Origin: Bacteroidetes bacterium MED-G17
GTDB lineage: Bacteria > Bacteroidota > Bacteroidia > NS11-12g > UBA9320
Assembly (NCBI GenBank): GCA_002457675.1
Contig: NTKK01000010.1
Coordinates: 1-47,762 of the forward strand
Direction of reading: 5' to 3'
Length of the DNA: 47,762 bases
Part shown: piece by piece, positions 1 to 47,762 of the stretch
How the letters are laid out: the number at the start of each line of letters is the position of its first letter
How positions within the stretch are numbered: position 1 is the first letter of the stretch
Position numbers and translations under genes: made by a program
The notes under the pieces: generated by a model
The model's database searches: none
What the model was told of the DNA's origin: nothing
What the model saw: the letters and a program-made list of their open reading frames with translations, nothing else

Positions 1-53
1 ATTATTGAATCAAACCGAAATAAAAAATCAAATATTCATTATTTCCTCACAAA

Positions 54-80
54 AGGAATGCCGTTTGTGGCATTGAGGAG
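54..80 (-). terminator. Possible weak terminator after the DUF481-like gene
   Basis: Read on the minus strand there is a 6-bp stem (AATGCC / GGCATT) with a 6-nt loop, followed by a short CCTTTT run. It lies about 30 nt beyond the end of the barrel gene. The T tract is short, so termination is only a suggestion. Confidence 0.25.
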
Positions 81-107
81 AAAAAATATTTTTGGTGAAA
101 TTTTAAT

Positions 108-869
108 TCAAAAAATTAAATTCAAACCCGTTTTGATTCTTGTGTCATTAAGCAATAAGCTACTTAAATATGGCGTAGTATGGTATCTAGTTTTGCCTTT
201 TAGGCTAAAACTAAAATACTCTGAAAATTTAAAAATGAGTTCTGGGTCAAATAAAATTCTTAAATCTCCAGTATTTAGAGCATTAAGTTGAACGTATGCG
301 CTTTGAGCGATCAATATTTTTTCAGAAATCTTAAATGAACTAAATACATTTAAGTTGACTCGCCAATTATTTGCCGTAAAAACCTCATCATTACTTTCAT
401 AATCCTCATACTCATAAAAACTTCCAACGGCTATATCAAGATATCCTTTGTCACCTTTGTACAAATTGTGCCTATATCCAGTCCCTAAAAGTGCGCGTAG
501 TTTCATATTTAGTGGCATAGAGTTGCCCCTTTGAGTAAAGAAAAATATTGAATTTAGTGAATCTTTGAAAAGATGAAGATTGTTGCGTGCATGAATTACT
601 AAATCAGATTTGAGTCTTCGCCTATCTTGAGATCTATAATCATATCCAGCTATAAACCTTAATTCATTTTTATTTATCGAATGATGATAAGATAATTTTG
701 TCTCTGAGGTAAGGGTAGCAAAATTTCCAATATTTAACTCACCTTTATCTTGGCTCAAAAAAAAGTGTCTATTTTTATCCGTTATTGATTTGATATTTTC
801 AACGTTTAAAATTTGACCTGTTGAATGGGCAACGAAAAAAAAAGAAAGAATTAAGGCAACAGATTTCAA
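108..869 (-). CDS. DUF481-like outer-membrane beta-barrel protein
   Basis: This 253-residue protein has a signal peptide (about residues 1-18, cleaved near S-T-G-Q). Alternating beta strands follow, and the chain ends in a terminal Phe, as is usual for outer-membrane barrels. The segment around residues 125-157 (G-T-G-Y-R-H then E-Y-E-D-Y-E) resembles DUF481 porin-like proteins, whose function is largely unknown. No ATG is available: the only plausible start is TTG at 869, one nt after the TAA of the upstream ion-channel gene, because an in-frame TAG lies just upstream. This implies translational coupling with the channel. The barrel class is fairly sure; the DUF481 assignment is from memory of the family pattern and less sure. 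Confidence 0.65.
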   Translation of the reverse strand: MKSVALILSFFFVAHSTGQILNVENIKSITDKNRHFFLSQDKGELNIGNFATLTSETKLSYHHSINKNELRFIAGYDYRSQDRRRLKSDLVIHARNNLHLFKDSLNSIFFFTQRGNSMPLNMKLRALLGTGYRHNLYKGDKGYLDIAVGSFYEYEDYESNDEVFTANNWRVNLNVFSSFKISEKILIAQSAYVQLNALNTGDLRILFDPELIFKFSEYFSFSLKGKTRYHTTPYLSSLLLNDTRIKTGLNLIF

Positions 870-870
870 T

Positions 871-2079
871 TTAAATGACTAATGATAAGGCAGAATAATT
901 TAATATCACATAAGCTAAAGCTAATAATAAATAAATCGACAATGACCAATATTTTTCACTCTTAGTTATTACTCCATCAGCTTTAGTAATAATTGAAATT
1001 AAGACAGTCACTATGATAATGATAATAATGGTAATTAATGCAAATCCATTGATAAATTCAGCAAGCGTAATGATATCTGTGGTTGGTAATTTTGAAGATA
1101 AAATAATACTTGAACCAGCAGCAGTGAACAATGATCCTACCACAAATCTAGAAGGGTCTTTGGCCAAAGTTCCTAAAAAAGCAACTATTACCGCCACATA
1201 GACAATTAAAAATAATTTGAAGACCCCTTCAATGCCCCCTCTTTTTATTGGGACAGACATCCTAATTTGTGAAAAATCAACCTTAAAGCCACTTGGTAAA
1301 TTTGGATTGCCTCTAGCTGATTTATATGCATGAGGCTTTTCTATAATTTTAGAAGTTTTTCTAAGAATTTTGTAGCCTGTTATAGAAACTCGAGAACTAA
1401 TTTTCGTATCATTTGTATCTGGAACTAACAATACTTTTTGCCTATTTAACCAAGCGTGTTCAATAGAAACTAAAAGATCATGTGCATCAATTGGGAATAG
1501 TGTTACATCAAAAAATTGAGTTATTTGGGCTTTAACTTTAAATTGAACATAAGACAACTCGTTGGGGGCTAATGTGATATTTCTAGAAACTTCATTAAAA
1601 GACTCAATTTCGCCGTTAATTACAGATATTGGCAATGAGCTTAAGTTAAGCTCATTCATAATTGACTTTAACTTAAGTTCATTTAGGGTATTTAATTCAT
1701 ACTGTTTTGCCAATAATGGTCTTATACCTAAAAAGTCAACCTCCGACTGATTCCAAGTAAACCATAAATAAAATTCCCCTGTCCATTGTGAGTTTTTAAT
1801 TGCAAGAGACTCAATTCTTTCGAAATAAATACCTGTTTTGACCTTAGGTATATTTTTTGGTTTTTCATAAGAAACAGCCGCAGTTTTGCCTGGATCAGGC
1901 GAATTCTCATCCATTATCATTTTCTTATGCAGGCTTATCTCATTGTGTTCTTTTTCTATGAAACTATAGAAATTTCGAATAAAAATAAAAGATATAACCG
2001 CTACAAGTATAAATACTATGGCTAGAAGATATTCTGATTTTAAAGATTTGATTTTGCAAAATAAAAAGAAATATTTCAT
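871..2079 (-). CDS. Prokaryotic pentameric ligand-gated ion channel homologue (Pro-loop receptor)
   Basis: This 402-residue protein has the Cys-loop/GLIC superfamily layout. An N-terminal membrane anchor (about 17-36) replaces a cleavable signal peptide. A linker is followed by a beta-rich extracellular domain (about 78-280) with G-E-F-Y-L-W-F-T-W at 101-109. The Pro-loop core F-P-I-D is at 195-198, and there are no loop cysteines. Four C-terminal helices follow: M1 about 285-304, M2 about 311-329, M3 about 339-364, M4 about 378-401. The M2-M3 turn K-L-P-T-T-D (330-335) matches the L-P-K-T/V turn of GLIC and GlyR. A P-S-R triplet (309-311) just before M2 recalls the P-A-R of anion channels, but spacing to the L-P turn is about two residues short, so selectivity cannot be read. 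The protein should form a pentameric inner-membrane channel; ligand unknown. It sits 1 nt upstream of the barrel gene. Confidence 0.8.
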   Translation of the reverse strand: MKYFFLFCKIKSLKSEYLLAIVFILVAVISFIFIRNFYSFIEKEHNEISLHKKMIMDENSPDPGKTAAVSYEKPKNIPKVKTGIYFERIESLAIKNSQWTGEFYLWFTWNQSEVDFLGIRPLLAKQYELNTLNELKLKSIMNELNLSSLPISVINGEIESFNEVSRNITLAPNELSYVQFKVKAQITQFFDVTLFPIDAHDLLVSIEHAWLNRQKVLLVPDTNDTKISSRVSITGYKILRKTSKIIEKPHAYKSARGNPNLPSGFKVDFSQIRMSVPIKRGGIEGVFKLFLIVYVAVIVAFLGTLAKDPSRFVVGSLFTAAGSSIILSSKLPTTDIITLAEFINGFALITIIIIIIVTVLISIITKADGVITKSEKYWSLSIYLLLALAYVILNYSALSLVI

Positions 2080-2170
2080 ACTTATTAAAAATACATCACT
2101 TTACAAAAAGATAATGTAGAGCGAAGTTTTCCTCCCCTTTCGTTTTACCAAATTTTTAGGATATTTTCCA

Positions 2171-2308
2171 TTTACGAAAAATTTTAGCCTCTTATTATTG
2201 GCATTATCTACTTTTATCGGTTTCAAAAAGGCAAAAGCAATCCATGCCATGGGTGCAGACATTACATTTGCTAGAATATTATTCTTATGGAATATGGGTT
2301 TACTTTAG
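2171..2308 (+). pseudogene. Remnant of the N-terminus of a secreted adhesin-like (T9SS cargo type) gene
   Basis: An open stretch with no usable start codon reads as a hydrophobic signal-peptide-like core (N-F-S-L-L-L-L-A-L-S), then K-A-K-A, then I-H-A-M-G-A-D-I-T-F, and stops at a TAG at 2306-2308. The H-A-M-G-A-D-I-T-F block is the pattern seen just after the signal peptide of large PKD/gliding-domain surface proteins of Bacteroidota. The paralogous position in the intact protein at 22980-25481 reads A-T-H-I-V-G-G-E-V-Y-Y. Nothing of the rest of such a protein follows. I infer a deleted or decayed gene; a short coincidental ORF is the alternative. Confidence 0.5.
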
Positions 2309-2335
2309 GGTACATTTAACCTAAAACTAAAAAAA

Positions 2336-2356
2336 GAATTTATCGACTATAAATTC
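2336..2356 (-). terminator. AT-rich hairpin with T tract on the minus strand
   Basis: This is a perfect 8-bp inverted repeat (GAATTTAT / ATAAATTC) with a 5-nt loop. On the minus strand it is followed directly by seven T residues, the layout of an intrinsic terminator. The stem is almost all A/T and no minus-strand gene ends nearby, so it may serve read-through from the aconitase operon or be a relic of the decayed locus. Confidence 0.3.
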
Positions 2357-2720
2357 TGCGCATGAGTTTATGTATTCTAATTATTTTATCAAATTTTTCT
2401 CAACAAAACTATATGACAAATTTCAGTCTATAATTTGTTTCACCATGAAAATTTTATTACATATAAAATAATGATTATCAATATTTTATACTGAAATAAT
2501 AATTCCAGGATGGGGCGCTAAGCAGTTCAATCTTTTTCACATTCTTTCAAATCCTTTCTAGGTAAGCGTTTTATTAATTTATCACTTGCAATTCTTTTCG
2601 TAGGTAGTTTCTTCGAATACACATAAAAATCCTTATCTAAGTTTTTATAAAATCTTCACTTTTTTTCTTCTTAGAAAAATCTTTAAACGTCTTTCTTCAG
2701 ACCCAAATAAAAACCGATTT

Positions 2721-3095
2721 ATGCGCGAACTGTTTAGCCTACTTCAATTGTCTATCTTTGTAGCATTTATGCTTCCCATAGCCATAGCTGAAGATTTTGA
2801 TGATATTGAATTGTACCAATACGATTTTCGCTATGCGAAAATGCAGTCAGGTATTTTGTATTTGGGCTTAAAGTACAGAGGTGGATGTGTAGCACAACAT
2901 CATTTTGAATTGACTAGAGACAAAGGCCTCACCGAAGACGGGATCCTTCAACTTTTTTTGTTCGACAGAACGCTAAACGACGAATGTTTGGCGATAGTTC
3001 ACACCAAAAGGGAATTTGATCTACATTATGTTTTGGAAAAAGAAAAACCCAAAGCCATTCAAATAAATGACCCAGGTATTTTAGTCCCTATTTAA
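2721..3095 (+). CDS. Small secreted protein of unknown function
   Basis: This 124-residue protein starts with a signal peptide (about 1-23, ending A-I-A-E). The mature part has [13 protein letters not shown] in the middle and D-E-C-L-A-I later, so two cysteines could pair, followed by a hydrophobic F-D-L-H strand. The Y-x-G-G-C-x-x-H-x-F-x-L pattern is one I associate with small secreted Bacteroidota proteins of unknown role; no enzyme motif is visible. Its TAA (3093-3095) overlaps the TAA of the convergent aconitase gene by 3 nt within a 4-nt TTAA. It stands alone downstream of the decayed region, and no clear promoter was found. Confidence 0.6.
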
Positions 3096-5353
3096 GTCAA
3101 TTTCGCTTTTATCTTGTTCAAAGCACTTCCTGCTCTAAACCATTCTATTTGCGTTTCGTTGAATGTATGTTTTGCCTCAATGCTTGTTTTTGTTCCATCT
3201 TTATGATTGGCGACCAATGTTAAAGATACATCTGGACCAAAGTTTTCTAAACCAATTATATCAAAGGTATCGTTCTCCAAAATACGGTCGTAATCTGAAG
3301 GCTTGGCAAAAGTAAGTGCCAAAACTCCTTGCTTTTTGAGATTTGTTTCATGAATTCTAGCAAAAGACTTGACGATTACCGCCCTAACGGCGAGATGCCT
3401 GGGCTCCATGGCTGCATGCTCCCTGCTACTTCCTTCGCCATAGTTTTCTTCGCCCACTACCAAACTATATTCACCTGCTGCTTTAATGGTTCTTCCTACT
3501 TGTGGAACACCTTCATATTTTTGGTTAATTGGGTTGAGCACGTGGTCTGTTTTCTCGTTAAAAGCATTTACAGCACCTGTTAACAAATTGTTTGAGATAT
3601 TGTCCAAATGCCCCCTATATTTTAGCCAAGGACCTGCCATAGAAATATGGTCAGTGGTGCATTTTCCTTTCGCTTTTATGAGTAGTTTGAGTCCTTTGAG
3701 GTCTTGACCCTCCCAAGGAGAAAAGCTTTCGAGAAGTTGTAGCCTATTGCTATTGGGGTCAACCACTACTTTTATTTTAGAACCGTCTTCGGCAGGCGAC
3801 TGATAGCCAGCATCTTCAACGTCAAAACCCAGGGGTGGGAAATCCAATCCTTTAGGTTCTTCCAAGCTTACTTGCTCTCCATTTTCATTGGTCAATGTAT
3901 CTTTTAGTGGGTTAAAGGTCATTGAGCCCGCAATGGTCATGGCAGTAACTATTTCTGGAGAAGCCACAAATGAATGCGTATTGGGATTCCCATCATTTCT
4001 TTTTGCAAAATTTCTGTTAAAAGAAGTAATGATTGAATTTTTCTTTTCTGGATTGTCATTATGCCTTGCCCACTGACCGATGCACGGTCCGCATGCGTTG
4101 GCCAAAACAACACCCCCTATTTGGCCGAACTTTTCAAGAATTCCGTCACGTTCTGCTGTATATCGAACCAATTCAGAACCTGGGGTAACGGTAAATTCGG
4201 CTTTAACTTTCAATTTTTTTTCAATGGCTTGCTGAGCCAATGAAGCAGAGCGGCTCATATCTTCATAACTTGAATTTGTACAAGAACCAATCAGCCCCAC
4301 TTCTAATTTTTCAGGCCATTGATTTTCTTTTACTGCCTCGGCAAATTTAGAAATGGGTGTTGCAAGATCAGGGGTAAATGGGCCATTAATGTGTGGCTCT
4401 AAAGTATTCAGATCAATTTCTATTACTTGATCGTAATATTTTTCTGGTTGATCATATACCTCTTGATCTCCTCGAAGATGCTCAATGACTTTGTTGGCAG
4501 CATCTGCAACTTCAGCTCTTTTTGTTCCTCTAAGGTACTTTTCCATCTGCGGACCGTATGCAAATAAGGAGGTGGTAGCTCCAATTTCAGCACCCATGTT
4601 ACAAATGGTGCCTTTTCCAGTGCAGGATAGGGCATCTGCGCCTTCTCCAAAGTATTCTACTATACAACCAGTACCACCTTTTACCGAAAGAATACCAGCT
4701 ACTTTAAGGATTATATCTTTAGCAGAGGTCCAACCACTCATCCGGCCAGTCAATTTTACCCCAATAAGTTTTGGAAATTTTAATTCCCATGGCATCCCTG
4801 CCATTACATCTACAGCATCTGCACCACCAACGCCTATAGCTATCATACCTAATCCTCCTGCATTTGGTGTATGTGAGTCTGTTCCAATCATCATACCACC
4901 CGGGAAAGCATAGTTTTCTAAAACCACTTGGTGTATAATGCCCGCTCCTGGCTTCCAAAAGCCCAAACCAAATTTATTAGATACCGATTGGAGGAAATCA
5001 TAAACTTCTTGGTTTGTATCAACTGCTGTTTGTAAATCCTTTTCAGCACCTACCTTGGCTTGAATTAAATGATCACAATGCACAGTAGAAGGAACAGCGA
5101 CTTTATCTCTGCCACTTTGCATAAACTGCAAAAGTGCCATTTGAGCAGTTGCATCTTGCATGGCCACTCTATCAGGGGCAAAGTCTACATAGGATTCTCC
5201 CCTGCGGTGTTCATGAACTTCATTAGACCATAAATGCCCATATAATATTTTTTCTGTTAATGTTAAAGGTCTACCGAGCGTGCGACGTATTTGCTCAATT
5301 TGATTTGGTAATTTTTGGTAATATTTTTGGATTAAATTTAGGTCGAAAACCAT
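3092..5353 (-). CDS. acnA: Aconitate hydratase, mitochondrial-type
   Basis: This enzyme interconverts citrate and isocitrate in the TCA cycle, in the cytoplasm, with a [4Fe-4S] cluster. The 753 residues match the length of mitochondrial-type aconitases. Cluster ligands are visible: one Cys in L-I-G-S-C-T-N-S (about residue 358) and two in A-C-G-P-C-I-G-Q (about 421 and 424). The N-terminal domain carries S-T-V-H-C-D-H-L and [11 protein letters not shown], and the swivel domain [14 protein letters not shown]. It is last in the minus-strand run after enoyl-CoA hydratase (71-nt gap). A -7-like TAGTTTTG lies only 4 nt before the ATG, and an inverted repeat CTACAA/TTGTAG (5363-5386) overlaps it. 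The gene symbol follows common usage; mitochondrial-type enzymes are sometimes just called acn. Confidence 0.95.
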
Positions 5354-5424
5354 TTGGCAAAACTACAACATTTTGATTTTTTGTAGCTTCTAAAGTGCTA
5401 AGTTTTTGTCTATACCTACTTAAT

Positions 5425-6210
5425 TTATTCCCCTGTAAAATTGGCTTTTCTCTTTTCAATGAATGCGGCGACCCCTTCCTTATAGTCTTCGGTTTGTCCT
5501 GCAATTTCTTGGTAATATGCTTCAAGTTGCAACATTTCTTCCAAAGAAGATGAATTTGATTGAAGCAACATTTTTTTCATCATGGCAATGGCTTTTGTAG
5601 GCGCCTTGGCGTATTTTTTTGCCACTTCGTTTGTTTGAAGGTCCAATTCATCATGTGGTACAACTTTATTTACAAGGCCTAGCGCCAAGGCTTTTTCTGC
5701 ATCTACTTTGGTTCCCAAAGTTGCAAGTTCGAATGCTTTTTTGGTGCCCACCAAGCGCGGTAAAAAATAGCTCGAACCAGAATCCATTACCAAACCTACA
5801 TTAACAAAAACTTCAATAAAACTGGCTTTATCCGAAGCTATGAGGAAATCACATGCAAGCGCCAAGGAACAACCTGCACCTGCAGCAACACCATTTATTT
5901 TACCTATAACTGGCTTATCTAAATGACAAATGGCTTTGATTATCGGGTTATATCTTTTGTATAAAGATTCAGATAAAGATCTATTGCCTGTATTATCTTT
6001 TATTGATTTTAAGTCTTGTCCTGAGCAGAATGCTTTTCCTTTTCCGGTTATCACCACTGCTCGAATTTCAACATCTTTCTTGGCCTTTTTTAAGGCATCC
6101 TGCAGCTCATGACTTTGTTGCTCATTGAAGGCATTAAACACTTCAGGCCTGTTTAATGCTATTGTTAAAATGCTGTTTTCTTTTGAAAATTCAATAGCTT
6201 GGTAATCCAT
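5425..6210 (-). CDS. Enoyl-CoA hydratase/isomerase family protein (PaaG-like)
   Basis: This is a crotonase-fold enzyme of 262 residues from the ATG at 6210. The longer open frame to 6261 would add 17 unlikely residues read through the preceding gene. The CoA/oxyanion-hole signature is F-C-S-G-Q-D-L near residue 60, and the second oxyanion loop is G-A-G-C-S-L-A-L-A-C-D-F near 108. The first catalytic Glu of true hydratases is replaced there (A-A-G-A-G-C), and the later segment V-G-L-V-M-D-S-G-S-S-Y has Asp instead of the second Glu. This fits the PaaG/PaaB-like isomerase branch (phenylacetate-type ring isomerisation) better than a beta-oxidation hydratase. The start overlaps the end of the PAP2-like gene by 20 nt, indicating an operon. 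The substrate is uncertain. Confidence 0.8.
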   Translation of the reverse strand: MDYQAIEFSKENSILTIALNRPEVFNAFNEQQSHELQDALKKAKKDVEIRAVVITGKGKAFCSGQDLKSIKDNTGNRSLSESLYKRYNPIIKAICHLDKPVIGKINGVAAGAGCSLALACDFLIASDKASFIEVFVNVGLVMDSGSSYFLPRLVGTKKAFELATLGTKVDAEKALALGLVNKVVPHDELDLQTNEVAKKYAKAPTKAIAMMKKMLLQSNSSSLEEMLQLEAYYQEIAGQTEDYKEGVAAFIEKRKANFTGE

Positions 6211-6808
6211 AATACAAATAGAATACAATTCCATTAATGAACAAGCCCAAAATGCTTCCATAAATAGTTTCTATAAGGGTGTGGGCCTTCAGAAAAAGCC
6301 TGCTCCACAAAACAATTGGAACAAAGATGGTGAAAATGAGTAGCCAATATGTTGACAAATGATTGTTCATTGAAAAGAGGTAAATCATTTGCGCGATAAA
6401 TCCGAGTAAACCTATCATATGTAGGCTTGCCTTTACTTTTAGATTTACCACAAAAGCGATGCAAAAGGTGATACTTGAAGCCAATAAAGATACTTCTATA
6501 AAAGGTGATATATCTCCTCTGAAAAAAGAATAAATAAGCAAAAAGTATACAGCGAAAATGAACAAGTAAATGTGCCGGCTTTCGCGCTTAGGCAAGCTAA
6601 TTACTTTTAACTTTACACTTTTCTTTCCAATCATTAATAACCCAAGGGGAAGAATAAGGTAAAGAAGTACAAAAATGAAAAAGTAATAATTCGTTTCACC
6701 GATAGCGAAATAAACATTGTTGTCTTTGTATAGCGCAAAATAGGTGCCGAATAGTGCCCAGGTGGATGGGAAAAAGAAAGCCGATATAAATTTGGCTAAA
6801 TTTTGCAT
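6191..6808 (-). CDS. PAP2-like integral membrane protein
   Basis: This 205-residue polytopic protein has about six hydrophobic helices. The segments K-A-S-L-H-M-I-G-L-L-G-F (middle) and W-S-R-L-F-L-K-A-H-T-L-I-E-T-I-Y-G-S (near the C-terminus) align in spirit with the S-x-x-x-H and S-R-x-x-x-x-x-H motifs of PAP2 (type 2 phosphatidic acid phosphatase) proteins. Both core His residues are present, as is the Arg of the last motif. The first motif (K-x6-R-P) is not clear, so catalysis is uncertain. A lipid-phosphate phosphatase role at the inner membrane is a family-level inference. It begins 1 nt after the rpoN stop and overlaps the next gene by 20 nt, so it is co-transcribed with rpoN. Confidence 0.7.
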   Translation of the reverse strand: MQNLAKFISAFFFPSTWALFGTYFALYKDNNVYFAIGETNYYFFIFVLLYLILPLGLLMIGKKSVKLKVISLPKRESRHIYLFIFAVYFLLIYSFFRGDISPFIEVSLLASSITFCIAFVVNLKVKASLHMIGLLGFIAQMIYLFSMNNHLSTYWLLIFTIFVPIVLWSRLFLKAHTLIETIYGSILGLFINGIVFYLYYGLPSY

Positions 6809-6809
6809 T

Positions 6810-8261
6810 CTATAATTGTTTTCTTAATCTTCCAACTGGAATGTTAAGTTGTTCTCTATATTTTGCTACAGTCCTTCGAGCAATTTTATATCCCCTCTCT
6901 TTGAGCAATTGCATTAATTTTTCGTCTGTTAGTGGTTTGAATTTATCTTCTTTATCTATTTCCTCTTGTAAAATTCTTTTCACTTCTCGGGTGGAAACTT
7001 CCTCTCCACTAGCCGTAATAATTCCTTCAGAAAAGAAAAATTTAAGCACGAAAATACCATAACTAGTTTCAACATATTTGCTATTGGCCACCCTTGAAAT
7101 TGTAGAGATATCCATATTAATTTTATCTGCTATATCCTTTAATATCATCGGCTTAAGCTCCTTTTCATCACCTGTAAGAAAAAAGTTTTTTTGAAAATCA
7201 ACAATGGCACGCATTGTACTGAGCAAAGTATTTCTCCTCTGTTTTACAGACTCTACAAACCACTTTGCGCCATCAATTTTTTGTTTGACGAATTGCGTAG
7301 CTTGGTTAAGCTGTTTATCTTTTTTATCGGAGTCGCCATATGTTCGAAGAGTTTCTTCAAAAGATTTACTTATTCGCAGCTCTGGAGAATTTCTTTGGTT
7401 TAAAATGATCTCTAACTCTCCATAGGATTCTTTGACAATAAAATCTGGAATTATATAATCTCTTTTTTGCAAGCCCCCTGTCTGGGCAGCGGGTTTTGGA
7501 TTCAATTTGGAGATAAGCTCAATACCTTCCTTTAAATACGCTTCTGATATTTCAAGTTTGTCAATAATTTTTTGATAGTGTTTTTTCGAAAAATCTTGAA
7601 AGTGGTCTTCCACAATAATTCTGGCCAAAGCCAAAATAGGATTCTTCCCACTAAGCTCCTCTCTTCTCTCTAATTGTAAAGTCAAACATTCTTGTAAATC
7701 TCTACACCCAACGCCAGGAGGATCAAATTCCTGAATTAGTTTTAATATCTCCTCGAGCTTTGCTTCAGTAGTTTGAATATTCTTGGTAAAAAGTAAATCG
7801 TTTACAATTGACTTGATAGGTCTTCTCAAATAACCATCATCCTCGAAAGACCCTATTAGCTGTTGAGCAAGCTCCTCATCTTCTTCATTTTCAAGAATTG
7901 GCAAGACCTGTTTTTCTAAAGTTTCTCTAAAGTTTTCAAGTGCAACAATGGGCAATTCCTCTTTATCCTCATTAGGATCGATACTTTCACTCATTCGCAC
8001 ACCCCCAGTATCATCGTCTTGCAGGTAGTCCGAAATGTCAAAATCATCTTGAAAATCGGTGTCCGAACTCTCTTCTTGAAAATCTACTTCATCATTTACA
8101 AGATCTGCACCTTCTTCTAAGGCAGGGTTTTCAATAAGCTCCTCCTGAACCCGCTGTTCAAAGTTTAGCGTATTCAATTGCAGTAGCTTAATAAATTGAA
8201 TTTGCTGAGGAGAGAGTTTTTGTAAAAGCTTTTGGCTTAATGTCTGTTTAATAAATGCCAT
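6810..8261 (-). CDS. rpoN: RNA polymerase sigma-54 factor
   Basis: Sigma-54 directs RNA polymerase to -24/-12 promoters and needs an AAA+ activator. The 483 residues show the Gln/Leu-rich N-terminal activator region (L-S-Q-K-L-L-Q-K-L-S-P-Q-Q, ending L-I-E-N-P-A-L-E), a very acidic linker (about 50-110), the core-binding domain, and the C-terminal RpoN box as A-R-R-T-V-A-K-Y-R-E-Q-L, all in the expected order. It is first in the run with the PAP2-like and enoyl-CoA hydratase genes. It is divergent from asnS with 61 nt between them, where two TAnnTTTG elements lie back to back. No enhancer-binding activator is present in the window. Confidence 0.97.
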   Translation of the reverse strand: MAFIKQTLSQKLLQKLSPQQIQFIKLLQLNTLNFEQRVQEELIENPALEEGADLVNDEVDFQEESSDTDFQDDFDISDYLQDDDTGGVRMSESIDPNEDKEELPIVALENFRETLEKQVLPILENEEDEELAQQLIGSFEDDGYLRRPIKSIVNDLLFTKNIQTTEAKLEEILKLIQEFDPPGVGCRDLQECLTLQLERREELSGKNPILALARIIVEDHFQDFSKKHYQKIIDKLEISEAYLKEGIELISKLNPKPAAQTGGLQKRDYIIPDFIVKESYGELEIILNQRNSPELRISKSFEETLRTYGDSDKKDKQLNQATQFVKQKIDGAKWFVESVKQRRNTLLSTMRAIVDFQKNFFLTGDEKELKPMILKDIADKINMDISTISRVANSKYVETSYGIFVLKFFFSEGIITASGEEVSTREVKRILQEEIDKEDKFKPLTDEKLMQLLKERGYKIARRTVAKYREQLNIPVGRLRKQL

Positions 8262-8282
8262 TTAGATTGCATTTTGAGATTG

Positions 8283-8290
8283 TATTTTTG
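8283..8290 (+). promoter_or_regulatory. -7-like element (TATTTTTG) before asnS
   Basis: A perfect match to the Bacteroidota -7 consensus TAnnTTTG lies 32 nt before the asnS ATG. No convincing -33 TTTG is seen at the usual distance. It sits one nt from the opposing element of rpoN. Confidence 0.4.
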
Positions 8291-8291
8291 C

Positions 8292-8299
8292 CAAAAGTA
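8292..8299 (-). promoter_or_regulatory. -7-like element (TACTTTTG) before rpoN
   Basis: This is a perfect TAnnTTTG on the minus strand, 30 nt before the rpoN ATG. It is back to back with the asnS element, so the two polymerases would initiate in opposite directions from overlapping DNA. Confidence 0.4.
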
Positions 8300-8322
8300 A
8301 TTGAGGCGTAAATATTTTTCTC

Positions 8323-9837
8323 ATGAGAATAGAAGATTTAGCAAAAAAAAATGGGCAAACCGCACAAATTCAAGGTTGGGTTGCCAATAAAAGAGAGAGT
8401 AAAGGTTTGGTTTTTCTCAACCTAAGAGATGGTTCTGGAATAGTTCAGTGTATTGTCTCAGCAGACAATATTGATGAAAAGTTATTCCAAGAAATTGCGT
8501 CTTTGGGCTTGGAGAGTAGCCTTGAAATTGCAGGTAAAGTTGTCCAAGACGAGCGGCAAATTGGCGGATATGAAATTCATGTCGATGAGGCTAAGATAAT
8601 TCAAAACGTAAGCGAATATCCAATCGCCAACAAAGAACATGGAGCGGAATTTTTGATGGATAAGCGACATTTGTGGCTTAGAAGTCGGAGACAATGGGCT
8701 ATCATGCGTGTTAGAAACACCATCATATTTTCCATTCACAATTTTTTTCAAAAAGAAGGTTTTGTGCAAATGGACGCACCCATTTTAACTGCCAATGCCT
8801 GTGAAGGGACGACGGATTTATTTACGGTAGACTATTTTGAAAATGAAGCTTACTTATCTCAATCTGGACAATTGTACGGTGAAGCAATGGCAATGGCTCT
8901 AGGTAAGATTTATACTTTTGGCCCAACTTTTCGTTCGGAAAAATCAAAAACACGGAGACATCTTGCAGAATTTTGGATGATTGAGCCAGAAATGATCTTT
9001 TGCGATATTTTCCAAAATATGGATGTAATAGAAAAGTTTATTCAACATGTTGTTGCAGAGGTTTTAGCAAAAAATGAGAAGGAATTGAACGTTTTGGATA
9101 GAGATCTAGAACCACTAAGAAGCGTGGAAAAATCATTTACACGTTTAAGTTACGATCAAGCCGTCCAAATACTGAAAGGACAAGAAAAAGTAAATGGTCA
9201 AAGTACCTTGGACTTAATTCAAAAAGAACTACAAGAATTAAAAGAGGAAAAAGAAAAACTTGAAATGGACAATGAAGAAAGACAACATATTATCACTAAA
9301 GGCGGGATCAAAAAAGGAAAGTTGGCATTTCTTCAAAGCACCATTGACAAACAAAAACAACGTATAAAGCAAATCGAAGAGGATCAGAGAAATTTGCCCC
9401 AGTGGCTCGAAAGTGCCAAAAATTTTGCTTATGGGAATGACTTTGGAGGAAGTGACGAAACCGTTTTGACCAAAATGTTTGATGTACCTGTAATGGTTTA
9501 CGATTGGCCACATGAAATAAAAGCTTTTTACATGAAACGAAATCCAGATAACCCAAAATTTGCGCGAGGAGTTGATTTACTTGCGCCAGAAGGTTATGGA
9601 GAAATTGTAGGCGGAGGAGAGAGAGAAACAGATGTTGAGTGGCTTAAAGAAAAAATCATAGAACATAAATTACCTATGGAAGAGTTTGAATGGTATTTAG
9701 ACTTAAGAAGGTACGGAACAGTTCCACACTCTGGTTTTGGGCTTGGTTTGGAAAGACTGGTCAGTTGGATTTGTAAATTGCATCATGTTAGGGAAGCGAT
9801 CCCTTTTCCAAGAATGTATGGAAGAATAGAGCCTTAA
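8323..9837 (+). CDS. asnS: Asparaginyl-tRNA synthetase
   Basis: This class IIb synthetase charges tRNA-Asn. It has an N-terminal OB-fold anticodon-binding domain (about 1-105, starting I-Q-G-W-V-A-N-K-R). Motif 2 is T-F-R-S-E-K-S-K-T-R-R-H-L-A-E-F-W-M near residues 205-222, and motif 3 is G-F-G-L-G-L-E-R-L near the C-terminus. At 504 residues it is longer than the roughly 466 of E. coli AsnS. The difference is a highly charged coiled-coil insertion at about residues 285-365 (L-K-E-E-K-E-K-L, then K-Q-K-Q-R-I-K-Q-I-E-E-D). Its stop (9835-9837) abuts the stop of folA with no gap. AspRS is excluded by motif context and length. Confidence 0.96.
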   Translation: MRIEDLAKKNGQTAQIQGWVANKRESKGLVFLNLRDGSGIVQCIVSADNIDEKLFQEIASLGLESSLEIAGKVVQDERQIGGYEIHVDEAKIIQNVSEYPIANKEHGAEFLMDKRHLWLRSRRQWAIMRVRNTIIFSIHNFFQKEGFVQMDAPILTANACEGTTDLFTVDYFENEAYLSQSGQLYGEAMAMALGKIYTFGPTFRSEKSKTRRHLAEFWMIEPEMIFCDIFQNMDVIEKFIQHVVAEVLAKNEKELNVLDRDLEPLRSVEKSFTRLSYDQAVQILKGQEKVNGQSTLDLIQKELQELKEEKEKLEMDNEERQHIITKGGIKKGKLAFLQSTIDKQKQRIKQIEEDQRNLPQWLESAKNFAYGNDFGGSDETVLTKMFDVPVMVYDWPHEIKAFYMKRNPDNPKFARGVDLLAPEGYGEIVGGGERETDVEWLKEKIIEHKLPMEEFEWYLDLRRYGTVPHSGFGLGLERLVSWICKLHHVREAIPFPRMYGRIEP

Positions 9838-10335
9838 CTATTTTCTTTCATATATCGTAAAATCAAAGGGAAATTCATTCCTTTCGTTTTGCTCAAATGA
9901 CTCCCTAGAAATTTGTTCCCATTTACTCCAATCTACCTCTGGGAAATAAACATCTGCGTCCACGATATCAGTTTGAATATGGCTGATATACATTTTATTG
10001 CATTTGTCAATTAGTTGGGCATAAACCTCACCTCCACCAAGTACAAAAAGCTCTTTTTCATCTAAGTCTTTAGCAAGCGAAATTGCTGACTCAAAAGAGT
10101 TGCAAATAATTACGCCTTCTGGATTGTATGTATTGCTTCTTGTAATTACTAAATTGGTTCTATGTTTTAAAGGCCTATTACCCATGCTCTCCATACTTTT
10201 TCGACCCATCATAACTACGTGATTTAAAGTAGTTTGACGAAAAATTTTCATGTCGTCTTTTATGCGCCAAGGTAGATCGTTGTTTTTACCAATGGCTCTA
10301 TTTTTTGCCATTGCCACGATAATGGATATATTCAT
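9838..10335 (-). CDS. folA: Dihydrofolate reductase
   Basis: This enzyme reduces dihydrofolate to tetrahydrofolate with NADPH. The 165 residues match the family. The N-terminal strand reads I-S-I-I-V-A-M-A-K-N-R-A-I-G, then N-D-L-P-W-R, with the catalytic acidic residue in the following D-D-M-K helix region. The NADPH-binding M-G-R-K-S-M-E-S-M and the later V-L-G-G-G-E-V-Y are present. The gene is monocistronic: no thymidylate synthase gene is adjacent. A perfect TAATTTTG element (10345-10352) lies 9 nt before the ATG. It converges on asnS with abutting stop codons. Confidence 0.96.
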   Translation of the reverse strand: MNISIIVAMAKNRAIGKNNDLPWRIKDDMKIFRQTTLNHVVMMGRKSMESMGNRPLKHRTNLVITRSNTYNPEGVIICNSFESAISLAKDLDEKELFVLGGGEVYAQLIDKCNKMYISHIQTDIVDADVYFPEVDWSKWEQISRESFEQNERNEFPFDFTIYERK

Positions 10336-10344
10336 TTACATGTT

Positions 10345-10352
10345 CAAAATTA
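10345..10352 (-). promoter_or_regulatory. -7-like element (TAATTTTG) before folA
   Basis: A perfect TAnnTTTG on the minus strand ends 9 nt before the folA start codon. The predicted transcript would therefore have almost no 5' leader. No -33 motif at the usual distance was found. Confidence 0.4.
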
Positions 10353-10438
10353 CAAGGTACAAAGATTAACTGTAGGATGATTTTCCCACAATTTCTGAAT
10401 GCCTTTGAACCATTGGCGTACAGTAATGTTTTTAGATC

Positions 10439-10597
10439 ATGGGCATATTTTCTAAAAAATCTCCGAAGGAGAAACTACAAAAAACTTATGAAAAACTATT
10501 GAAAGAGGCCTATAATTTGTCTCACACAGACAGAACTGCCGCTGATAAAAAAACGGCTGAGGCAGAAGAAATCTTAAGTCAAATAGAAAAATTATAG
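10439..10597 (+). CDS. Lacal_2735 family small protein
   Basis: This 52-residue ORF starts M-G-I-F-S-K-K-S-P-K-E-K-L and continues Y-E-K-L-L-K-E-A-Y-N-L-S-H-T-D-R, then a charged helix ending I-E-K-L. This is the pattern of the Lacal_2735 family, very small helical cytoplasmic proteins of unknown function found across Bacteroidota. The start ATG is at 10439. The stop lies 2 nt from the stop of the convergent nadC gene. TTTG and a TAATGTTT-like element lie upstream with non-ideal fit. Codon use and family match make it a real gene despite its size. Confidence 0.8.
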   Translation: MGIFSKKSPKEKLQKTYEKLLKEAYNLSHTDRTAADKKTAEAEEILSQIEKL

Positions 10598-10599
10598 AT

Positions 10600-11454
10600 T
10601 TAAGCAATGTCAATGAGGAGACTGATGTCCAAGCTTGTGTAGCTATGCGTCAATGCTCCTACTGAGATAAACTGTACTCCAGTTTCAGCATAGGATACAA
10701 TAGAATCTTCGGTTATTCCACCGGAGGCTTCTGTTTGTATATGATTTGGAACCAATTTCAACGCTTCTCTAATTTTTTCTGGACTAAAGTTGTCAAACAT
10801 GATTCTATCTATTTTCTGGGTTGCAAGGACTTCTTTTACTTCATCAATGCTGCGAGTTTCAACCTCAATTTTGAGCTTAAGTTGATTCTCTTTTAAGTAT
10901 CTATAGGCATTTTCAACAGCACTAGTTATGCCACCAGCACAATCAATATGGTTGTCTTTTAACATGACCATATCATAAAGTCCAAAGCGGTGGTTTACTC
11001 CCCCACCTTGCAAAACTGCCCATTTCTCCAAAATTCTCAAGTTTGGTGTGGTTTTTCTAGTGTCCAAAATTTTACATTTTGTGTGCGCGATTTTATTTGT
11101 CATTTGGTATGTTGCTGTAGCAATGCCACTTAAACGCTGCATAAAATTTAGCAACAGTCTTTCTGCCTTGAGTATGCTATGAACACGACCAACTATTTTC
11201 ATAGCTGTTGTTCCTTGGTTGACTTTTTGTCCGTCTTCCACCAATTTTTCAATACCCAAAGAAGAGTCAACCACATGTAATATCTCCTCAGCCAAATCGA
11301 TACCTGCAACTATCCCATTTTGTTTAATTAACACAAGAGCATTTACATTTTTGCTATCTGGAATAGAAGCCAATGTTGAGTAGTCTTCTGGGCCAACATC
11401 CTCTTTTAAGGCATTGGTAATGATAGCTTGAATAGATGCTTGCTTAAAATTCAT
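10600..11454 (-). CDS. nadC: Nicotinate-nucleotide pyrophosphorylase (quinolinate phosphoribosyltransferase)
   Basis: This enzyme converts quinolinate and PRPP to nicotinate mononucleotide in de novo NAD synthesis. The 284 residues fit the family. Recognisable blocks are E-R-L-L-L-N-F-M-Q-R-L-S-G-I-A-T near residue 100, D-T-R-K-T-T-P-N-L-R near 133, G-G-G-V-N-H-R near 151, L-K-D-N-H-I near 164 and the C-terminal E-A-S-G-G-I. It overlaps the DUF4783 gene by an ATGA (11451-11454), so the two are one transcript. No nadA or nadB is present in the window. Confidence 0.96.
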   Translation of the reverse strand: MNFKQASIQAIITNALKEDVGPEDYSTLASIPDSKNVNALVLIKQNGIVAGIDLAEEILHVVDSSLGIEKLVEDGQKVNQGTTAMKIVGRVHSILKAERLLLNFMQRLSGIATATYQMTNKIAHTKCKILDTRKTTPNLRILEKWAVLQGGGVNHRFGLYDMVMLKDNHIDCAGGITSAVENAYRYLKENQLKLKIEVETRSIDEVKEVLATQKIDRIMFDNFSPEKIREALKLVPNHIQTEASGGITEDSIVSYAETGVQFISVGALTHSYTSLDISLLIDIA

Positions 11455-11873
11455 GGTACTAAACCTATTTCTTGAATGAGACTATTTTTTTTGCTTTGGT
11501 GAAGAAAAATAGAAACTCTAAATTCTTTTCCTGCCAAACTCAGATATTGACCAATAAAAAAAGATGATTGATCTTCTGATTCTCCGGAGTGTATTATTGT
11601 AAAGGTTTTTGGTAGGTGCTCTTTAAAAAACTCTTGCAAAATCAAAACGCATTGTTTTTGCCCAAAAACACCAGTTTTTGATGGCAAGTCAAGCTCCACT
11701 AGAGGCGCCAAGTAGGGCAACAATTCTTCAGCGTCTCCTTTTTCAAAAAACTTAATCAACATGCTGCTCTTATCAATTTCTTGGGACTTACTTTGTGCTG
11801 TAGCACCCAAAGCTAAACCGAACAGCAGGAAAAGTAAAAAAAAACGCACGCCTAATGTATGTACCAAATTCAT
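11451..11873 (-). CDS. DUF4783 domain secreted protein
   Basis: This 140-residue protein has a signal peptide (about 1-26, ending A-T-A-Q) and a small alpha/beta domain related to the NTF2-like group. It shows F-F-E-K-G-D-A-E-E-L followed by L-V-E-L-D-L-P and G-V-F-G-Q-K-Q, the usual DUF4783 pattern. In Bacteroidota this family commonly sits directly upstream of nadC, as here, with a 4-nt overlap. The function is unknown. It is exported to the periplasm or surface, which makes a direct role in NAD synthesis unlikely. Confidence 0.8.
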   Translation of the reverse strand: MNLVHTLGVRFFLLFLLFGLALGATAQSKSQEIDKSSMLIKFFEKGDAEELLPYLAPLVELDLPSKTGVFGQKQCVLILQEFFKEHLPKTFTIIHSGESEDQSSFFIGQYLSLAGKEFRVSIFLHQSKKNSLIQEIGLVP

Positions 11874-11882
11874 GCCAAATAT

Positions 11883-12221
11883 TTAACTCCTTGTTAATTC
11901 TCCAAGCTCAAACTCAAGTCCATCCAATGTTGGATTCACTTTTATTTGGCAGGCCAAACGACTGCCTTTTTCATCCAAAACAAAAGCTTCATCAAGCATT
12001 GCCTCTTCTTCCTCATTCATTTCGGGCAACTTGTGACTTGATGTGATACGAATATTACAGCTTGCACATAATGCCATGCCTCCGCAGGTCGCCTTTATTG
12101 GAAGCTCATGAATTCGTATAGCTTCCATCAAATTTAAATTCATGTCGGTTGGAATAAGTAAAATGTGTTTTTTACTTTCCAAATCAGTTAATGTAACTTG
12201 TATGTCCTTAGCTAAACTCAT
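11883..12221 (-). CDS. 2Fe-2S ferredoxin
   Basis: This is a small electron carrier of 112 residues. The cluster ligands are Cys46, Cys52, Cys55 and Cys91 in the arrangement C-x5-C-x2-C-x35-C (T-C-G-G-M-A-L-C-A-S-C and R-L-A-C-Q). That spacing is the adrenodoxin/Isc-type rather than the plant C-x4-C type. Its start overlaps the end of the reductase gene by 14 nt, which strongly suggests that the reductase supplies its electrons from NADPH. The final acceptor is not evident in the window. Confidence 0.9.
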   Translation of the reverse strand: MSLAKDIQVTLTDLESKKHILLIPTDMNLNLMEAIRIHELPIKATCGGMALCASCNIRITSSHKLPEMNEEEEAMLDEAFVLDEKGSRLACQIKVNPTLDGLEFELGELTRS

Positions 12222-13224
12222 GGATACCCGTAACCGTTGTGTATTTCAGCACCAAATTTTTGTCTGGATATATTTTTTTAAATGCGCTTTGGACCATTAG
12301 TGTAGCTTCATGAAATCCGCACAGGATAAGCCTTAATTTACCTGGATAGTTGTTGATGTCTCCAATGGCATAAATGCCTTCCACATTGGTACTGTAGTCT
12401 AGTGGATTAACTTCAATAGATTCCCTATTTAGATTCAAATTCCACTCTGCAATTGGCCCCAATTTTGGAGACAATCCAAAAAGCGGTATGAAAAAGTCTG
12501 TGTCTATACTAAATTTCTGTGAAGCTTTGTTTGCGATAATAACTTTCTGCAAGAAGTCGCTGCCCCGAAGCTCCACTACTTCTGACTCTAGTACGAGGTT
12601 TATTTTCCCAATTTCTGCAAGATTCATGCACTTTTCTACACTATCTAGAGCACCTCTAAAGCTTTTTCTTCTGTGCACGAGTGTCAATTCCTCTACGATT
12701 TCTGAAAGTTGAATAGTCCAGTCTAAGGCACTGTCTCCTCCACCCGCGATGACTACCTTTTTGTTTTTGAACTTTTCGGGATTCTTGATGATATAATCCA
12801 CGCCATTGTCTTCAAATTTTTCCAAATTTTCTAATGCGGGTTTTCTTGGTTCAAAACAACCCAAACCTCCCGCAATTGCAATTACTGGTGCTATATGCTC
12901 TGTTCCTTTATTGGTGGTTAATTTAAATTTCCCATCACTTAACCTTTCTATAGATTCTGCACGCTCACCGAGGGTGAATCCTGGTTTAAAAGGAGCCGCT
13001 TGTTTCATTAAATTTTCTACCAATTCACCTGCCAAAACCTCAGGATACCCTGGGATATCATAAATTGGCTTTTTAGGATAAATCTCTGTCAATTGTCCAC
13101 CAGCCTGAGGTAGTGCATCAATCAAGTGACAGTTGAGTTTAACCAATCCTGCCTCAAAAACAGTAAATATACCAGTAGGACCTGCGCCAATAATAAGAAT
13201 ATCGGTATGGATAGCTTCTGCCAT
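12208..13224 (-). CDS. Ferredoxin--NADP+ reductase (thioredoxin-reductase-like)
   Basis: This 338-residue FAD/NADPH flavoprotein has an N-terminal FAD fold I-I-G-A-G-P-T-G-I-F near residue 10 and Q-A-G-G-Q-L-T-E-I-Y-P near 41. The second dinucleotide fold is V-V-I-A-G-G-G-D-S-A-L-D-W near 155, and the C-terminal FAD site is Y-A-I-G-D-I-N near 290. The Cys-x-x-Cys redox pair of true thioredoxin reductases is absent. This places it with the YumC-like type 2 ferredoxin-NADP reductases. The overlapping ferredoxin gene downstream supports that role. A perfect TACTTTTG element lies 10 nt before the ATG. Confidence 0.88.
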   Translation of the reverse strand: MAEAIHTDILIIGAGPTGIFTVFEAGLVKLNCHLIDALPQAGGQLTEIYPKKPIYDIPGYPEVLAGELVENLMKQAAPFKPGFTLGERAESIERLSDGKFKLTTNKGTEHIAPVIAIAGGLGCFEPRKPALENLEKFEDNGVDYIIKNPEKFKNKKVVIAGGGDSALDWTIQLSEIVEELTLVHRRKSFRGALDSVEKCMNLAEIGKINLVLESEVVELRGSDFLQKVIIANKASQKFSIDTDFFIPLFGLSPKLGPIAEWNLNLNRESIEVNPLDYSTNVEGIYAIGDINNYPGKLRLILCGFHEATLMVQSAFKKIYPDKNLVLKYTTVTGIHEFS

Positions 13225-13234
13225 TTTGTTGGGA

Positions 13235-13242
13235 CAAAAGTA
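13235..13242 (-). promoter_or_regulatory. -7-like element (TACTTTTG) before the reductase-ferredoxin operon
   Basis: A perfect TAnnTTTG on the minus strand ends 10 nt before the reductase ATG. No -33 TTTG at the normal distance was found. Confidence 0.4.
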
Positions 13243-13326
13243 TTGTTGAAATTGTTCATGACATAACTAATTATTTTTTGAAGCATCCTGTATGTGAGTA
13301 GCTAAGTAAAATTTATTTTCGCCTTA

Positions 13327-15357
13327 TTGAATTGGTCTATTGAAATAGATTACCCAAATTGGTATCTACTATTGGTTATTGCGGGGTCTTTTGTAATTTC
13401 TGGTTTAAGCTACTTGAGAAACCAGAAAAACAAGGTGTTTCTATCACCATCATGGCTTTTGCCTTTTTTGTTTATCTGTAGATTTCTTCTTGCCTTTATG
13501 TTACTTTTTTTACTATTAAATCCAGAAATAAAGAAAAGTGAATCTGTATTTGAAAATCCAAAAATTGTTATAGCGGTAGACAATTCCAGCTCCATGAAAA
13601 ATGATATTAAAAAAATTAATTCGCTGATATCGGTTTGGTCAACAAAGCTTGAAGAAAATTTTGACCTAAAACTTCTTCAGTTTGATAGAAATACCAGAAT
13701 TGGTATAGACTCTCTCGATGCTTCAGGAAAAAGGACGAATTTGTCTCAATGTTTGTCAACTAGTGAAACTCTGTTTGGTGAAGAAAAAATTGAAGGCTTT
13801 GTACTGTTAAGCGATGGCATAATAAATGACGGGCAAAATCCTAGGTATCTTTTGCCAAAAATTAAATTTCCAATTTACTGCGTGATGTTTGGGGATACCT
13901 CCCAAAAACTTGATTTAAAAATTGAAGGTATTCGCCATAATGAAGTCAATCGAAAAGGAGACTATACACCAATATATGTGGATATTTCTTGCATCGGTGC
14001 CAAAAGTGAAAATTTTAAAGTCTCTATTTTTTCTGATGGGAAACTGCTCGAACAAAAGAGTATTCATATTGAAGAAAAGAGATTTTTTGCTACCAAAATT
14101 TTTTATATAAAACTACCCAAAAACGGGCTAAATAGGATTAGCGTAAACTTGTCATCACTCAAAAACGAACACAATGTTTACAACAACCAAAAAACCATTT
14201 TTATAGATCAGGTTGACAAAAAAGTCAAAGTTGCAGTTGAAACCGATGCGCCACATCCCGACATTAATGCATTAAAGCAAGCAATAAACGGTTTGGCTAA
14301 TCTCCAATGGACTGCCAACAAAGATTCAGCAGATATTTTTGTTTTTCACTTAAGTAAATTAACCGATTCCAATACCAAAAAATTACAAGCCTTACAAGAT
14401 AAAAATACGCCTTGTTTATTTATCCTCGGCAACCAAAGTCAAAATTGGCCGCAAAACATACTAACTTTATCAGAATCCAAACTATCCTATAGCCAATCCG
14501 AAAGTTATTTGAATCCAAAATTTTCTCCTTTTGCTATACCTGAAAAAAAACTTTCCTTTTTATATGGGCTCCCACCCTTAGAAAATAGCAAATGGACTAT
14601 GAAAAATGAAAATACTTCCAATGCGCTATTGAACAAAATGTTTGGTAATATTCAATCAAATATTCCTCAAATTTTCTTTCAAGATTTGGCAGGAAAAAGA
14701 AATGTGTTTGTCTTTGGTACCGGAATTTGGCGCTGGAGATTTTACAGCTACAAAGAATTTAATTCCCACGAGGAATTTGATTGGCTCATCGAAAAAATCT
14801 TTCTGTATCTGACATCAGGTGCTACAAATAATGAAGACCTTATTTCTCCTGACAAAAAAGTCTTTAAAGAATTTGAAGATGTCCGCTTCTCTGGAATTTA
14901 CCGAGATAAAACCAATCAATTATCTACCCGCCAAAATTTGTCCGTCGAAATCATAAATGCCAATGGCTTTCAAGCACAAAAAACAATGATTCCAAGAGGC
15001 TATCAATTTCACACAAATTTTAAAAAGTTAAGCCCAGGAGACTATAATTACCAAATAATTGAATCAAAAGAAATCATAAAAAAAGGAAGCTTTGCCGTTT
15101 CTGAAAACAGAATTGAAGAAAACAATAGCAGCGCAAACCACAAACTACTTCGATATTTATCCCAAACGACAAATGCTGCATACTTTTTACCTAATCAATC
15201 CAACATGATACTAGAAATCTTAAAAAACAAGCACATTCAGAAAAAAATTTATTTCCGAGAACGTCATCAAAGTATTTTAAGCATTTTTTATTTTCTCATA
15301 ATAACGACTTTACTTACAACGGAGTGGTATCTCAGAAAATATTTTGGTAGATTATAA
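13327..15357 (+). CDS. VWA-domain membrane protein (BatA/DUF4159-like architecture)
   Basis: This 676-residue protein begins with two helices (about 12-28 and 42-64). A von Willebrand A-like domain follows, with the MIDAS triad D85-x-S87-x-S89 in A-V-D-N-S-S-S-M and a later L-L-S-D-G-I-I-N-D-G. A large beta-rich extracytoplasmic part follows, then a C-terminal helix (about 648-666) with a short basic tail. This resembles membrane VWA proteins annotated near aerotolerance (Bat) operons, but here it stands alone upstream of rpsO, so its partner is unknown. The start is TTG at 13327: an in-frame stop lies 22 nt upstream and the first in-frame ATG is residue 58. A TATTTTCG (-7-like, one mismatch) lies 5 nt before it. 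Confidence 0.75.
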   Translation: MNWSIEIDYPNWYLLLVIAGSFVISGLSYLRNQKNKVFLSPSWLLPFLFICRFLLAFMLLFLLLNPEIKKSESVFENPKIVIAVDNSSSMKNDIKKINSLISVWSTKLEENFDLKLLQFDRNTRIGIDSLDASGKRTNLSQCLSTSETLFGEEKIEGFVLLSDGIINDGQNPRYLLPKIKFPIYCVMFGDTSQKLDLKIEGIRHNEVNRKGDYTPIYVDISCIGAKSENFKVSIFSDGKLLEQKSIHIEEKRFFATKIFYIKLPKNGLNRISVNLSSLKNEHNVYNNQKTIFIDQVDKKVKVAVETDAPHPDINALKQAINGLANLQWTANKDSADIFVFHLSKLTDSNTKKLQALQDKNTPCLFILGNQSQNWPQNILTLSESKLSYSQSESYLNPKFSPFAIPEKKLSFLYGLPPLENSKWTMKNENTSNALLNKMFGNIQSNIPQIFFQDLAGKRNVFVFGTGIWRWRFYSYKEFNSHEEFDWLIEKIFLYLTSGATNNEDLISPDKKVFKEFEDVRFSGIYRDKTNQLSTRQNLSVEIINANGFQAQKTMIPRGYQFHTNFKKLSPGDYNYQIIESKEIIKKGSFAVSENRIEENNSSANHKLLRYLSQTTNAAYFLPNQSNMILEILKNKHIQKKIYFRERHQSILSIFYFLIITTLLTTEWYLRKYFGRL

Positions 15358-15377
15358 AAGTTTCTACCCAATTTAGC

Positions 15378-15385
15378 TATTTTTG
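15378..15385 (+). promoter_or_regulatory. -7-like element (TATTTTTG) before rpsO
   Basis: A perfect TAnnTTTG lies 22 nt before the preferred rpsO ATG, in the 50-nt gap after the VWA gene. No good -33 partner was found. Confidence 0.4.
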
Positions 15386-15407
15386 CAACCCATTTTAAGA
15401 ATTGGAG

Positions 15408-15677
15408 ATGCGCGTAACTGCAGAACGGAAAAAAGAAATTTTTAAAGAGCACGGAGGTAGTGAAAATAATTCTGGTCAAGCAGAAGCTCAAGTAGCCATG
15501 TTTACTGAGCGAATTTCACACCTAACAGAACATTTAAGAACAAATAAAAAAGACTATTCTGCAGAGAAAAGTTTGATTACCCTTGTAGGGAAAAGAAGAA
15601 GACTTCTGAACTACATGGCGAAAAAAGATATCTTCCGATATAGAGATATCATCAAAAAATTAGGCTTGCGTAAGTAA
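15408..15677 (+). CDS. rpsO: 30S ribosomal protein S15
   Basis: S15 binds 16S rRNA early in small-subunit assembly. Starting at ATG 15408 gives 89 residues, the usual length; an upstream TTG (15402) would add two. Family blocks are N-S-G-Q-A-E-A-Q-V-A near residue 22, T-E-R-I-S-H-L-T-E-H-L and H/D-Y-S-A-E-K-S-L near 40-57, and K-R-R-R-L-L-N-Y-M near 63. It precedes pnp by 42 nt, the conserved rpsO-pnp order. The gap carries an imperfect inverted repeat (GTTTTA / TAAAAC) that could form a processing or attenuation hairpin. Confidence 0.97.
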   Translation: MRVTAERKKEIFKEHGGSENNSGQAEAQVAMFTERISHLTEHLRTNKKDYSAEKSLITLVGKRRRLLNYMAKKDIFRYRDIIKKLGLRK

Positions 15678-15719
15678 GTTTTAACCATTGTGGGGGCACG
15701 TAAAACCTAAAAAATACAA

Positions 15720-17852
15720 ATGTTTGAAAATTTTCAAGAAAAGACCTTTGACTGTGGAGATGGCAATGTTATCACCATTGAGTCGGGCAGATTGGCACGA
15801 CAAGCCCATGGATCCGTTGTGCTTAAATGTGGGAAAACCATGATTTTAGCAACGGTTGTGTCCAAGTACGATGCAGATCCAAAAACAGACTTCTTACCAC
15901 TCTCGGTTGATTACCAAGAAAAATTCGCTTCTGTAGGAAGAATTCCTGGGGGATTCCTCAAGAGAGAAGGGCGCCTTAGTGAGTATGAAATTCTAATTTG
16001 TCGACTAGTTGACAGAGCCCTTCGTCCTATGTTCCCTAGCGACTATCACGCAGACACTCAAGTAATGGTTAGTCTAATTGCTTCAGACGAAAATATCCTA
16101 CCAGACAATTTTGCAGGCTTTGCTGCTTCTGCGGCCATTTCAGTTTCTGACATCCCATTTGATGGACCGATCTCAGAAGTGCGGATCGCAAGAGTTGACG
16201 GAAAGTTTATAGTTAATCCAAAGAAAGATCAATTGGAAAATTCAGACGTGGATTTAATGATAGCGGGCACCAAAGAAACCTTAAATATGGTTGAGGGAGA
16301 AATGGATGGAATCTCTGAAGACGATATGCTTGAAGCCATGAAAATTGCGCACCAAGTAATTCAAAAGCAATGCGATGCCCAACTTGATTTGGCAAAAGCA
16401 TTGAATGGTGGACAACTGCCCACAAAAAGAACTTATGACCATGAATTGAATGACGAAGCATTGGAAAAGGAAGTGCACGAAGCCACCTACCAAAGCATTT
16501 ATGACGCAGCAACCAATGCATCTTCAAAGAACGAGCGTGCGGAGGCTTTCGATACAATTCTTCAAGATTTTAAAAATACGAAAGGGGAAGTAGATGATGA
16601 TACGGCCTTTTTAATCAAAAAATATTTTGGAAAAACTAAAAAGAAAGCGGTGCGTGAAATGGTATTGTCTACTTCTCAACGACTGGATGGTAGGAAATTT
16701 GACGAAGTACGCCAAATTGAGAGCATGGTAAATTACCTCCCTACCGCGCATGGTTCTGCTGTATTTACAAGGGGTGAAACTCAATCCCTTACAAGCGTAA
16801 CCTTTGGATCCAAACTAGATGAACAAATGCTTGATAGTCCTATGAATTCAGGTTACAACAAGTTTATTTTACATTACAACTTCCCTCCTTTTAGTACTGG
16901 TGAAGCAAGGCCCGCACGCGGACCGGGAAGAAGAGAAATAGGGCACGGAAATTTGGCCTCTAGAGGATTACGAAAAATGCTTCCAGATGACGTCCCTTAC
17001 ACCATTCGTATTGTTTCAGATATTCTTGAAAGTAATGGTTCTAGTAGTATGGCAACGGTTTGTGCTGGCTCTATGGCCCTAATGGATAGTGGTATTCAGT
17101 TAAAATCAGGGATTTCAGGTATTGCCATGGGTATGATATCCGATGAAGATTCTGGTAGGTATGCCATTTTAAGTGATATACTTGGAGATGAAGACCACCT
17201 TGGAGATATGGATTTCAAAGTGGTAGGAAACCGAAACGGACTTTATGCATGCCAAATGGACATAAAAATTAAAGGACTTAATTATGATATCCTTAAAGAA
17301 GCTTTGTTGCAAGCTAGAGCTGGTAGACTCCATGTCCTCGATGAGATGGAAAAAACCATTAAAGAAGCCTCCAATGACTTTAAAGACCATGCACCTAGAA
17401 TAGTCAAATTTGAAGTTCCAAAGGATAAAATTGGAGCAATTATTGGAACTGGGGGTAAAGTTATTCAGGAACTTCAAAAAGAGACCAACACCACTATATC
17501 CATAGAGGAAGTTGATGAACAGGGGGTTGTTGAAATTTTATCAAACAACAAAGACGATATCAATAACGCCTACACGCACATTCAAAACTTAATCGCAGAA
17601 CCAGAAATTGGAAAAGAATATACAGCCACGGTAAAATCAATAAAAGATTTTGGCGCTTTTGTAGAGTATTTACCCGGTAAAGAAGGACTTCTTCATATTT
17701 CAGAAATTTCTTGGAAAAGACTGCCAAGTATGGAAGGCGTGCTAGAAATGGGTGAACAATTCCAAGTTAAGCTAACCGATATAGATAAACAAGGCAGAGT
17801 GAAGTTGTCTAGAAAAGTACTTCTTCCAAAGCCGGAAAGATCAGAAAAATAG
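15720..17852 (+). CDS. pnp: Polyribonucleotide nucleotidyltransferase (PNPase)
   Basis: PNPase degrades RNA 3' to 5' phosphorolytically and is a central RNA-decay enzyme. The 710 residues contain a first RNase PH-like domain (about 10-220), an alpha-helical linker, and the catalytic second RNase PH domain (about 310-540). The latter has N-F-P-P-F-S-T-G-E, R-G-P-G-R-R-E-I-G-H-G and S-D-I-L-E-S-N-G-S-S-S-M. A KH domain (G-A-I-I-G-T-G-G-K-V-I, near 575) and an S1 domain (Y-T-A-T-V-K-S-I-K-D-F-G-A-F, near 633) follow. It is second after rpsO and 2 nt upstream of murQ, so all three are probably co-transcribed. Confidence 0.98.
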   Translation: MFENFQEKTFDCGDGNVITIESGRLARQAHGSVVLKCGKTMILATVVSKYDADPKTDFLPLSVDYQEKFASVGRIPGGFLKREGRLSEYEILICRLVDRALRPMFPSDYHADTQVMVSLIASDENILPDNFAGFAASAAISVSDIPFDGPISEVRIARVDGKFIVNPKKDQLENSDVDLMIAGTKETLNMVEGEMDGISEDDMLEAMKIAHQVIQKQCDAQLDLAKALNGGQLPTKRTYDHELNDEALEKEVHEATYQSIYDAATNASSKNERAEAFDTILQDFKNTKGEVDDDTAFLIKKYFGKTKKKAVREMVLSTSQRLDGRKFDEVRQIESMVNYLPTAHGSAVFTRGETQSLTSVTFGSKLDEQMLDSPMNSGYNKFILHYNFPPFSTGEARPARGPGRREIGHGNLASRGLRKMLPDDVPYTIRIVSDILESNGSSSMATVCAGSMALMDSGIQLKSGISGIAMGMISDEDSGRYAILSDILGDEDHLGDMDFKVVGNRNGLYACQMDIKIKGLNYDILKEALLQARAGRLHVLDEMEKTIKEASNDFKDHAPRIVKFEVPKDKIGAIIGTGGKVIQELQKETNTTISIEEVDEQGVVEILSNNKDDINNAYTHIQNLIAEPEIGKEYTATVKSIKDFGAFVEYLPGKEGLLHISEISWKRLPSMEGVLEMGEQFQVKLTDIDKQGRVKLSRKVLLPKPERSEK

Positions 17853-17854
17853 AC

Positions 17855-18658
17855 ATGAAAAATTTGATTACGGAATCGGAATCAAATTATAATAATTTAG
17901 AAAATAAGTCATTCACAGACTTATTGAATTTCATCAATAAAGAAGACGCCCTTATCGCCCAATCTGTTTCAAAAGCAATTTTTTCAATTGCAGAAATGGC
18001 CGAAGCAATTTATGCCAAATTAAAGGATAATGGTCGCCTTTTTTACATTGGGGCAGGCACAAGCGGACGCTTAGGAATTTTAGATGCTTCTGAATGCCCA
18101 CCTACATTTGGCGTTTCCAGTGAAAAAATTGTAGGGATAATTGCAGGAGGAGATAAGGCAATAAGAACAGCAGTGGAAGGCGCAGAAGACGATATCAATC
18201 AAGCATTTATTGACCTTCAAAAATTTAACGTAAACCAAAAAGATTTCGTTCTTGGTATTAGTGCTTCGGGTAAAACACCCTATGTTATTGGTGGTCTTCA
18301 GAAATTAAAAGAAAATCAGATAAAAACAGGCGCATTAAGTTGTAACCAAAATTCTAGAATAGGTGAAATTGCAAAACACAAAATTGAAATAGAGGTTGGC
18401 CCTGAAGTAATAACGGGCAGTACGAGAATGAAAGCTGGAACAGCTCAAAAAATGGCGCTAAATATGCTTAGCACTAGTCTTATGATTAAGTTAGGTCATG
18501 TAAAAGGAAATCAAATGATTGATATGCAATTAAGCAATGTCAAACTTATAGATAGAGGTACCGATATGATCGTTAAAGAGACGGGTTGGGCAAGGGAAAA
18601 AGCAAAAAAGAAATTATTGGAATTAGGTAGCGTAAGAAAAGTTCTAGAATCTCTTTAG
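17855..18658 (+). CDS. murQ: N-acetylmuramic acid 6-phosphate etherase
   Basis: This enzyme cleaves the lactyl ether of MurNAc-6-P to GlcNAc-6-P during peptidoglycan recycling, in the cytoplasm. The 267 residues form an SIS sugar-isomerase fold. It shows Y-I-G-A-G-T-S-G-R-L-G-I-L-D-A-S-E-C near residue 65 (with the catalytic-region Glu), the second Glu in A-V-E-G-A-E-D-D near 110, and G-S-T-R-M-K-A-G-T-A near 190. It is slightly shorter than the 298-residue E. coli enzyme at the C-terminus, as is common in Bacteroidota. It starts 2 nt after pnp and overlaps the convergent CNNM gene by 4 nt. Confidence 0.95.
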   Translation: MKNLITESESNYNNLENKSFTDLLNFINKEDALIAQSVSKAIFSIAEMAEAIYAKLKDNGRLFYIGAGTSGRLGILDASECPPTFGVSSEKIVGIIAGGDKAIRTAVEGAEDDINQAFIDLQKFNVNQKDFVLGISASGKTPYVIGGLQKLKENQIKTGALSCNQNSRIGEIAKHKIEIEVGPEVITGSTRMKAGTAQKMALNMLSTSLMIKLGHVKGNQMIDMQLSNVKLIDRGTDMIVKETGWAREKAKKKLLELGSVRKVLESL

Positions 18659-19902
18659 TTTTTCTTCAATTTAACCTGTTCTAAGCTTGTTTGATTGGCT
18701 TTAACCACTTCGATTTCGAAACCATCAATAAGCAGTTTTTCGCCACGTTTTGGAATCTTTTCATACTTACTTACAATGAAACCACCTAATGTTTCATAAT
18801 CACCTACTGGTAGACCCAATTTATAAACGTCATTCAAATGATCTATTTCCAAAATACTTGAAAATAGATATAAACCCTTGTTGAGTTCTTTCTCAATTTT
18901 TTGGTCAACGTCATGTTCATCTTCTATTTCGCCAAAAATTTCTTCTAAAATGTCTTCGACGGTAACAATTCCTGCTGTGCCTCCATATTCGTCTACGACA
19001 AGGGCTATACTCTTACGTTTATTGCCCATTTCATTTAACAATTCACTGGCATTTTTACTCTCGTTAGTAATGAGTATAGGCATTAAAATAGACTGAATTG
19101 TTTTTGGATTCTTGAACAATTCTATTTGATGAACATAACCAATAATTTGATCGATATCTTCCTTAAAGATTAAAATTTTACTATGATTTGTTTGTTGAAA
19201 CAAATGTGCCAACTCTTCTATACTTGCTGAAATATCTACGGCTTTTACCAAAGTTCTAGGAATCATGCAATTTCTTACTTGCACTGTATTAAATTCAAGC
19301 GCATTTTTCAAAACTTCTGTATCAACTATTTCATTTTCTTCATCACCATAACTACTTGCAATAAAATGATTTAAATCTACTTTACTAAAGACTCGACTGT
19401 CCTCAACAAACTTCTCTTTAAACAATACCCAAAATGTACCCCTGGAGATAGCTACAATCAGCTGAACAACAGGCCACAAAAGCCAATAAAAAATTTGAAA
19501 CGGATAAATTAGTGTAGCTAGGAAACCTGAAGGATTAATTCTAAAAAGAGCTTTTGGCAGGAACTCCGCTGTTACCAAAACAATTATAGTTGACAAAATG
19601 GTAACCAACAAAAACTGCAAGCCAGCTAATTGTTGAGGAAAAATCAACAATTCTGAAAGCAAATTTCCCATCACGATCCCATAAATCACCAAAGCAATAT
19701 TGTTTCCAATTAGTAAGGTCGCAATAAATTTGGAAGGCATGTTCATATAATTGCTCAATATCTTAGCCCAACGATGTCCGTCTTGACTTTTTAGTTCAAT
19801 ACGCAGCTTATTGGCCGACAGAAAAGCTATCTCCAAACCTGAAAAAAAACCTGATAAAACTAACATGGACAAAACCATGAGTAACGAATAGAGATTTTCC
19901 AA
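18655..19902 (-). CDS. CNNM/CBS-domain membrane protein (HlyC/CorC, GldE-like)
   Basis: This 415-residue protein has a CNNM (DUF21) membrane domain (about 1-190, four helices, with F-F-S-G-L-E-I-A-F-L-S). A pair of CBS domains follows (about 205-325, containing M-I-P-R-T and V-V-D-E-Y-G-G-T-A-G-I-V-T-V-E-D), then a C-terminal CorC_HlyC domain (about 335-412). This family is linked to Mg2+/Co2+ efflux. The gliding-associated GldE of Bacteroidota shares the architecture, but the usual gldD or ssb neighbours are absent, so I do not use that name. The start is TTG at 19902, giving M-E-N-L before the first helix; an ATG at 19878 is the alternative. A good promoter lies 8 nt before the TTG. Confidence 0.88.
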   Translation of the reverse strand: MENLYSLLMVLSMLVLSGFFSGLEIAFLSANKLRIELKSQDGHRWAKILSNYMNMPSKFIATLLIGNNIALVIYGIVMGNLLSELLIFPQQLAGLQFLLVTILSTIIVLVTAEFLPKALFRINPSGFLATLIYPFQIFYWLLWPVVQLIVAISRGTFWVLFKEKFVEDSRVFSKVDLNHFIASSYGDEENEIVDTEVLKNALEFNTVQVRNCMIPRTLVKAVDISASIEELAHLFQQTNHSKILIFKEDIDQIIGYVHQIELFKNPKTIQSILMPILITNESKNASELLNEMGNKRKSIALVVDEYGGTAGIVTVEDILEEIFGEIEDEHDVDQKIEKELNKGLYLFSSILEIDHLNDVYKLGLPVGDYETLGGFIVSKYEKIPKRGEKLLIDGFEIEVVKANQTSLEQVKLKKN

Positions 19903-19910
19903 AATCTAAT

Positions 19911-19938
19911 CAAATATAAAACTTCGTTTTCAAGACAA
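19911..19938 (-). promoter_or_regulatory. Promoter for the CNNM/CBS gene
   Basis: On the minus strand TTG (19938-19936), a 17-nt spacer and a perfect TATATTTG (19918-19911) match the Bacteroidota promoter. The -7 element ends 8 nt before the TTG start codon, so the message would be nearly leaderless. Confidence 0.5.
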
Positions 19939-19958
19939 TAGATTATATTTTCAATCAA

Positions 19959-19966
19959 TATATTTG
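19959..19966 (+). promoter_or_regulatory. -7-like element (TATATTTG) before the GT-C/TPR gene
   Basis: A perfect TAnnTTTG ends 10 nt before the ATG at 19977. It mirrors the same octamer on the opposite strand at 19911-19918. No -33 partner was found. Confidence 0.4.
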
Positions 19967-19976
19967 AACAATTCGA

Positions 19977-22916
19977 ATGAACCCAAGCGTAAATCAAATT
20001 TTCTTACCTTTTGTCTGGGAATCAAAAACGAAAAGTAAAAAAAAGCAACTAGAACACCTTGAAAATTTTGAAGCTAGCCACATTTTATTAGTACATAAAA
20101 AAAACGAACATCTTCTTGAAAGTTTGGGGAAAAAATTATCGACCAATAAAATACAATACAAAAAGGGTCATTTTTATTCTTTTTCATTTACTAAAAATAA
20201 AGAAGGAGATAAGGCCTCTGTAAAAAGAAAATTACAGAACTTTTTAACTCAACTGTTCACGCCAGTGAAGGCAGCAAATTGCTCCGCTCTTTTTTTTGTG
20301 GTTGAGAAGTCTACTTTGATAGATTACATCAAAAAAGTAGGGTGTATCGATACTTCTATTGCCTGGAAAGCAAACTTAAATGGATACGCTCTGAGACAAG
20401 TAAAACTACCCTATAAAAAAAATTATCACTTTAAAAAAGCCAATGCCAGTGTACTCAAAGATTTCTTTTCTTCAAGATTTTATTGGTTTATCCATCGTCC
20501 TATTCAACAAATCAAAAGCGATGGTTGGAATTTGAGTAAAGGCAATGCGCCTGTTTATCGTATTGTATTCGCTGCGATTTGCATAAAGTTATTAGTGGCA
20601 ATGCCGCTTCTGAGTTTTGATTATAATATGACCTGGGATGAACCAGAAGACAGAAACTATTTTACCAAGGTTCTTAGCTATTTTGAAACATTCGGCAAAG
20701 ACGATAGATGCATTACCACACAACTTGGGAATAAAGACTACAACCTGCATGAACATCTAATATATTATGGCCCCTTGGTAAATTTAACTACCGCTTTTGT
20801 AAATAAATATATTTCTCCCTTTCCTGTTTATGAAACCCGCCACCTGATCATATCATTATTCGCTCTCATAGGTTTCATATATACAGCTATGGTTTTGAGG
20901 ATGTTACTACATTGGCGCGCCGCAGTTTTGGGTATAATGTTTATAGCCCTCACACCTACAATTTTTGGCCATAGCATGAACAACCAAAAAGACATCCCTT
21001 TTTTGTCTTTTTATATTATGAGTTTTTTCTACATCCTACAATTTGTGCGGCAACTGCCGAAGGTTAAACCAGAAACTATTTTTATGATGGGTATTTCTGG
21101 AGGTTTGCTCATGAGTGTTCGTATTGCAGGATTGCTTTCTTTTGCCTATTTAGGCCTGTTTACTGCTACGTTTTTTTTATGGGCAGTTCGAAATAAAAAA
21201 ATTCGCTTTGGTATACATTCCATTATTGAATACTTAAAACCCTTATTGATATCATTTTGCATTGCTTATGCTATCACCATATCCTTATGGCCTGCGGCTC
21301 ACGCCAAACCATTTAAACACCCATTTGAGGCGCTAAGCAATTTTGAAAAATTCGGATTGGTTCACATATATGAAATATTTGAAGGTACTAGGTACTATAT
21401 GAAAGACTTTCCATGGTACTACTTACCCAAATCAATATCAATTAGCATACCCGTGTTTGTACTTTTAGGATTAGCTATATTTTTAGTTAATACACCAAAA
21501 TGGATCAAATCCAAGCAATCCTCTTTACTCTTAATGACAGGATTTGTATTTATTTTCCCGCTGTTATACATCATCTACAAAGACTCAACTGTATACAGTT
21601 CTTGGCGCCACGTACTATTTGTTTATCCACCAATTCTCATTTTATCTGTAATTGGATGGGAAAAATTATTTCAAATACGAATTAAAGCTATAAGATGGTT
21701 TGGCATTGGTATTTTACTCACACTTGCGCTTAAAACAGAATATTGGATGTATAAGAACCATCCATACCAATACATGTATTACAACGAACTGGTGGGAGGT
21801 GTAAAAGGTGCTTATGGAAAATATGAATTGGATTATTGGACCCAATCTCCAAAAGAAGCAGTCAAATGGATTTTAGATCAAGAAAATGACACCTCTAAGA
21901 TAAGCATCGCTTCGAATAACGATTGGCATACTTTGGATTATGTAGCCAATCATGAACAAATTGGAAGCGATGAATTAATTCTTTTACAAAAAGAAGCCAC
22001 AAAACTCGGAGAAGAAATAAAACTAATCAGACACGAAGGGCTCAAAAATAATTGGACAGATGCCGAGTTAAGCGAGGCAATAAAGACACTTAAAAATGAA
22101 AAACAGATTATAGGGCAGAAAATAAAAAAAATTAAACAAGTCACTATACGTTGGGCGAGAGAACAAGAGTGGACTGAGAAATATTGGGATTACGCAATTT
22201 GGACTACTCGTACACTTAGTCAAACTCAAATGAAGAATGGTGCTTTCCCACCAAAAGGTACAATTAAAACAATTACTGTTGATGGCAAACCAATTGCCGC
22301 AATAGTAAAGAGACCTAACCAATATGCCCACCTTGCTTCTAAGTTTCAGAAAAAAGGAAATATTGATAGTGCAATTTGGTACTATAACCAATACCTACAG
22401 TTTGATAGTCTTGAAGAAGAGGCGCATCGAGGCCTAGGCCTTTGCTTTTTACAAAAAGGACAATTTCAAAAAAGTAAACATCATCTATACAGATCTATTA
22501 TAATTCGTCCAGAAAATTACTATGCTTGGAATTTATTGGGTGTATTATACAATAATGAAAATAATCTTGATTCTGCCATCAACGCTTATGAAAATGCAGT
22601 CAGATTTAAAACAAATTTTAGCACTGCATATGCAGGATTAGGGGAAATATACCTGCAAAAAAATCAACTAAAGAACGCTTTAGCGCAATTTGAGAAGGCA
22701 GTTGAGTTTGGTGGAATGAATATCCGGTATGCAAATAATCTTGGAAGAACCTATTTTCAGATGGGTAATGATCAAAAAGCCGGGAGCTACGCCTCATTTG
22801 TTTTACAGAATGACCTATCCAATCGCCGAGCCAACTACATCATGGCTCAAATACTTCTCAGAAATGGTCGAAAAAAAGAAGCACAGAAGTATATGCAAAG
22901 AGCACAGGGTCGATAA
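19977..22916 (+). CDS. GT-C (PMT/GT39-like) glycosyltransferase with C-terminal TPRs
   Basis: This 979-residue protein has three parts. Residues 1-185 are soluble and basic. The segment W-K-A-N-L-N-G-Y-A-L-R-Q-V-K-L-P-Y near 133-149 recalls the C-terminal part of GT2 polyprenyl-phosphate hexose synthases, but no GT2 catalytic D-x-D is seen. Residues about 192-615 hold roughly ten helices, starting with a first loop T-W-D-E-P-E-D-R (219-226), the acidic pair expected of a GT-C catalytic loop. After a coiled-coil stretch (about 663-725), TPRs occupy about 782-975 (A-W-N-L-L-G-V-L-Y then A-Y-A-G-L-G-E-I-Y). The layout resembles eukaryotic TMTC O-mannosyltransferases. I infer transfer from a lipid-linked sugar to exported proteins or glycans. 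Acceptor unknown. Confidence 0.75.
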   Translation: MNPSVNQIFLPFVWESKTKSKKKQLEHLENFEASHILLVHKKNEHLLESLGKKLSTNKIQYKKGHFYSFSFTKNKEGDKASVKRKLQNFLTQLFTPVKAANCSALFFVVEKSTLIDYIKKVGCIDTSIAWKANLNGYALRQVKLPYKKNYHFKKANASVLKDFFSSRFYWFIHRPIQQIKSDGWNLSKGNAPVYRIVFAAICIKLLVAMPLLSFDYNMTWDEPEDRNYFTKVLSYFETFGKDDRCITTQLGNKDYNLHEHLIYYGPLVNLTTAFVNKYISPFPVYETRHLIISLFALIGFIYTAMVLRMLLHWRAAVLGIMFIALTPTIFGHSMNNQKDIPFLSFYIMSFFYILQFVRQLPKVKPETIFMMGISGGLLMSVRIAGLLSFAYLGLFTATFFLWAVRNKKIRFGIHSIIEYLKPLLISFCIAYAITISLWPAAHAKPFKHPFEALSNFEKFGLVHIYEIFEGTRYYMKDFPWYYLPKSISISIPVFVLLGLAIFLVNTPKWIKSKQSSLLLMTGFVFIFPLLYIIYKDSTVYSSWRHVLFVYPPILILSVIGWEKLFQIRIKAIRWFGIGILLTLALKTEYWMYKNHPYQYMYYNELVGGVKGAYGKYELDYWTQSPKEAVKWILDQENDTSKISIASNNDWHTLDYVANHEQIGSDELILLQKEATKLGEEIKLIRHEGLKNNWTDAELSEAIKTLKNEKQIIGQKIKKIKQVTIRWAREQEWTEKYWDYAIWTTRTLSQTQMKNGAFPPKGTIKTITVDGKPIAAIVKRPNQYAHLASKFQKKGNIDSAIWYYNQYLQFDSLEEEAHRGLGLCFLQKGQFQKSKHHLYRSIIIRPENYYAWNLLGVLYNNENNLDSAINAYENAVRFKTNFSTAYAGLGEIYLQKNQLKNALAQFEKAVEFGGMNIRYANNLGRTYFQMGNDQKAGSYASFVLQNDLSNRRANYIMAQILLRNGRKKEAQKYMQRAQGR

Positions 22917-22941
22917 TAAAACTATTTCGACTTCTTTTTCG

Positions 22942-22972
22942 TTTTGAAAGTTAGAGTTTAATTGTATCTTTA
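22942..22972 (+). promoter_or_regulatory. Promoter for the T9SS surface protein
   Basis: TTTTG (22942-22946), an 18-nt spacer and TATCTTTA (22965-22972, one mismatch to TAnnTTTG) match the Bacteroidota promoter. The -7 ends 7 nt before the preferred TTG start at 22980, which argues against the earlier TTG at 22962. Confidence 0.5.
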
Positions 22973-22979
22973 CTTTTCC

Positions 22980-25481
22980 TTGCGATGGATTAATTTAAGA
23001 TATCACCTTTTTTTATTATTAGCGCTGTTCACACATGTTCAGTCCTATGCTACGCATATAGTAGGTGGAGAAGTATATTATAGGCATATTTCTGGTAACC
23101 GATATCAAATTACCATGGCCATGTATATTGATTGTTACAATGGTAATCCTGACGCCATTTCACAAGATGTCGATGCTGATTTTGGTGTGTTTGATGCTAG
23201 CACCGGCGTATTGCTTAACACATTTACGCTTACTAGAAGTTCGCCTACGAGAATAGTAGACAAAAATTATGAATGCGTTAAACCACCAAGTCAAGCATGT
23301 AACGACAGGTATATATATACCAAAAGCGTAACACTACCAAACAATAGTAATGGCCTTATTATCGCATACCAAAGATGTTGCCGAAACATAATTATTGACA
23401 ACTTAACAGATCCTGAAGGAACGGGCGCGACATATTGGACATTGATTCCTCCACCTTCAAAAACTGGTTTCAATAGTAACCCTGTCTTTAAAAATTACCC
23501 ACCAAATTTTTTATGCACTGATGCACCACTTACATTTGACCATTCCGCAACAGATGTTGACGGTGATTCACTCGTTTATGAATTTTATCACCCATTCACT
23601 GGCGCCTCGAGAGATTCTCCAAAACCAACAATACCGAGCACCCCTCCCTTTAATCGAGTTGTTTGGAAAAATCCATACAATACAAATTTTATAATTGATG
23701 GGAATCCACAATTGAGCATCAGCAGAAAGTCAGGAGAAATACAAATTACACCAAATAAAGTAGGTTCATATGTCGTTGGTGTAAGGGTCTTAGAATACCG
23801 CAATGGAGAGTTAATTGGCTCTACCATGCGCGATTTCCAGTTCAATGTCTATAAATGTGAATTTGATATTATATCAAGATATTTTATCCCGAATTCCCAA
23901 TTCACAGTAGATGGTCTATTTTTTTGTGACGACACCGTTAAATTCAACGATCAAAGCTATAAAGCAATCGAATATTTTTGGAATTTTGGAGATTTAACAA
24001 CCTTGTCTGACACATCTACAATGATAAATCCCACCTATGTATATCCTAGTGACGGAGACTACAAAGTCACGCTAAAAGTAAAAAATAATATTTGTGAGGA
24101 TGAATTCGAACAAGTAGTTAAAATCAGGGAAAATATTTCTATTGACTTAGGGCCGGACAAAATATTTTGCGAATTAGATCAAATTGGATTTATAGCCAAA
24201 CACCAATATGACGATGCTACCAAAACAATATGGACGGATGGAACCATAGGACAAAATAGGTTGATACAAGATACAGGTACATTTATTTGCTCTGCTTACT
24301 TTGGAGATTGTCAAGCGACCGATTCAATTTATGTTTTTTTAGATCCCGTAGACTTTTCTCCCCTAAGAGACTCTCTTTTTTGCGATTCTGTGAATACCAT
24401 ACTGCAAGTAAAATCTTCAGACGCAATAAAAATTCAATGGGATACTGGACCTAGTGATACATTAGCCCAGTTGAAAGTGAATAAAGTAGGTAGTTATATG
24501 GTATTCATGCGAAATGAAAATTGCTCTGCAATGGATACCGTAATGTTATATAAGTTAAACCCGCTTGACATAGGAGATTCTGTTTTTTACTGCAATGAAT
24601 TTACGCACACATTGGATGCAAAAGAAAGGCTGTTCGGAGAATACCTTTGGAATACTGGAGAAACAACTCCACAAATAGTTGTAACTAAAAAGGGTCGATA
24701 TAGCGTAATTGTCAAAGAAAAACAGTGCGTGCAGTACGACACATTCAATGTCCGCAATAAAACAATAAATCTTGACCTGGGACCAAACACGCATTTTTGT
24801 GATTCGATATTTAAAAAATTACTTATCCCCAATAAGGATTTAACATCTATTCAGTGGAATACAGGCAGCCAAGACAGTGTTTTAATCGTTACTCAAGCAG
24901 GGACCTATAGTGTTTTGTTAACAGACACCTTGGGCTGTCAAAAAAGCGATAGTGTAGAATATACCCTAACTTATTCGCCTTCCATAGACTTGGGCAAGGA
25001 TACTTCAATTTGTGTAAACACTCCTATTTCAATCGGAGTTCCAGATTACTTTGTTAAATACTTTTGGAATGAAAAAGAAGGAAACCATATGCTTGAAGTA
25101 GCAGACTCTGGATTTTATAAGTTACGTATTATAGATGAATATGGTTGTGAAGCCGAAGATATCTTAGAGGTTAAAATTGATGAAAACGCTTTACCCAATT
25201 ATCTTTATATTCCTAACGCATTTAGACCAAATGGGAACGGAATTGCCGACCGTTTCCCCTATACGAAGACCATTCGACAGCCAGAGTTTCATCTTCTCGT
25301 ATTTAATCGTTGGGGGCAAAAACTTTTTGACTCAAAAGACATGAGTGATGGGCCACAAATGTGGGATGGTACATATAACAACATAATGTCTGAAGAAGCT
25401 GTCTATGCTTATTTGATCACTTACAAAGCGTGTAATGGTCGTAAAAAAGTTGAAAAAGGCACTTTCCATCTTTTTAGATAA
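22980..25481 (+). CDS. Large surface protein with PKD domain, Cys-paired Ig-like repeats and T9SS type B sorting domain
   Basis: This protein is about 833 residues long from TTG 22980, and no ATG exists before the mature region. A signal peptide is followed by A-T-H-I-V-G-G-E-V-Y-Y, the N-terminal signature of gliding-domain surface proteins, and a cysteine-rich first domain (Q-R-C-C-R-N). A PKD domain with Y-F-W-N-F-G-D follows about residues 315-385. Five repeats of roughly 70 residues (about 385-735) each carry two Cys and a W-[ND]-x-G-like core. The last about 95 residues (Y-I-P-N-A-F-R-P-N-G-N-G to the end, with L-L-V-F-N-R-W-G) are a type B sorting domain for type IX secretion. It is probably exported and surface-attached; adhesion is inferred. 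No catalytic motif is visible. Confidence 0.88.
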   Translation: MRWINLRYHLFLLLALFTHVQSYATHIVGGEVYYRHISGNRYQITMAMYIDCYNGNPDAISQDVDADFGVFDASTGVLLNTFTLTRSSPTRIVDKNYECVKPPSQACNDRYIYTKSVTLPNNSNGLIIAYQRCCRNIIIDNLTDPEGTGATYWTLIPPPSKTGFNSNPVFKNYPPNFLCTDAPLTFDHSATDVDGDSLVYEFYHPFTGASRDSPKPTIPSTPPFNRVVWKNPYNTNFIIDGNPQLSISRKSGEIQITPNKVGSYVVGVRVLEYRNGELIGSTMRDFQFNVYKCEFDIISRYFIPNSQFTVDGLFFCDDTVKFNDQSYKAIEYFWNFGDLTTLSDTSTMINPTYVYPSDGDYKVTLKVKNNICEDEFEQVVKIRENISIDLGPDKIFCELDQIGFIAKHQYDDATKTIWTDGTIGQNRLIQDTGTFICSAYFGDCQATDSIYVFLDPVDFSPLRDSLFCDSVNTILQVKSSDAIKIQWDTGPSDTLAQLKVNKVGSYMVFMRNENCSAMDTVMLYKLNPLDIGDSVFYCNEFTHTLDAKERLFGEYLWNTGETTPQIVVTKKGRYSVIVKEKQCVQYDTFNVRNKTINLDLGPNTHFCDSIFKKLLIPNKDLTSIQWNTGSQDSVLIVTQAGTYSVLLTDTLGCQKSDSVEYTLTYSPSIDLGKDTSICVNTPISIGVPDYFVKYFWNEKEGNHMLEVADSGFYKLRIIDEYGCEAEDILEVKIDENALPNYLYIPNAFRPNGNGIADRFPYTKTIRQPEFHLLVFNRWGQKLFDSKDMSDGPQMWDGTYNNIMSEEAVYAYLITYKACNGRKKVEKGTFHLFR

Positions 25482-25523
25482 GCCTATAATTGATAAAAAG
25501 TAATTGTTACTTTGCTTTGTTTT

Positions 25524-26861
25524 ATGCCGAGCACCATTCTAATTAAACAAGCTACAATTATTTCAAACAACAAAAGTACTGTTCAAGACATCTTTATAGC
25601 CAACAACCGAATTGAGAAAATTGCGCCAAAGATTAATAAAAAGGTGGCCAGGGAAATAAATGCAGAAAAACTTACATTAATACCTGGTGTTATTGACGAT
25701 CAAGTTCATTTCCGTGAACCTGGTTTAAGCCATAAAGCGGATATTTTTTCCGAAAGTAGAGCGGCTGTTGCAGGGGGGACAACAAGCTTTATGGAAATGC
25801 CCAATACCATACCTCAAAGTACAAACAAAATTGAATTAGAAAAAAAATACAGCAAGGCAAAAAATGTTAGCCCCGCCAACTACTCTTTTTATCTTGGTGC
25901 AACAAACAATAACCTAGACGACATAAAATCAGTTGACGTAAAAAATGTTTGTGGAATTAAGATCTTTATGGGGTCTTCAACAGGGAATATGTTGGTTAAC
26001 GAATCAGACGCGCTAGAAAAAATTTTTGAACACGCGCCAACCATTGTAACAACTCACTGTGAAGTAGAAGAAATAATTAAAACAAATACAGAACTGGCAA
26101 AGAAAAAATTTGGAGAAAACATACCTATTTCAGCACATCCAGAGATTAGGAACATAGAAGCATGCTATCAATCATCAAAAAAAGCAATCAAATTAGCAAG
26201 AGAAAACAATACCAATCTCCATATACTGCATATTAGCACAGAAGAAGAACTTGAACTTTTTGAAAAAGGAAATATTGAGGAAAAACAAATTACGGCAGAA
26301 GTTTGCGTTCATCACCTTACCTTCTCAAGTAATGATTACGAAAAGTTAGGAAGTCTAATAAAATGCAATCCTGCCATAAAAGAAGCAAGACACAGAGTTG
26401 CTTTGTGGGAAGCTATAAAAAACAAACAACTAGACATTATAGCCACAGATCACGCACCACATACTTGGGAAGAAAAACAAAATGCTTACCTCAAATCTCC
26501 TTCTGGGGTACCCTTGGTTCAACATGCTCTTTATTCCATGATTGATTTTGTAAAAAAAGGCCATTTAACTTTGGAAAAAATGGTTGAACTAATGAGTCAT
26601 AATCCTGCCAAGAGGTACCAAATTTCAGACAGAGGGTACATATCAGAAGGCCAATATGCAGACTTAGTCCTTCTCGATCTAAATAGCACACATACCGTTG
26701 AAAAAAATAACATACTTTACAAATGCGGATGGAGTCCTTTTGAAGGAAGAAAATTTCTTTCTAACATACTAATGACGATTGTTTCTGGTCAAATTGCTTA
26801 TGAAAATGGAAAAATTAATAACGATTGTAAAGGCATGCGCCTTTCTTTTGATCGGGACTAA
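25524..26861 (+). CDS. pyrC: Dihydroorotase
   Basis: This enzyme forms dihydroorotate from carbamoyl-aspartate in pyrimidine synthesis. The ATG at 25524 gives 445 residues; an earlier TTG would add four. The amidohydrolase barrel shows I-D-D-Q-V-H-F-R-E-P-G near residue 60, a metal-bridging Lys in G-I-K-I-F-M-G, His in T-T-H-C-E-V and H-I-L-H-I-S-T, and the catalytic Asp in A-T-D-H-A-P-H. The first His of the usual H-x-H metal motif is Gln. I believe this occurs in other Bacteroidota dihydroorotases, but I could not check. The 3' end overlaps the next gene by 62 nt. A TTACTTTG element lies 9 nt before the ATG. Confidence 0.9.
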   Translation: MPSTILIKQATIISNNKSTVQDIFIANNRIEKIAPKINKKVAREINAEKLTLIPGVIDDQVHFREPGLSHKADIFSESRAAVAGGTTSFMEMPNTIPQSTNKIELEKKYSKAKNVSPANYSFYLGATNNNLDDIKSVDVKNVCGIKIFMGSSTGNMLVNESDALEKIFEHAPTIVTTHCEVEEIIKTNTELAKKKFGENIPISAHPEIRNIEACYQSSKKAIKLARENNTNLHILHISTEEELELFEKGNIEEKQITAEVCVHHLTFSSNDYEKLGSLIKCNPAIKEARHRVALWEAIKNKQLDIIATDHAPHTWEEKQNAYLKSPSGVPLVQHALYSMIDFVKKGHLTLEKMVELMSHNPAKRYQISDRGYISEGQYADLVLLDLNSTHTVEKNNILYKCGWSPFEGRKFLSNILMTIVSGQIAYENGKINNDCKGMRLSFDRD

Positions 26862-28368
26862 GCTACCTGCACAAACTGGAGATACTTCGATTGGCCAAAA
26901 TACAAATATTTGCGTGATTGTTGATCGTGGAAAAAACCAGCAAATCAATGAACCCTCTATAGCAATTAACCCAAAGAGCCCAAACGAAATTGTTATTGGT
27001 GCCAACGTCAATAAACTATACTATTCTAAGAATTTTGGAGAAACTTGGGTTTACAAACAGGCAAAAAGTTCTCTCGGTGTATACGGAGATCCTGTTCTAC
27101 ACTTTAACTCAAACGGTAAACTATTTTTTGCACATCTAAGCAAGACACCCGAAAAAAAATGGGGCGCATTTTTTGACAGAATTGTCTTTCAAAGATCCCT
27201 TAAAACAATTGATTCTTTGCATGACGGTATAGGTATCGGGTTCAACAAAAATAAAATGCAAGACAAACCTTGGATAAGCTCAATGCAACCCAACAAAACT
27301 TGCCTTTCATGGACTGAATTTGACCAATATAATAGCTCAAACCCTCTTCATAAAAGCAGAATAAAATTCGCTATATCACTAGATAGTGGAAAAACATTTT
27401 CGGACGCTATCCATATTTCAGACACCACTGGAGACTGCTTAGATAGTGACCACACACTTGAAGGTGCAACAACTGCTTTTAACTCAAATGGCACGATATA
27501 TTGTGCTTGGGCGGGACACCATAAAATTTATTTGGATTCATCAACAAATAATGGCAAAACATGGAATCGAGACAAAATAATTGCTCCGCAAAAAAGTGGT
27601 TGGGATTTAGACTTAAGACAATTCCCAAGAAGCAACGCCTTGCCTTTTTTAATGATTAACCAATCTAAAAGTACATACGGGCAGCGCATGTTTCTTCTTT
27701 TCGCTGATAATATCTATGGCGATATGGATATTTTTATTTTGTATTCAGACAACTTTGGGCAATCTTGGTCAACACCAATTAGAGTTAATCAAGATCTAAA
27801 AAGCAATGGCAGTGACCAATTCCTACCCAACATGGCTATCGATCCTATAACTGGTCATTTATATGTCATCTATTATGACCGCAGGCATTCTAGTACAAAT
27901 ACTTTTGTTGCTGCGTACCTTAGTTATTCTTTAGATGGCGGAAAATCTTTCAAAGACATACAAATCGGCAAAAACTTTGCTCCTCCTGGAAAGAACTATT
28001 TTTTTGGAGACTACCTAGATGTAGATGCATACAATGGAATTATTCATCCTGTATGGACAGAACACCACACAACACATGATGAAATTTTAACTTCGACCCT
28101 ATTTCATGACCAATTGAAAAATATTTACCCAATTCCCACTGAATTTCAATACTTTATTTCAAAAAAAGAGTTGGTTCTTTTTCATCCAACCAATAATTTT
28201 TCATACAAAGTGATCGTAAAAGATAAAAACAAAATTTTGTTTAGAAAATCCTATCGAGGTAAAGATAAGAATGAATATTATTTATCCCTTGAAGAGACTC
28301 ATCAACCTAAATTGAAAATAAAAATGACAAATAATAGTTCCTCCAGAACTTACAGACTGCTTCCATAA
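26800..28368 (+). CDS. Secreted BNR/Asp-box repeat protein (sialidase-fold), divergent C-terminal sorting domain
   Basis: This protein is about 522 residues long from ATG 26800 (a second ATG follows at 26806), with a signal peptide ending L-P-A-Q. At least five Asp-box-like motifs mark a beta-propeller: Y-Y-S-K-N-F-G-E-T-W, S-L-D-S-G-K-T-F, S-T-N-N-G-K-T-W, Y-S-D-N-F-G-Q-S-W and S-L-D-G-G-K-S-F. The Arg triad of true sialidases is not evident, so enzymatic activity is unproven. The last about 75 residues (I-Y-P-I-P, then Y-K-V-I-V-K-D-K-N-K-I-L) resemble a degenerate T9SS type A sorting domain. The first 62 nt lie inside pyrC in another frame, so the two genes are probably co-transcribed. Confidence 0.75.
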   Translation: MKMEKLITIVKACAFLLIGTKLPAQTGDTSIGQNTNICVIVDRGKNQQINEPSIAINPKSPNEIVIGANVNKLYYSKNFGETWVYKQAKSSLGVYGDPVLHFNSNGKLFFAHLSKTPEKKWGAFFDRIVFQRSLKTIDSLHDGIGIGFNKNKMQDKPWISSMQPNKTCLSWTEFDQYNSSNPLHKSRIKFAISLDSGKTFSDAIHISDTTGDCLDSDHTLEGATTAFNSNGTIYCAWAGHHKIYLDSSTNNGKTWNRDKIIAPQKSGWDLDLRQFPRSNALPFLMINQSKSTYGQRMFLLFADNIYGDMDIFILYSDNFGQSWSTPIRVNQDLKSNGSDQFLPNMAIDPITGHLYVIYYDRRHSSTNTFVAAYLSYSLDGGKSFKDIQIGKNFAPPGKNYFFGDYLDVDAYNGIIHPVWTEHHTTHDEILTSTLFHDQLKNIYPIPTEFQYFISKKELVLFHPTNNFSYKVIVKDKNKILFRKSYRGKDKNEYYLSLEETHQPKLKIKMTNNSSSRTYRLLP

Positions 28369-28381
28369 TTGTCTTTTGCTA

Positions 28382-28412
28382 TTGACTTCAATAGGCAAAA
28401 AATGTATGTTTG
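28382..28412 (+). promoter_or_regulatory. Promoter for the PpiD-like gene
   Basis: TTG (28382-28384), a 20-nt spacer and a perfect TATGTTTG (28405-28412) match the Bacteroidota consensus. The ATG at 28435 follows 22 nt later. Confidence 0.6.
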
Positions 28413-28434
28413 CTGACTATTTTTAAAAACCTCC

Positions 28435-30591
28435 ATGGCAAAAGGACATAAAGACACGGAAAGAGGCGGAGTAATTCAAAAAATTCAGAGACAATCGGGC
28501 TGTTTATTAGTAGCCATTGGTTTGGGTATGTTGGCATTTTTATTGCCAGATATTTTCAAGAATATTGGAGGCGGCGGAATTTCAGACAATACCCTAGGAA
28601 TTATCAATGGAACAAAAGTTGATTATACCGATTTTGATGCCAAGTACAAGGAATTCTCAAATCGATATTTAAGTAATAATCCACAAGCAACAATTGGCAA
28701 GCAAGAACAAGAGTTAATTAGAAATTCTGTCTGGGATTTTTTCAAACAAGAACTCCTTTACAAAAAGGAGCAAGAAAAAGTAGGTTTAATTGTACCCCCT
28801 GATGAACTTGAAGATAAAACCTATGGAAATAACCCACACCCAATTATTCTTCAATTTTTTCCAGATAAAGAAAACGGAGGGGTTAATAAGTCAGGATTAC
28901 TCAATTTTCTTCAACAAGGTATTAGCTCTGATCCGCAGGCAAAAGAGCAATGGCTATTAATCGAAGATGCAATTACCAACAATATTTTGGAAACCAAATA
29001 CACAGCCTATTTACAAAAAAGTATTTATACTACAGACCTAGAAATCAAATACAATCATGAGAAAATGAATAAATCCTCCAGCATAGAATTCGTTGGGCTA
29101 GAATTCAATTCAGTAAAACAGGATGAAATTTCTTTTGACAATGATGACTTGAAAAGTTTCTTGAATAAAAACAAAAGCAAATACCAGCAAGATGAAAGTA
29201 GAGATATCGAATACGCTATAATTAATCTGACCCCATCGAAGGGAGACTCAATGGCTGCAAAAGAAAGTCTTGAAAAAGACCGTGAAAATTTTGCAAATAC
29301 AGAAAATGACTCCACCTTCTTGGACATTCGTGGTATTTCCGCAGAAAATATTTTTGACTTTCAATTGGTAACAAATCTTACGCCTAAATTGGCTAATGCT
29401 TTTTGGGAAGCACCAGAAAATACTGTTTCTGAGGTAATGTTGGATCAAAACCAATATGTAATGGTAAAAGTATTGGCTAGCCAACCAGACAGCGCACAAA
29501 CTGTGCGTGTAAGACAAATTTTAATCCGAGATGTTAAAGGACCAAATGAATCGAATTATCTTTCAAAAACCTCAACAGAAGTAATTGGTCGCATAAAATC
29601 TGGGCAAAGTACTTTTGAAAAAGAAATGAATGCTAGAGGTAAAATCCAATTTGGAAATAGCAACGGTGACCTCGGATGGATAAGAAAAGGAGAACCAAAT
29701 TTCTCTGTTTCCAAAGAAATAATTTCCGAAGCATTCAAACATAGAAAAGGAGAAATCTATACGGTAAAAACAAGCCAAGGAATTCATATTTTACAGAACG
29801 AAACTCCTGTTTTTAGCAACCAAAGACAATTTGCAATTTTGAGCCAAAAAATTTCCATTGGAACAAATACCGCCAAAGAAAAGTATCAGATAGCAAATGA
29901 ACTTATTGCATCTCTAGAAGACGCATCATCTTTTGAAGATGCTCTTAAGGAAATAGGTATAAGCAAAAGGGTAGCAAGAAAAATCAAAGAAGATGACACC
30001 TCTATTCCAGGTTTTTCAAATCCAACCAAATTAATTACCTGGTTGTATGGCAAAGGACAAAAAGAAGGTAGCCTTATGCAGGAAGCCATGGAGATGGACA
30101 ACAAATACGTAATAGCAAAAATTAGTAAAATTAGGAAAGAAGGCACGCCCTCACTAGAAGATATTCGTCCAGATATAGAGCCACAAGTAGTAAACCTTAA
30201 AAAAGGTGAGTTTTTGAAAAAGAAAATTGAAGATGCCCTGTCAAATAGTAAGGATTTAAGTGAATTAGCCAACCAACTTAACACCCTTGTTAGGAAAGAT
30301 ATAGCATTTCAATTGGCAAAAGGCTCAATTGAAGGAATTGGCGGGGATAGAAAACTGATGGGTGTTGTTGATCAACTTCCTACCAATAAGATGAGTGAAG
30401 TATTGGTTGGCGAAGTTGGGGTTTTTGTTTTCAACAAAATTGAGGAAAAAAATGCTACTGAGATATTGGAAACAACAAGAATTAAAAAATTGGAAAGCAA
30501 CGCGTTAGCAAATCGTTGGATAAATACTATGAGGGAATCTTTGGAGAAAACAGCTGATGTAAAAGACTTCAGAAATAAGTTTTTTAACTAA
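28435..30591 (+). CDS. PpiD-like peptidyl-prolyl isomerase (membrane-anchored foldase)
   Basis: This 718-residue protein has a short cytoplasmic N-terminus, one anchor helix (about 24-41, G-C-L-L-V-A-I-G-L-G-M-L-A-F-L-L) and a SurA-N-like helical region (about 55-210). A central parvulin domain (about 355-455) shows V-R-V-R-Q-I-L-I and later D-L-G-W-I-R-K-G and Q-G-I-H-I-L. A further C-terminal region follows. The layout matches PpiD/SurA_N_3 foldases at the inner-membrane periplasmic face, which help exported proteins leave the Sec translocon. It has its own promoter. The TAA overlaps the stop codon of the convergent MoxR gene within the 4-nt CTAA at 30588-30591. Confidence 0.88.
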   Translation: MAKGHKDTERGGVIQKIQRQSGCLLVAIGLGMLAFLLPDIFKNIGGGGISDNTLGIINGTKVDYTDFDAKYKEFSNRYLSNNPQATIGKQEQELIRNSVWDFFKQELLYKKEQEKVGLIVPPDELEDKTYGNNPHPIILQFFPDKENGGVNKSGLLNFLQQGISSDPQAKEQWLLIEDAITNNILETKYTAYLQKSIYTTDLEIKYNHEKMNKSSSIEFVGLEFNSVKQDEISFDNDDLKSFLNKNKSKYQQDESRDIEYAIINLTPSKGDSMAAKESLEKDRENFANTENDSTFLDIRGISAENIFDFQLVTNLTPKLANAFWEAPENTVSEVMLDQNQYVMVKVLASQPDSAQTVRVRQILIRDVKGPNESNYLSKTSTEVIGRIKSGQSTFEKEMNARGKIQFGNSNGDLGWIRKGEPNFSVSKEIISEAFKHRKGEIYTVKTSQGIHILQNETPVFSNQRQFAILSQKISIGTNTAKEKYQIANELIASLEDASSFEDALKEIGISKRVARKIKEDDTSIPGFSNPTKLITWLYGKGQKEGSLMQEAMEMDNKYVIAKISKIRKEGTPSLEDIRPDIEPQVVNLKKGEFLKKKIEDALSNSKDLSELANQLNTLVRKDIAFQLAKGSIEGIGGDRKLMGVVDQLPTNKMSEVLVGEVGVFVFNKIEEKNATEILETTRIKKLESNALANRWINTMRESLEKTADVKDFRNKFFN

Positions 30592-31571
30592 ATTAATTTT
30601 TGAATTAATTCTTCAATACTTAAACCTTCTGCCTCTGCCTTATAATTTTTCTGAACTCGATGCCTAAGAACAGCAGGCGCCACTTCTTGAACATCTTCTA
30701 TATCAGGGCTTAATTTACCATGTAATAAAGCATTACTCTTAGCACCAATAATTAAAAATTGACTTGCCCTTGGCCCTGCCCCAAATGAAATAAATTTATT
30801 GGCTAAATTATTTACTTGACCAATATTAGGTCTTGTTTTTGTTGTCAATTTCACTGCATATTCAACAACATTTTCTGCAACAGGAACTCGCCTCACTAAA
30901 TCCTGAAAATGAAGAAGTTCTTTTGCCGATAAAATTTCTCTTTGTTGAATGTTTTGTGCTGAAGTTGTTTTCTTCACCACAGCTATTTCTTCTTCAAATT
31001 TTGGATAATCCAAATTGACCTGATACATAAATCTATCTAATTGGGCTTCGGGAAGCGGATAGGTGCCCTCTTGTTCTATAGGATTTTGAGTTGCTAAGGT
31101 AAAAAATGGCTTTGGCAAAAGATAATCTTTACCTCCTACCGTAACTTTTTTTTCCTGCATTGCTTCTAGTAGTGCAGCTTGAGTTTTTGGAGGTGTCCTA
31201 TTAATCTCGTCTGCCAACAATAAATTGGTAAATATAGGCCCCTTAACAAAGGAAAATTGTCTGTTTTGATCAAGTATTTCAGCACCCATGATATCTGTTG
31301 GCATTAGGTCTGGCGTAAACTGAATTCTACCAAATTGAAGCTGTAGGACTTTCGCTAAACTCTGAACTAAAAGTGTTTTTGCCAAACCTGGGACGCCAAC
31401 TAATAAACTATGTCCATTACTCAAAATAGCATTTAACACTAAATTTATTACCTTCTCTTGACCAATGATTGTTTTGGCGAGTTCCTGCTTCAGCTGAGCC
31501 ATTTTTGTGGTCAGAAGGTCGGCAACTTCCACATCTCCCGCATTTTTACTTATTTCTTTATTCTCATCCAT
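30588..31571 (-). CDS. MoxR family AAA+ ATPase
   Basis: MoxR ATPases act as chaperones, often with VWA proteins. From ATG 31571 the protein is 327 residues; an open frame upstream to 31646 runs inside the preceding gene and is less likely. Walker A is G-V-P-G-L-A-K-T, Walker B is L-L-A-D-E-I-N-R-T-P-P-K, and sensor-like T-Q-N-P-I-E-Q-E-G-T-Y-P-L-P-E-A-Q-L-D-R-F follows, all typical. It overlaps the SurA-like gene by 22 nt and is last in a four-gene operon of folding factors. The only VWA protein in the window is far away (13327-15357), so the client is not defined here. Confidence 0.93.
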   Translation of the reverse strand: MDENKEISKNAGDVEVADLLTTKMAQLKQELAKTIIGQEKVINLVLNAILSNGHSLLVGVPGLAKTLLVQSLAKVLQLQFGRIQFTPDLMPTDIMGAEILDQNRQFSFVKGPIFTNLLLADEINRTPPKTQAALLEAMQEKKVTVGGKDYLLPKPFFTLATQNPIEQEGTYPLPEAQLDRFMYQVNLDYPKFEEEIAVVKKTTSAQNIQQREILSAKELLHFQDLVRRVPVAENVVEYAVKLTTKTRPNIGQVNNLANKFISFGAGPRASQFLIIGAKSNALLHGKLSPDIEDVQEVAPAVLRHRVQKNYKAEAEGLSIEELIQKLI

Positions 31572-32899
31572 TGCTGCACCTCTTTGCATGATTGATATTC
31601 TGAATCTACTTGTATAAAAACTGTCTTTTTGTACTCTTGACTCCATTTTCTTACTTTTTCTTCTTTCTTTTTTTCTAAAGCAAGTAGTTGAAGTTTAAGA
31701 TAGTCTCTGTTAAAATCTGCTTTATGTGGCTCAGAAATTGATTTTAGATACAATAATCGATATAGAACTGAACCATCTGGGGAATATGTTTGGTGAACGT
31801 TTGAAAGTTCTCCTTCTTTTAAAAAATCAAGACGGGCTGTTAGCTCGGCATCCAAATTGGAAACTGGAATTACTTGAGCACCTGTCATCGGATCCAACAG
31901 AAAACCACATTGTGCTTTTGTTTCTTCGTCTTCACTATATTTTTTCACTGCTTGGCACCAATCCATTTTTCCTGCCTTTATTTCAGCTGCTACTTCTTGA
32001 AGGTATTTTTCTGTTTTCTCAAAATCTGAGGCTACAATTTTGGGTCTTATCAAAATATGCCTAGCATTTATTTCTCCTCCCTTTCTGTCAATAAGCTGAA
32101 GTATATGATATCCATATTTTGTTCTAATTACGGGCGAAATAGAATCCTTATTTTTTAGTCTAAATGCTGCAGCTTCAAATTCAGGCACCATTTTACCACG
32201 TGAGAAATAACCAAGTTCTCCTCCTTCTTTTTTACTTCCAGGATCATCACTATATATTTTTGCCATCATAGAAAAATCTCTTCCATTTTTAAGTATTTTA
32301 TCTCGAATGTCCTCAATGGTACTTTTTGCAAAATCTGACGCAAAGGAGCTAGGTTTTGGTTCAATAATAATTTGTGCAATTTCAACTTCTGACTCAAAAA
32401 TGGGCAAACTGTCTTTTGGCATACTGTTGTAGAATTGTTTTATTTCCGTTGGACTTACATTTACCTGAGAAAGTAAAGATTGCTGGGCTTGTTGAACCAC
32501 CATTTGTTCTTTGATTTTAGGTCTTATCTCTGCTTTATATTCATATACTTTTTTGCCCAAGTATTTTTCTAATGCGTCCATTCCTCCTGCTTGCGAGGCA
32601 TAAAATCTAATTCTTCTATCAATTTCTCCATCAACCATTTCATCTTGAACTTCAATACTGTCGGTTTTTGCCATATGAAGTAACAGTTTTTGTAAAACAA
32701 GCTGATCAATCAAAGTACATTTTAATTCAGCCTTGGTGGAATTACTTTGTTCTTTGATTTGTAAGTACTCTGTTTCCAAATCAGAAAGCCAAATTACATT
32801 TTCTCCTACAAGCCCAATAGACTTTTCGATGACTGTAACTTGGGCATTCGATATGGTTTGAAGAAAAAGGAAATATACAATCGCTTTAAGATTTCTCAT
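31550..32899 (-). CDS. SurA-like periplasmic peptidyl-prolyl isomerase (two parvulin domains)
   Basis: This 449-residue protein has a signal peptide (about 1-19, ending S-N-A-Q) and a SurA N-terminal helical chaperone module (about 20-165). Two parvulin domains follow: about 170-270, with E-I-A-Q-I-I-I, G-G-E-L-G-Y-F-S-R-G-K-M and Y-G-Y-H-I-L-Q, and about 272-370, beginning N-A-R-H-I-L-I. The order matches SurA, which escorts outer-membrane proteins through the periplasm. The symbol surA is not assigned because several paralogues are adjacent. Its start shares one nt with the stop of the lipoprotein gene (TAATG), indicating tight coupling. Confidence 0.88.
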   Translation of the reverse strand: MRNLKAIVYFLFLQTISNAQVTVIEKSIGLVGENVIWLSDLETEYLQIKEQSNSTKAELKCTLIDQLVLQKLLLHMAKTDSIEVQDEMVDGEIDRRIRFYASQAGGMDALEKYLGKKVYEYKAEIRPKIKEQMVVQQAQQSLLSQVNVSPTEIKQFYNSMPKDSLPIFESEVEIAQIIIEPKPSSFASDFAKSTIEDIRDKILKNGRDFSMMAKIYSDDPGSKKEGGELGYFSRGKMVPEFEAAAFRLKNKDSISPVIRTKYGYHILQLIDRKGGEINARHILIRPKIVASDFEKTEKYLQEVAAEIKAGKMDWCQAVKKYSEDEETKAQCGFLLDPMTGAQVIPVSNLDAELTARLDFLKEGELSNVHQTYSPDGSVLYRLLYLKSISEPHKADFNRDYLKLQLLALEKKKEEKVRKWSQEYKKTVFIQVDSEYQSCKEVQQWMRIKK

Positions 32900-33753
32900 T
32901 ATTGGTAGAGCTTTAATTGGTTGTTATTAATTGCCTGACGAATAAGTTCATTTTCAAAGCTATCCAAATAGCTTATTTTTCTCTTATTGATTAAAATTTC
33001 ACGAATTTTTTCTTTTTCAAATTCAAATGGTGACAAATCATCTTTTATTTTAAAATTGACAATTTTGATGAAATAAGTAAATGCTTTGTCCCGTATTCTT
33101 AAAAGTTGATTGTTACTCAAGAAATGCTCTTCATTGTATAGGTTAATCGGGAGTTCTTTAAGGACATCCACAAATCTCAGCCACTTCTCCGTATTATTGA
33201 ATACATATCCATCATTTTGATTTACATATTCAGTAAGCTTGTTTAATTCTATTGTATTATTCTTTTGGAACGCCCACCATGCTCTGTCAAAGTTGTTGTA
33301 TTGATTCGGTATTTTGATGTAATACAGCTGAACTATATTTTCTTTCAATTCAAAGTTCTTTTTGTTGGATTGATAGTAGGCTCGTATATCCTGATTGGTT
33401 ATCTTGGCGTTGGTGAGCTCCTTGATATACAATTTGCGTAACTCATGGATTTTTAAATCTTGTTCGTACGTATCAATTAGCTTTTGTTGTTCTTGGGAAA
33501 GTTCACCAAGTTTTTTATTGGCTTGGTCAATTAACACCTCTCTTTTCATCCAATTTCTTATAAACTTTGTTGCGAGAAAAAAGCTATCCTCTGAATTTTT
33601 CGCCATAACAGTTGCTCCATTAATTTCTTTTTCAGTAAGTAAATCCTTGCCAAAGGAAGCAACAATATCATTTGGTAAGTGTTCCTTTTTTTCACATGAA
33701 AAAAAAATAAATCCCAAGCAGATTAATAAAATAATTTGATGACCTCTTATCAA
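32899..33753 (-). CDS. SurA-N-like lipoprotein without a complete parvulin domain
   Basis: This 284-residue protein has a lipoprotein signal (hydrophobic 6-18, lipobox F-F-S-C with Cys20, then E-K-K). The rest is mostly helical. It has V-A-S-F-G-K-D-L-L-T-E-K-E-I near residue 32, the opening motif of SurA/PrsA chaperone modules, and I-R-A-Y-Y-Q-S-N-K-K-N-F near 128. The parvulin core motifs (H-I-L, G-D-L-G) are absent, so it is probably a chaperone-like holdase rather than an isomerase. The gene overlaps both neighbours (4 nt upstream, 1 nt downstream) inside the foldase operon. The role is inferred from context and the N-terminal motif. Confidence 0.7.
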   Translation of the reverse strand: MIRGHQIILLICLGFIFFSCEKKEHLPNDIVASFGKDLLTEKEINGATVMAKNSEDSFFLATKFIRNWMKREVLIDQANKKLGELSQEQQKLIDTYEQDLKIHELRKLYIKELTNAKITNQDIRAYYQSNKKNFELKENIVQLYYIKIPNQYNNFDRAWWAFQKNNTIELNKLTEYVNQNDGYVFNNTEKWLRFVDVLKELPINLYNEEHFLSNNQLLRIRDKAFTYFIKIVNFKIKDDLSPFEFEKEKIREILINKRKISYLDSFENELIRQAINNNQLKLYQ

Positions 33754-35705
33754 TTTGATTTAAAAAGGTGTTTTACTCCTTCTTCATTTATTTTAACTGG
33801 ATATAATTTTTTTAATTGTTCAATCCACTTGATTTCAAGATATTTCTGATAATCTGCGGTGACCAAACCCTTTGTTTCAGATAGTTCTTTTTGTGTTACT
33901 GGCAGTATATTTTTGACATGAACTATTTCAATATGCCCATTCTCCAGTTGTTTTTTTTGTATAATGCCTATATGTTCAATATTTTGAAGATAATCTTTTT
34001 GGGATTTTTCATACATTCCACTAGAAACTGATGCTGCCAAAGGGTCTTTTTTATTGAACTTCTGTATTATCCAATCTTTATCTTTGCCTTTATTAAGAAA
34101 TTTAATAACTTTTTTCGCGATTTTTCCCTCCAATTCGTAAACATCCACTTCTGCCCTCTCCTCCCACATGTAATTGGTTTTGTTCTTCTCAAAAAACTCC
34201 TCAATTCCTGAAGAATCTTGAGATGCTTTTGACCAAACTTCTTTATCCATAAGCTCAAAGAGTAGAATACCCTCTTCGTATTCTCGCACCAAATATTTAA
34301 AATCTGGGTATTTGATTGCCAAATTTCCTTCTTCAAAATTCATAATGCTTTCATTTTTAAAATTTATATAGTATTTCCTCAATACTTCGTAAATATTTTG
34401 ATTTTTTGGAAATCGCCTCAGCTTGATATGTTCAATAAAATGCTTTTGGGTGTAATTTTCAGTTTTAATAGTAAACAATACTTGGTCTGAAAATAAGTCT
34501 TCGCTGGGCGTCCAATTGGGTTTTCTTACAGAATCCCCAACAATGGCAGAAAAAGTGTTTTCAATTTGTTTTGGGAATTCAGTAATTCCATTTTCATTGA
34601 TTAACCGATCAATCATCGCCGCTTTGTTAATTGAGTTTCTTCCGTCTCTTGACACCCGAATTTTCATCTGCTCCTCAAGCATTTCAAAACTTCCAATTGG
34701 CTTCAAGTCAATCCTTTTTATGATATGCCAGCTATATTTTGTTTTCATTGGCGAAGAATAATCACCATTGCTTTTAAGTGCAAAAGCTGCTTCTCTGAAT
34801 TCTAAGGGGATGTTGTTATCAGTAAATCTAAAAGCTTGCAGTTCACCTCCTCTTTTTCTAGAATTAAAATCTTCCGAAAATTGATTCACCAAGCTTTCAA
34901 AAGTTTCTCCCTCATTCAATCTTTTATAAATTTCTTCAATTTTTGTTTTGGCATCTTCAACTTCTTGTTCGTTATTGAATCTTTTCATTATATGAGCAAC
35001 TTTTATTTTGCCTTGACTCATTCGTCTATCATGAACTTTTACGATGTGGTAACCAAACCGTGTTTTAAATGGTTTTGAAATTTCTCCTATTGGGGTGTTG
35101 TAAGCCACGCCTTCAAAAGGATAGATCATAGAAAATGCTGTAAAGTATCCCAACTTCCCAAAGTTTAATTTCGCAGACTGGTCTTCAGAAAATTGATAGG
35201 CAGTAGAATCGAAATTTAGTTCACCACTTTTTATTTGATTATAATAACGAATGGCCTTTTTGTAGGCCTTTAAAGTATCCGCAGGAGAAGGGTTTGTAGG
35301 TAAAGAAACCATAATATGACTTGCATTTACCTCCTTTAGATACCGTTCATAAGCCTCTTTGATAAGTTTTTCGTTTGACTTTTTATCAACCAAATAGGGT
35401 TGAGCGAGTTGTTTACGGTATCCGGCTAGCTCATTCTTAAAACTTTTCTGTGTGTCGAGTTTTTGTCTATAGGCCTCTGAGACTTTCAACTTAAACTTTA
35501 TATATAGCTCAAGATATTCCTGTATGGCACTGTCGGAAGGACTTTGTTTATCAAAGTTGTTATTTTTTGAAAACGCCCTTTCAAACTCTGTTTGGTATAC
35601 TTGGCTCCCTCCATAAGAAAAGATAAGATGACCTTTATCTTGTCCAAAAAGCTTGGCACTAGAAATTATAACAAGAAAAATCAAATAATTTTTTCGGTAA
35701 ATCAT
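33750..35705 (-). CDS. Periplasmic peptidyl-prolyl isomerase with two parvulin domains
   Basis: This 651-residue protein has a signal peptide (about 1-21, ending L-F-G-Q). A helical chaperone segment is followed by a parvulin domain at about 127-227 (A-S-H-I-M-V, F-G-K-L-G-Y-F, R-F-G-Y-H-I-V). A second parvulin spans about 230-335 (K-V-A-H-I-M-K, R-G-G-E-L-Q-A-F-R, S-W-H-I-I). A further helical region of about 300 residues has no recognisable domain. It is the first gene of the minus-strand operon (this gene, lipoprotein, SurA-like, MoxR), with a 4-nt overlap to the lipoprotein gene. It probably works with the PpiD-like protein on envelope protein folding. Confidence 0.85.
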   Translation of the reverse strand: MIYRKNYLIFLVIISSAKLFGQDKGHLIFSYGGSQVYQTEFERAFSKNNNFDKQSPSDSAIQEYLELYIKFKLKVSEAYRQKLDTQKSFKNELAGYRKQLAQPYLVDKKSNEKLIKEAYERYLKEVNASHIMVSLPTNPSPADTLKAYKKAIRYYNQIKSGELNFDSTAYQFSEDQSAKLNFGKLGYFTAFSMIYPFEGVAYNTPIGEISKPFKTRFGYHIVKVHDRRMSQGKIKVAHIMKRFNNEQEVEDAKTKIEEIYKRLNEGETFESLVNQFSEDFNSRKRGGELQAFRFTDNNIPLEFREAAFALKSNGDYSSPMKTKYSWHIIKRIDLKPIGSFEMLEEQMKIRVSRDGRNSINKAAMIDRLINENGITEFPKQIENTFSAIVGDSVRKPNWTPSEDLFSDQVLFTIKTENYTQKHFIEHIKLRRFPKNQNIYEVLRKYYINFKNESIMNFEEGNLAIKYPDFKYLVREYEEGILLFELMDKEVWSKASQDSSGIEEFFEKNKTNYMWEERAEVDVYELEGKIAKKVIKFLNKGKDKDWIIQKFNKKDPLAASVSSGMYEKSQKDYLQNIEHIGIIQKKQLENGHIEIVHVKNILPVTQKELSETKGLVTADYQKYLEIKWIEQLKKLYPVKINEEGVKHLFKSN

Positions 35706-35781
35706 AGTTTGCGAATATATAAAACCTTGTTTCTACATATTGTTCATTTAAATATTTTTGGGTTGTAAATTTCTATTTTTC

Positions 35782-35789
35782 TTTATTTG
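35782..35789 (+). promoter_or_regulatory. -7-like element (TTTATTTG) before the DUF2911 gene
   Basis: The sequence TTTATTTG differs from TAnnTTTG at one position and ends 7 nt before the ATG. A TTTTTG lies about 21 nt upstream of it, slightly longer than usual spacing. Confidence 0.35.
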
Positions 35790-35796
35790 AAGAGTT

Positions 35797-36654
35797 ATGC
35801 AATTAAAAAAGTCTCTTTTTTGCCTGTTTGTGGCAAATTTTGCTCTTTGGTCAACTAGTCAAGCACAGATAGAAATTCCAAAGAAAAGTCCCTATTCCAA
35901 GATTTTTCAAAAAGTAGGTCTAACGGATATTAGCATCGAGTACTCAAGACCATCTGCTAAAGGAAGAAAAGTATTCGGCCATTTGGTTCCATTTGGAGAT
36001 TTATGGAGAACTGGAGCGAATGCCTCAACGAAAATAAAATTCAATAAACAAGTAAAAATTGCTGGACAAGAATTGGCTGCAGGACAGTATGCCCTATATA
36101 CGATTCCAAACGAACAAGAATGGGAAATTATATTGCATAAAAACACCACACTTTGGGGCACCGGAGGTAAAGACTATAAAGAGGAAGAAAATGTCCTACG
36201 CTTTTCTGTAACACCACAGAAAATATTAGATTTCACAGAAACATTTCAAATTACTATCGAAGATATTTCCGACGAACAATGCCTTATTGTTTTGTCTTGG
36301 GAAAAGACTCGTATTAATTTTAAAATTAATTTAGAAACAGATTTAGATGTTTTGAAGAGTATTGATAAAGCTATGAGTGGTGTTCAAGCAAATACGTATT
36401 ATTCTGCTGCAAGCTATTATTTAGAAAAAAAGCTCGATTTAGACAAAGCCTTATCTTGGATTAACCTTGCTTTGGCACAAAAAAACAGCTATTGGATGTT
36501 ACGAAAAAAAGCACAAATACTTAAAGCTAAAAACAAAATTGACCAAGCAATTAAGGTAAATACTGAAGCCCTCATTTTGGCCGAAAAAGCTGGTAAAGAG
36601 ATGTATATGAATAGCATTAAGAAAGAGATTACCACATGGAAAAAAGCAGAATAA
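35797..36654 (+). CDS. DUF2911 domain secreted protein
   Basis: This 285-residue protein has a signal peptide (about 1-23, ending S-Q-A-Q). The DUF2911 domain (about 30-180) begins S-I-E-Y-S-R-P-S-A-K-G-R-K-V-F-G and continues W-R-T-G-A-N-A-S-T-K-I and A-G-Q-Y-A-L-Y-T-I-P, all highly typical. The C-terminal about 90 residues are helical and TPR-like (A-L-S-W-I-N-L-A-L-A, then A-Q-I-L-K-A-K-N-K). The function of the family is unknown; location is periplasm or surface. The stop overlaps the start of the downstream glycosyltransferase gene by 19 nt, so the two share a transcript. Confidence 0.88.
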   Translation: MQLKKSLFCLFVANFALWSTSQAQIEIPKKSPYSKIFQKVGLTDISIEYSRPSAKGRKVFGHLVPFGDLWRTGANASTKIKFNKQVKIAGQELAAGQYALYTIPNEQEWEIILHKNTTLWGTGGKDYKEEENVLRFSVTPQKILDFTETFQITIEDISDEQCLIVLSWEKTRINFKINLETDLDVLKSIDKAMSGVQANTYYSAASYYLEKKLDLDKALSWINLALAQKNSYWMLRKKAQILKAKNKIDQAIKVNTEALILAEKAGKEMYMNSIKKEITTWKKAE

Positions 36655-38075
36655 ATATTCTGCTATCTGATATTCGATTTTGGATTCTAGTTGCTTTTTT
36701 ACTAAGACTCTACGGGATAACATTTTCACCCCTTGAGGTAAACCACAATTGGCGTCAAACTACGGTAAATATGGTGGCGCGCAACTTTTTTGAAATTTCA
36801 AATAATATTTTTTTACCGCGAATTGATTTCGCGGGTGACCTAACTGGAATAACGGGAATGGAATTCCCATTTTTCAACTATTTAATTTACCTATCTTCTT
36901 TAATTTTTGGTTTTGACCATTGGTATGGTCGTCTTATCAACCTTATGATTAGCTCTTTAGGCATTTGGTATTTTTACAAGTTAATTAAGCAGTTGTGGAA
37001 TACAAAGCTGGCCTTTTCAGCCAGTTTTATTTTGTTATTTTCACACTGGTTTAAATACAGCAGAAAAATTATGCCTGACACCTTTGCTGTTTCTTTGGTA
37101 ATGATAGGATTGTATTTCGCATTTTGCTATTTACAGAGAAAAAATCAAAATATTTTGTATTTGATAGGGGCTACATTACTGATGCCCATTGGCGCACTCG
37201 CCAAGTTGCCGGCAGGCTATGCTTATGCATTTTTTATTATTCCATTGATAAACAAGCAGTTTGAATGGAAGAAAAAGGCATACTTATTTGGTGGTTTAAC
37301 ACTTGGCTTACTTAGCGTCTTATTTTGGTATTTTTATTGGTCACCCTATCTCACTACCCATTACCAATTTTATCACTTTTTTCAGGGGAAGTCGTTACAA
37401 TCAGGTTTTTTTGACATATTGTACGAACCAAAGCTTTTTTTAAAAAATTTTTATGAATACCCTTTGCATTTCGTTGGTTTTGGCCTATTTGCATTGGGCA
37501 TATTTTCTGCAATTAGAGCCGATCAAAAAGATGTTTTAACCATCCTGTCTTTGGGAATGGTCGCATATATCCCTGTAATACTCAAAGGTGGCTGGACATT
37601 TATTCATCATAGTTATTATATGGTTCCAGTTACACCTTTAATGGCTTTGATTGCAGGTATTGGCCTAAATTCTATTCCCAATAGATATATTTTCACGCTA
37701 TTTTGCTGTGCATATTTGGTAGACAATGGACTAAGTCAGATGGATGACTTTAAGGTTAGAGAAAATTACTTCTCTTTTGAAAACCTAGAAGAAGATTTAA
37801 ATTCCTTGGGTGTTTCAGCTACGGATTTAATCGTTATAAATTCACACCCAAATCCAACACCTTTTTATTTCAGTAATAGAAAAGGTTGGCTCCTGAGCAA
37901 TGATCAAATTGTGAACAGTCAGACGCTTTTTGAGATTACCAAGGGAAAAGCAAAATATTTGGTAGTGACCAAAGAGTGCTTCGGAAGCAATATCAGCACA
38001 ACAACAAAACCTATCTATTCAAGGGATACTTACGATATTTACAATCTATCTGAATTCTATCCGCCAAAAAAGTAA
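36636..38075 (+). CDS. Glycosyltransferase family 39-like integral membrane protein
   Basis: This 479-residue polytopic protein has about ten to twelve helices. The first extracytoplasmic loop contains E-V-N-H-N-W-R-Q-T-T-V-N-M-V-A-R-N-F (about 33-50) and later P-R-I-D-F-A-G-D. This matches the N-W-R-Q/D type of GT-C enzymes annotated as family 39. These enzymes use polyprenyl-phosphate sugars to modify lipids, glycans or proteins on the periplasmic side; the acceptor cannot be told. A small C-terminal soluble part follows. The gene overlaps the DUF2911 gene by 19 nt at the start. Its last 19 nt overlap the end of the convergent PAS-UbiA gene. Confidence 0.75.
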   Translation: MEKSRINILLSDIRFWILVAFLLRLYGITFSPLEVNHNWRQTTVNMVARNFFEISNNIFLPRIDFAGDLTGITGMEFPFFNYLIYLSSLIFGFDHWYGRLINLMISSLGIWYFYKLIKQLWNTKLAFSASFILLFSHWFKYSRKIMPDTFAVSLVMIGLYFAFCYLQRKNQNILYLIGATLLMPIGALAKLPAGYAYAFFIIPLINKQFEWKKKAYLFGGLTLGLLSVLFWYFYWSPYLTTHYQFYHFFQGKSLQSGFFDILYEPKLFLKNFYEYPLHFVGFGLFALGIFSAIRADQKDVLTILSLGMVAYIPVILKGGWTFIHHSYYMVPVTPLMALIAGIGLNSIPNRYIFTLFCCAYLVDNGLSQMDDFKVRENYFSFENLEEDLNSLGVSATDLIVINSHPNPTPFYFSNRKGWLLSNDQIVNSQTLFEITKGKAKYLVVTKECFGSNISTTTKPIYSRDTYDIYNLSEFYPPKK

Positions 38076-39337
38076 ATGCTTGCCGCCATAGCTAAACCGG
38101 TTAATGCACTTAATGCAATAGTATTGATATTGGATTTGACAAGTGTACGACTCGCAAAATTTTTCTTTATATCAGTAACCAATTTTAAACCAAAAAGAAG
38201 GGAAAATATCGAGACACCGAGAAAAACCATGTTTCCATTTATGCTTGAGATATAAAAATATGCGTAAATATTGGCCAAAAAGCTGAGCAGTAAAATTATA
38301 AAGTAAATACCAATAGATTTCTTTTTTCCATAGGTCACAACTAGGTGGTTTTTGCCAGTGGTGGCATCACTTTTGGCATCTGGGAATTCATTAATTAACA
38401 ATATGTTGGCTGTTAAAAACCCAGGTGCTAGACCAATCATAAAGGCTGCTAGACTTAGTTCTTGGGTTAGTACATAATAAACGCCCAAAGTGACTAAGGG
38501 ACCAAAAGCCAAGGATATGGCAAGTTCGCCCAAGCCTCTTCGAGCAACTAATCGTAATGGAGGGGCAGTATAAAAATAACCTAAAAACAAACCTGCAAGA
38601 CCAATTGCTAATGCTTTTACGCCTGTTACGTAGGCCAGGTATGCGCCTATAGACGCTGCTGCCGCAACCAACAACCATCCCAATCTTTTGGTTCCTTCAA
38701 GAGTTATCAGCCCTAATTCGATAGCTCTACTGCCTCCAGAAAATTGCAAAAAATACTCATTGTTTGCTTCGTCAGTTCCATCTTTTACATCAAAATAATC
38801 GTTAAGCACATTGCTACCCAAATGAAGGAAAACAACACCAAAAATTGAAAGTATAAAGTGAAATGAATTAAAACTTCCATCGGATAAATTTAAAGCTGCT
38901 AGAGCGCCGGCAATCAAAGCTGGCATGATAACCGCAGAAATGAAAGGAAGCCTAGTAATGGCCAAGCCTTTGATTAATTTGGTTGAAAATTTGATAGGTA
39001 CGTGTACATCTTTTTCTAGAATCTCTGTAACACCGCAATAACCCGTTTGTCCATTCTCTTTGCCATTTGCAAAAGTTGGCGTAATACGTATATTGGCATT
39101 TATTTTGTGACCATCCTTGTGAACAAATTGAGTTTCAGTAAGATACTCTCCTTTTGTACTTGCTTCTTTAAGCCACATGGCCACATTCTGCAAAACAATT
39201 TCACCAGGAGAGAACATTGAAACTCTTTTTTTACCTACTACTTCTTCGGCTTTGTATCCAAAAATTTTTTCCGCTCCATCACTAAATGTTTCGATGATGC
39301 CTTCCATATCGCAGGTAATTACACTTTTTGAATTCAT
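38057..39337 (-). CDS. PAS domain fused to UbiA-family prenyltransferase (MenA-like)
   Basis: This protein has 426 residues from ATG 39337; an upstream TTG at 39349 lies in the promoter and is unlikely. Residues 1-112 form a PAS sensor domain (M-E-G-I-I-E-T-F-S-D-G-A-E-K-I-F-G-Y near 11-28, V-H-K-D-G-H-K-I-N-A near 72-81). Residues about 120-426 are a UbiA prenyltransferase with eight or nine helices. The first Asp motif is N-D-Y-F-D-V-K-D-G-T-D-E at 179-190, followed by Y-T-A-P-P-L-R-L near 256-263 and the second Asp motif N-E-F-P-D-A-K-S-D near 316-324. Both Mg-diphosphate sites are intact. A MenA-like menaquinone role or another lipid-quinone step is inferred. No men genes are adjacent. 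Confidence 0.85.
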   Translation of the reverse strand: MNSKSVITCDMEGIIETFSDGAEKIFGYKAEEVVGKKRVSMFSPGEIVLQNVAMWLKEASTKGEYLTETQFVHKDGHKINANIRITPTFANGKENGQTGYCGVTEILEKDVHVPIKFSTKLIKGLAITRLPFISAVIMPALIAGALAALNLSDGSFNSFHFILSIFGVVFLHLGSNVLNDYFDVKDGTDEANNEYFLQFSGGSRAIELGLITLEGTKRLGWLLVAAAASIGAYLAYVTGVKALAIGLAGLFLGYFYTAPPLRLVARRGLGELAISLAFGPLVTLGVYYVLTQELSLAAFMIGLAPGFLTANILLINEFPDAKSDATTGKNHLVVTYGKKKSIGIYFIILLLSFLANIYAYFYISSINGNMVFLGVSIFSLLFGLKLVTDIKKNFASRTLVKSNINTIALSALTGLAMAASIYFFGG

Positions 39338-39346
39338 AATGTAGAA

Positions 39347-39354
39347 CAAAAGTA
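39347..39354 (-). promoter_or_regulatory. -7-like element (TACTTTTG) before the PAS-UbiA gene
   Basis: A perfect TAnnTTTG on the minus strand ends 9 nt before the preferred ATG. A TTTG lies 14 nt further upstream, closer than the usual spacing. Confidence 0.4.
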
Positions 39355-39382
39355 AAATAAAACTGCATCAAACTTCTATAAC

Positions 39383-39400
39383 TTTCAATAATTATTGAAA
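39383..39400. repeat. 18-bp perfect palindrome
   Basis: The sequence TTTCAATAATTATTGAAA is its own reverse complement. It lies between the end of the carboxylase gene and the start of the PAS-UbiA gene, about 28 nt upstream of the latter's -7 element. No T tract follows, so an operator is as likely as a terminator. Confidence 0.4.
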
Positions 39401-39406
39401 ACAATT

Positions 39407-41032
39407 TTATGTCTGTAAAATACCCACATTAAACGACTCAATGTTGCTGAAAGAAGCTAATTCTATGCCCATATACAACCATTTTCGCGTTTGAATTGGA
39501 TCAATTATTTCATCTACCCATAATTGGCTGGCTGCATAAATAGGGGTTGTTTGTGCGTCATATTTTGAAATAATATTATTCAACAAGTTTTTTTCTTCTT
39601 TTTCATCAATTTGTTTGCCCTGCTTATTCAATCTTGACTTTTCTATTTGTAGAAGGGTTTTTGCTGCTTGTTCACCGCCCATAACCGCAATTTTTGCGCT
39701 TGGCCAGGCCACAATAAATCTAGGATCAAATGCTTTTCCACACATAGCATAATTCCCAGCCCCATAGCTGTTACCAATAATGACTGAAAATTTGGGAACA
39801 GTGCTATTGCTGACTGCATTAACCATCTTTGCTCCGTCTTTAATTATACCGCCTTGTTCACTTCTTGAACCAACCATAAATCCGGTAACATCGTGCAGAA
39901 ATACGAGAGGGATTTTCTTTTGGTTACAATTCATAATAAACCTAGCTGCTTTGTCCGCACTATCACTATAAATTACACCACCGACTTGCATTTCACCTTT
40001 TGCACTTTTTACTAATTGTCTATTGTTGGCTACTATGCCCACATTATAGCCCTCAATTCTAGCCCATGCGCAGATAATTGTTTTTCCATAATTTGCTTTA
40101 TATTCTTCGAAGCGACTGTCGTCAACCAAAACTTCAATTAGTTTTTTTGTCTCATAAGTTTTTGTTCTATCTATGGGCAAATACCTATAAATTTCAGAAA
40201 GTTCAAGTTTTGGTTCAATTGGGGTGTGTCTCTCAAAGGTAGTCTTAGGTTCCATATTTGTTTGCCCCATTAGATATTTTATTCTATCTAGCGCCTTTTC
40301 CTCACTTGGGAATCGATCGTCAATGACGCCGGATACATCCGTTTGGGTTTTTGAACCTCCTAAATTTTCGTTATCAATATCTTCTCCAATAGCAGCTTTT
40401 ACCAAATACGAACCCGCTAAAAAAATAGAACCAGTTTTTTCGACAATAATTGCATCATCGCTCATGATGGGTAAATATGCACCTCCTGCAACACAACTAC
40501 CCATGACCGCAGCTATTTGAGTAATCCCCATACTACTCATTTTAGCATTGTTTCTAAATATTCTGCCAAAGTGTTCTTTGTCCGCAAATATTTCGTTTTG
40601 CATAGGAAGGAAAACACCCGCGCTATCAACAAGGTAAATGATAGGGATTCGATTCTCCATCGCAATTTCCTGAAATCGCAGATTTTTCTTACCTGTCATT
40701 GGGAACCACGCGCCTGCCTTTACGGTAGGGTCGTTGGCCACTACAACGCACCATTTTCCGCTTACCTTGGTAATACCCCCAACAACGCCTGCAGCTGGTG
40801 CCTCACCATACTCTTTGTACATTTCGTTTGCAGCAAATGATCCTATTTCAAAGAAATCAGCTTCTTCATCCTTAAGATAATTGATTCTTTCTCTGGCCAA
40901 AAGTTTACCCTTATCTTTTTGTTTCTGTGCAGACTTTTTACCTCCTCCGAGGGCTATTTTGGTTTTTAGTTTTTTGAGTTTGGAAAGCTCTAGACGGTTG
41001 TGGTCTTCATTTTTGTTTAATTCCAAATCCAT
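39407..41032 (-). CDS. Acyl-CoA carboxylase beta (carboxyltransferase) subunit
   Basis: This 541-residue carboxyltransferase transfers CO2 from biotin to an acyl-CoA. It has the two-half crotonase-like fold. The first half shows Y-L-V-D-S-A-G-V-F-L-P-M-Q, H-F-G-R-I-F-R-N-N-A and G-S-C-V-A-G-G-A-Y-L-P; the second shows H-D-V-T-G-F-M-V-G-S and G-N-S-Y-G-A-G-N-Y-A-M-C-G. The first-half motifs resemble methylcrotonyl-CoA carboxylase. The genomic position after mutase and MeaB would equally fit propionyl-CoA carboxylase. No biotin carboxylase or biotin carrier gene is in the window. It is last in the minus-strand run, 41 nt after meaB. I leave the substrate open. Confidence 0.88.
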   Translation of the reverse strand: MDLELNKNEDHNRLELSKLKKLKTKIALGGGKKSAQKQKDKGKLLARERINYLKDEEADFFEIGSFAANEMYKEYGEAPAAGVVGGITKVSGKWCVVVANDPTVKAGAWFPMTGKKNLRFQEIAMENRIPIIYLVDSAGVFLPMQNEIFADKEHFGRIFRNNAKMSSMGITQIAAVMGSCVAGGAYLPIMSDDAIIVEKTGSIFLAGSYLVKAAIGEDIDNENLGGSKTQTDVSGVIDDRFPSEEKALDRIKYLMGQTNMEPKTTFERHTPIEPKLELSEIYRYLPIDRTKTYETKKLIEVLVDDSRFEEYKANYGKTIICAWARIEGYNVGIVANNRQLVKSAKGEMQVGGVIYSDSADKAARFIMNCNQKKIPLVFLHDVTGFMVGSRSEQGGIIKDGAKMVNAVSNSTVPKFSVIIGNSYGAGNYAMCGKAFDPRFIVAWPSAKIAVMGGEQAAKTLLQIEKSRLNKQGKQIDEKEEKNLLNNIISKYDAQTTPIYAASQLWVDEIIDPIQTRKWLYMGIELASFSNIESFNVGILQT

Positions 41033-41073
41033 GGCCGAAAATTAAGGCTTTTTCTTCGCTGATTTTATTTTTT

Positions 41074-41994
41074 TCATTTTTGACGGGTAAATTTATAGGG
41101 GGTACTGAAGTTATCGTCTTTGATTTTAGCCCATTCTTCTACTGCTTTTTTTTGATAGTGATACAGCAGAGTATCTTTCAACCATTGGCTTTTTTGTAAC
41201 TCACGGTTTTTAGCCCACAAACCATTTTTTTTTACTTCATGCTCCATTTTTTCTATGGTATGCCAAAAAAGTTCAGCTGTTTCTGGTCGAAATGAAGAAG
41301 TTTCTAAGACTTGTTTTTGTGGTATTTTCTGCTTATTCTGGAAACCTAGAGCTGTTTTGTATTCAATGGCGGTTTGTCTTGCTTTTTGGAGATTATCTTC
41401 ATCCGCTTTATTAATACAGATTATATCTGAAATTTCAATAATTCCTTTTTTCAATCCTTGCAGTTGATCTCCTGTTTCTGGAAGTAAAAAAGTAGCAAAA
41501 AAGTCAACCATAGCACGAGCTTGAGTTTCACTTTGGCCTACTCCGACAGTTTCAACCAAAATCACATCAAACCCCGAGGCTTCGCATAGCAAAATACTTT
41601 CTCGAGTTTTCAGGCCTACACCACCGAGCATCTGGTTATTTGGCGAAGGACGCACAAAAGCATCCTTTGACCTAGATAATTTATGCATCCTTGTTTTGTC
41701 TCCCAAAAGACTTCCACCACTTAAAGGACTGCTTGGGTCTACTGCTAAGACCGCTATTTTTTTATTGCACTTTTCTACCAAAAAGATTCCTAAAGCTTCT
41801 ATAAAGCTACTTTTTCCCACACCAGGTATCCCAGAAATGGCAACCCTTATTGACTTTGTGGGTTGTTCAACTATTTTTTCTATTAATTTTTCTGCCTCTG
41901 TTCGGTGAGATGGAAGGGAGCTTTCGACCAAGGTAATGGCTTGGGCAAGCGCTTTGCGATCTCCCGAAATAAGGTACTCAAAAAGGTTCTTCAT
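41074..41994 (-). CDS. meaB: Methylmalonyl-CoA mutase-associated GTPase MeaB
   Basis: MeaB is a G3E-family P-loop GTPase that gates cofactor loading and protects adenosylcobalamin-dependent methylmalonyl-CoA mutase. The 306 residues show a P-loop G-I-P-G-V-G-K-S-S-F near residue 56, A-V-D-P-S-S-P-L-S-G-G-S-L-L-G-D-K-T near 84, the V-E-T-V-G-V-G-Q-S-E block near 147 and the base-recognition I-N-K-A-D near 196. The mutase gene lies upstream in the same run, separated by one methyltransferase gene that meaB overlaps by 17 nt. This is the expected partner arrangement for a mutase lacking its own GTPase domain. Confidence 0.96.
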   Translation of the reverse strand: MKNLFEYLISGDRKALAQAITLVESSLPSHRTEAEKLIEKIVEQPTKSIRVAISGIPGVGKSSFIEALGIFLVEKCNKKIAVLAVDPSSPLSGGSLLGDKTRMHKLSRSKDAFVRPSPNNQMLGGVGLKTRESILLCEASGFDVILVETVGVGQSETQARAMVDFFATFLLPETGDQLQGLKKGIIEISDIICINKADEDNLQKARQTAIEYKTALGFQNKQKIPQKQVLETSSFRPETAELFWHTIEKMEHEVKKNGLWAKNRELQKSQWLKDTLLYHYQKKAVEEWAKIKDDNFSTPYKFTRQK

Positions 41995-42760
41995 TTATTC
42001 TTTGTCTTTTGGCTTCGAAAGCAAAAATTGCGGCTGCTACTGAAACATTTAAACTATCATTTTTACCAAGCATTGGAATTTTAATTCTCTTACCCGCCTT
42101 TTTTTTCCAAAAATCACTTATACCTGAATTTTCTGTTCCTAAAACAAATGCAGTTGCACTTGTGTAGTTTTCATCAAGGTAATTGTTGGAATTTTGAAGG
42201 TCTGTTGCAAATATTTTAATCTGATTTTCTTGAAGCCACTGATACAGTTCTTCATTTTGGGTAAGTGCAATTTTTTGAGAAAATAGGCACCCAACACTGC
42301 TTCTTATGGCATTTGGGCTATACAAATCACAGTTTGAATTGGTAAGAATAACTGCCTCAGCTTGGATAGCATCTGCTGTACGTAATATAGCACCTATGTT
42401 ACCTGGTTTTTCTACAGATTCTAAGATAAAATAAATGCCATCTTTTGTTGGCTTTAAGTCTTTTAGATTGTGCCTTTTCCTTTCAAAAATAGCTAACAAT
42501 GAATCGCCATCTTTTCGATATAAAATTGAATTTAGTAGGTCAGCTTTTAGCTTTACAACTAAATCAGTAAAATTTTTAAGAGACGCTGGCAATGTTCCAC
42601 CAACATATAATTCCTTTAATCTATAGTTAGAAGCCAACGCGAAAGTGATTTCCTTTTCTCCTTCAACTAAAAAAATATTCTCTTTTTTGCATAAGGATTT
42701 TTTTGTACTGAGTTGTTTGAGTCGTTTAATTTTTGGATTTGAAGAGCTAAATATATGCAT
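41978..42760 (-). CDS. TrmH/SpoU-family RNA 2'-O-methyltransferase
   Basis: This 260-residue SPOUT-fold methyltransferase has an N-terminal substrate-binding segment (I-K-R-L-K-Q-L, F-L-V-E-G-E-K-E near 30). The C-terminal SpoU domain has E-S-V-E-K-P-G-N-I-G-A-I-L-R-T-A-D near 114, the knot motif L-G-T-E-N-S-G-I near 206 and I-P-M-L-G-K-N-D-S-L-N-V-S-V-A near 228. It probably methylates a ribose in rRNA or tRNA; the target is not evident. It is squeezed between the mutase gene (1-nt gap) and meaB (17-nt overlap), so it is translated from the propionate-metabolism transcript. Confidence 0.9.
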   Translation of the reverse strand: MHIFSSSNPKIKRLKQLSTKKSLCKKENIFLVEGEKEITFALASNYRLKELYVGGTLPASLKNFTDLVVKLKADLLNSILYRKDGDSLLAIFERKRHNLKDLKPTKDGIYFILESVEKPGNIGAILRTADAIQAEAVILTNSNCDLYSPNAIRSSVGCLFSQKIALTQNEELYQWLQENQIKIFATDLQNSNNYLDENYTSATAFVLGTENSGISDFWKKKAGKRIKIPMLGKNDSLNVSVAAAIFAFEAKRQRINEEPF

Positions 42761-42761
42761 A

Positions 42762-45700
42762 TTATTTAGCCATTTTATTCAAAATTTCGACGGCAGCTTC
42801 TCCCAAAATGGTTCCAGGACCAAAAATAAAATCGATTCCCATTTTTTTCAATTCAGAGTGGTCGCTTTCAGGAATTACACCACCAACAACAAGGATTACA
42901 TTAGAAAAATCTTGTTCTTTTAACTGTTTCATCAATTGAGGGATAAGTGTAGTGTGACCTCCAGCCATACTTGATATTCCTATAATATGAACATCATTTT
43001 CAACAGCTTGATTGACCACTTCAGCAGGGGTTTGAAAAAGAGGGCCTACGTCAACATCAAAACCAATATCTGAAAAGCCCGATGCTATAATTTTTGCTCC
43101 CCTATCATGACCGTCTTGCCCCATTTTCGCTACAAGAATTCTGGGCCTTCTTCCATGTTCATCAACAAATTTTTGGATCAAAATTTGAGCTTTTTGAAAA
43201 TGATGTTCTGCCTCCATTTCTTTCAAATATACGCCCGTAATGACGCTATTACTGGCTTGATACCTTCCGTATACTTGTTCCAATGCAGTAGATATTTCAC
43301 CCAATGTGCATCGGTGTTCTGCAGCATAAACACATGATTCAAGAATACCTAGGTTGTTATTTGCTTTAGAGGTTATATTCTCAAGCGCTTGTTTCACTAA
43401 CTTTTCATTTCTATTCTTTTTAATTTCTCTCAAGCTTTCTAATTGACTTTTTCTCACCAATTTGTTATCAATTTTCAATATGTCAATTTTTGAATTTTGC
43501 TCTCGCTTAAAATAATTTACGCCAACAATTTTATGGGATCCTTGGTCTATTTTGGCTTGTTTTTCTGTCGCAGATTCCTCGATTTTAAGTTTTGGAATGC
43601 CTCCTTGGATGGCTTTTGCCATTCCTCCATGGTTTTCAATTTCTTCTAAAAGTTTATACGCTTTGTTTTTTAGCTGTTGAGTTAAATTTTCAAGATGTGT
43701 GCTTCCACCAAAGGCATCTACAAAATCTACAACACCAGATTTTTTTTGAAGATATTTCTGAGTATTTCTTGCAATTGCTGCGGAAAAATCAGTAGGTAGT
43801 GCAATAGCTTCATCAAGCGAGTTTGTGTGGAGAGACTGAGTTCCTCCTAAAGTTGCTGCTAGTGCTTCCAAGTAAGTTCTAGCAACATTATTGTACGGAT
43901 TTTGGGCAGTTAAGGACCAACCTGAGGTTTGGCAATGCGTTCTTAGCATAAGACTTTTGGGATTTTGAGGTTCATATTTTTGCACCAGTTCTGCCCAAAG
44001 TTCCCTTCCGGCCCTTAATTTGGCAATTTCTTCATAGAAATTCATCCCAACACCCCAAAAAAATGACAACCTTGGTGCAAAATCATCAATATTTAAGCCT
44101 GCTTTTATCCCTTGTCTTATATATTCTAAGCCATTTGCCAAAGTATAAGCCAACTCTAATTCTGAGCTCGCTCCTGCTTCTTGCATATGATAACCACTGA
44201 TTGAAATACTATTAAACTTAGGCATATTTTTGGCAGTATAGTTAAAGATATCGCCAATTATTTTCATGGATGCCTCGGGTGGGTAGATATATGTATTCCT
44301 CACCATAAATTCCTTTAGAATGTCGTTTTGTATGGTACCACTAAGTTTTTCTTTTGGGACACCCTGCTCTTCTGCAGCCACAATAAAAAATGCTAGAATA
44401 GGCAGAACTGCACCATTCATGGTCATGGAAACAGAAATCTTATCCAATGGAATTCCATCAAATAAAGCTTTCATATCTTCAACTGTATCTATGGCAACTC
44501 CTGACATACCCACATCTCCATACACCCTAGGATTATCCGAATCATATCCTCTGTGGGTGGCTAAATCAAATGCTACAGATAAACCTTTTTGTCCCGCTTT
44601 TAAATTTCTTTTATAAAAGGCATTGGATTCTTGTGCTGTTGAAAAACCAGCATATTGGCGAATGGTCCATGGTCTTTTTACATACATCGTACTGTAAGGT
44701 CCCCTAGTATACGGTGCCAAACCTGCAGCTTGATATTTATGCTCTTTTGTTCTTTTTTCTGTTTTTTGTTCGAGTGCTGTTGGTTGGGCAATTTTATCTA
44801 TTAGGTTTTTAGCCAAGTCGGCACTTATTTTTTCAATTACGTAGCTGCCACCAAATGGATTTTTACAGTTAGCAAGTTCTGCCTCAGAAAGTATAACTTC
44901 AATTGTTTCATAGGCTGCAAAATTCTCTTCTAATCTATTGTGGTCAATAGACAAAAAATCCGCATTGATCAATGCGCCCATGCAAACTTGATGTGATATG
45001 TTAATAAGGTGGTTGGCTTTTTCAGCACTTTCTTCAAAATGGCCACATTCTATATGAATTTGAAGTTTTATATCTTGTTTAAAATGTATTTTAGCCCATT
45101 CATAAAAAACATACCGAAAGGCACGAATAGATGATATTTCCTCTATTAAATGCTCACCAATTTGCCAAGTAACCAGTAATTTTTGAACGGAGCTTCCAAG
45201 AAGCTCATTAGAAATTTTTTCAAAAAGATTTCCAATTGAATTTTCTAGGCTGTTTTCGTCCTTGAATTTTATAACATGAAAAGTCTTTAATTGCAATGGA
45301 TTAACTTGTTCTGTTTCGCCATCAAGTGGATTTGGCGCTATATGACAGTAGGTATTATTGTCTAAAATGGGCTCAAATTTTTGACCCCAACAATACAAAA
45401 ATTTGTCTGCAGCCCTAGGTAAAATAATTTCAAAATCCCAATCTTTTGGCATCGGAGTAAAGGAGTCAATTGCATCTTCAATTTGGTAACTAGGCAACTT
45501 GGAAGCATTAAGGAATAATTTAGGTGTAGGCTGATTAGAAAACTTTCTAAACAAATTATCTAATTTTCTATTGTCACTAGAAATGGGGCAAAACAAACAT
45601 GGCCGTGAATAATTATCTGTTGCATTTGCTTGAGAAATATTTTGCCAGTTTGTCGGGAGATCTTCTTGAGTTAAAAAAGGGCTATAGGCGCGTCCATCTC

Positions 45701-45797
45701 TATTAATGAAACTTGGAATCTTTTCAAGCTCAATATTTAAATCTTTAGAGATTTTTTTATACCAATCAGCTTTTGTTGTCGGATAGAAAGAATCCAT
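42762..45797 (-). CDS. Methylmalonyl-CoA mutase, MutA-like and MutB-like parts fused in one chain
   Basis: This enzyme interconverts methylmalonyl-CoA and succinyl-CoA using adenosylcobalamin. The 1011-residue chain has two parts. Residues 1 to about 335 resemble a shortened, non-catalytic MutA subunit: [23 protein letters not shown] parallels the MutA N-P-x-G-G-S-Y end. Residues about 350-1011 are a complete Mut[14 protein letters not shown] near 367, [21 protein letters not shown], and a B12-binding domain with D-G-H-D-R-G (His about 897) and V-V-G-G-V-I-P. No GTPase domain lies between them, so it is not IcmF. MeaB is encoded two genes downstream. No stop or frameshift separates the halves. 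Confidence 0.92.
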
Positions 45798-45808
45798 TCT
45801 TGTTTAAG

Positions 45809-45816
45809 CAAACTTA
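45809..45816 (-). promoter_or_regulatory. -7-like element (TAAGTTTG) before the mutase operon
   Basis: A perfect TAnnTTTG on the minus strand ends 11 nt before the mutase ATG, in the 50-nt divergent gap with the enoyl-CoA hydratase gene. No -33 partner at the usual spacing was found. Confidence 0.4.
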
Positions 45817-45847
45817 AGTATTCTCAAAATTATGTTTATTTGAAACG

Positions 45848-46627
45848 ATGGCAGAGTTCCAATTTATAGACGTAAGAAAAGTCCAAAATGCTTGTATTAT
45901 CACCATCAACCGTGAAGAAAAAATGAATGCATTAAACAGGCATTTATTACAGGAAATTAAACGGGCAGTTGAAGTGGCTGAAAAAAATGATGAAAATCAC
46001 GGAATTATTCTAACTGGCAAAGGAGGAAAAGCTTTTGCAGCAGGTGCAGATATTGCAGAATTTGCAGATTTTGATTCCAAGGAGGGGAAAGCCATGAGTG
46101 CTGAAGGACACGAGGTAATGAATGCTCTGGAACAATGCAGCAAGCCAACCATTGCTGCGATCAATGGTTATGCGCTGGGTGGAGGGAATGAACTTGCCAT
46201 GGCTTGTCATTTAAGAATTGCTAGCCCAAACGCGGTATTTGGTCAGCCCGAAGTGAAATTGGGATTGCCACCGGGCTATGGAGGTACACAAAGATTGATT
46301 CAATTGGTAGGAAAAGCAAAAGCACTTGAGCTAAATATGACAGGCAAAAACATCCAAGCTGAAGAAGCACATCATATAGGCTTGGTTAATGCTATAGTAA
46401 AACAAGAAGATTTAATGAAGTATTGTTTAGATATCATTTCCACAATTTCAAAACGCTCGCCCATGGCAATTGCATCTATTATTCGGTGTACAAATGCCTA
46501 TTTTTCTGAACAAGATGGACACAAAACTGAAATTGAGGAATTTGGCAATTCATTCCAAACAGATGACTTTTCTGAGGGAACATCTGCTTTTTTAAACAAA
46601 ACAAAAGCCAATTTTAGAAAATCATGA
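45848..46627 (+). CDS. Enoyl-CoA hydratase
   Basis: This crotonase-fold enzyme of 259 residues hydrates trans-2-enoyl-CoA in fatty-acid or branched-chain degradation. The first oxyanion loop is A-F-A-A-G-A-D-I near residue 62. Both catalytic glutamates are present, in G-G-G-N-E-L-A-M-A near 111 and F-G-Q-P-E-V-K-L-G near 133, followed by P-G-Y-G-G-T-Q-R-L. This differs from the other crotonase in the window (5425-6210), which lacks both. It is divergent from the mutase operon by 50 nt. Its stop overlaps the DUF1573 gene by ATGA (46624-46627). Confidence 0.93.
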   Translation: MAEFQFIDVRKVQNACIITINREEKMNALNRHLLQEIKRAVEVAEKNDENHGIILTGKGGKAFAAGADIAEFADFDSKEGKAMSAEGHEVMNALEQCSKPTIAAINGYALGGGNELAMACHLRIASPNAVFGQPEVKLGLPPGYGGTQRLIQLVGKAKALELNMTGKNIQAEEAHHIGLVNAIVKQEDLMKYCLDIISTISKRSPMAIASIIRCTNAYFSEQDGHKTEIEEFGNSFQTDDFSEGTSAFLNKTKANFRKS

Positions 46628-47019
46628 TAAGCAAGAATGTCTTTTTATGCTTTTTCTCTTTTATCCTATGTATTAGCGGTAAAGGCCAAGTAGTAGATTC
46701 CTCAGCAAAAATTAAACTGGTCCATCAATTTCATGATTTTGGAGATTTACAAGAAGGAACCTTAGCAAAAACAAAATTTACTATCGTAAGCGTTGGCCAA
46801 GTTCCTCTTTGGATATCGAGTATAGAGCGGAGTTGTGGTTGCACTACACCCCGATGGCCAAAAGATCCGATTGCTCCCGGCGACACTGCGCATATTGAAG
46901 TATGGTTTAATACAGAAAACAGAAATGGTCATTTCACCAAAACTTTGCGTATTATAAGTAATAATAAGGGAGGGGAAGTACCAATAAGCATTATTGGGAA
47001 TATAATCAAAGCACAATAA
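46624..47019 (+). CDS. DUF1573 domain secreted protein (first of tandem pair)
   Basis: This 131-residue protein has a signal peptide (about 1-22, ending G-K-G-Q). The DUF1573 domain is an Ig-like fold with H-D-F-G-D-L-Q-E-G-T near residue 38 and the hallmark S-C-G-C-T-T-P near 71, followed by P-I-A-P-G-D-T. The function of the family is unknown; the paired Cys could bind metal or form a disulphide. It overlaps the enoyl-CoA hydratase gene by 4 nt, probably only for co-transcription. The next gene is a paralogue 65 nt away. Confidence 0.88.
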   Translation: MISKNVFLCFFSFILCISGKGQVVDSSAKIKLVHQFHDFGDLQEGTLAKTKFTIVSVGQVPLWISSIERSCGCTTPRWPKDPIAPGDTAHIEVWFNTENRNGHFTKTLRIISNNKGGEVPISIIGNIIKAQ

Positions 47020-47045
47020 GTTCGTGTTTTCTTTTTGGCACGACA

Positions 47046-47077
47046 TTTGTTAAAAAATACTACAAGTAATACATTTG
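47046..47077 (+). promoter_or_regulatory. Promoter for the second DUF1573 gene
   Basis: TTTG (47046-47049), a 20-nt spacer and a perfect TACATTTG (47070-47077) match the Bacteroidota consensus. The -7 ends 7 nt before the ATG at 47085, so little or no 5' leader is expected. Confidence 0.6.
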
Positions 47078-47084
47078 ACTAACA

Positions 47085-47522
47085 ATGAAAAAGATAATTA
47101 TCGCATCGGCTCTATTTTTTGGCTTTTTTTATACAAGCCAAGGCCAAGACAAAGTGACTCTTCAAGACGCTAAAGTATCAAAATTGGTTTTTGAAAAAAC
47201 CCAACATGATTTTGGCACCATTGAAGAAGGTACGCAAGCTACTATCCAATTTAAATTCGTTAATAAAGGCAATGCAGATGCTCTGCTTACTTCTGTTAAG
47301 GCTTCTTGTGGTTGCACCACACCAAAATGGACAAAAGAGCCAATCCCTCCTGGAGGTGAAGGCTTTATCACCGCCATTTATAATTCACAAGGTCGGCCAG
47401 GTAATTTTGTCAAAACCATAACGGTGAAGAGCAATAGTGAAAATGGTACAGACCATCTTACCATAAAGGGTTATGTGAAAACAAAGCCAAAAACACCCCA
47501 GTCACCAGTGTTAAACAAATAA
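47085..47522 (+). CDS. DUF1573 domain secreted protein (second of tandem pair)
   Basis: This 145-residue protein has a signal peptide (about 1-20, ending S-Q-G-Q). It has the same domain as its neighbour: H-D-F-G-T-I-E-E-G-T near residue 42, A-S-C-G-C-T-T-P-K-W near 75, P-I-P-P-G-G-E near 87, and a short Lys/Pro tail. The two proteins differ most at the N-terminus and the tail, consistent with an old tandem duplication. Unlike the first copy it has its own clear promoter and ends at a strong terminator, so it is an independent unit. The function is unknown. Confidence 0.88.
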   Translation: MKKIIIASALFFGFFYTSQGQDKVTLQDAKVSKLVFEKTQHDFGTIEEGTQATIQFKFVNKGNADALLTSVKASCGCTTPKWTKEPIPPGGEGFITAIYNSQGRPGNFVKTITVKSNSENGTDHLTIKGYVKTKPKTPQSPVLNK

Positions 47523-47532
47523 TTTCTCAAAA

Positions 47533-47556
47533 ACTAAAAAACTAAAAAACTAAAAG
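47533..47556 (+). repeat. Three tandem 8-bp repeats before the terminator
   Basis: ACTAAAAA, ACTAAAAA and ACTAAAAG occur head to tail between the stop codon of the second DUF1573 gene and the terminator stem. The last copy runs into the A side of the stem. Confidence 0.6.
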
Positions 47557-47579
47557 CCCGCTGACAGCGGGCTTTTTTT
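47552..47579 (+). terminator. Strong intrinsic terminator
   Basis: An 8-bp GC-rich stem (AGCCCGCT / AGCGGGCT) with a 3-nt GAC loop is flanked by A residues that can extend it and followed by seven T residues. It ends the DUF1573 transcript and is the only strong GC-rich terminator I saw in the window. Confidence 0.92.
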
Positions 47580-47586
47580 ATATGTT

Positions 47587-47618
47587 TTTGGCTCTTCATA
47601 AAATAATATTTACATTCG
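47587..47618 (+). promoter_or_regulatory. Possible promoter for the terminal lipoprotein gene
   Basis: TTTG (47587-47590), a 20-nt spacer and TACATTCG (47611-47618, one mismatch) have the same layout as the promoter at 47046. The ATG at 47641 follows 22 nt later. Confidence 0.4.
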
Positions 47619-47640
47619 AGATTAAATAAAGTATAAATTC

Positions 47641-47762
47641 ATGAATTTTAAATCCTTATCTATTGGAATATTTGTTTTTACAATATTCCTTTCTGCTTGT
47701 TCAACTTCAAACCAAGTTGTTTCTAACAAGCGTAAATTAAACAAACGTTTCACGATAACTCA
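47641..47762 (+). CDS. Partial lipoprotein, cut by the window end
   Basis: This open frame starts at ATG 47641 and runs off the window after about 40 codons. It begins M-N-F-K-S-L-S, followed by a hydrophobic stretch and the lipobox L-S-A-C (Cys near residue 20), then S-T-S-N-Q. It is therefore a lipoprotein by signal peptidase II rules. A basic segment K-R-K-L-N-K-R follows. Nothing can be said about its function from this portion. It has its own promoter-like sequence after the terminator. Confidence 0.7.
   Translation, partial: MNFKSLSIGIFVFTIFLSACSTSNQVVSNKRKLNKRFTIT

Follow-up and report, generated by a model that had tools for sequence, protein, structure and literature searches.

Prokaryotic pentameric ligand-gated ion channels (pLGICs) serve as structural models for the human neurotransmitter receptors, while little is known of which ligands they bind in nature, or of what the additions do that some carry before the ligand-binding domain. 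The bacterial pLGICs known to Tasneem et al. in 2004 were all described with a signal peptide, and some of them were fusions to PBP-I or MCP-N/Cache domains (PMC549065). The only pLGIC bearing an N-terminal domain (NTD) that has been characterised structurally is DeCLIC (PMC9897478, PMC12664993). The best solved relative of the protein examined here is GLIC, the proton-gated channel of Gloeobacter (PDB ID: 3eam and others).

The stretch of DNA that we analysed, called the window in what follows, is 47,762 nucleotides long and comes from Bacteroidetes bacterium MED-G17. At 871..2079 it contains a gene of 402 codons running from an ATG start to a TAA stop, for which the original prediction had proposed a pLGIC homologue with an N-terminal membrane anchor; the interval it gave is exactly this open reading frame, to which we add that the gene lies on the minus strand, as do all the features of the protein located below. 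The sequence and fold tests that we ran all place the window protein among the true members of the pLGIC superfamily. The main points of interest are what the N-terminal segment is, and how the inner mouth of the pore is built.

Membership of the pLGIC superfamily

Searched on its own, the window protein has no Pfam match even at E = 10 and none in NCBIfam or the PDB; profiles do match, so the link to pLGICs is visible only with profiles. In a profile made from 18 anchored homologues, positions 72-369 out of 375 match GLIC (E = 5.3e-7), a 35-sequence profile of the wider family scores about 1e-21 against wild-type GLIC and, at best, 1.6e-23 against a GLIC-GlyR chimera, and hhalign against GLIC gives 95.1% with E = 3e-8. 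Several of the distant relatives pass the Pfam Neur_chan_LBD cut-off of 26 bits, with scores of 36.3 for locus L002, 30.0 for L006, and 26.9 for L010.

The motifs named in the original prediction are all present in the translation and in the order listed, namely the N-terminal hydrophobic stretch (residues 17-34, 18 residues and uncharged), WTGEFYLW (residues 99-106), the Pro-loop FPID (1486..1497, residues 195-198), and KLPTTD at the M2-M3 turn (residues 330-335). That they are not there by chance follows from the 17 relative loci, from the 67 of 402 residues that are invariant across the 18 homologues (the window protein and 17 others), and from profile and fold searches that return pLGICs.

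Most of the positions in Table 1 of Jaiteh et al. 2016 (PMC4795631) are found. The [F/Y]PxD signature is FPID at beta6-beta7, with P196 and D198 invariant in the 18 as well as in the 35 sequences. The pre-M1 Arg, which occurs in 94% of pLGICs and pairs with the Pro-loop Asp (PMC4795631), is R280, aligned by hhalign to GLIC R192 and replaced by Lys in part of the anchored family. The beta9 aromatic (W/F/Y) is Y236 and the M2-M3 proline, present in 88% of pLGICs (PMC4795631), is P332, both invariant in the 18. The exception is the M1 proline, found in 77% of pLGICs and missing from the other 23% (PMC4795631), which in our alignments is absent from the window protein, the anchored family, and the signal-peptide relatives. 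The extracellular domain contains no Cys, and the two cysteines that bracket the Pro-loop in the animal-type Cys-loop are not there.

The AlphaFold model of the window protein is of moderate confidence (pLDDT 64, pTM 0.50), and that of the ortholog L043 has a pLDDT of 76 and a pTM of 0.68; each shows an anchor helix, a beta-sandwich, and four further helices, which in the window protein are C-terminal. From profile, model, and hhalign, the extracellular (here periplasmic) beta-sandwich through to pre-M1 is placed at residues 80-280 (1240..1842). The model puts M1 at residues 283-304 (1168..1233), M3 at 339-366 (982..1065), and M4 at 373-401 (877..963) with the C-terminus predicted to be periplasmic, while M2, placed by both AlphaFold and hhalign, occupies residues 309-330 (1090..1155). 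Foldseek against the PDB has best scores of E = 1.4e-14 for the window model and 2.5e-16 for the L043 model at a probability of 1.00, and among the matches listed all are pLGICs, including structures of GLIC, GABA-A, glycine, and GluCl receptors and DeCLIC, with 14-19% identity to GLIC in the fold alignments. Structure prediction and profile comparison with GLIC, which are among the checks that the original prediction had proposed, thus returned neither another fold nor a blank profile search, and its assignment to this superfamily stands.

Relatives and distribution

In other genomes, 17 loci encode close relatives of the window protein. Identity is 44-48% for 16 of these and 32% for the remaining one, L044, which comes from a bin labelled as a proteobacterium. 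Searches of whole genomes from the class and order added about 25 relatives that are more distant (20-30% identity). A tree was computed from the columns that start at beta1, with the N-terminus left out and GLIC among the sequences; in it the 18 anchored proteins that were included (the window protein, 15 close relatives, L044, and L110) group together with support 100/99. L110 has the anchor and lacks the MDxxxPDxGxT motif described below. The earlier remark that bacterial members are few holds for the anchored branch, which at close similarity is found in 2 of 395 genomes of the class, but not for pLGICs in Bacteroidota generally, which are not very rare (27 of the 395 class genomes and 22 of 296 from the phylum). 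One locus, L050 (G364:C36), has a tandem pair of pLGIC genes, in a genome with four paralogues.

The inner pore mouth

The motif of the inner pore mouth is DPSR (1147..1158, residues 308-311), at the start of M2. Counted back from the M2-M3 proline at 23', the window M2 reads K-2', D-1', P0', S1', R2', G6', F9', and G13', and hhalign places R311 opposite GLIC T226, which is 2'; this register was set by hhalign and by hand, as the automatic pattern misread it. D-1' together with R2' is also found in 16 Bacteroidota close relatives and in L110. The other relatives were read by the automatic pattern, which misread L007 and L020 and did not read five divergent sequences, and all 27 readable ones have R0', 24 of them with D/E at -2'. 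These 27 include L044, the one member of the clade from outside Bacteroidota, which has R0' and not R2'. In pLGIC structures, 0' normally faces away from the pore and 2' lines it. On these alignments, then, the basic ring of the window clade has moved by two positions, from an away-facing to a pore-lining place, and the helix register that had been called two residues short is a real and clade-specific feature.

The P-S-R triplet before M2 had been taken to recall anion channels. The triplet is indeed present and resembles the P-A-R of GlyR and GABA-A, and five Arg at 2' would favour anions, but it is weak evidence for that selectivity: 79% of all pLGICs, whatever their selectivity, have R/K at 0' (PMC4795631), so that P-S-R does not identify an anion channel. 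Moreover, by the M2-M3 proline and by hhalign the triplet sits at 0', 1', and 2', off the -2', -1', and 0' positions of P-A-R, and the relatives mostly carry D/E at -2', as does GLIC. The Asp at -1' occupies the cation-filter position of the animal channels. We do not accept anion selectivity from P-S-R alone, and put an anion-selective channel at somewhat below even odds; this is a sub-question of the explanation that we prefer, and is compatible with it.

The probable N-terminal anchor

The protein starts with 14 residues of net charge +4 (2038..2079), followed by a hydrophobic segment at residues 15-36 (1972..2037) that includes the 18-residue uncharged stretch and no A-x-A site, so by the positive-inside rule the N-terminus should be cytoplasmic. 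AlphaFold predicts one unbroken helix of 41-42 residues, at 15-55 in the window protein and 7-48 in L043, with residues 37-55 (1915..1971) as a putative periplasmic continuation, constant in length in the Bacteroidota homologues. The conserved linker motif MDxxxPDxGxT is next, at residues 56-66 (1882..1914). From the end of the hydrophobic helix near residue 36 to beta1 at V80 there are about 43 residues without a Pfam domain, and hence no soluble sensor domain of the NTD, PBP, or Cache kind before the ligand-binding domain.

Length is kept in this region while sequence drifts. Residues 15-66 show no deletion in any of the 17 homologues, and only L044 has insertions there, two of one residue each. 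Mean identity to the 16 close relatives is 20% over residues 15-36 and 12% over 37-55, similar to the lipid-facing M4 at 19%, and is 74% over the MDxxxPDxGxT motif. The uncharged stretch runs to 18-25 residues in the anchored family versus mostly 8-17 in the signal-peptide relatives, where the hydrophobic core as a rule gives way to A-x-A and then to a short stretch leading to beta1. Because of this contrast and the predicted continuous helix, the most likely reading of the N-terminus is that of an anchor which is not cleaved, in line with the original prediction and its linker of about 40 residues.

The alternative is an ordinary pLGIC of the GLIC/ELIC type, in which an atypical signal peptide would be cleaved, so that the subunit would have four helices and a long tail at its N-terminus. 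It has the 2004 survey behind it, and also the small residues that a few homologues have close to where the hydrophobic stretch ends and that might form a cleavage site (VYA in L043, GIA in L039, and GNA in L044), but we consider it unlikely, as the window sequence has an 18-residue uncharged stretch and no A-x-A, the helix is predicted to be continuous in both the window protein and its ortholog, and helix length is conserved along with a motif after it. Neither the sequence nor the structure prediction looks like a GLIC/ELIC-type subunit that begins after a cleaved signal peptide. An uncleaved anchor is feasible in its geometry, by arithmetic and not from a structure: 41 helical residues measure about 61 Å, of which about 30 Å would be in the membrane and about 28 Å above it, and the 24 residues of the linker would cover the remaining way up to the extracellular domain's apex.

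Loop C and the putative ligand site

The most conserved segment in the family is the loop C region between beta9 and beta10 (1300..1347, residues 245-260), with the sequence IEKPHAYKSARGNP. Its mean identity reaches 88% with the close relatives and 75% with L044; the figures for residues 80-235 of the extracellular domain are 45% and 31%. In the profile alignment and by hhalign, loop C is longer than that of GLIC. Its near-invariance points to one ligand type for the clade, and the search for a ligand thereby becomes practicable, since a single agonist should act on many orthologs. The Lys, His, and Arg in the loop weakly suggest that the ligand is anionic or polar, and S228-S229-R230, which are invariant and lie around beta8-beta9, may make up the rest of the site.

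Genomic setting and gene neighbours

The host genome is 1.67 Mb and 99% complete. The gene lies among chromosomal genes that, from reading the open reading frames, we take to be aconitase, rpoN, asnS, folA, nadC, and pnp, and the DHFR (folA) among them was confirmed. Two viral proteins in BFVD, A0A5J6VL22 and A0A7S9SUV3, one of them labelled Megaviridae, have a pLGIC-like predicted fold. A viral origin of the gene is rejected, as viral contigs yielded no relative and the BFVD resemblance is at fold level only. Elsewhere in the window, at 38057-39349 on the minus strand, is a 430-aa protein in which a PAS domain at the N-terminus is fused to a UbiA prenyltransferase, an uncommon-looking combination of sensor and enzyme.

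One base pair downstream of the pLGIC gene, at 108..869 on the minus strand, is a gene for a DUF481 outer-membrane barrel-like protein, the only copy in the host genome and a possible operon partner, although the link is not conserved. Both genes are AT-richer than the measured neighbours (GC 0.307 and GC3 0.24 for the pLGIC gene), and perhaps were acquired jointly as 108-2079. DUF481 orthologs occur in genomes G019, G022, and G025, where no pLGIC was found, and share neither synteny nor flanks with the window locus, so we do not claim a functional pair.

Other genes accompany other members. In two sub-clades of the anchored family the pLGIC gene has a divergently transcribed DUF2490 barrel gene beside it (11 cluster members, with L005 and L037 apparently one contig). 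In 8 loci (L030, L033, L034, L036, L040, L042, L043, and L045) a protein of about 250 aa with a single transmembrane segment and no Pfam family is encoded directly upstream, adjoining or overlapping the pLGIC start, which suggests co-transcription. Both genes are missing beside the pLGIC gene in L029, L031, L032, L039, L041, the window, and the distant relatives. With no conserved neighbour, we reject reading a function from the neighbours, and no pathway is proposed.

Proposed mechanism

The explanation that we prefer, with a probability of roughly 0.75, is that the gene product assembles as a homopentamer into a ligand-gated channel of the inner membrane, of the Cys-less Pro-loop kind, with an uncleaved anchor, a loop C for a ligand shared by the clade, and a D-1'/R2' mouth. 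The N-terminus would lie in the cytoplasm, and the anchor helix would span the membrane and continue for some 28 Å into the periplasm, from where the MDxxxPDxGxT linker would climb to the apex of the extracellular domain at which beta1 starts. The beta-sandwich, M1-M4, and a periplasmic C-terminus would follow, for five membrane helices per subunit. A five-helix subunit unlike GLIC and ELIC had been expected from the outset, and the predicted anchor helix with four C-terminal helices, together with the contrast to signal-peptide relatives, supports it. A small periplasmic ligand, which we infer from loop C to be common to the clade, would bind at the subunit interfaces and open the M2 pore, in which F9' would form the hydrophobic ring, and rings of D-1' and R2' would make up the inner mouth in place of the D/E-2' and R0' of the relatives.

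A receptor or scaffold of pLGIC fold that signals by conformational change and does not conduct, its pore blocked by the R2' ring and altered mouth, would suit the Arg at a pore-lining position in 18 of 18 Bacteroidota members and the missing M1 kink proline, but is very improbable: among the helices M2 is conserved most strongly, at a mean identity of 67% to the 16 others, which speaks in favour of a working pore; Gly is kept at 6' and 13'; and the M1 proline is also absent from signal-peptide relatives with R0'.

A more far-reaching version of the channel reading, which we offer tentatively and think less probable than not, is a distinct class of five-helix pLGIC in which the helix of fixed length tethers the apex of the extracellular domain and takes a share in gating, the Arg moved from 0' to 2' and the acidic ring at -1' rewrite the filter, and one small periplasmic ligand acts through the invariant loop C. 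A built-in tether would allow one to see whether the extracellular domain, when held at its top, twists differently as it opens the channel, and the moved Arg ring, with close relatives keeping the usual layout, is a natural experiment on charge position in M2 and selectivity.

Comparison with known systems

We found no description of an anchored clade with neither a sensor domain nor the usual Arg position in the literature searched, which was restricted to open-licence papers, and the clade is apparently a small, undescribed branch. GLIC shares with the window protein the lack of Cys, the FPxD Pro-loop, the pre-M1 Arg, the M2-M3 Pro, and the whole fold of the extracellular and transmembrane domains; it differs in having a signal peptide, four helices, E-2', T2', a short loop C, and the M1 proline. 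The Bacteroidota pLGICs with signal peptides (such as L002, L006, and L010), at about 20-26% identity, have like the window family FPxD, Tyr and Gly in loop C, and VGxLF in M2, and no M1 proline. They differ by their cleavable signal peptide, the absence of anchor and MDxxxPDxGxT, other gene neighbours, and a pore with R0' and usually D/E-2'.

Additions before the extracellular domain are known from DeCLIC and other NTD-bearing prokaryotic pLGICs (PMC9897478, PMC12664993), but that of DeCLIC is a pair of soluble jelly-roll lobes, whereas that of the window protein is predicted to be a membrane helix and a short linker. The PBP-I- and MCP-N/Cache-fused pLGICs (PMC549065) carry a large soluble sensor domain, which the window family does not. 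Two such proteins came up in our searches, both with a membrane-helix-like stretch at the start as in the window protein. One, a 729-aa homologue at L004:7-2196 (G020, of the same family as the window genome), has an N-terminal membrane helix and, by a weak Pfam match, a periplasmic-binding-protein-like domain before the ligand-binding domain; the other, of 722 aa at L092:286-2454 (G503, of the same phylum), has a Cache-like domain, also by a weak Pfam match, and hydrophobic helices that immediately precede the ligand-binding domain, so a tethered ligand-binding domain is not wholly without precedent. Set beside these systems, the anchored R2' clade is a new variant within the known pLGIC superfamily.
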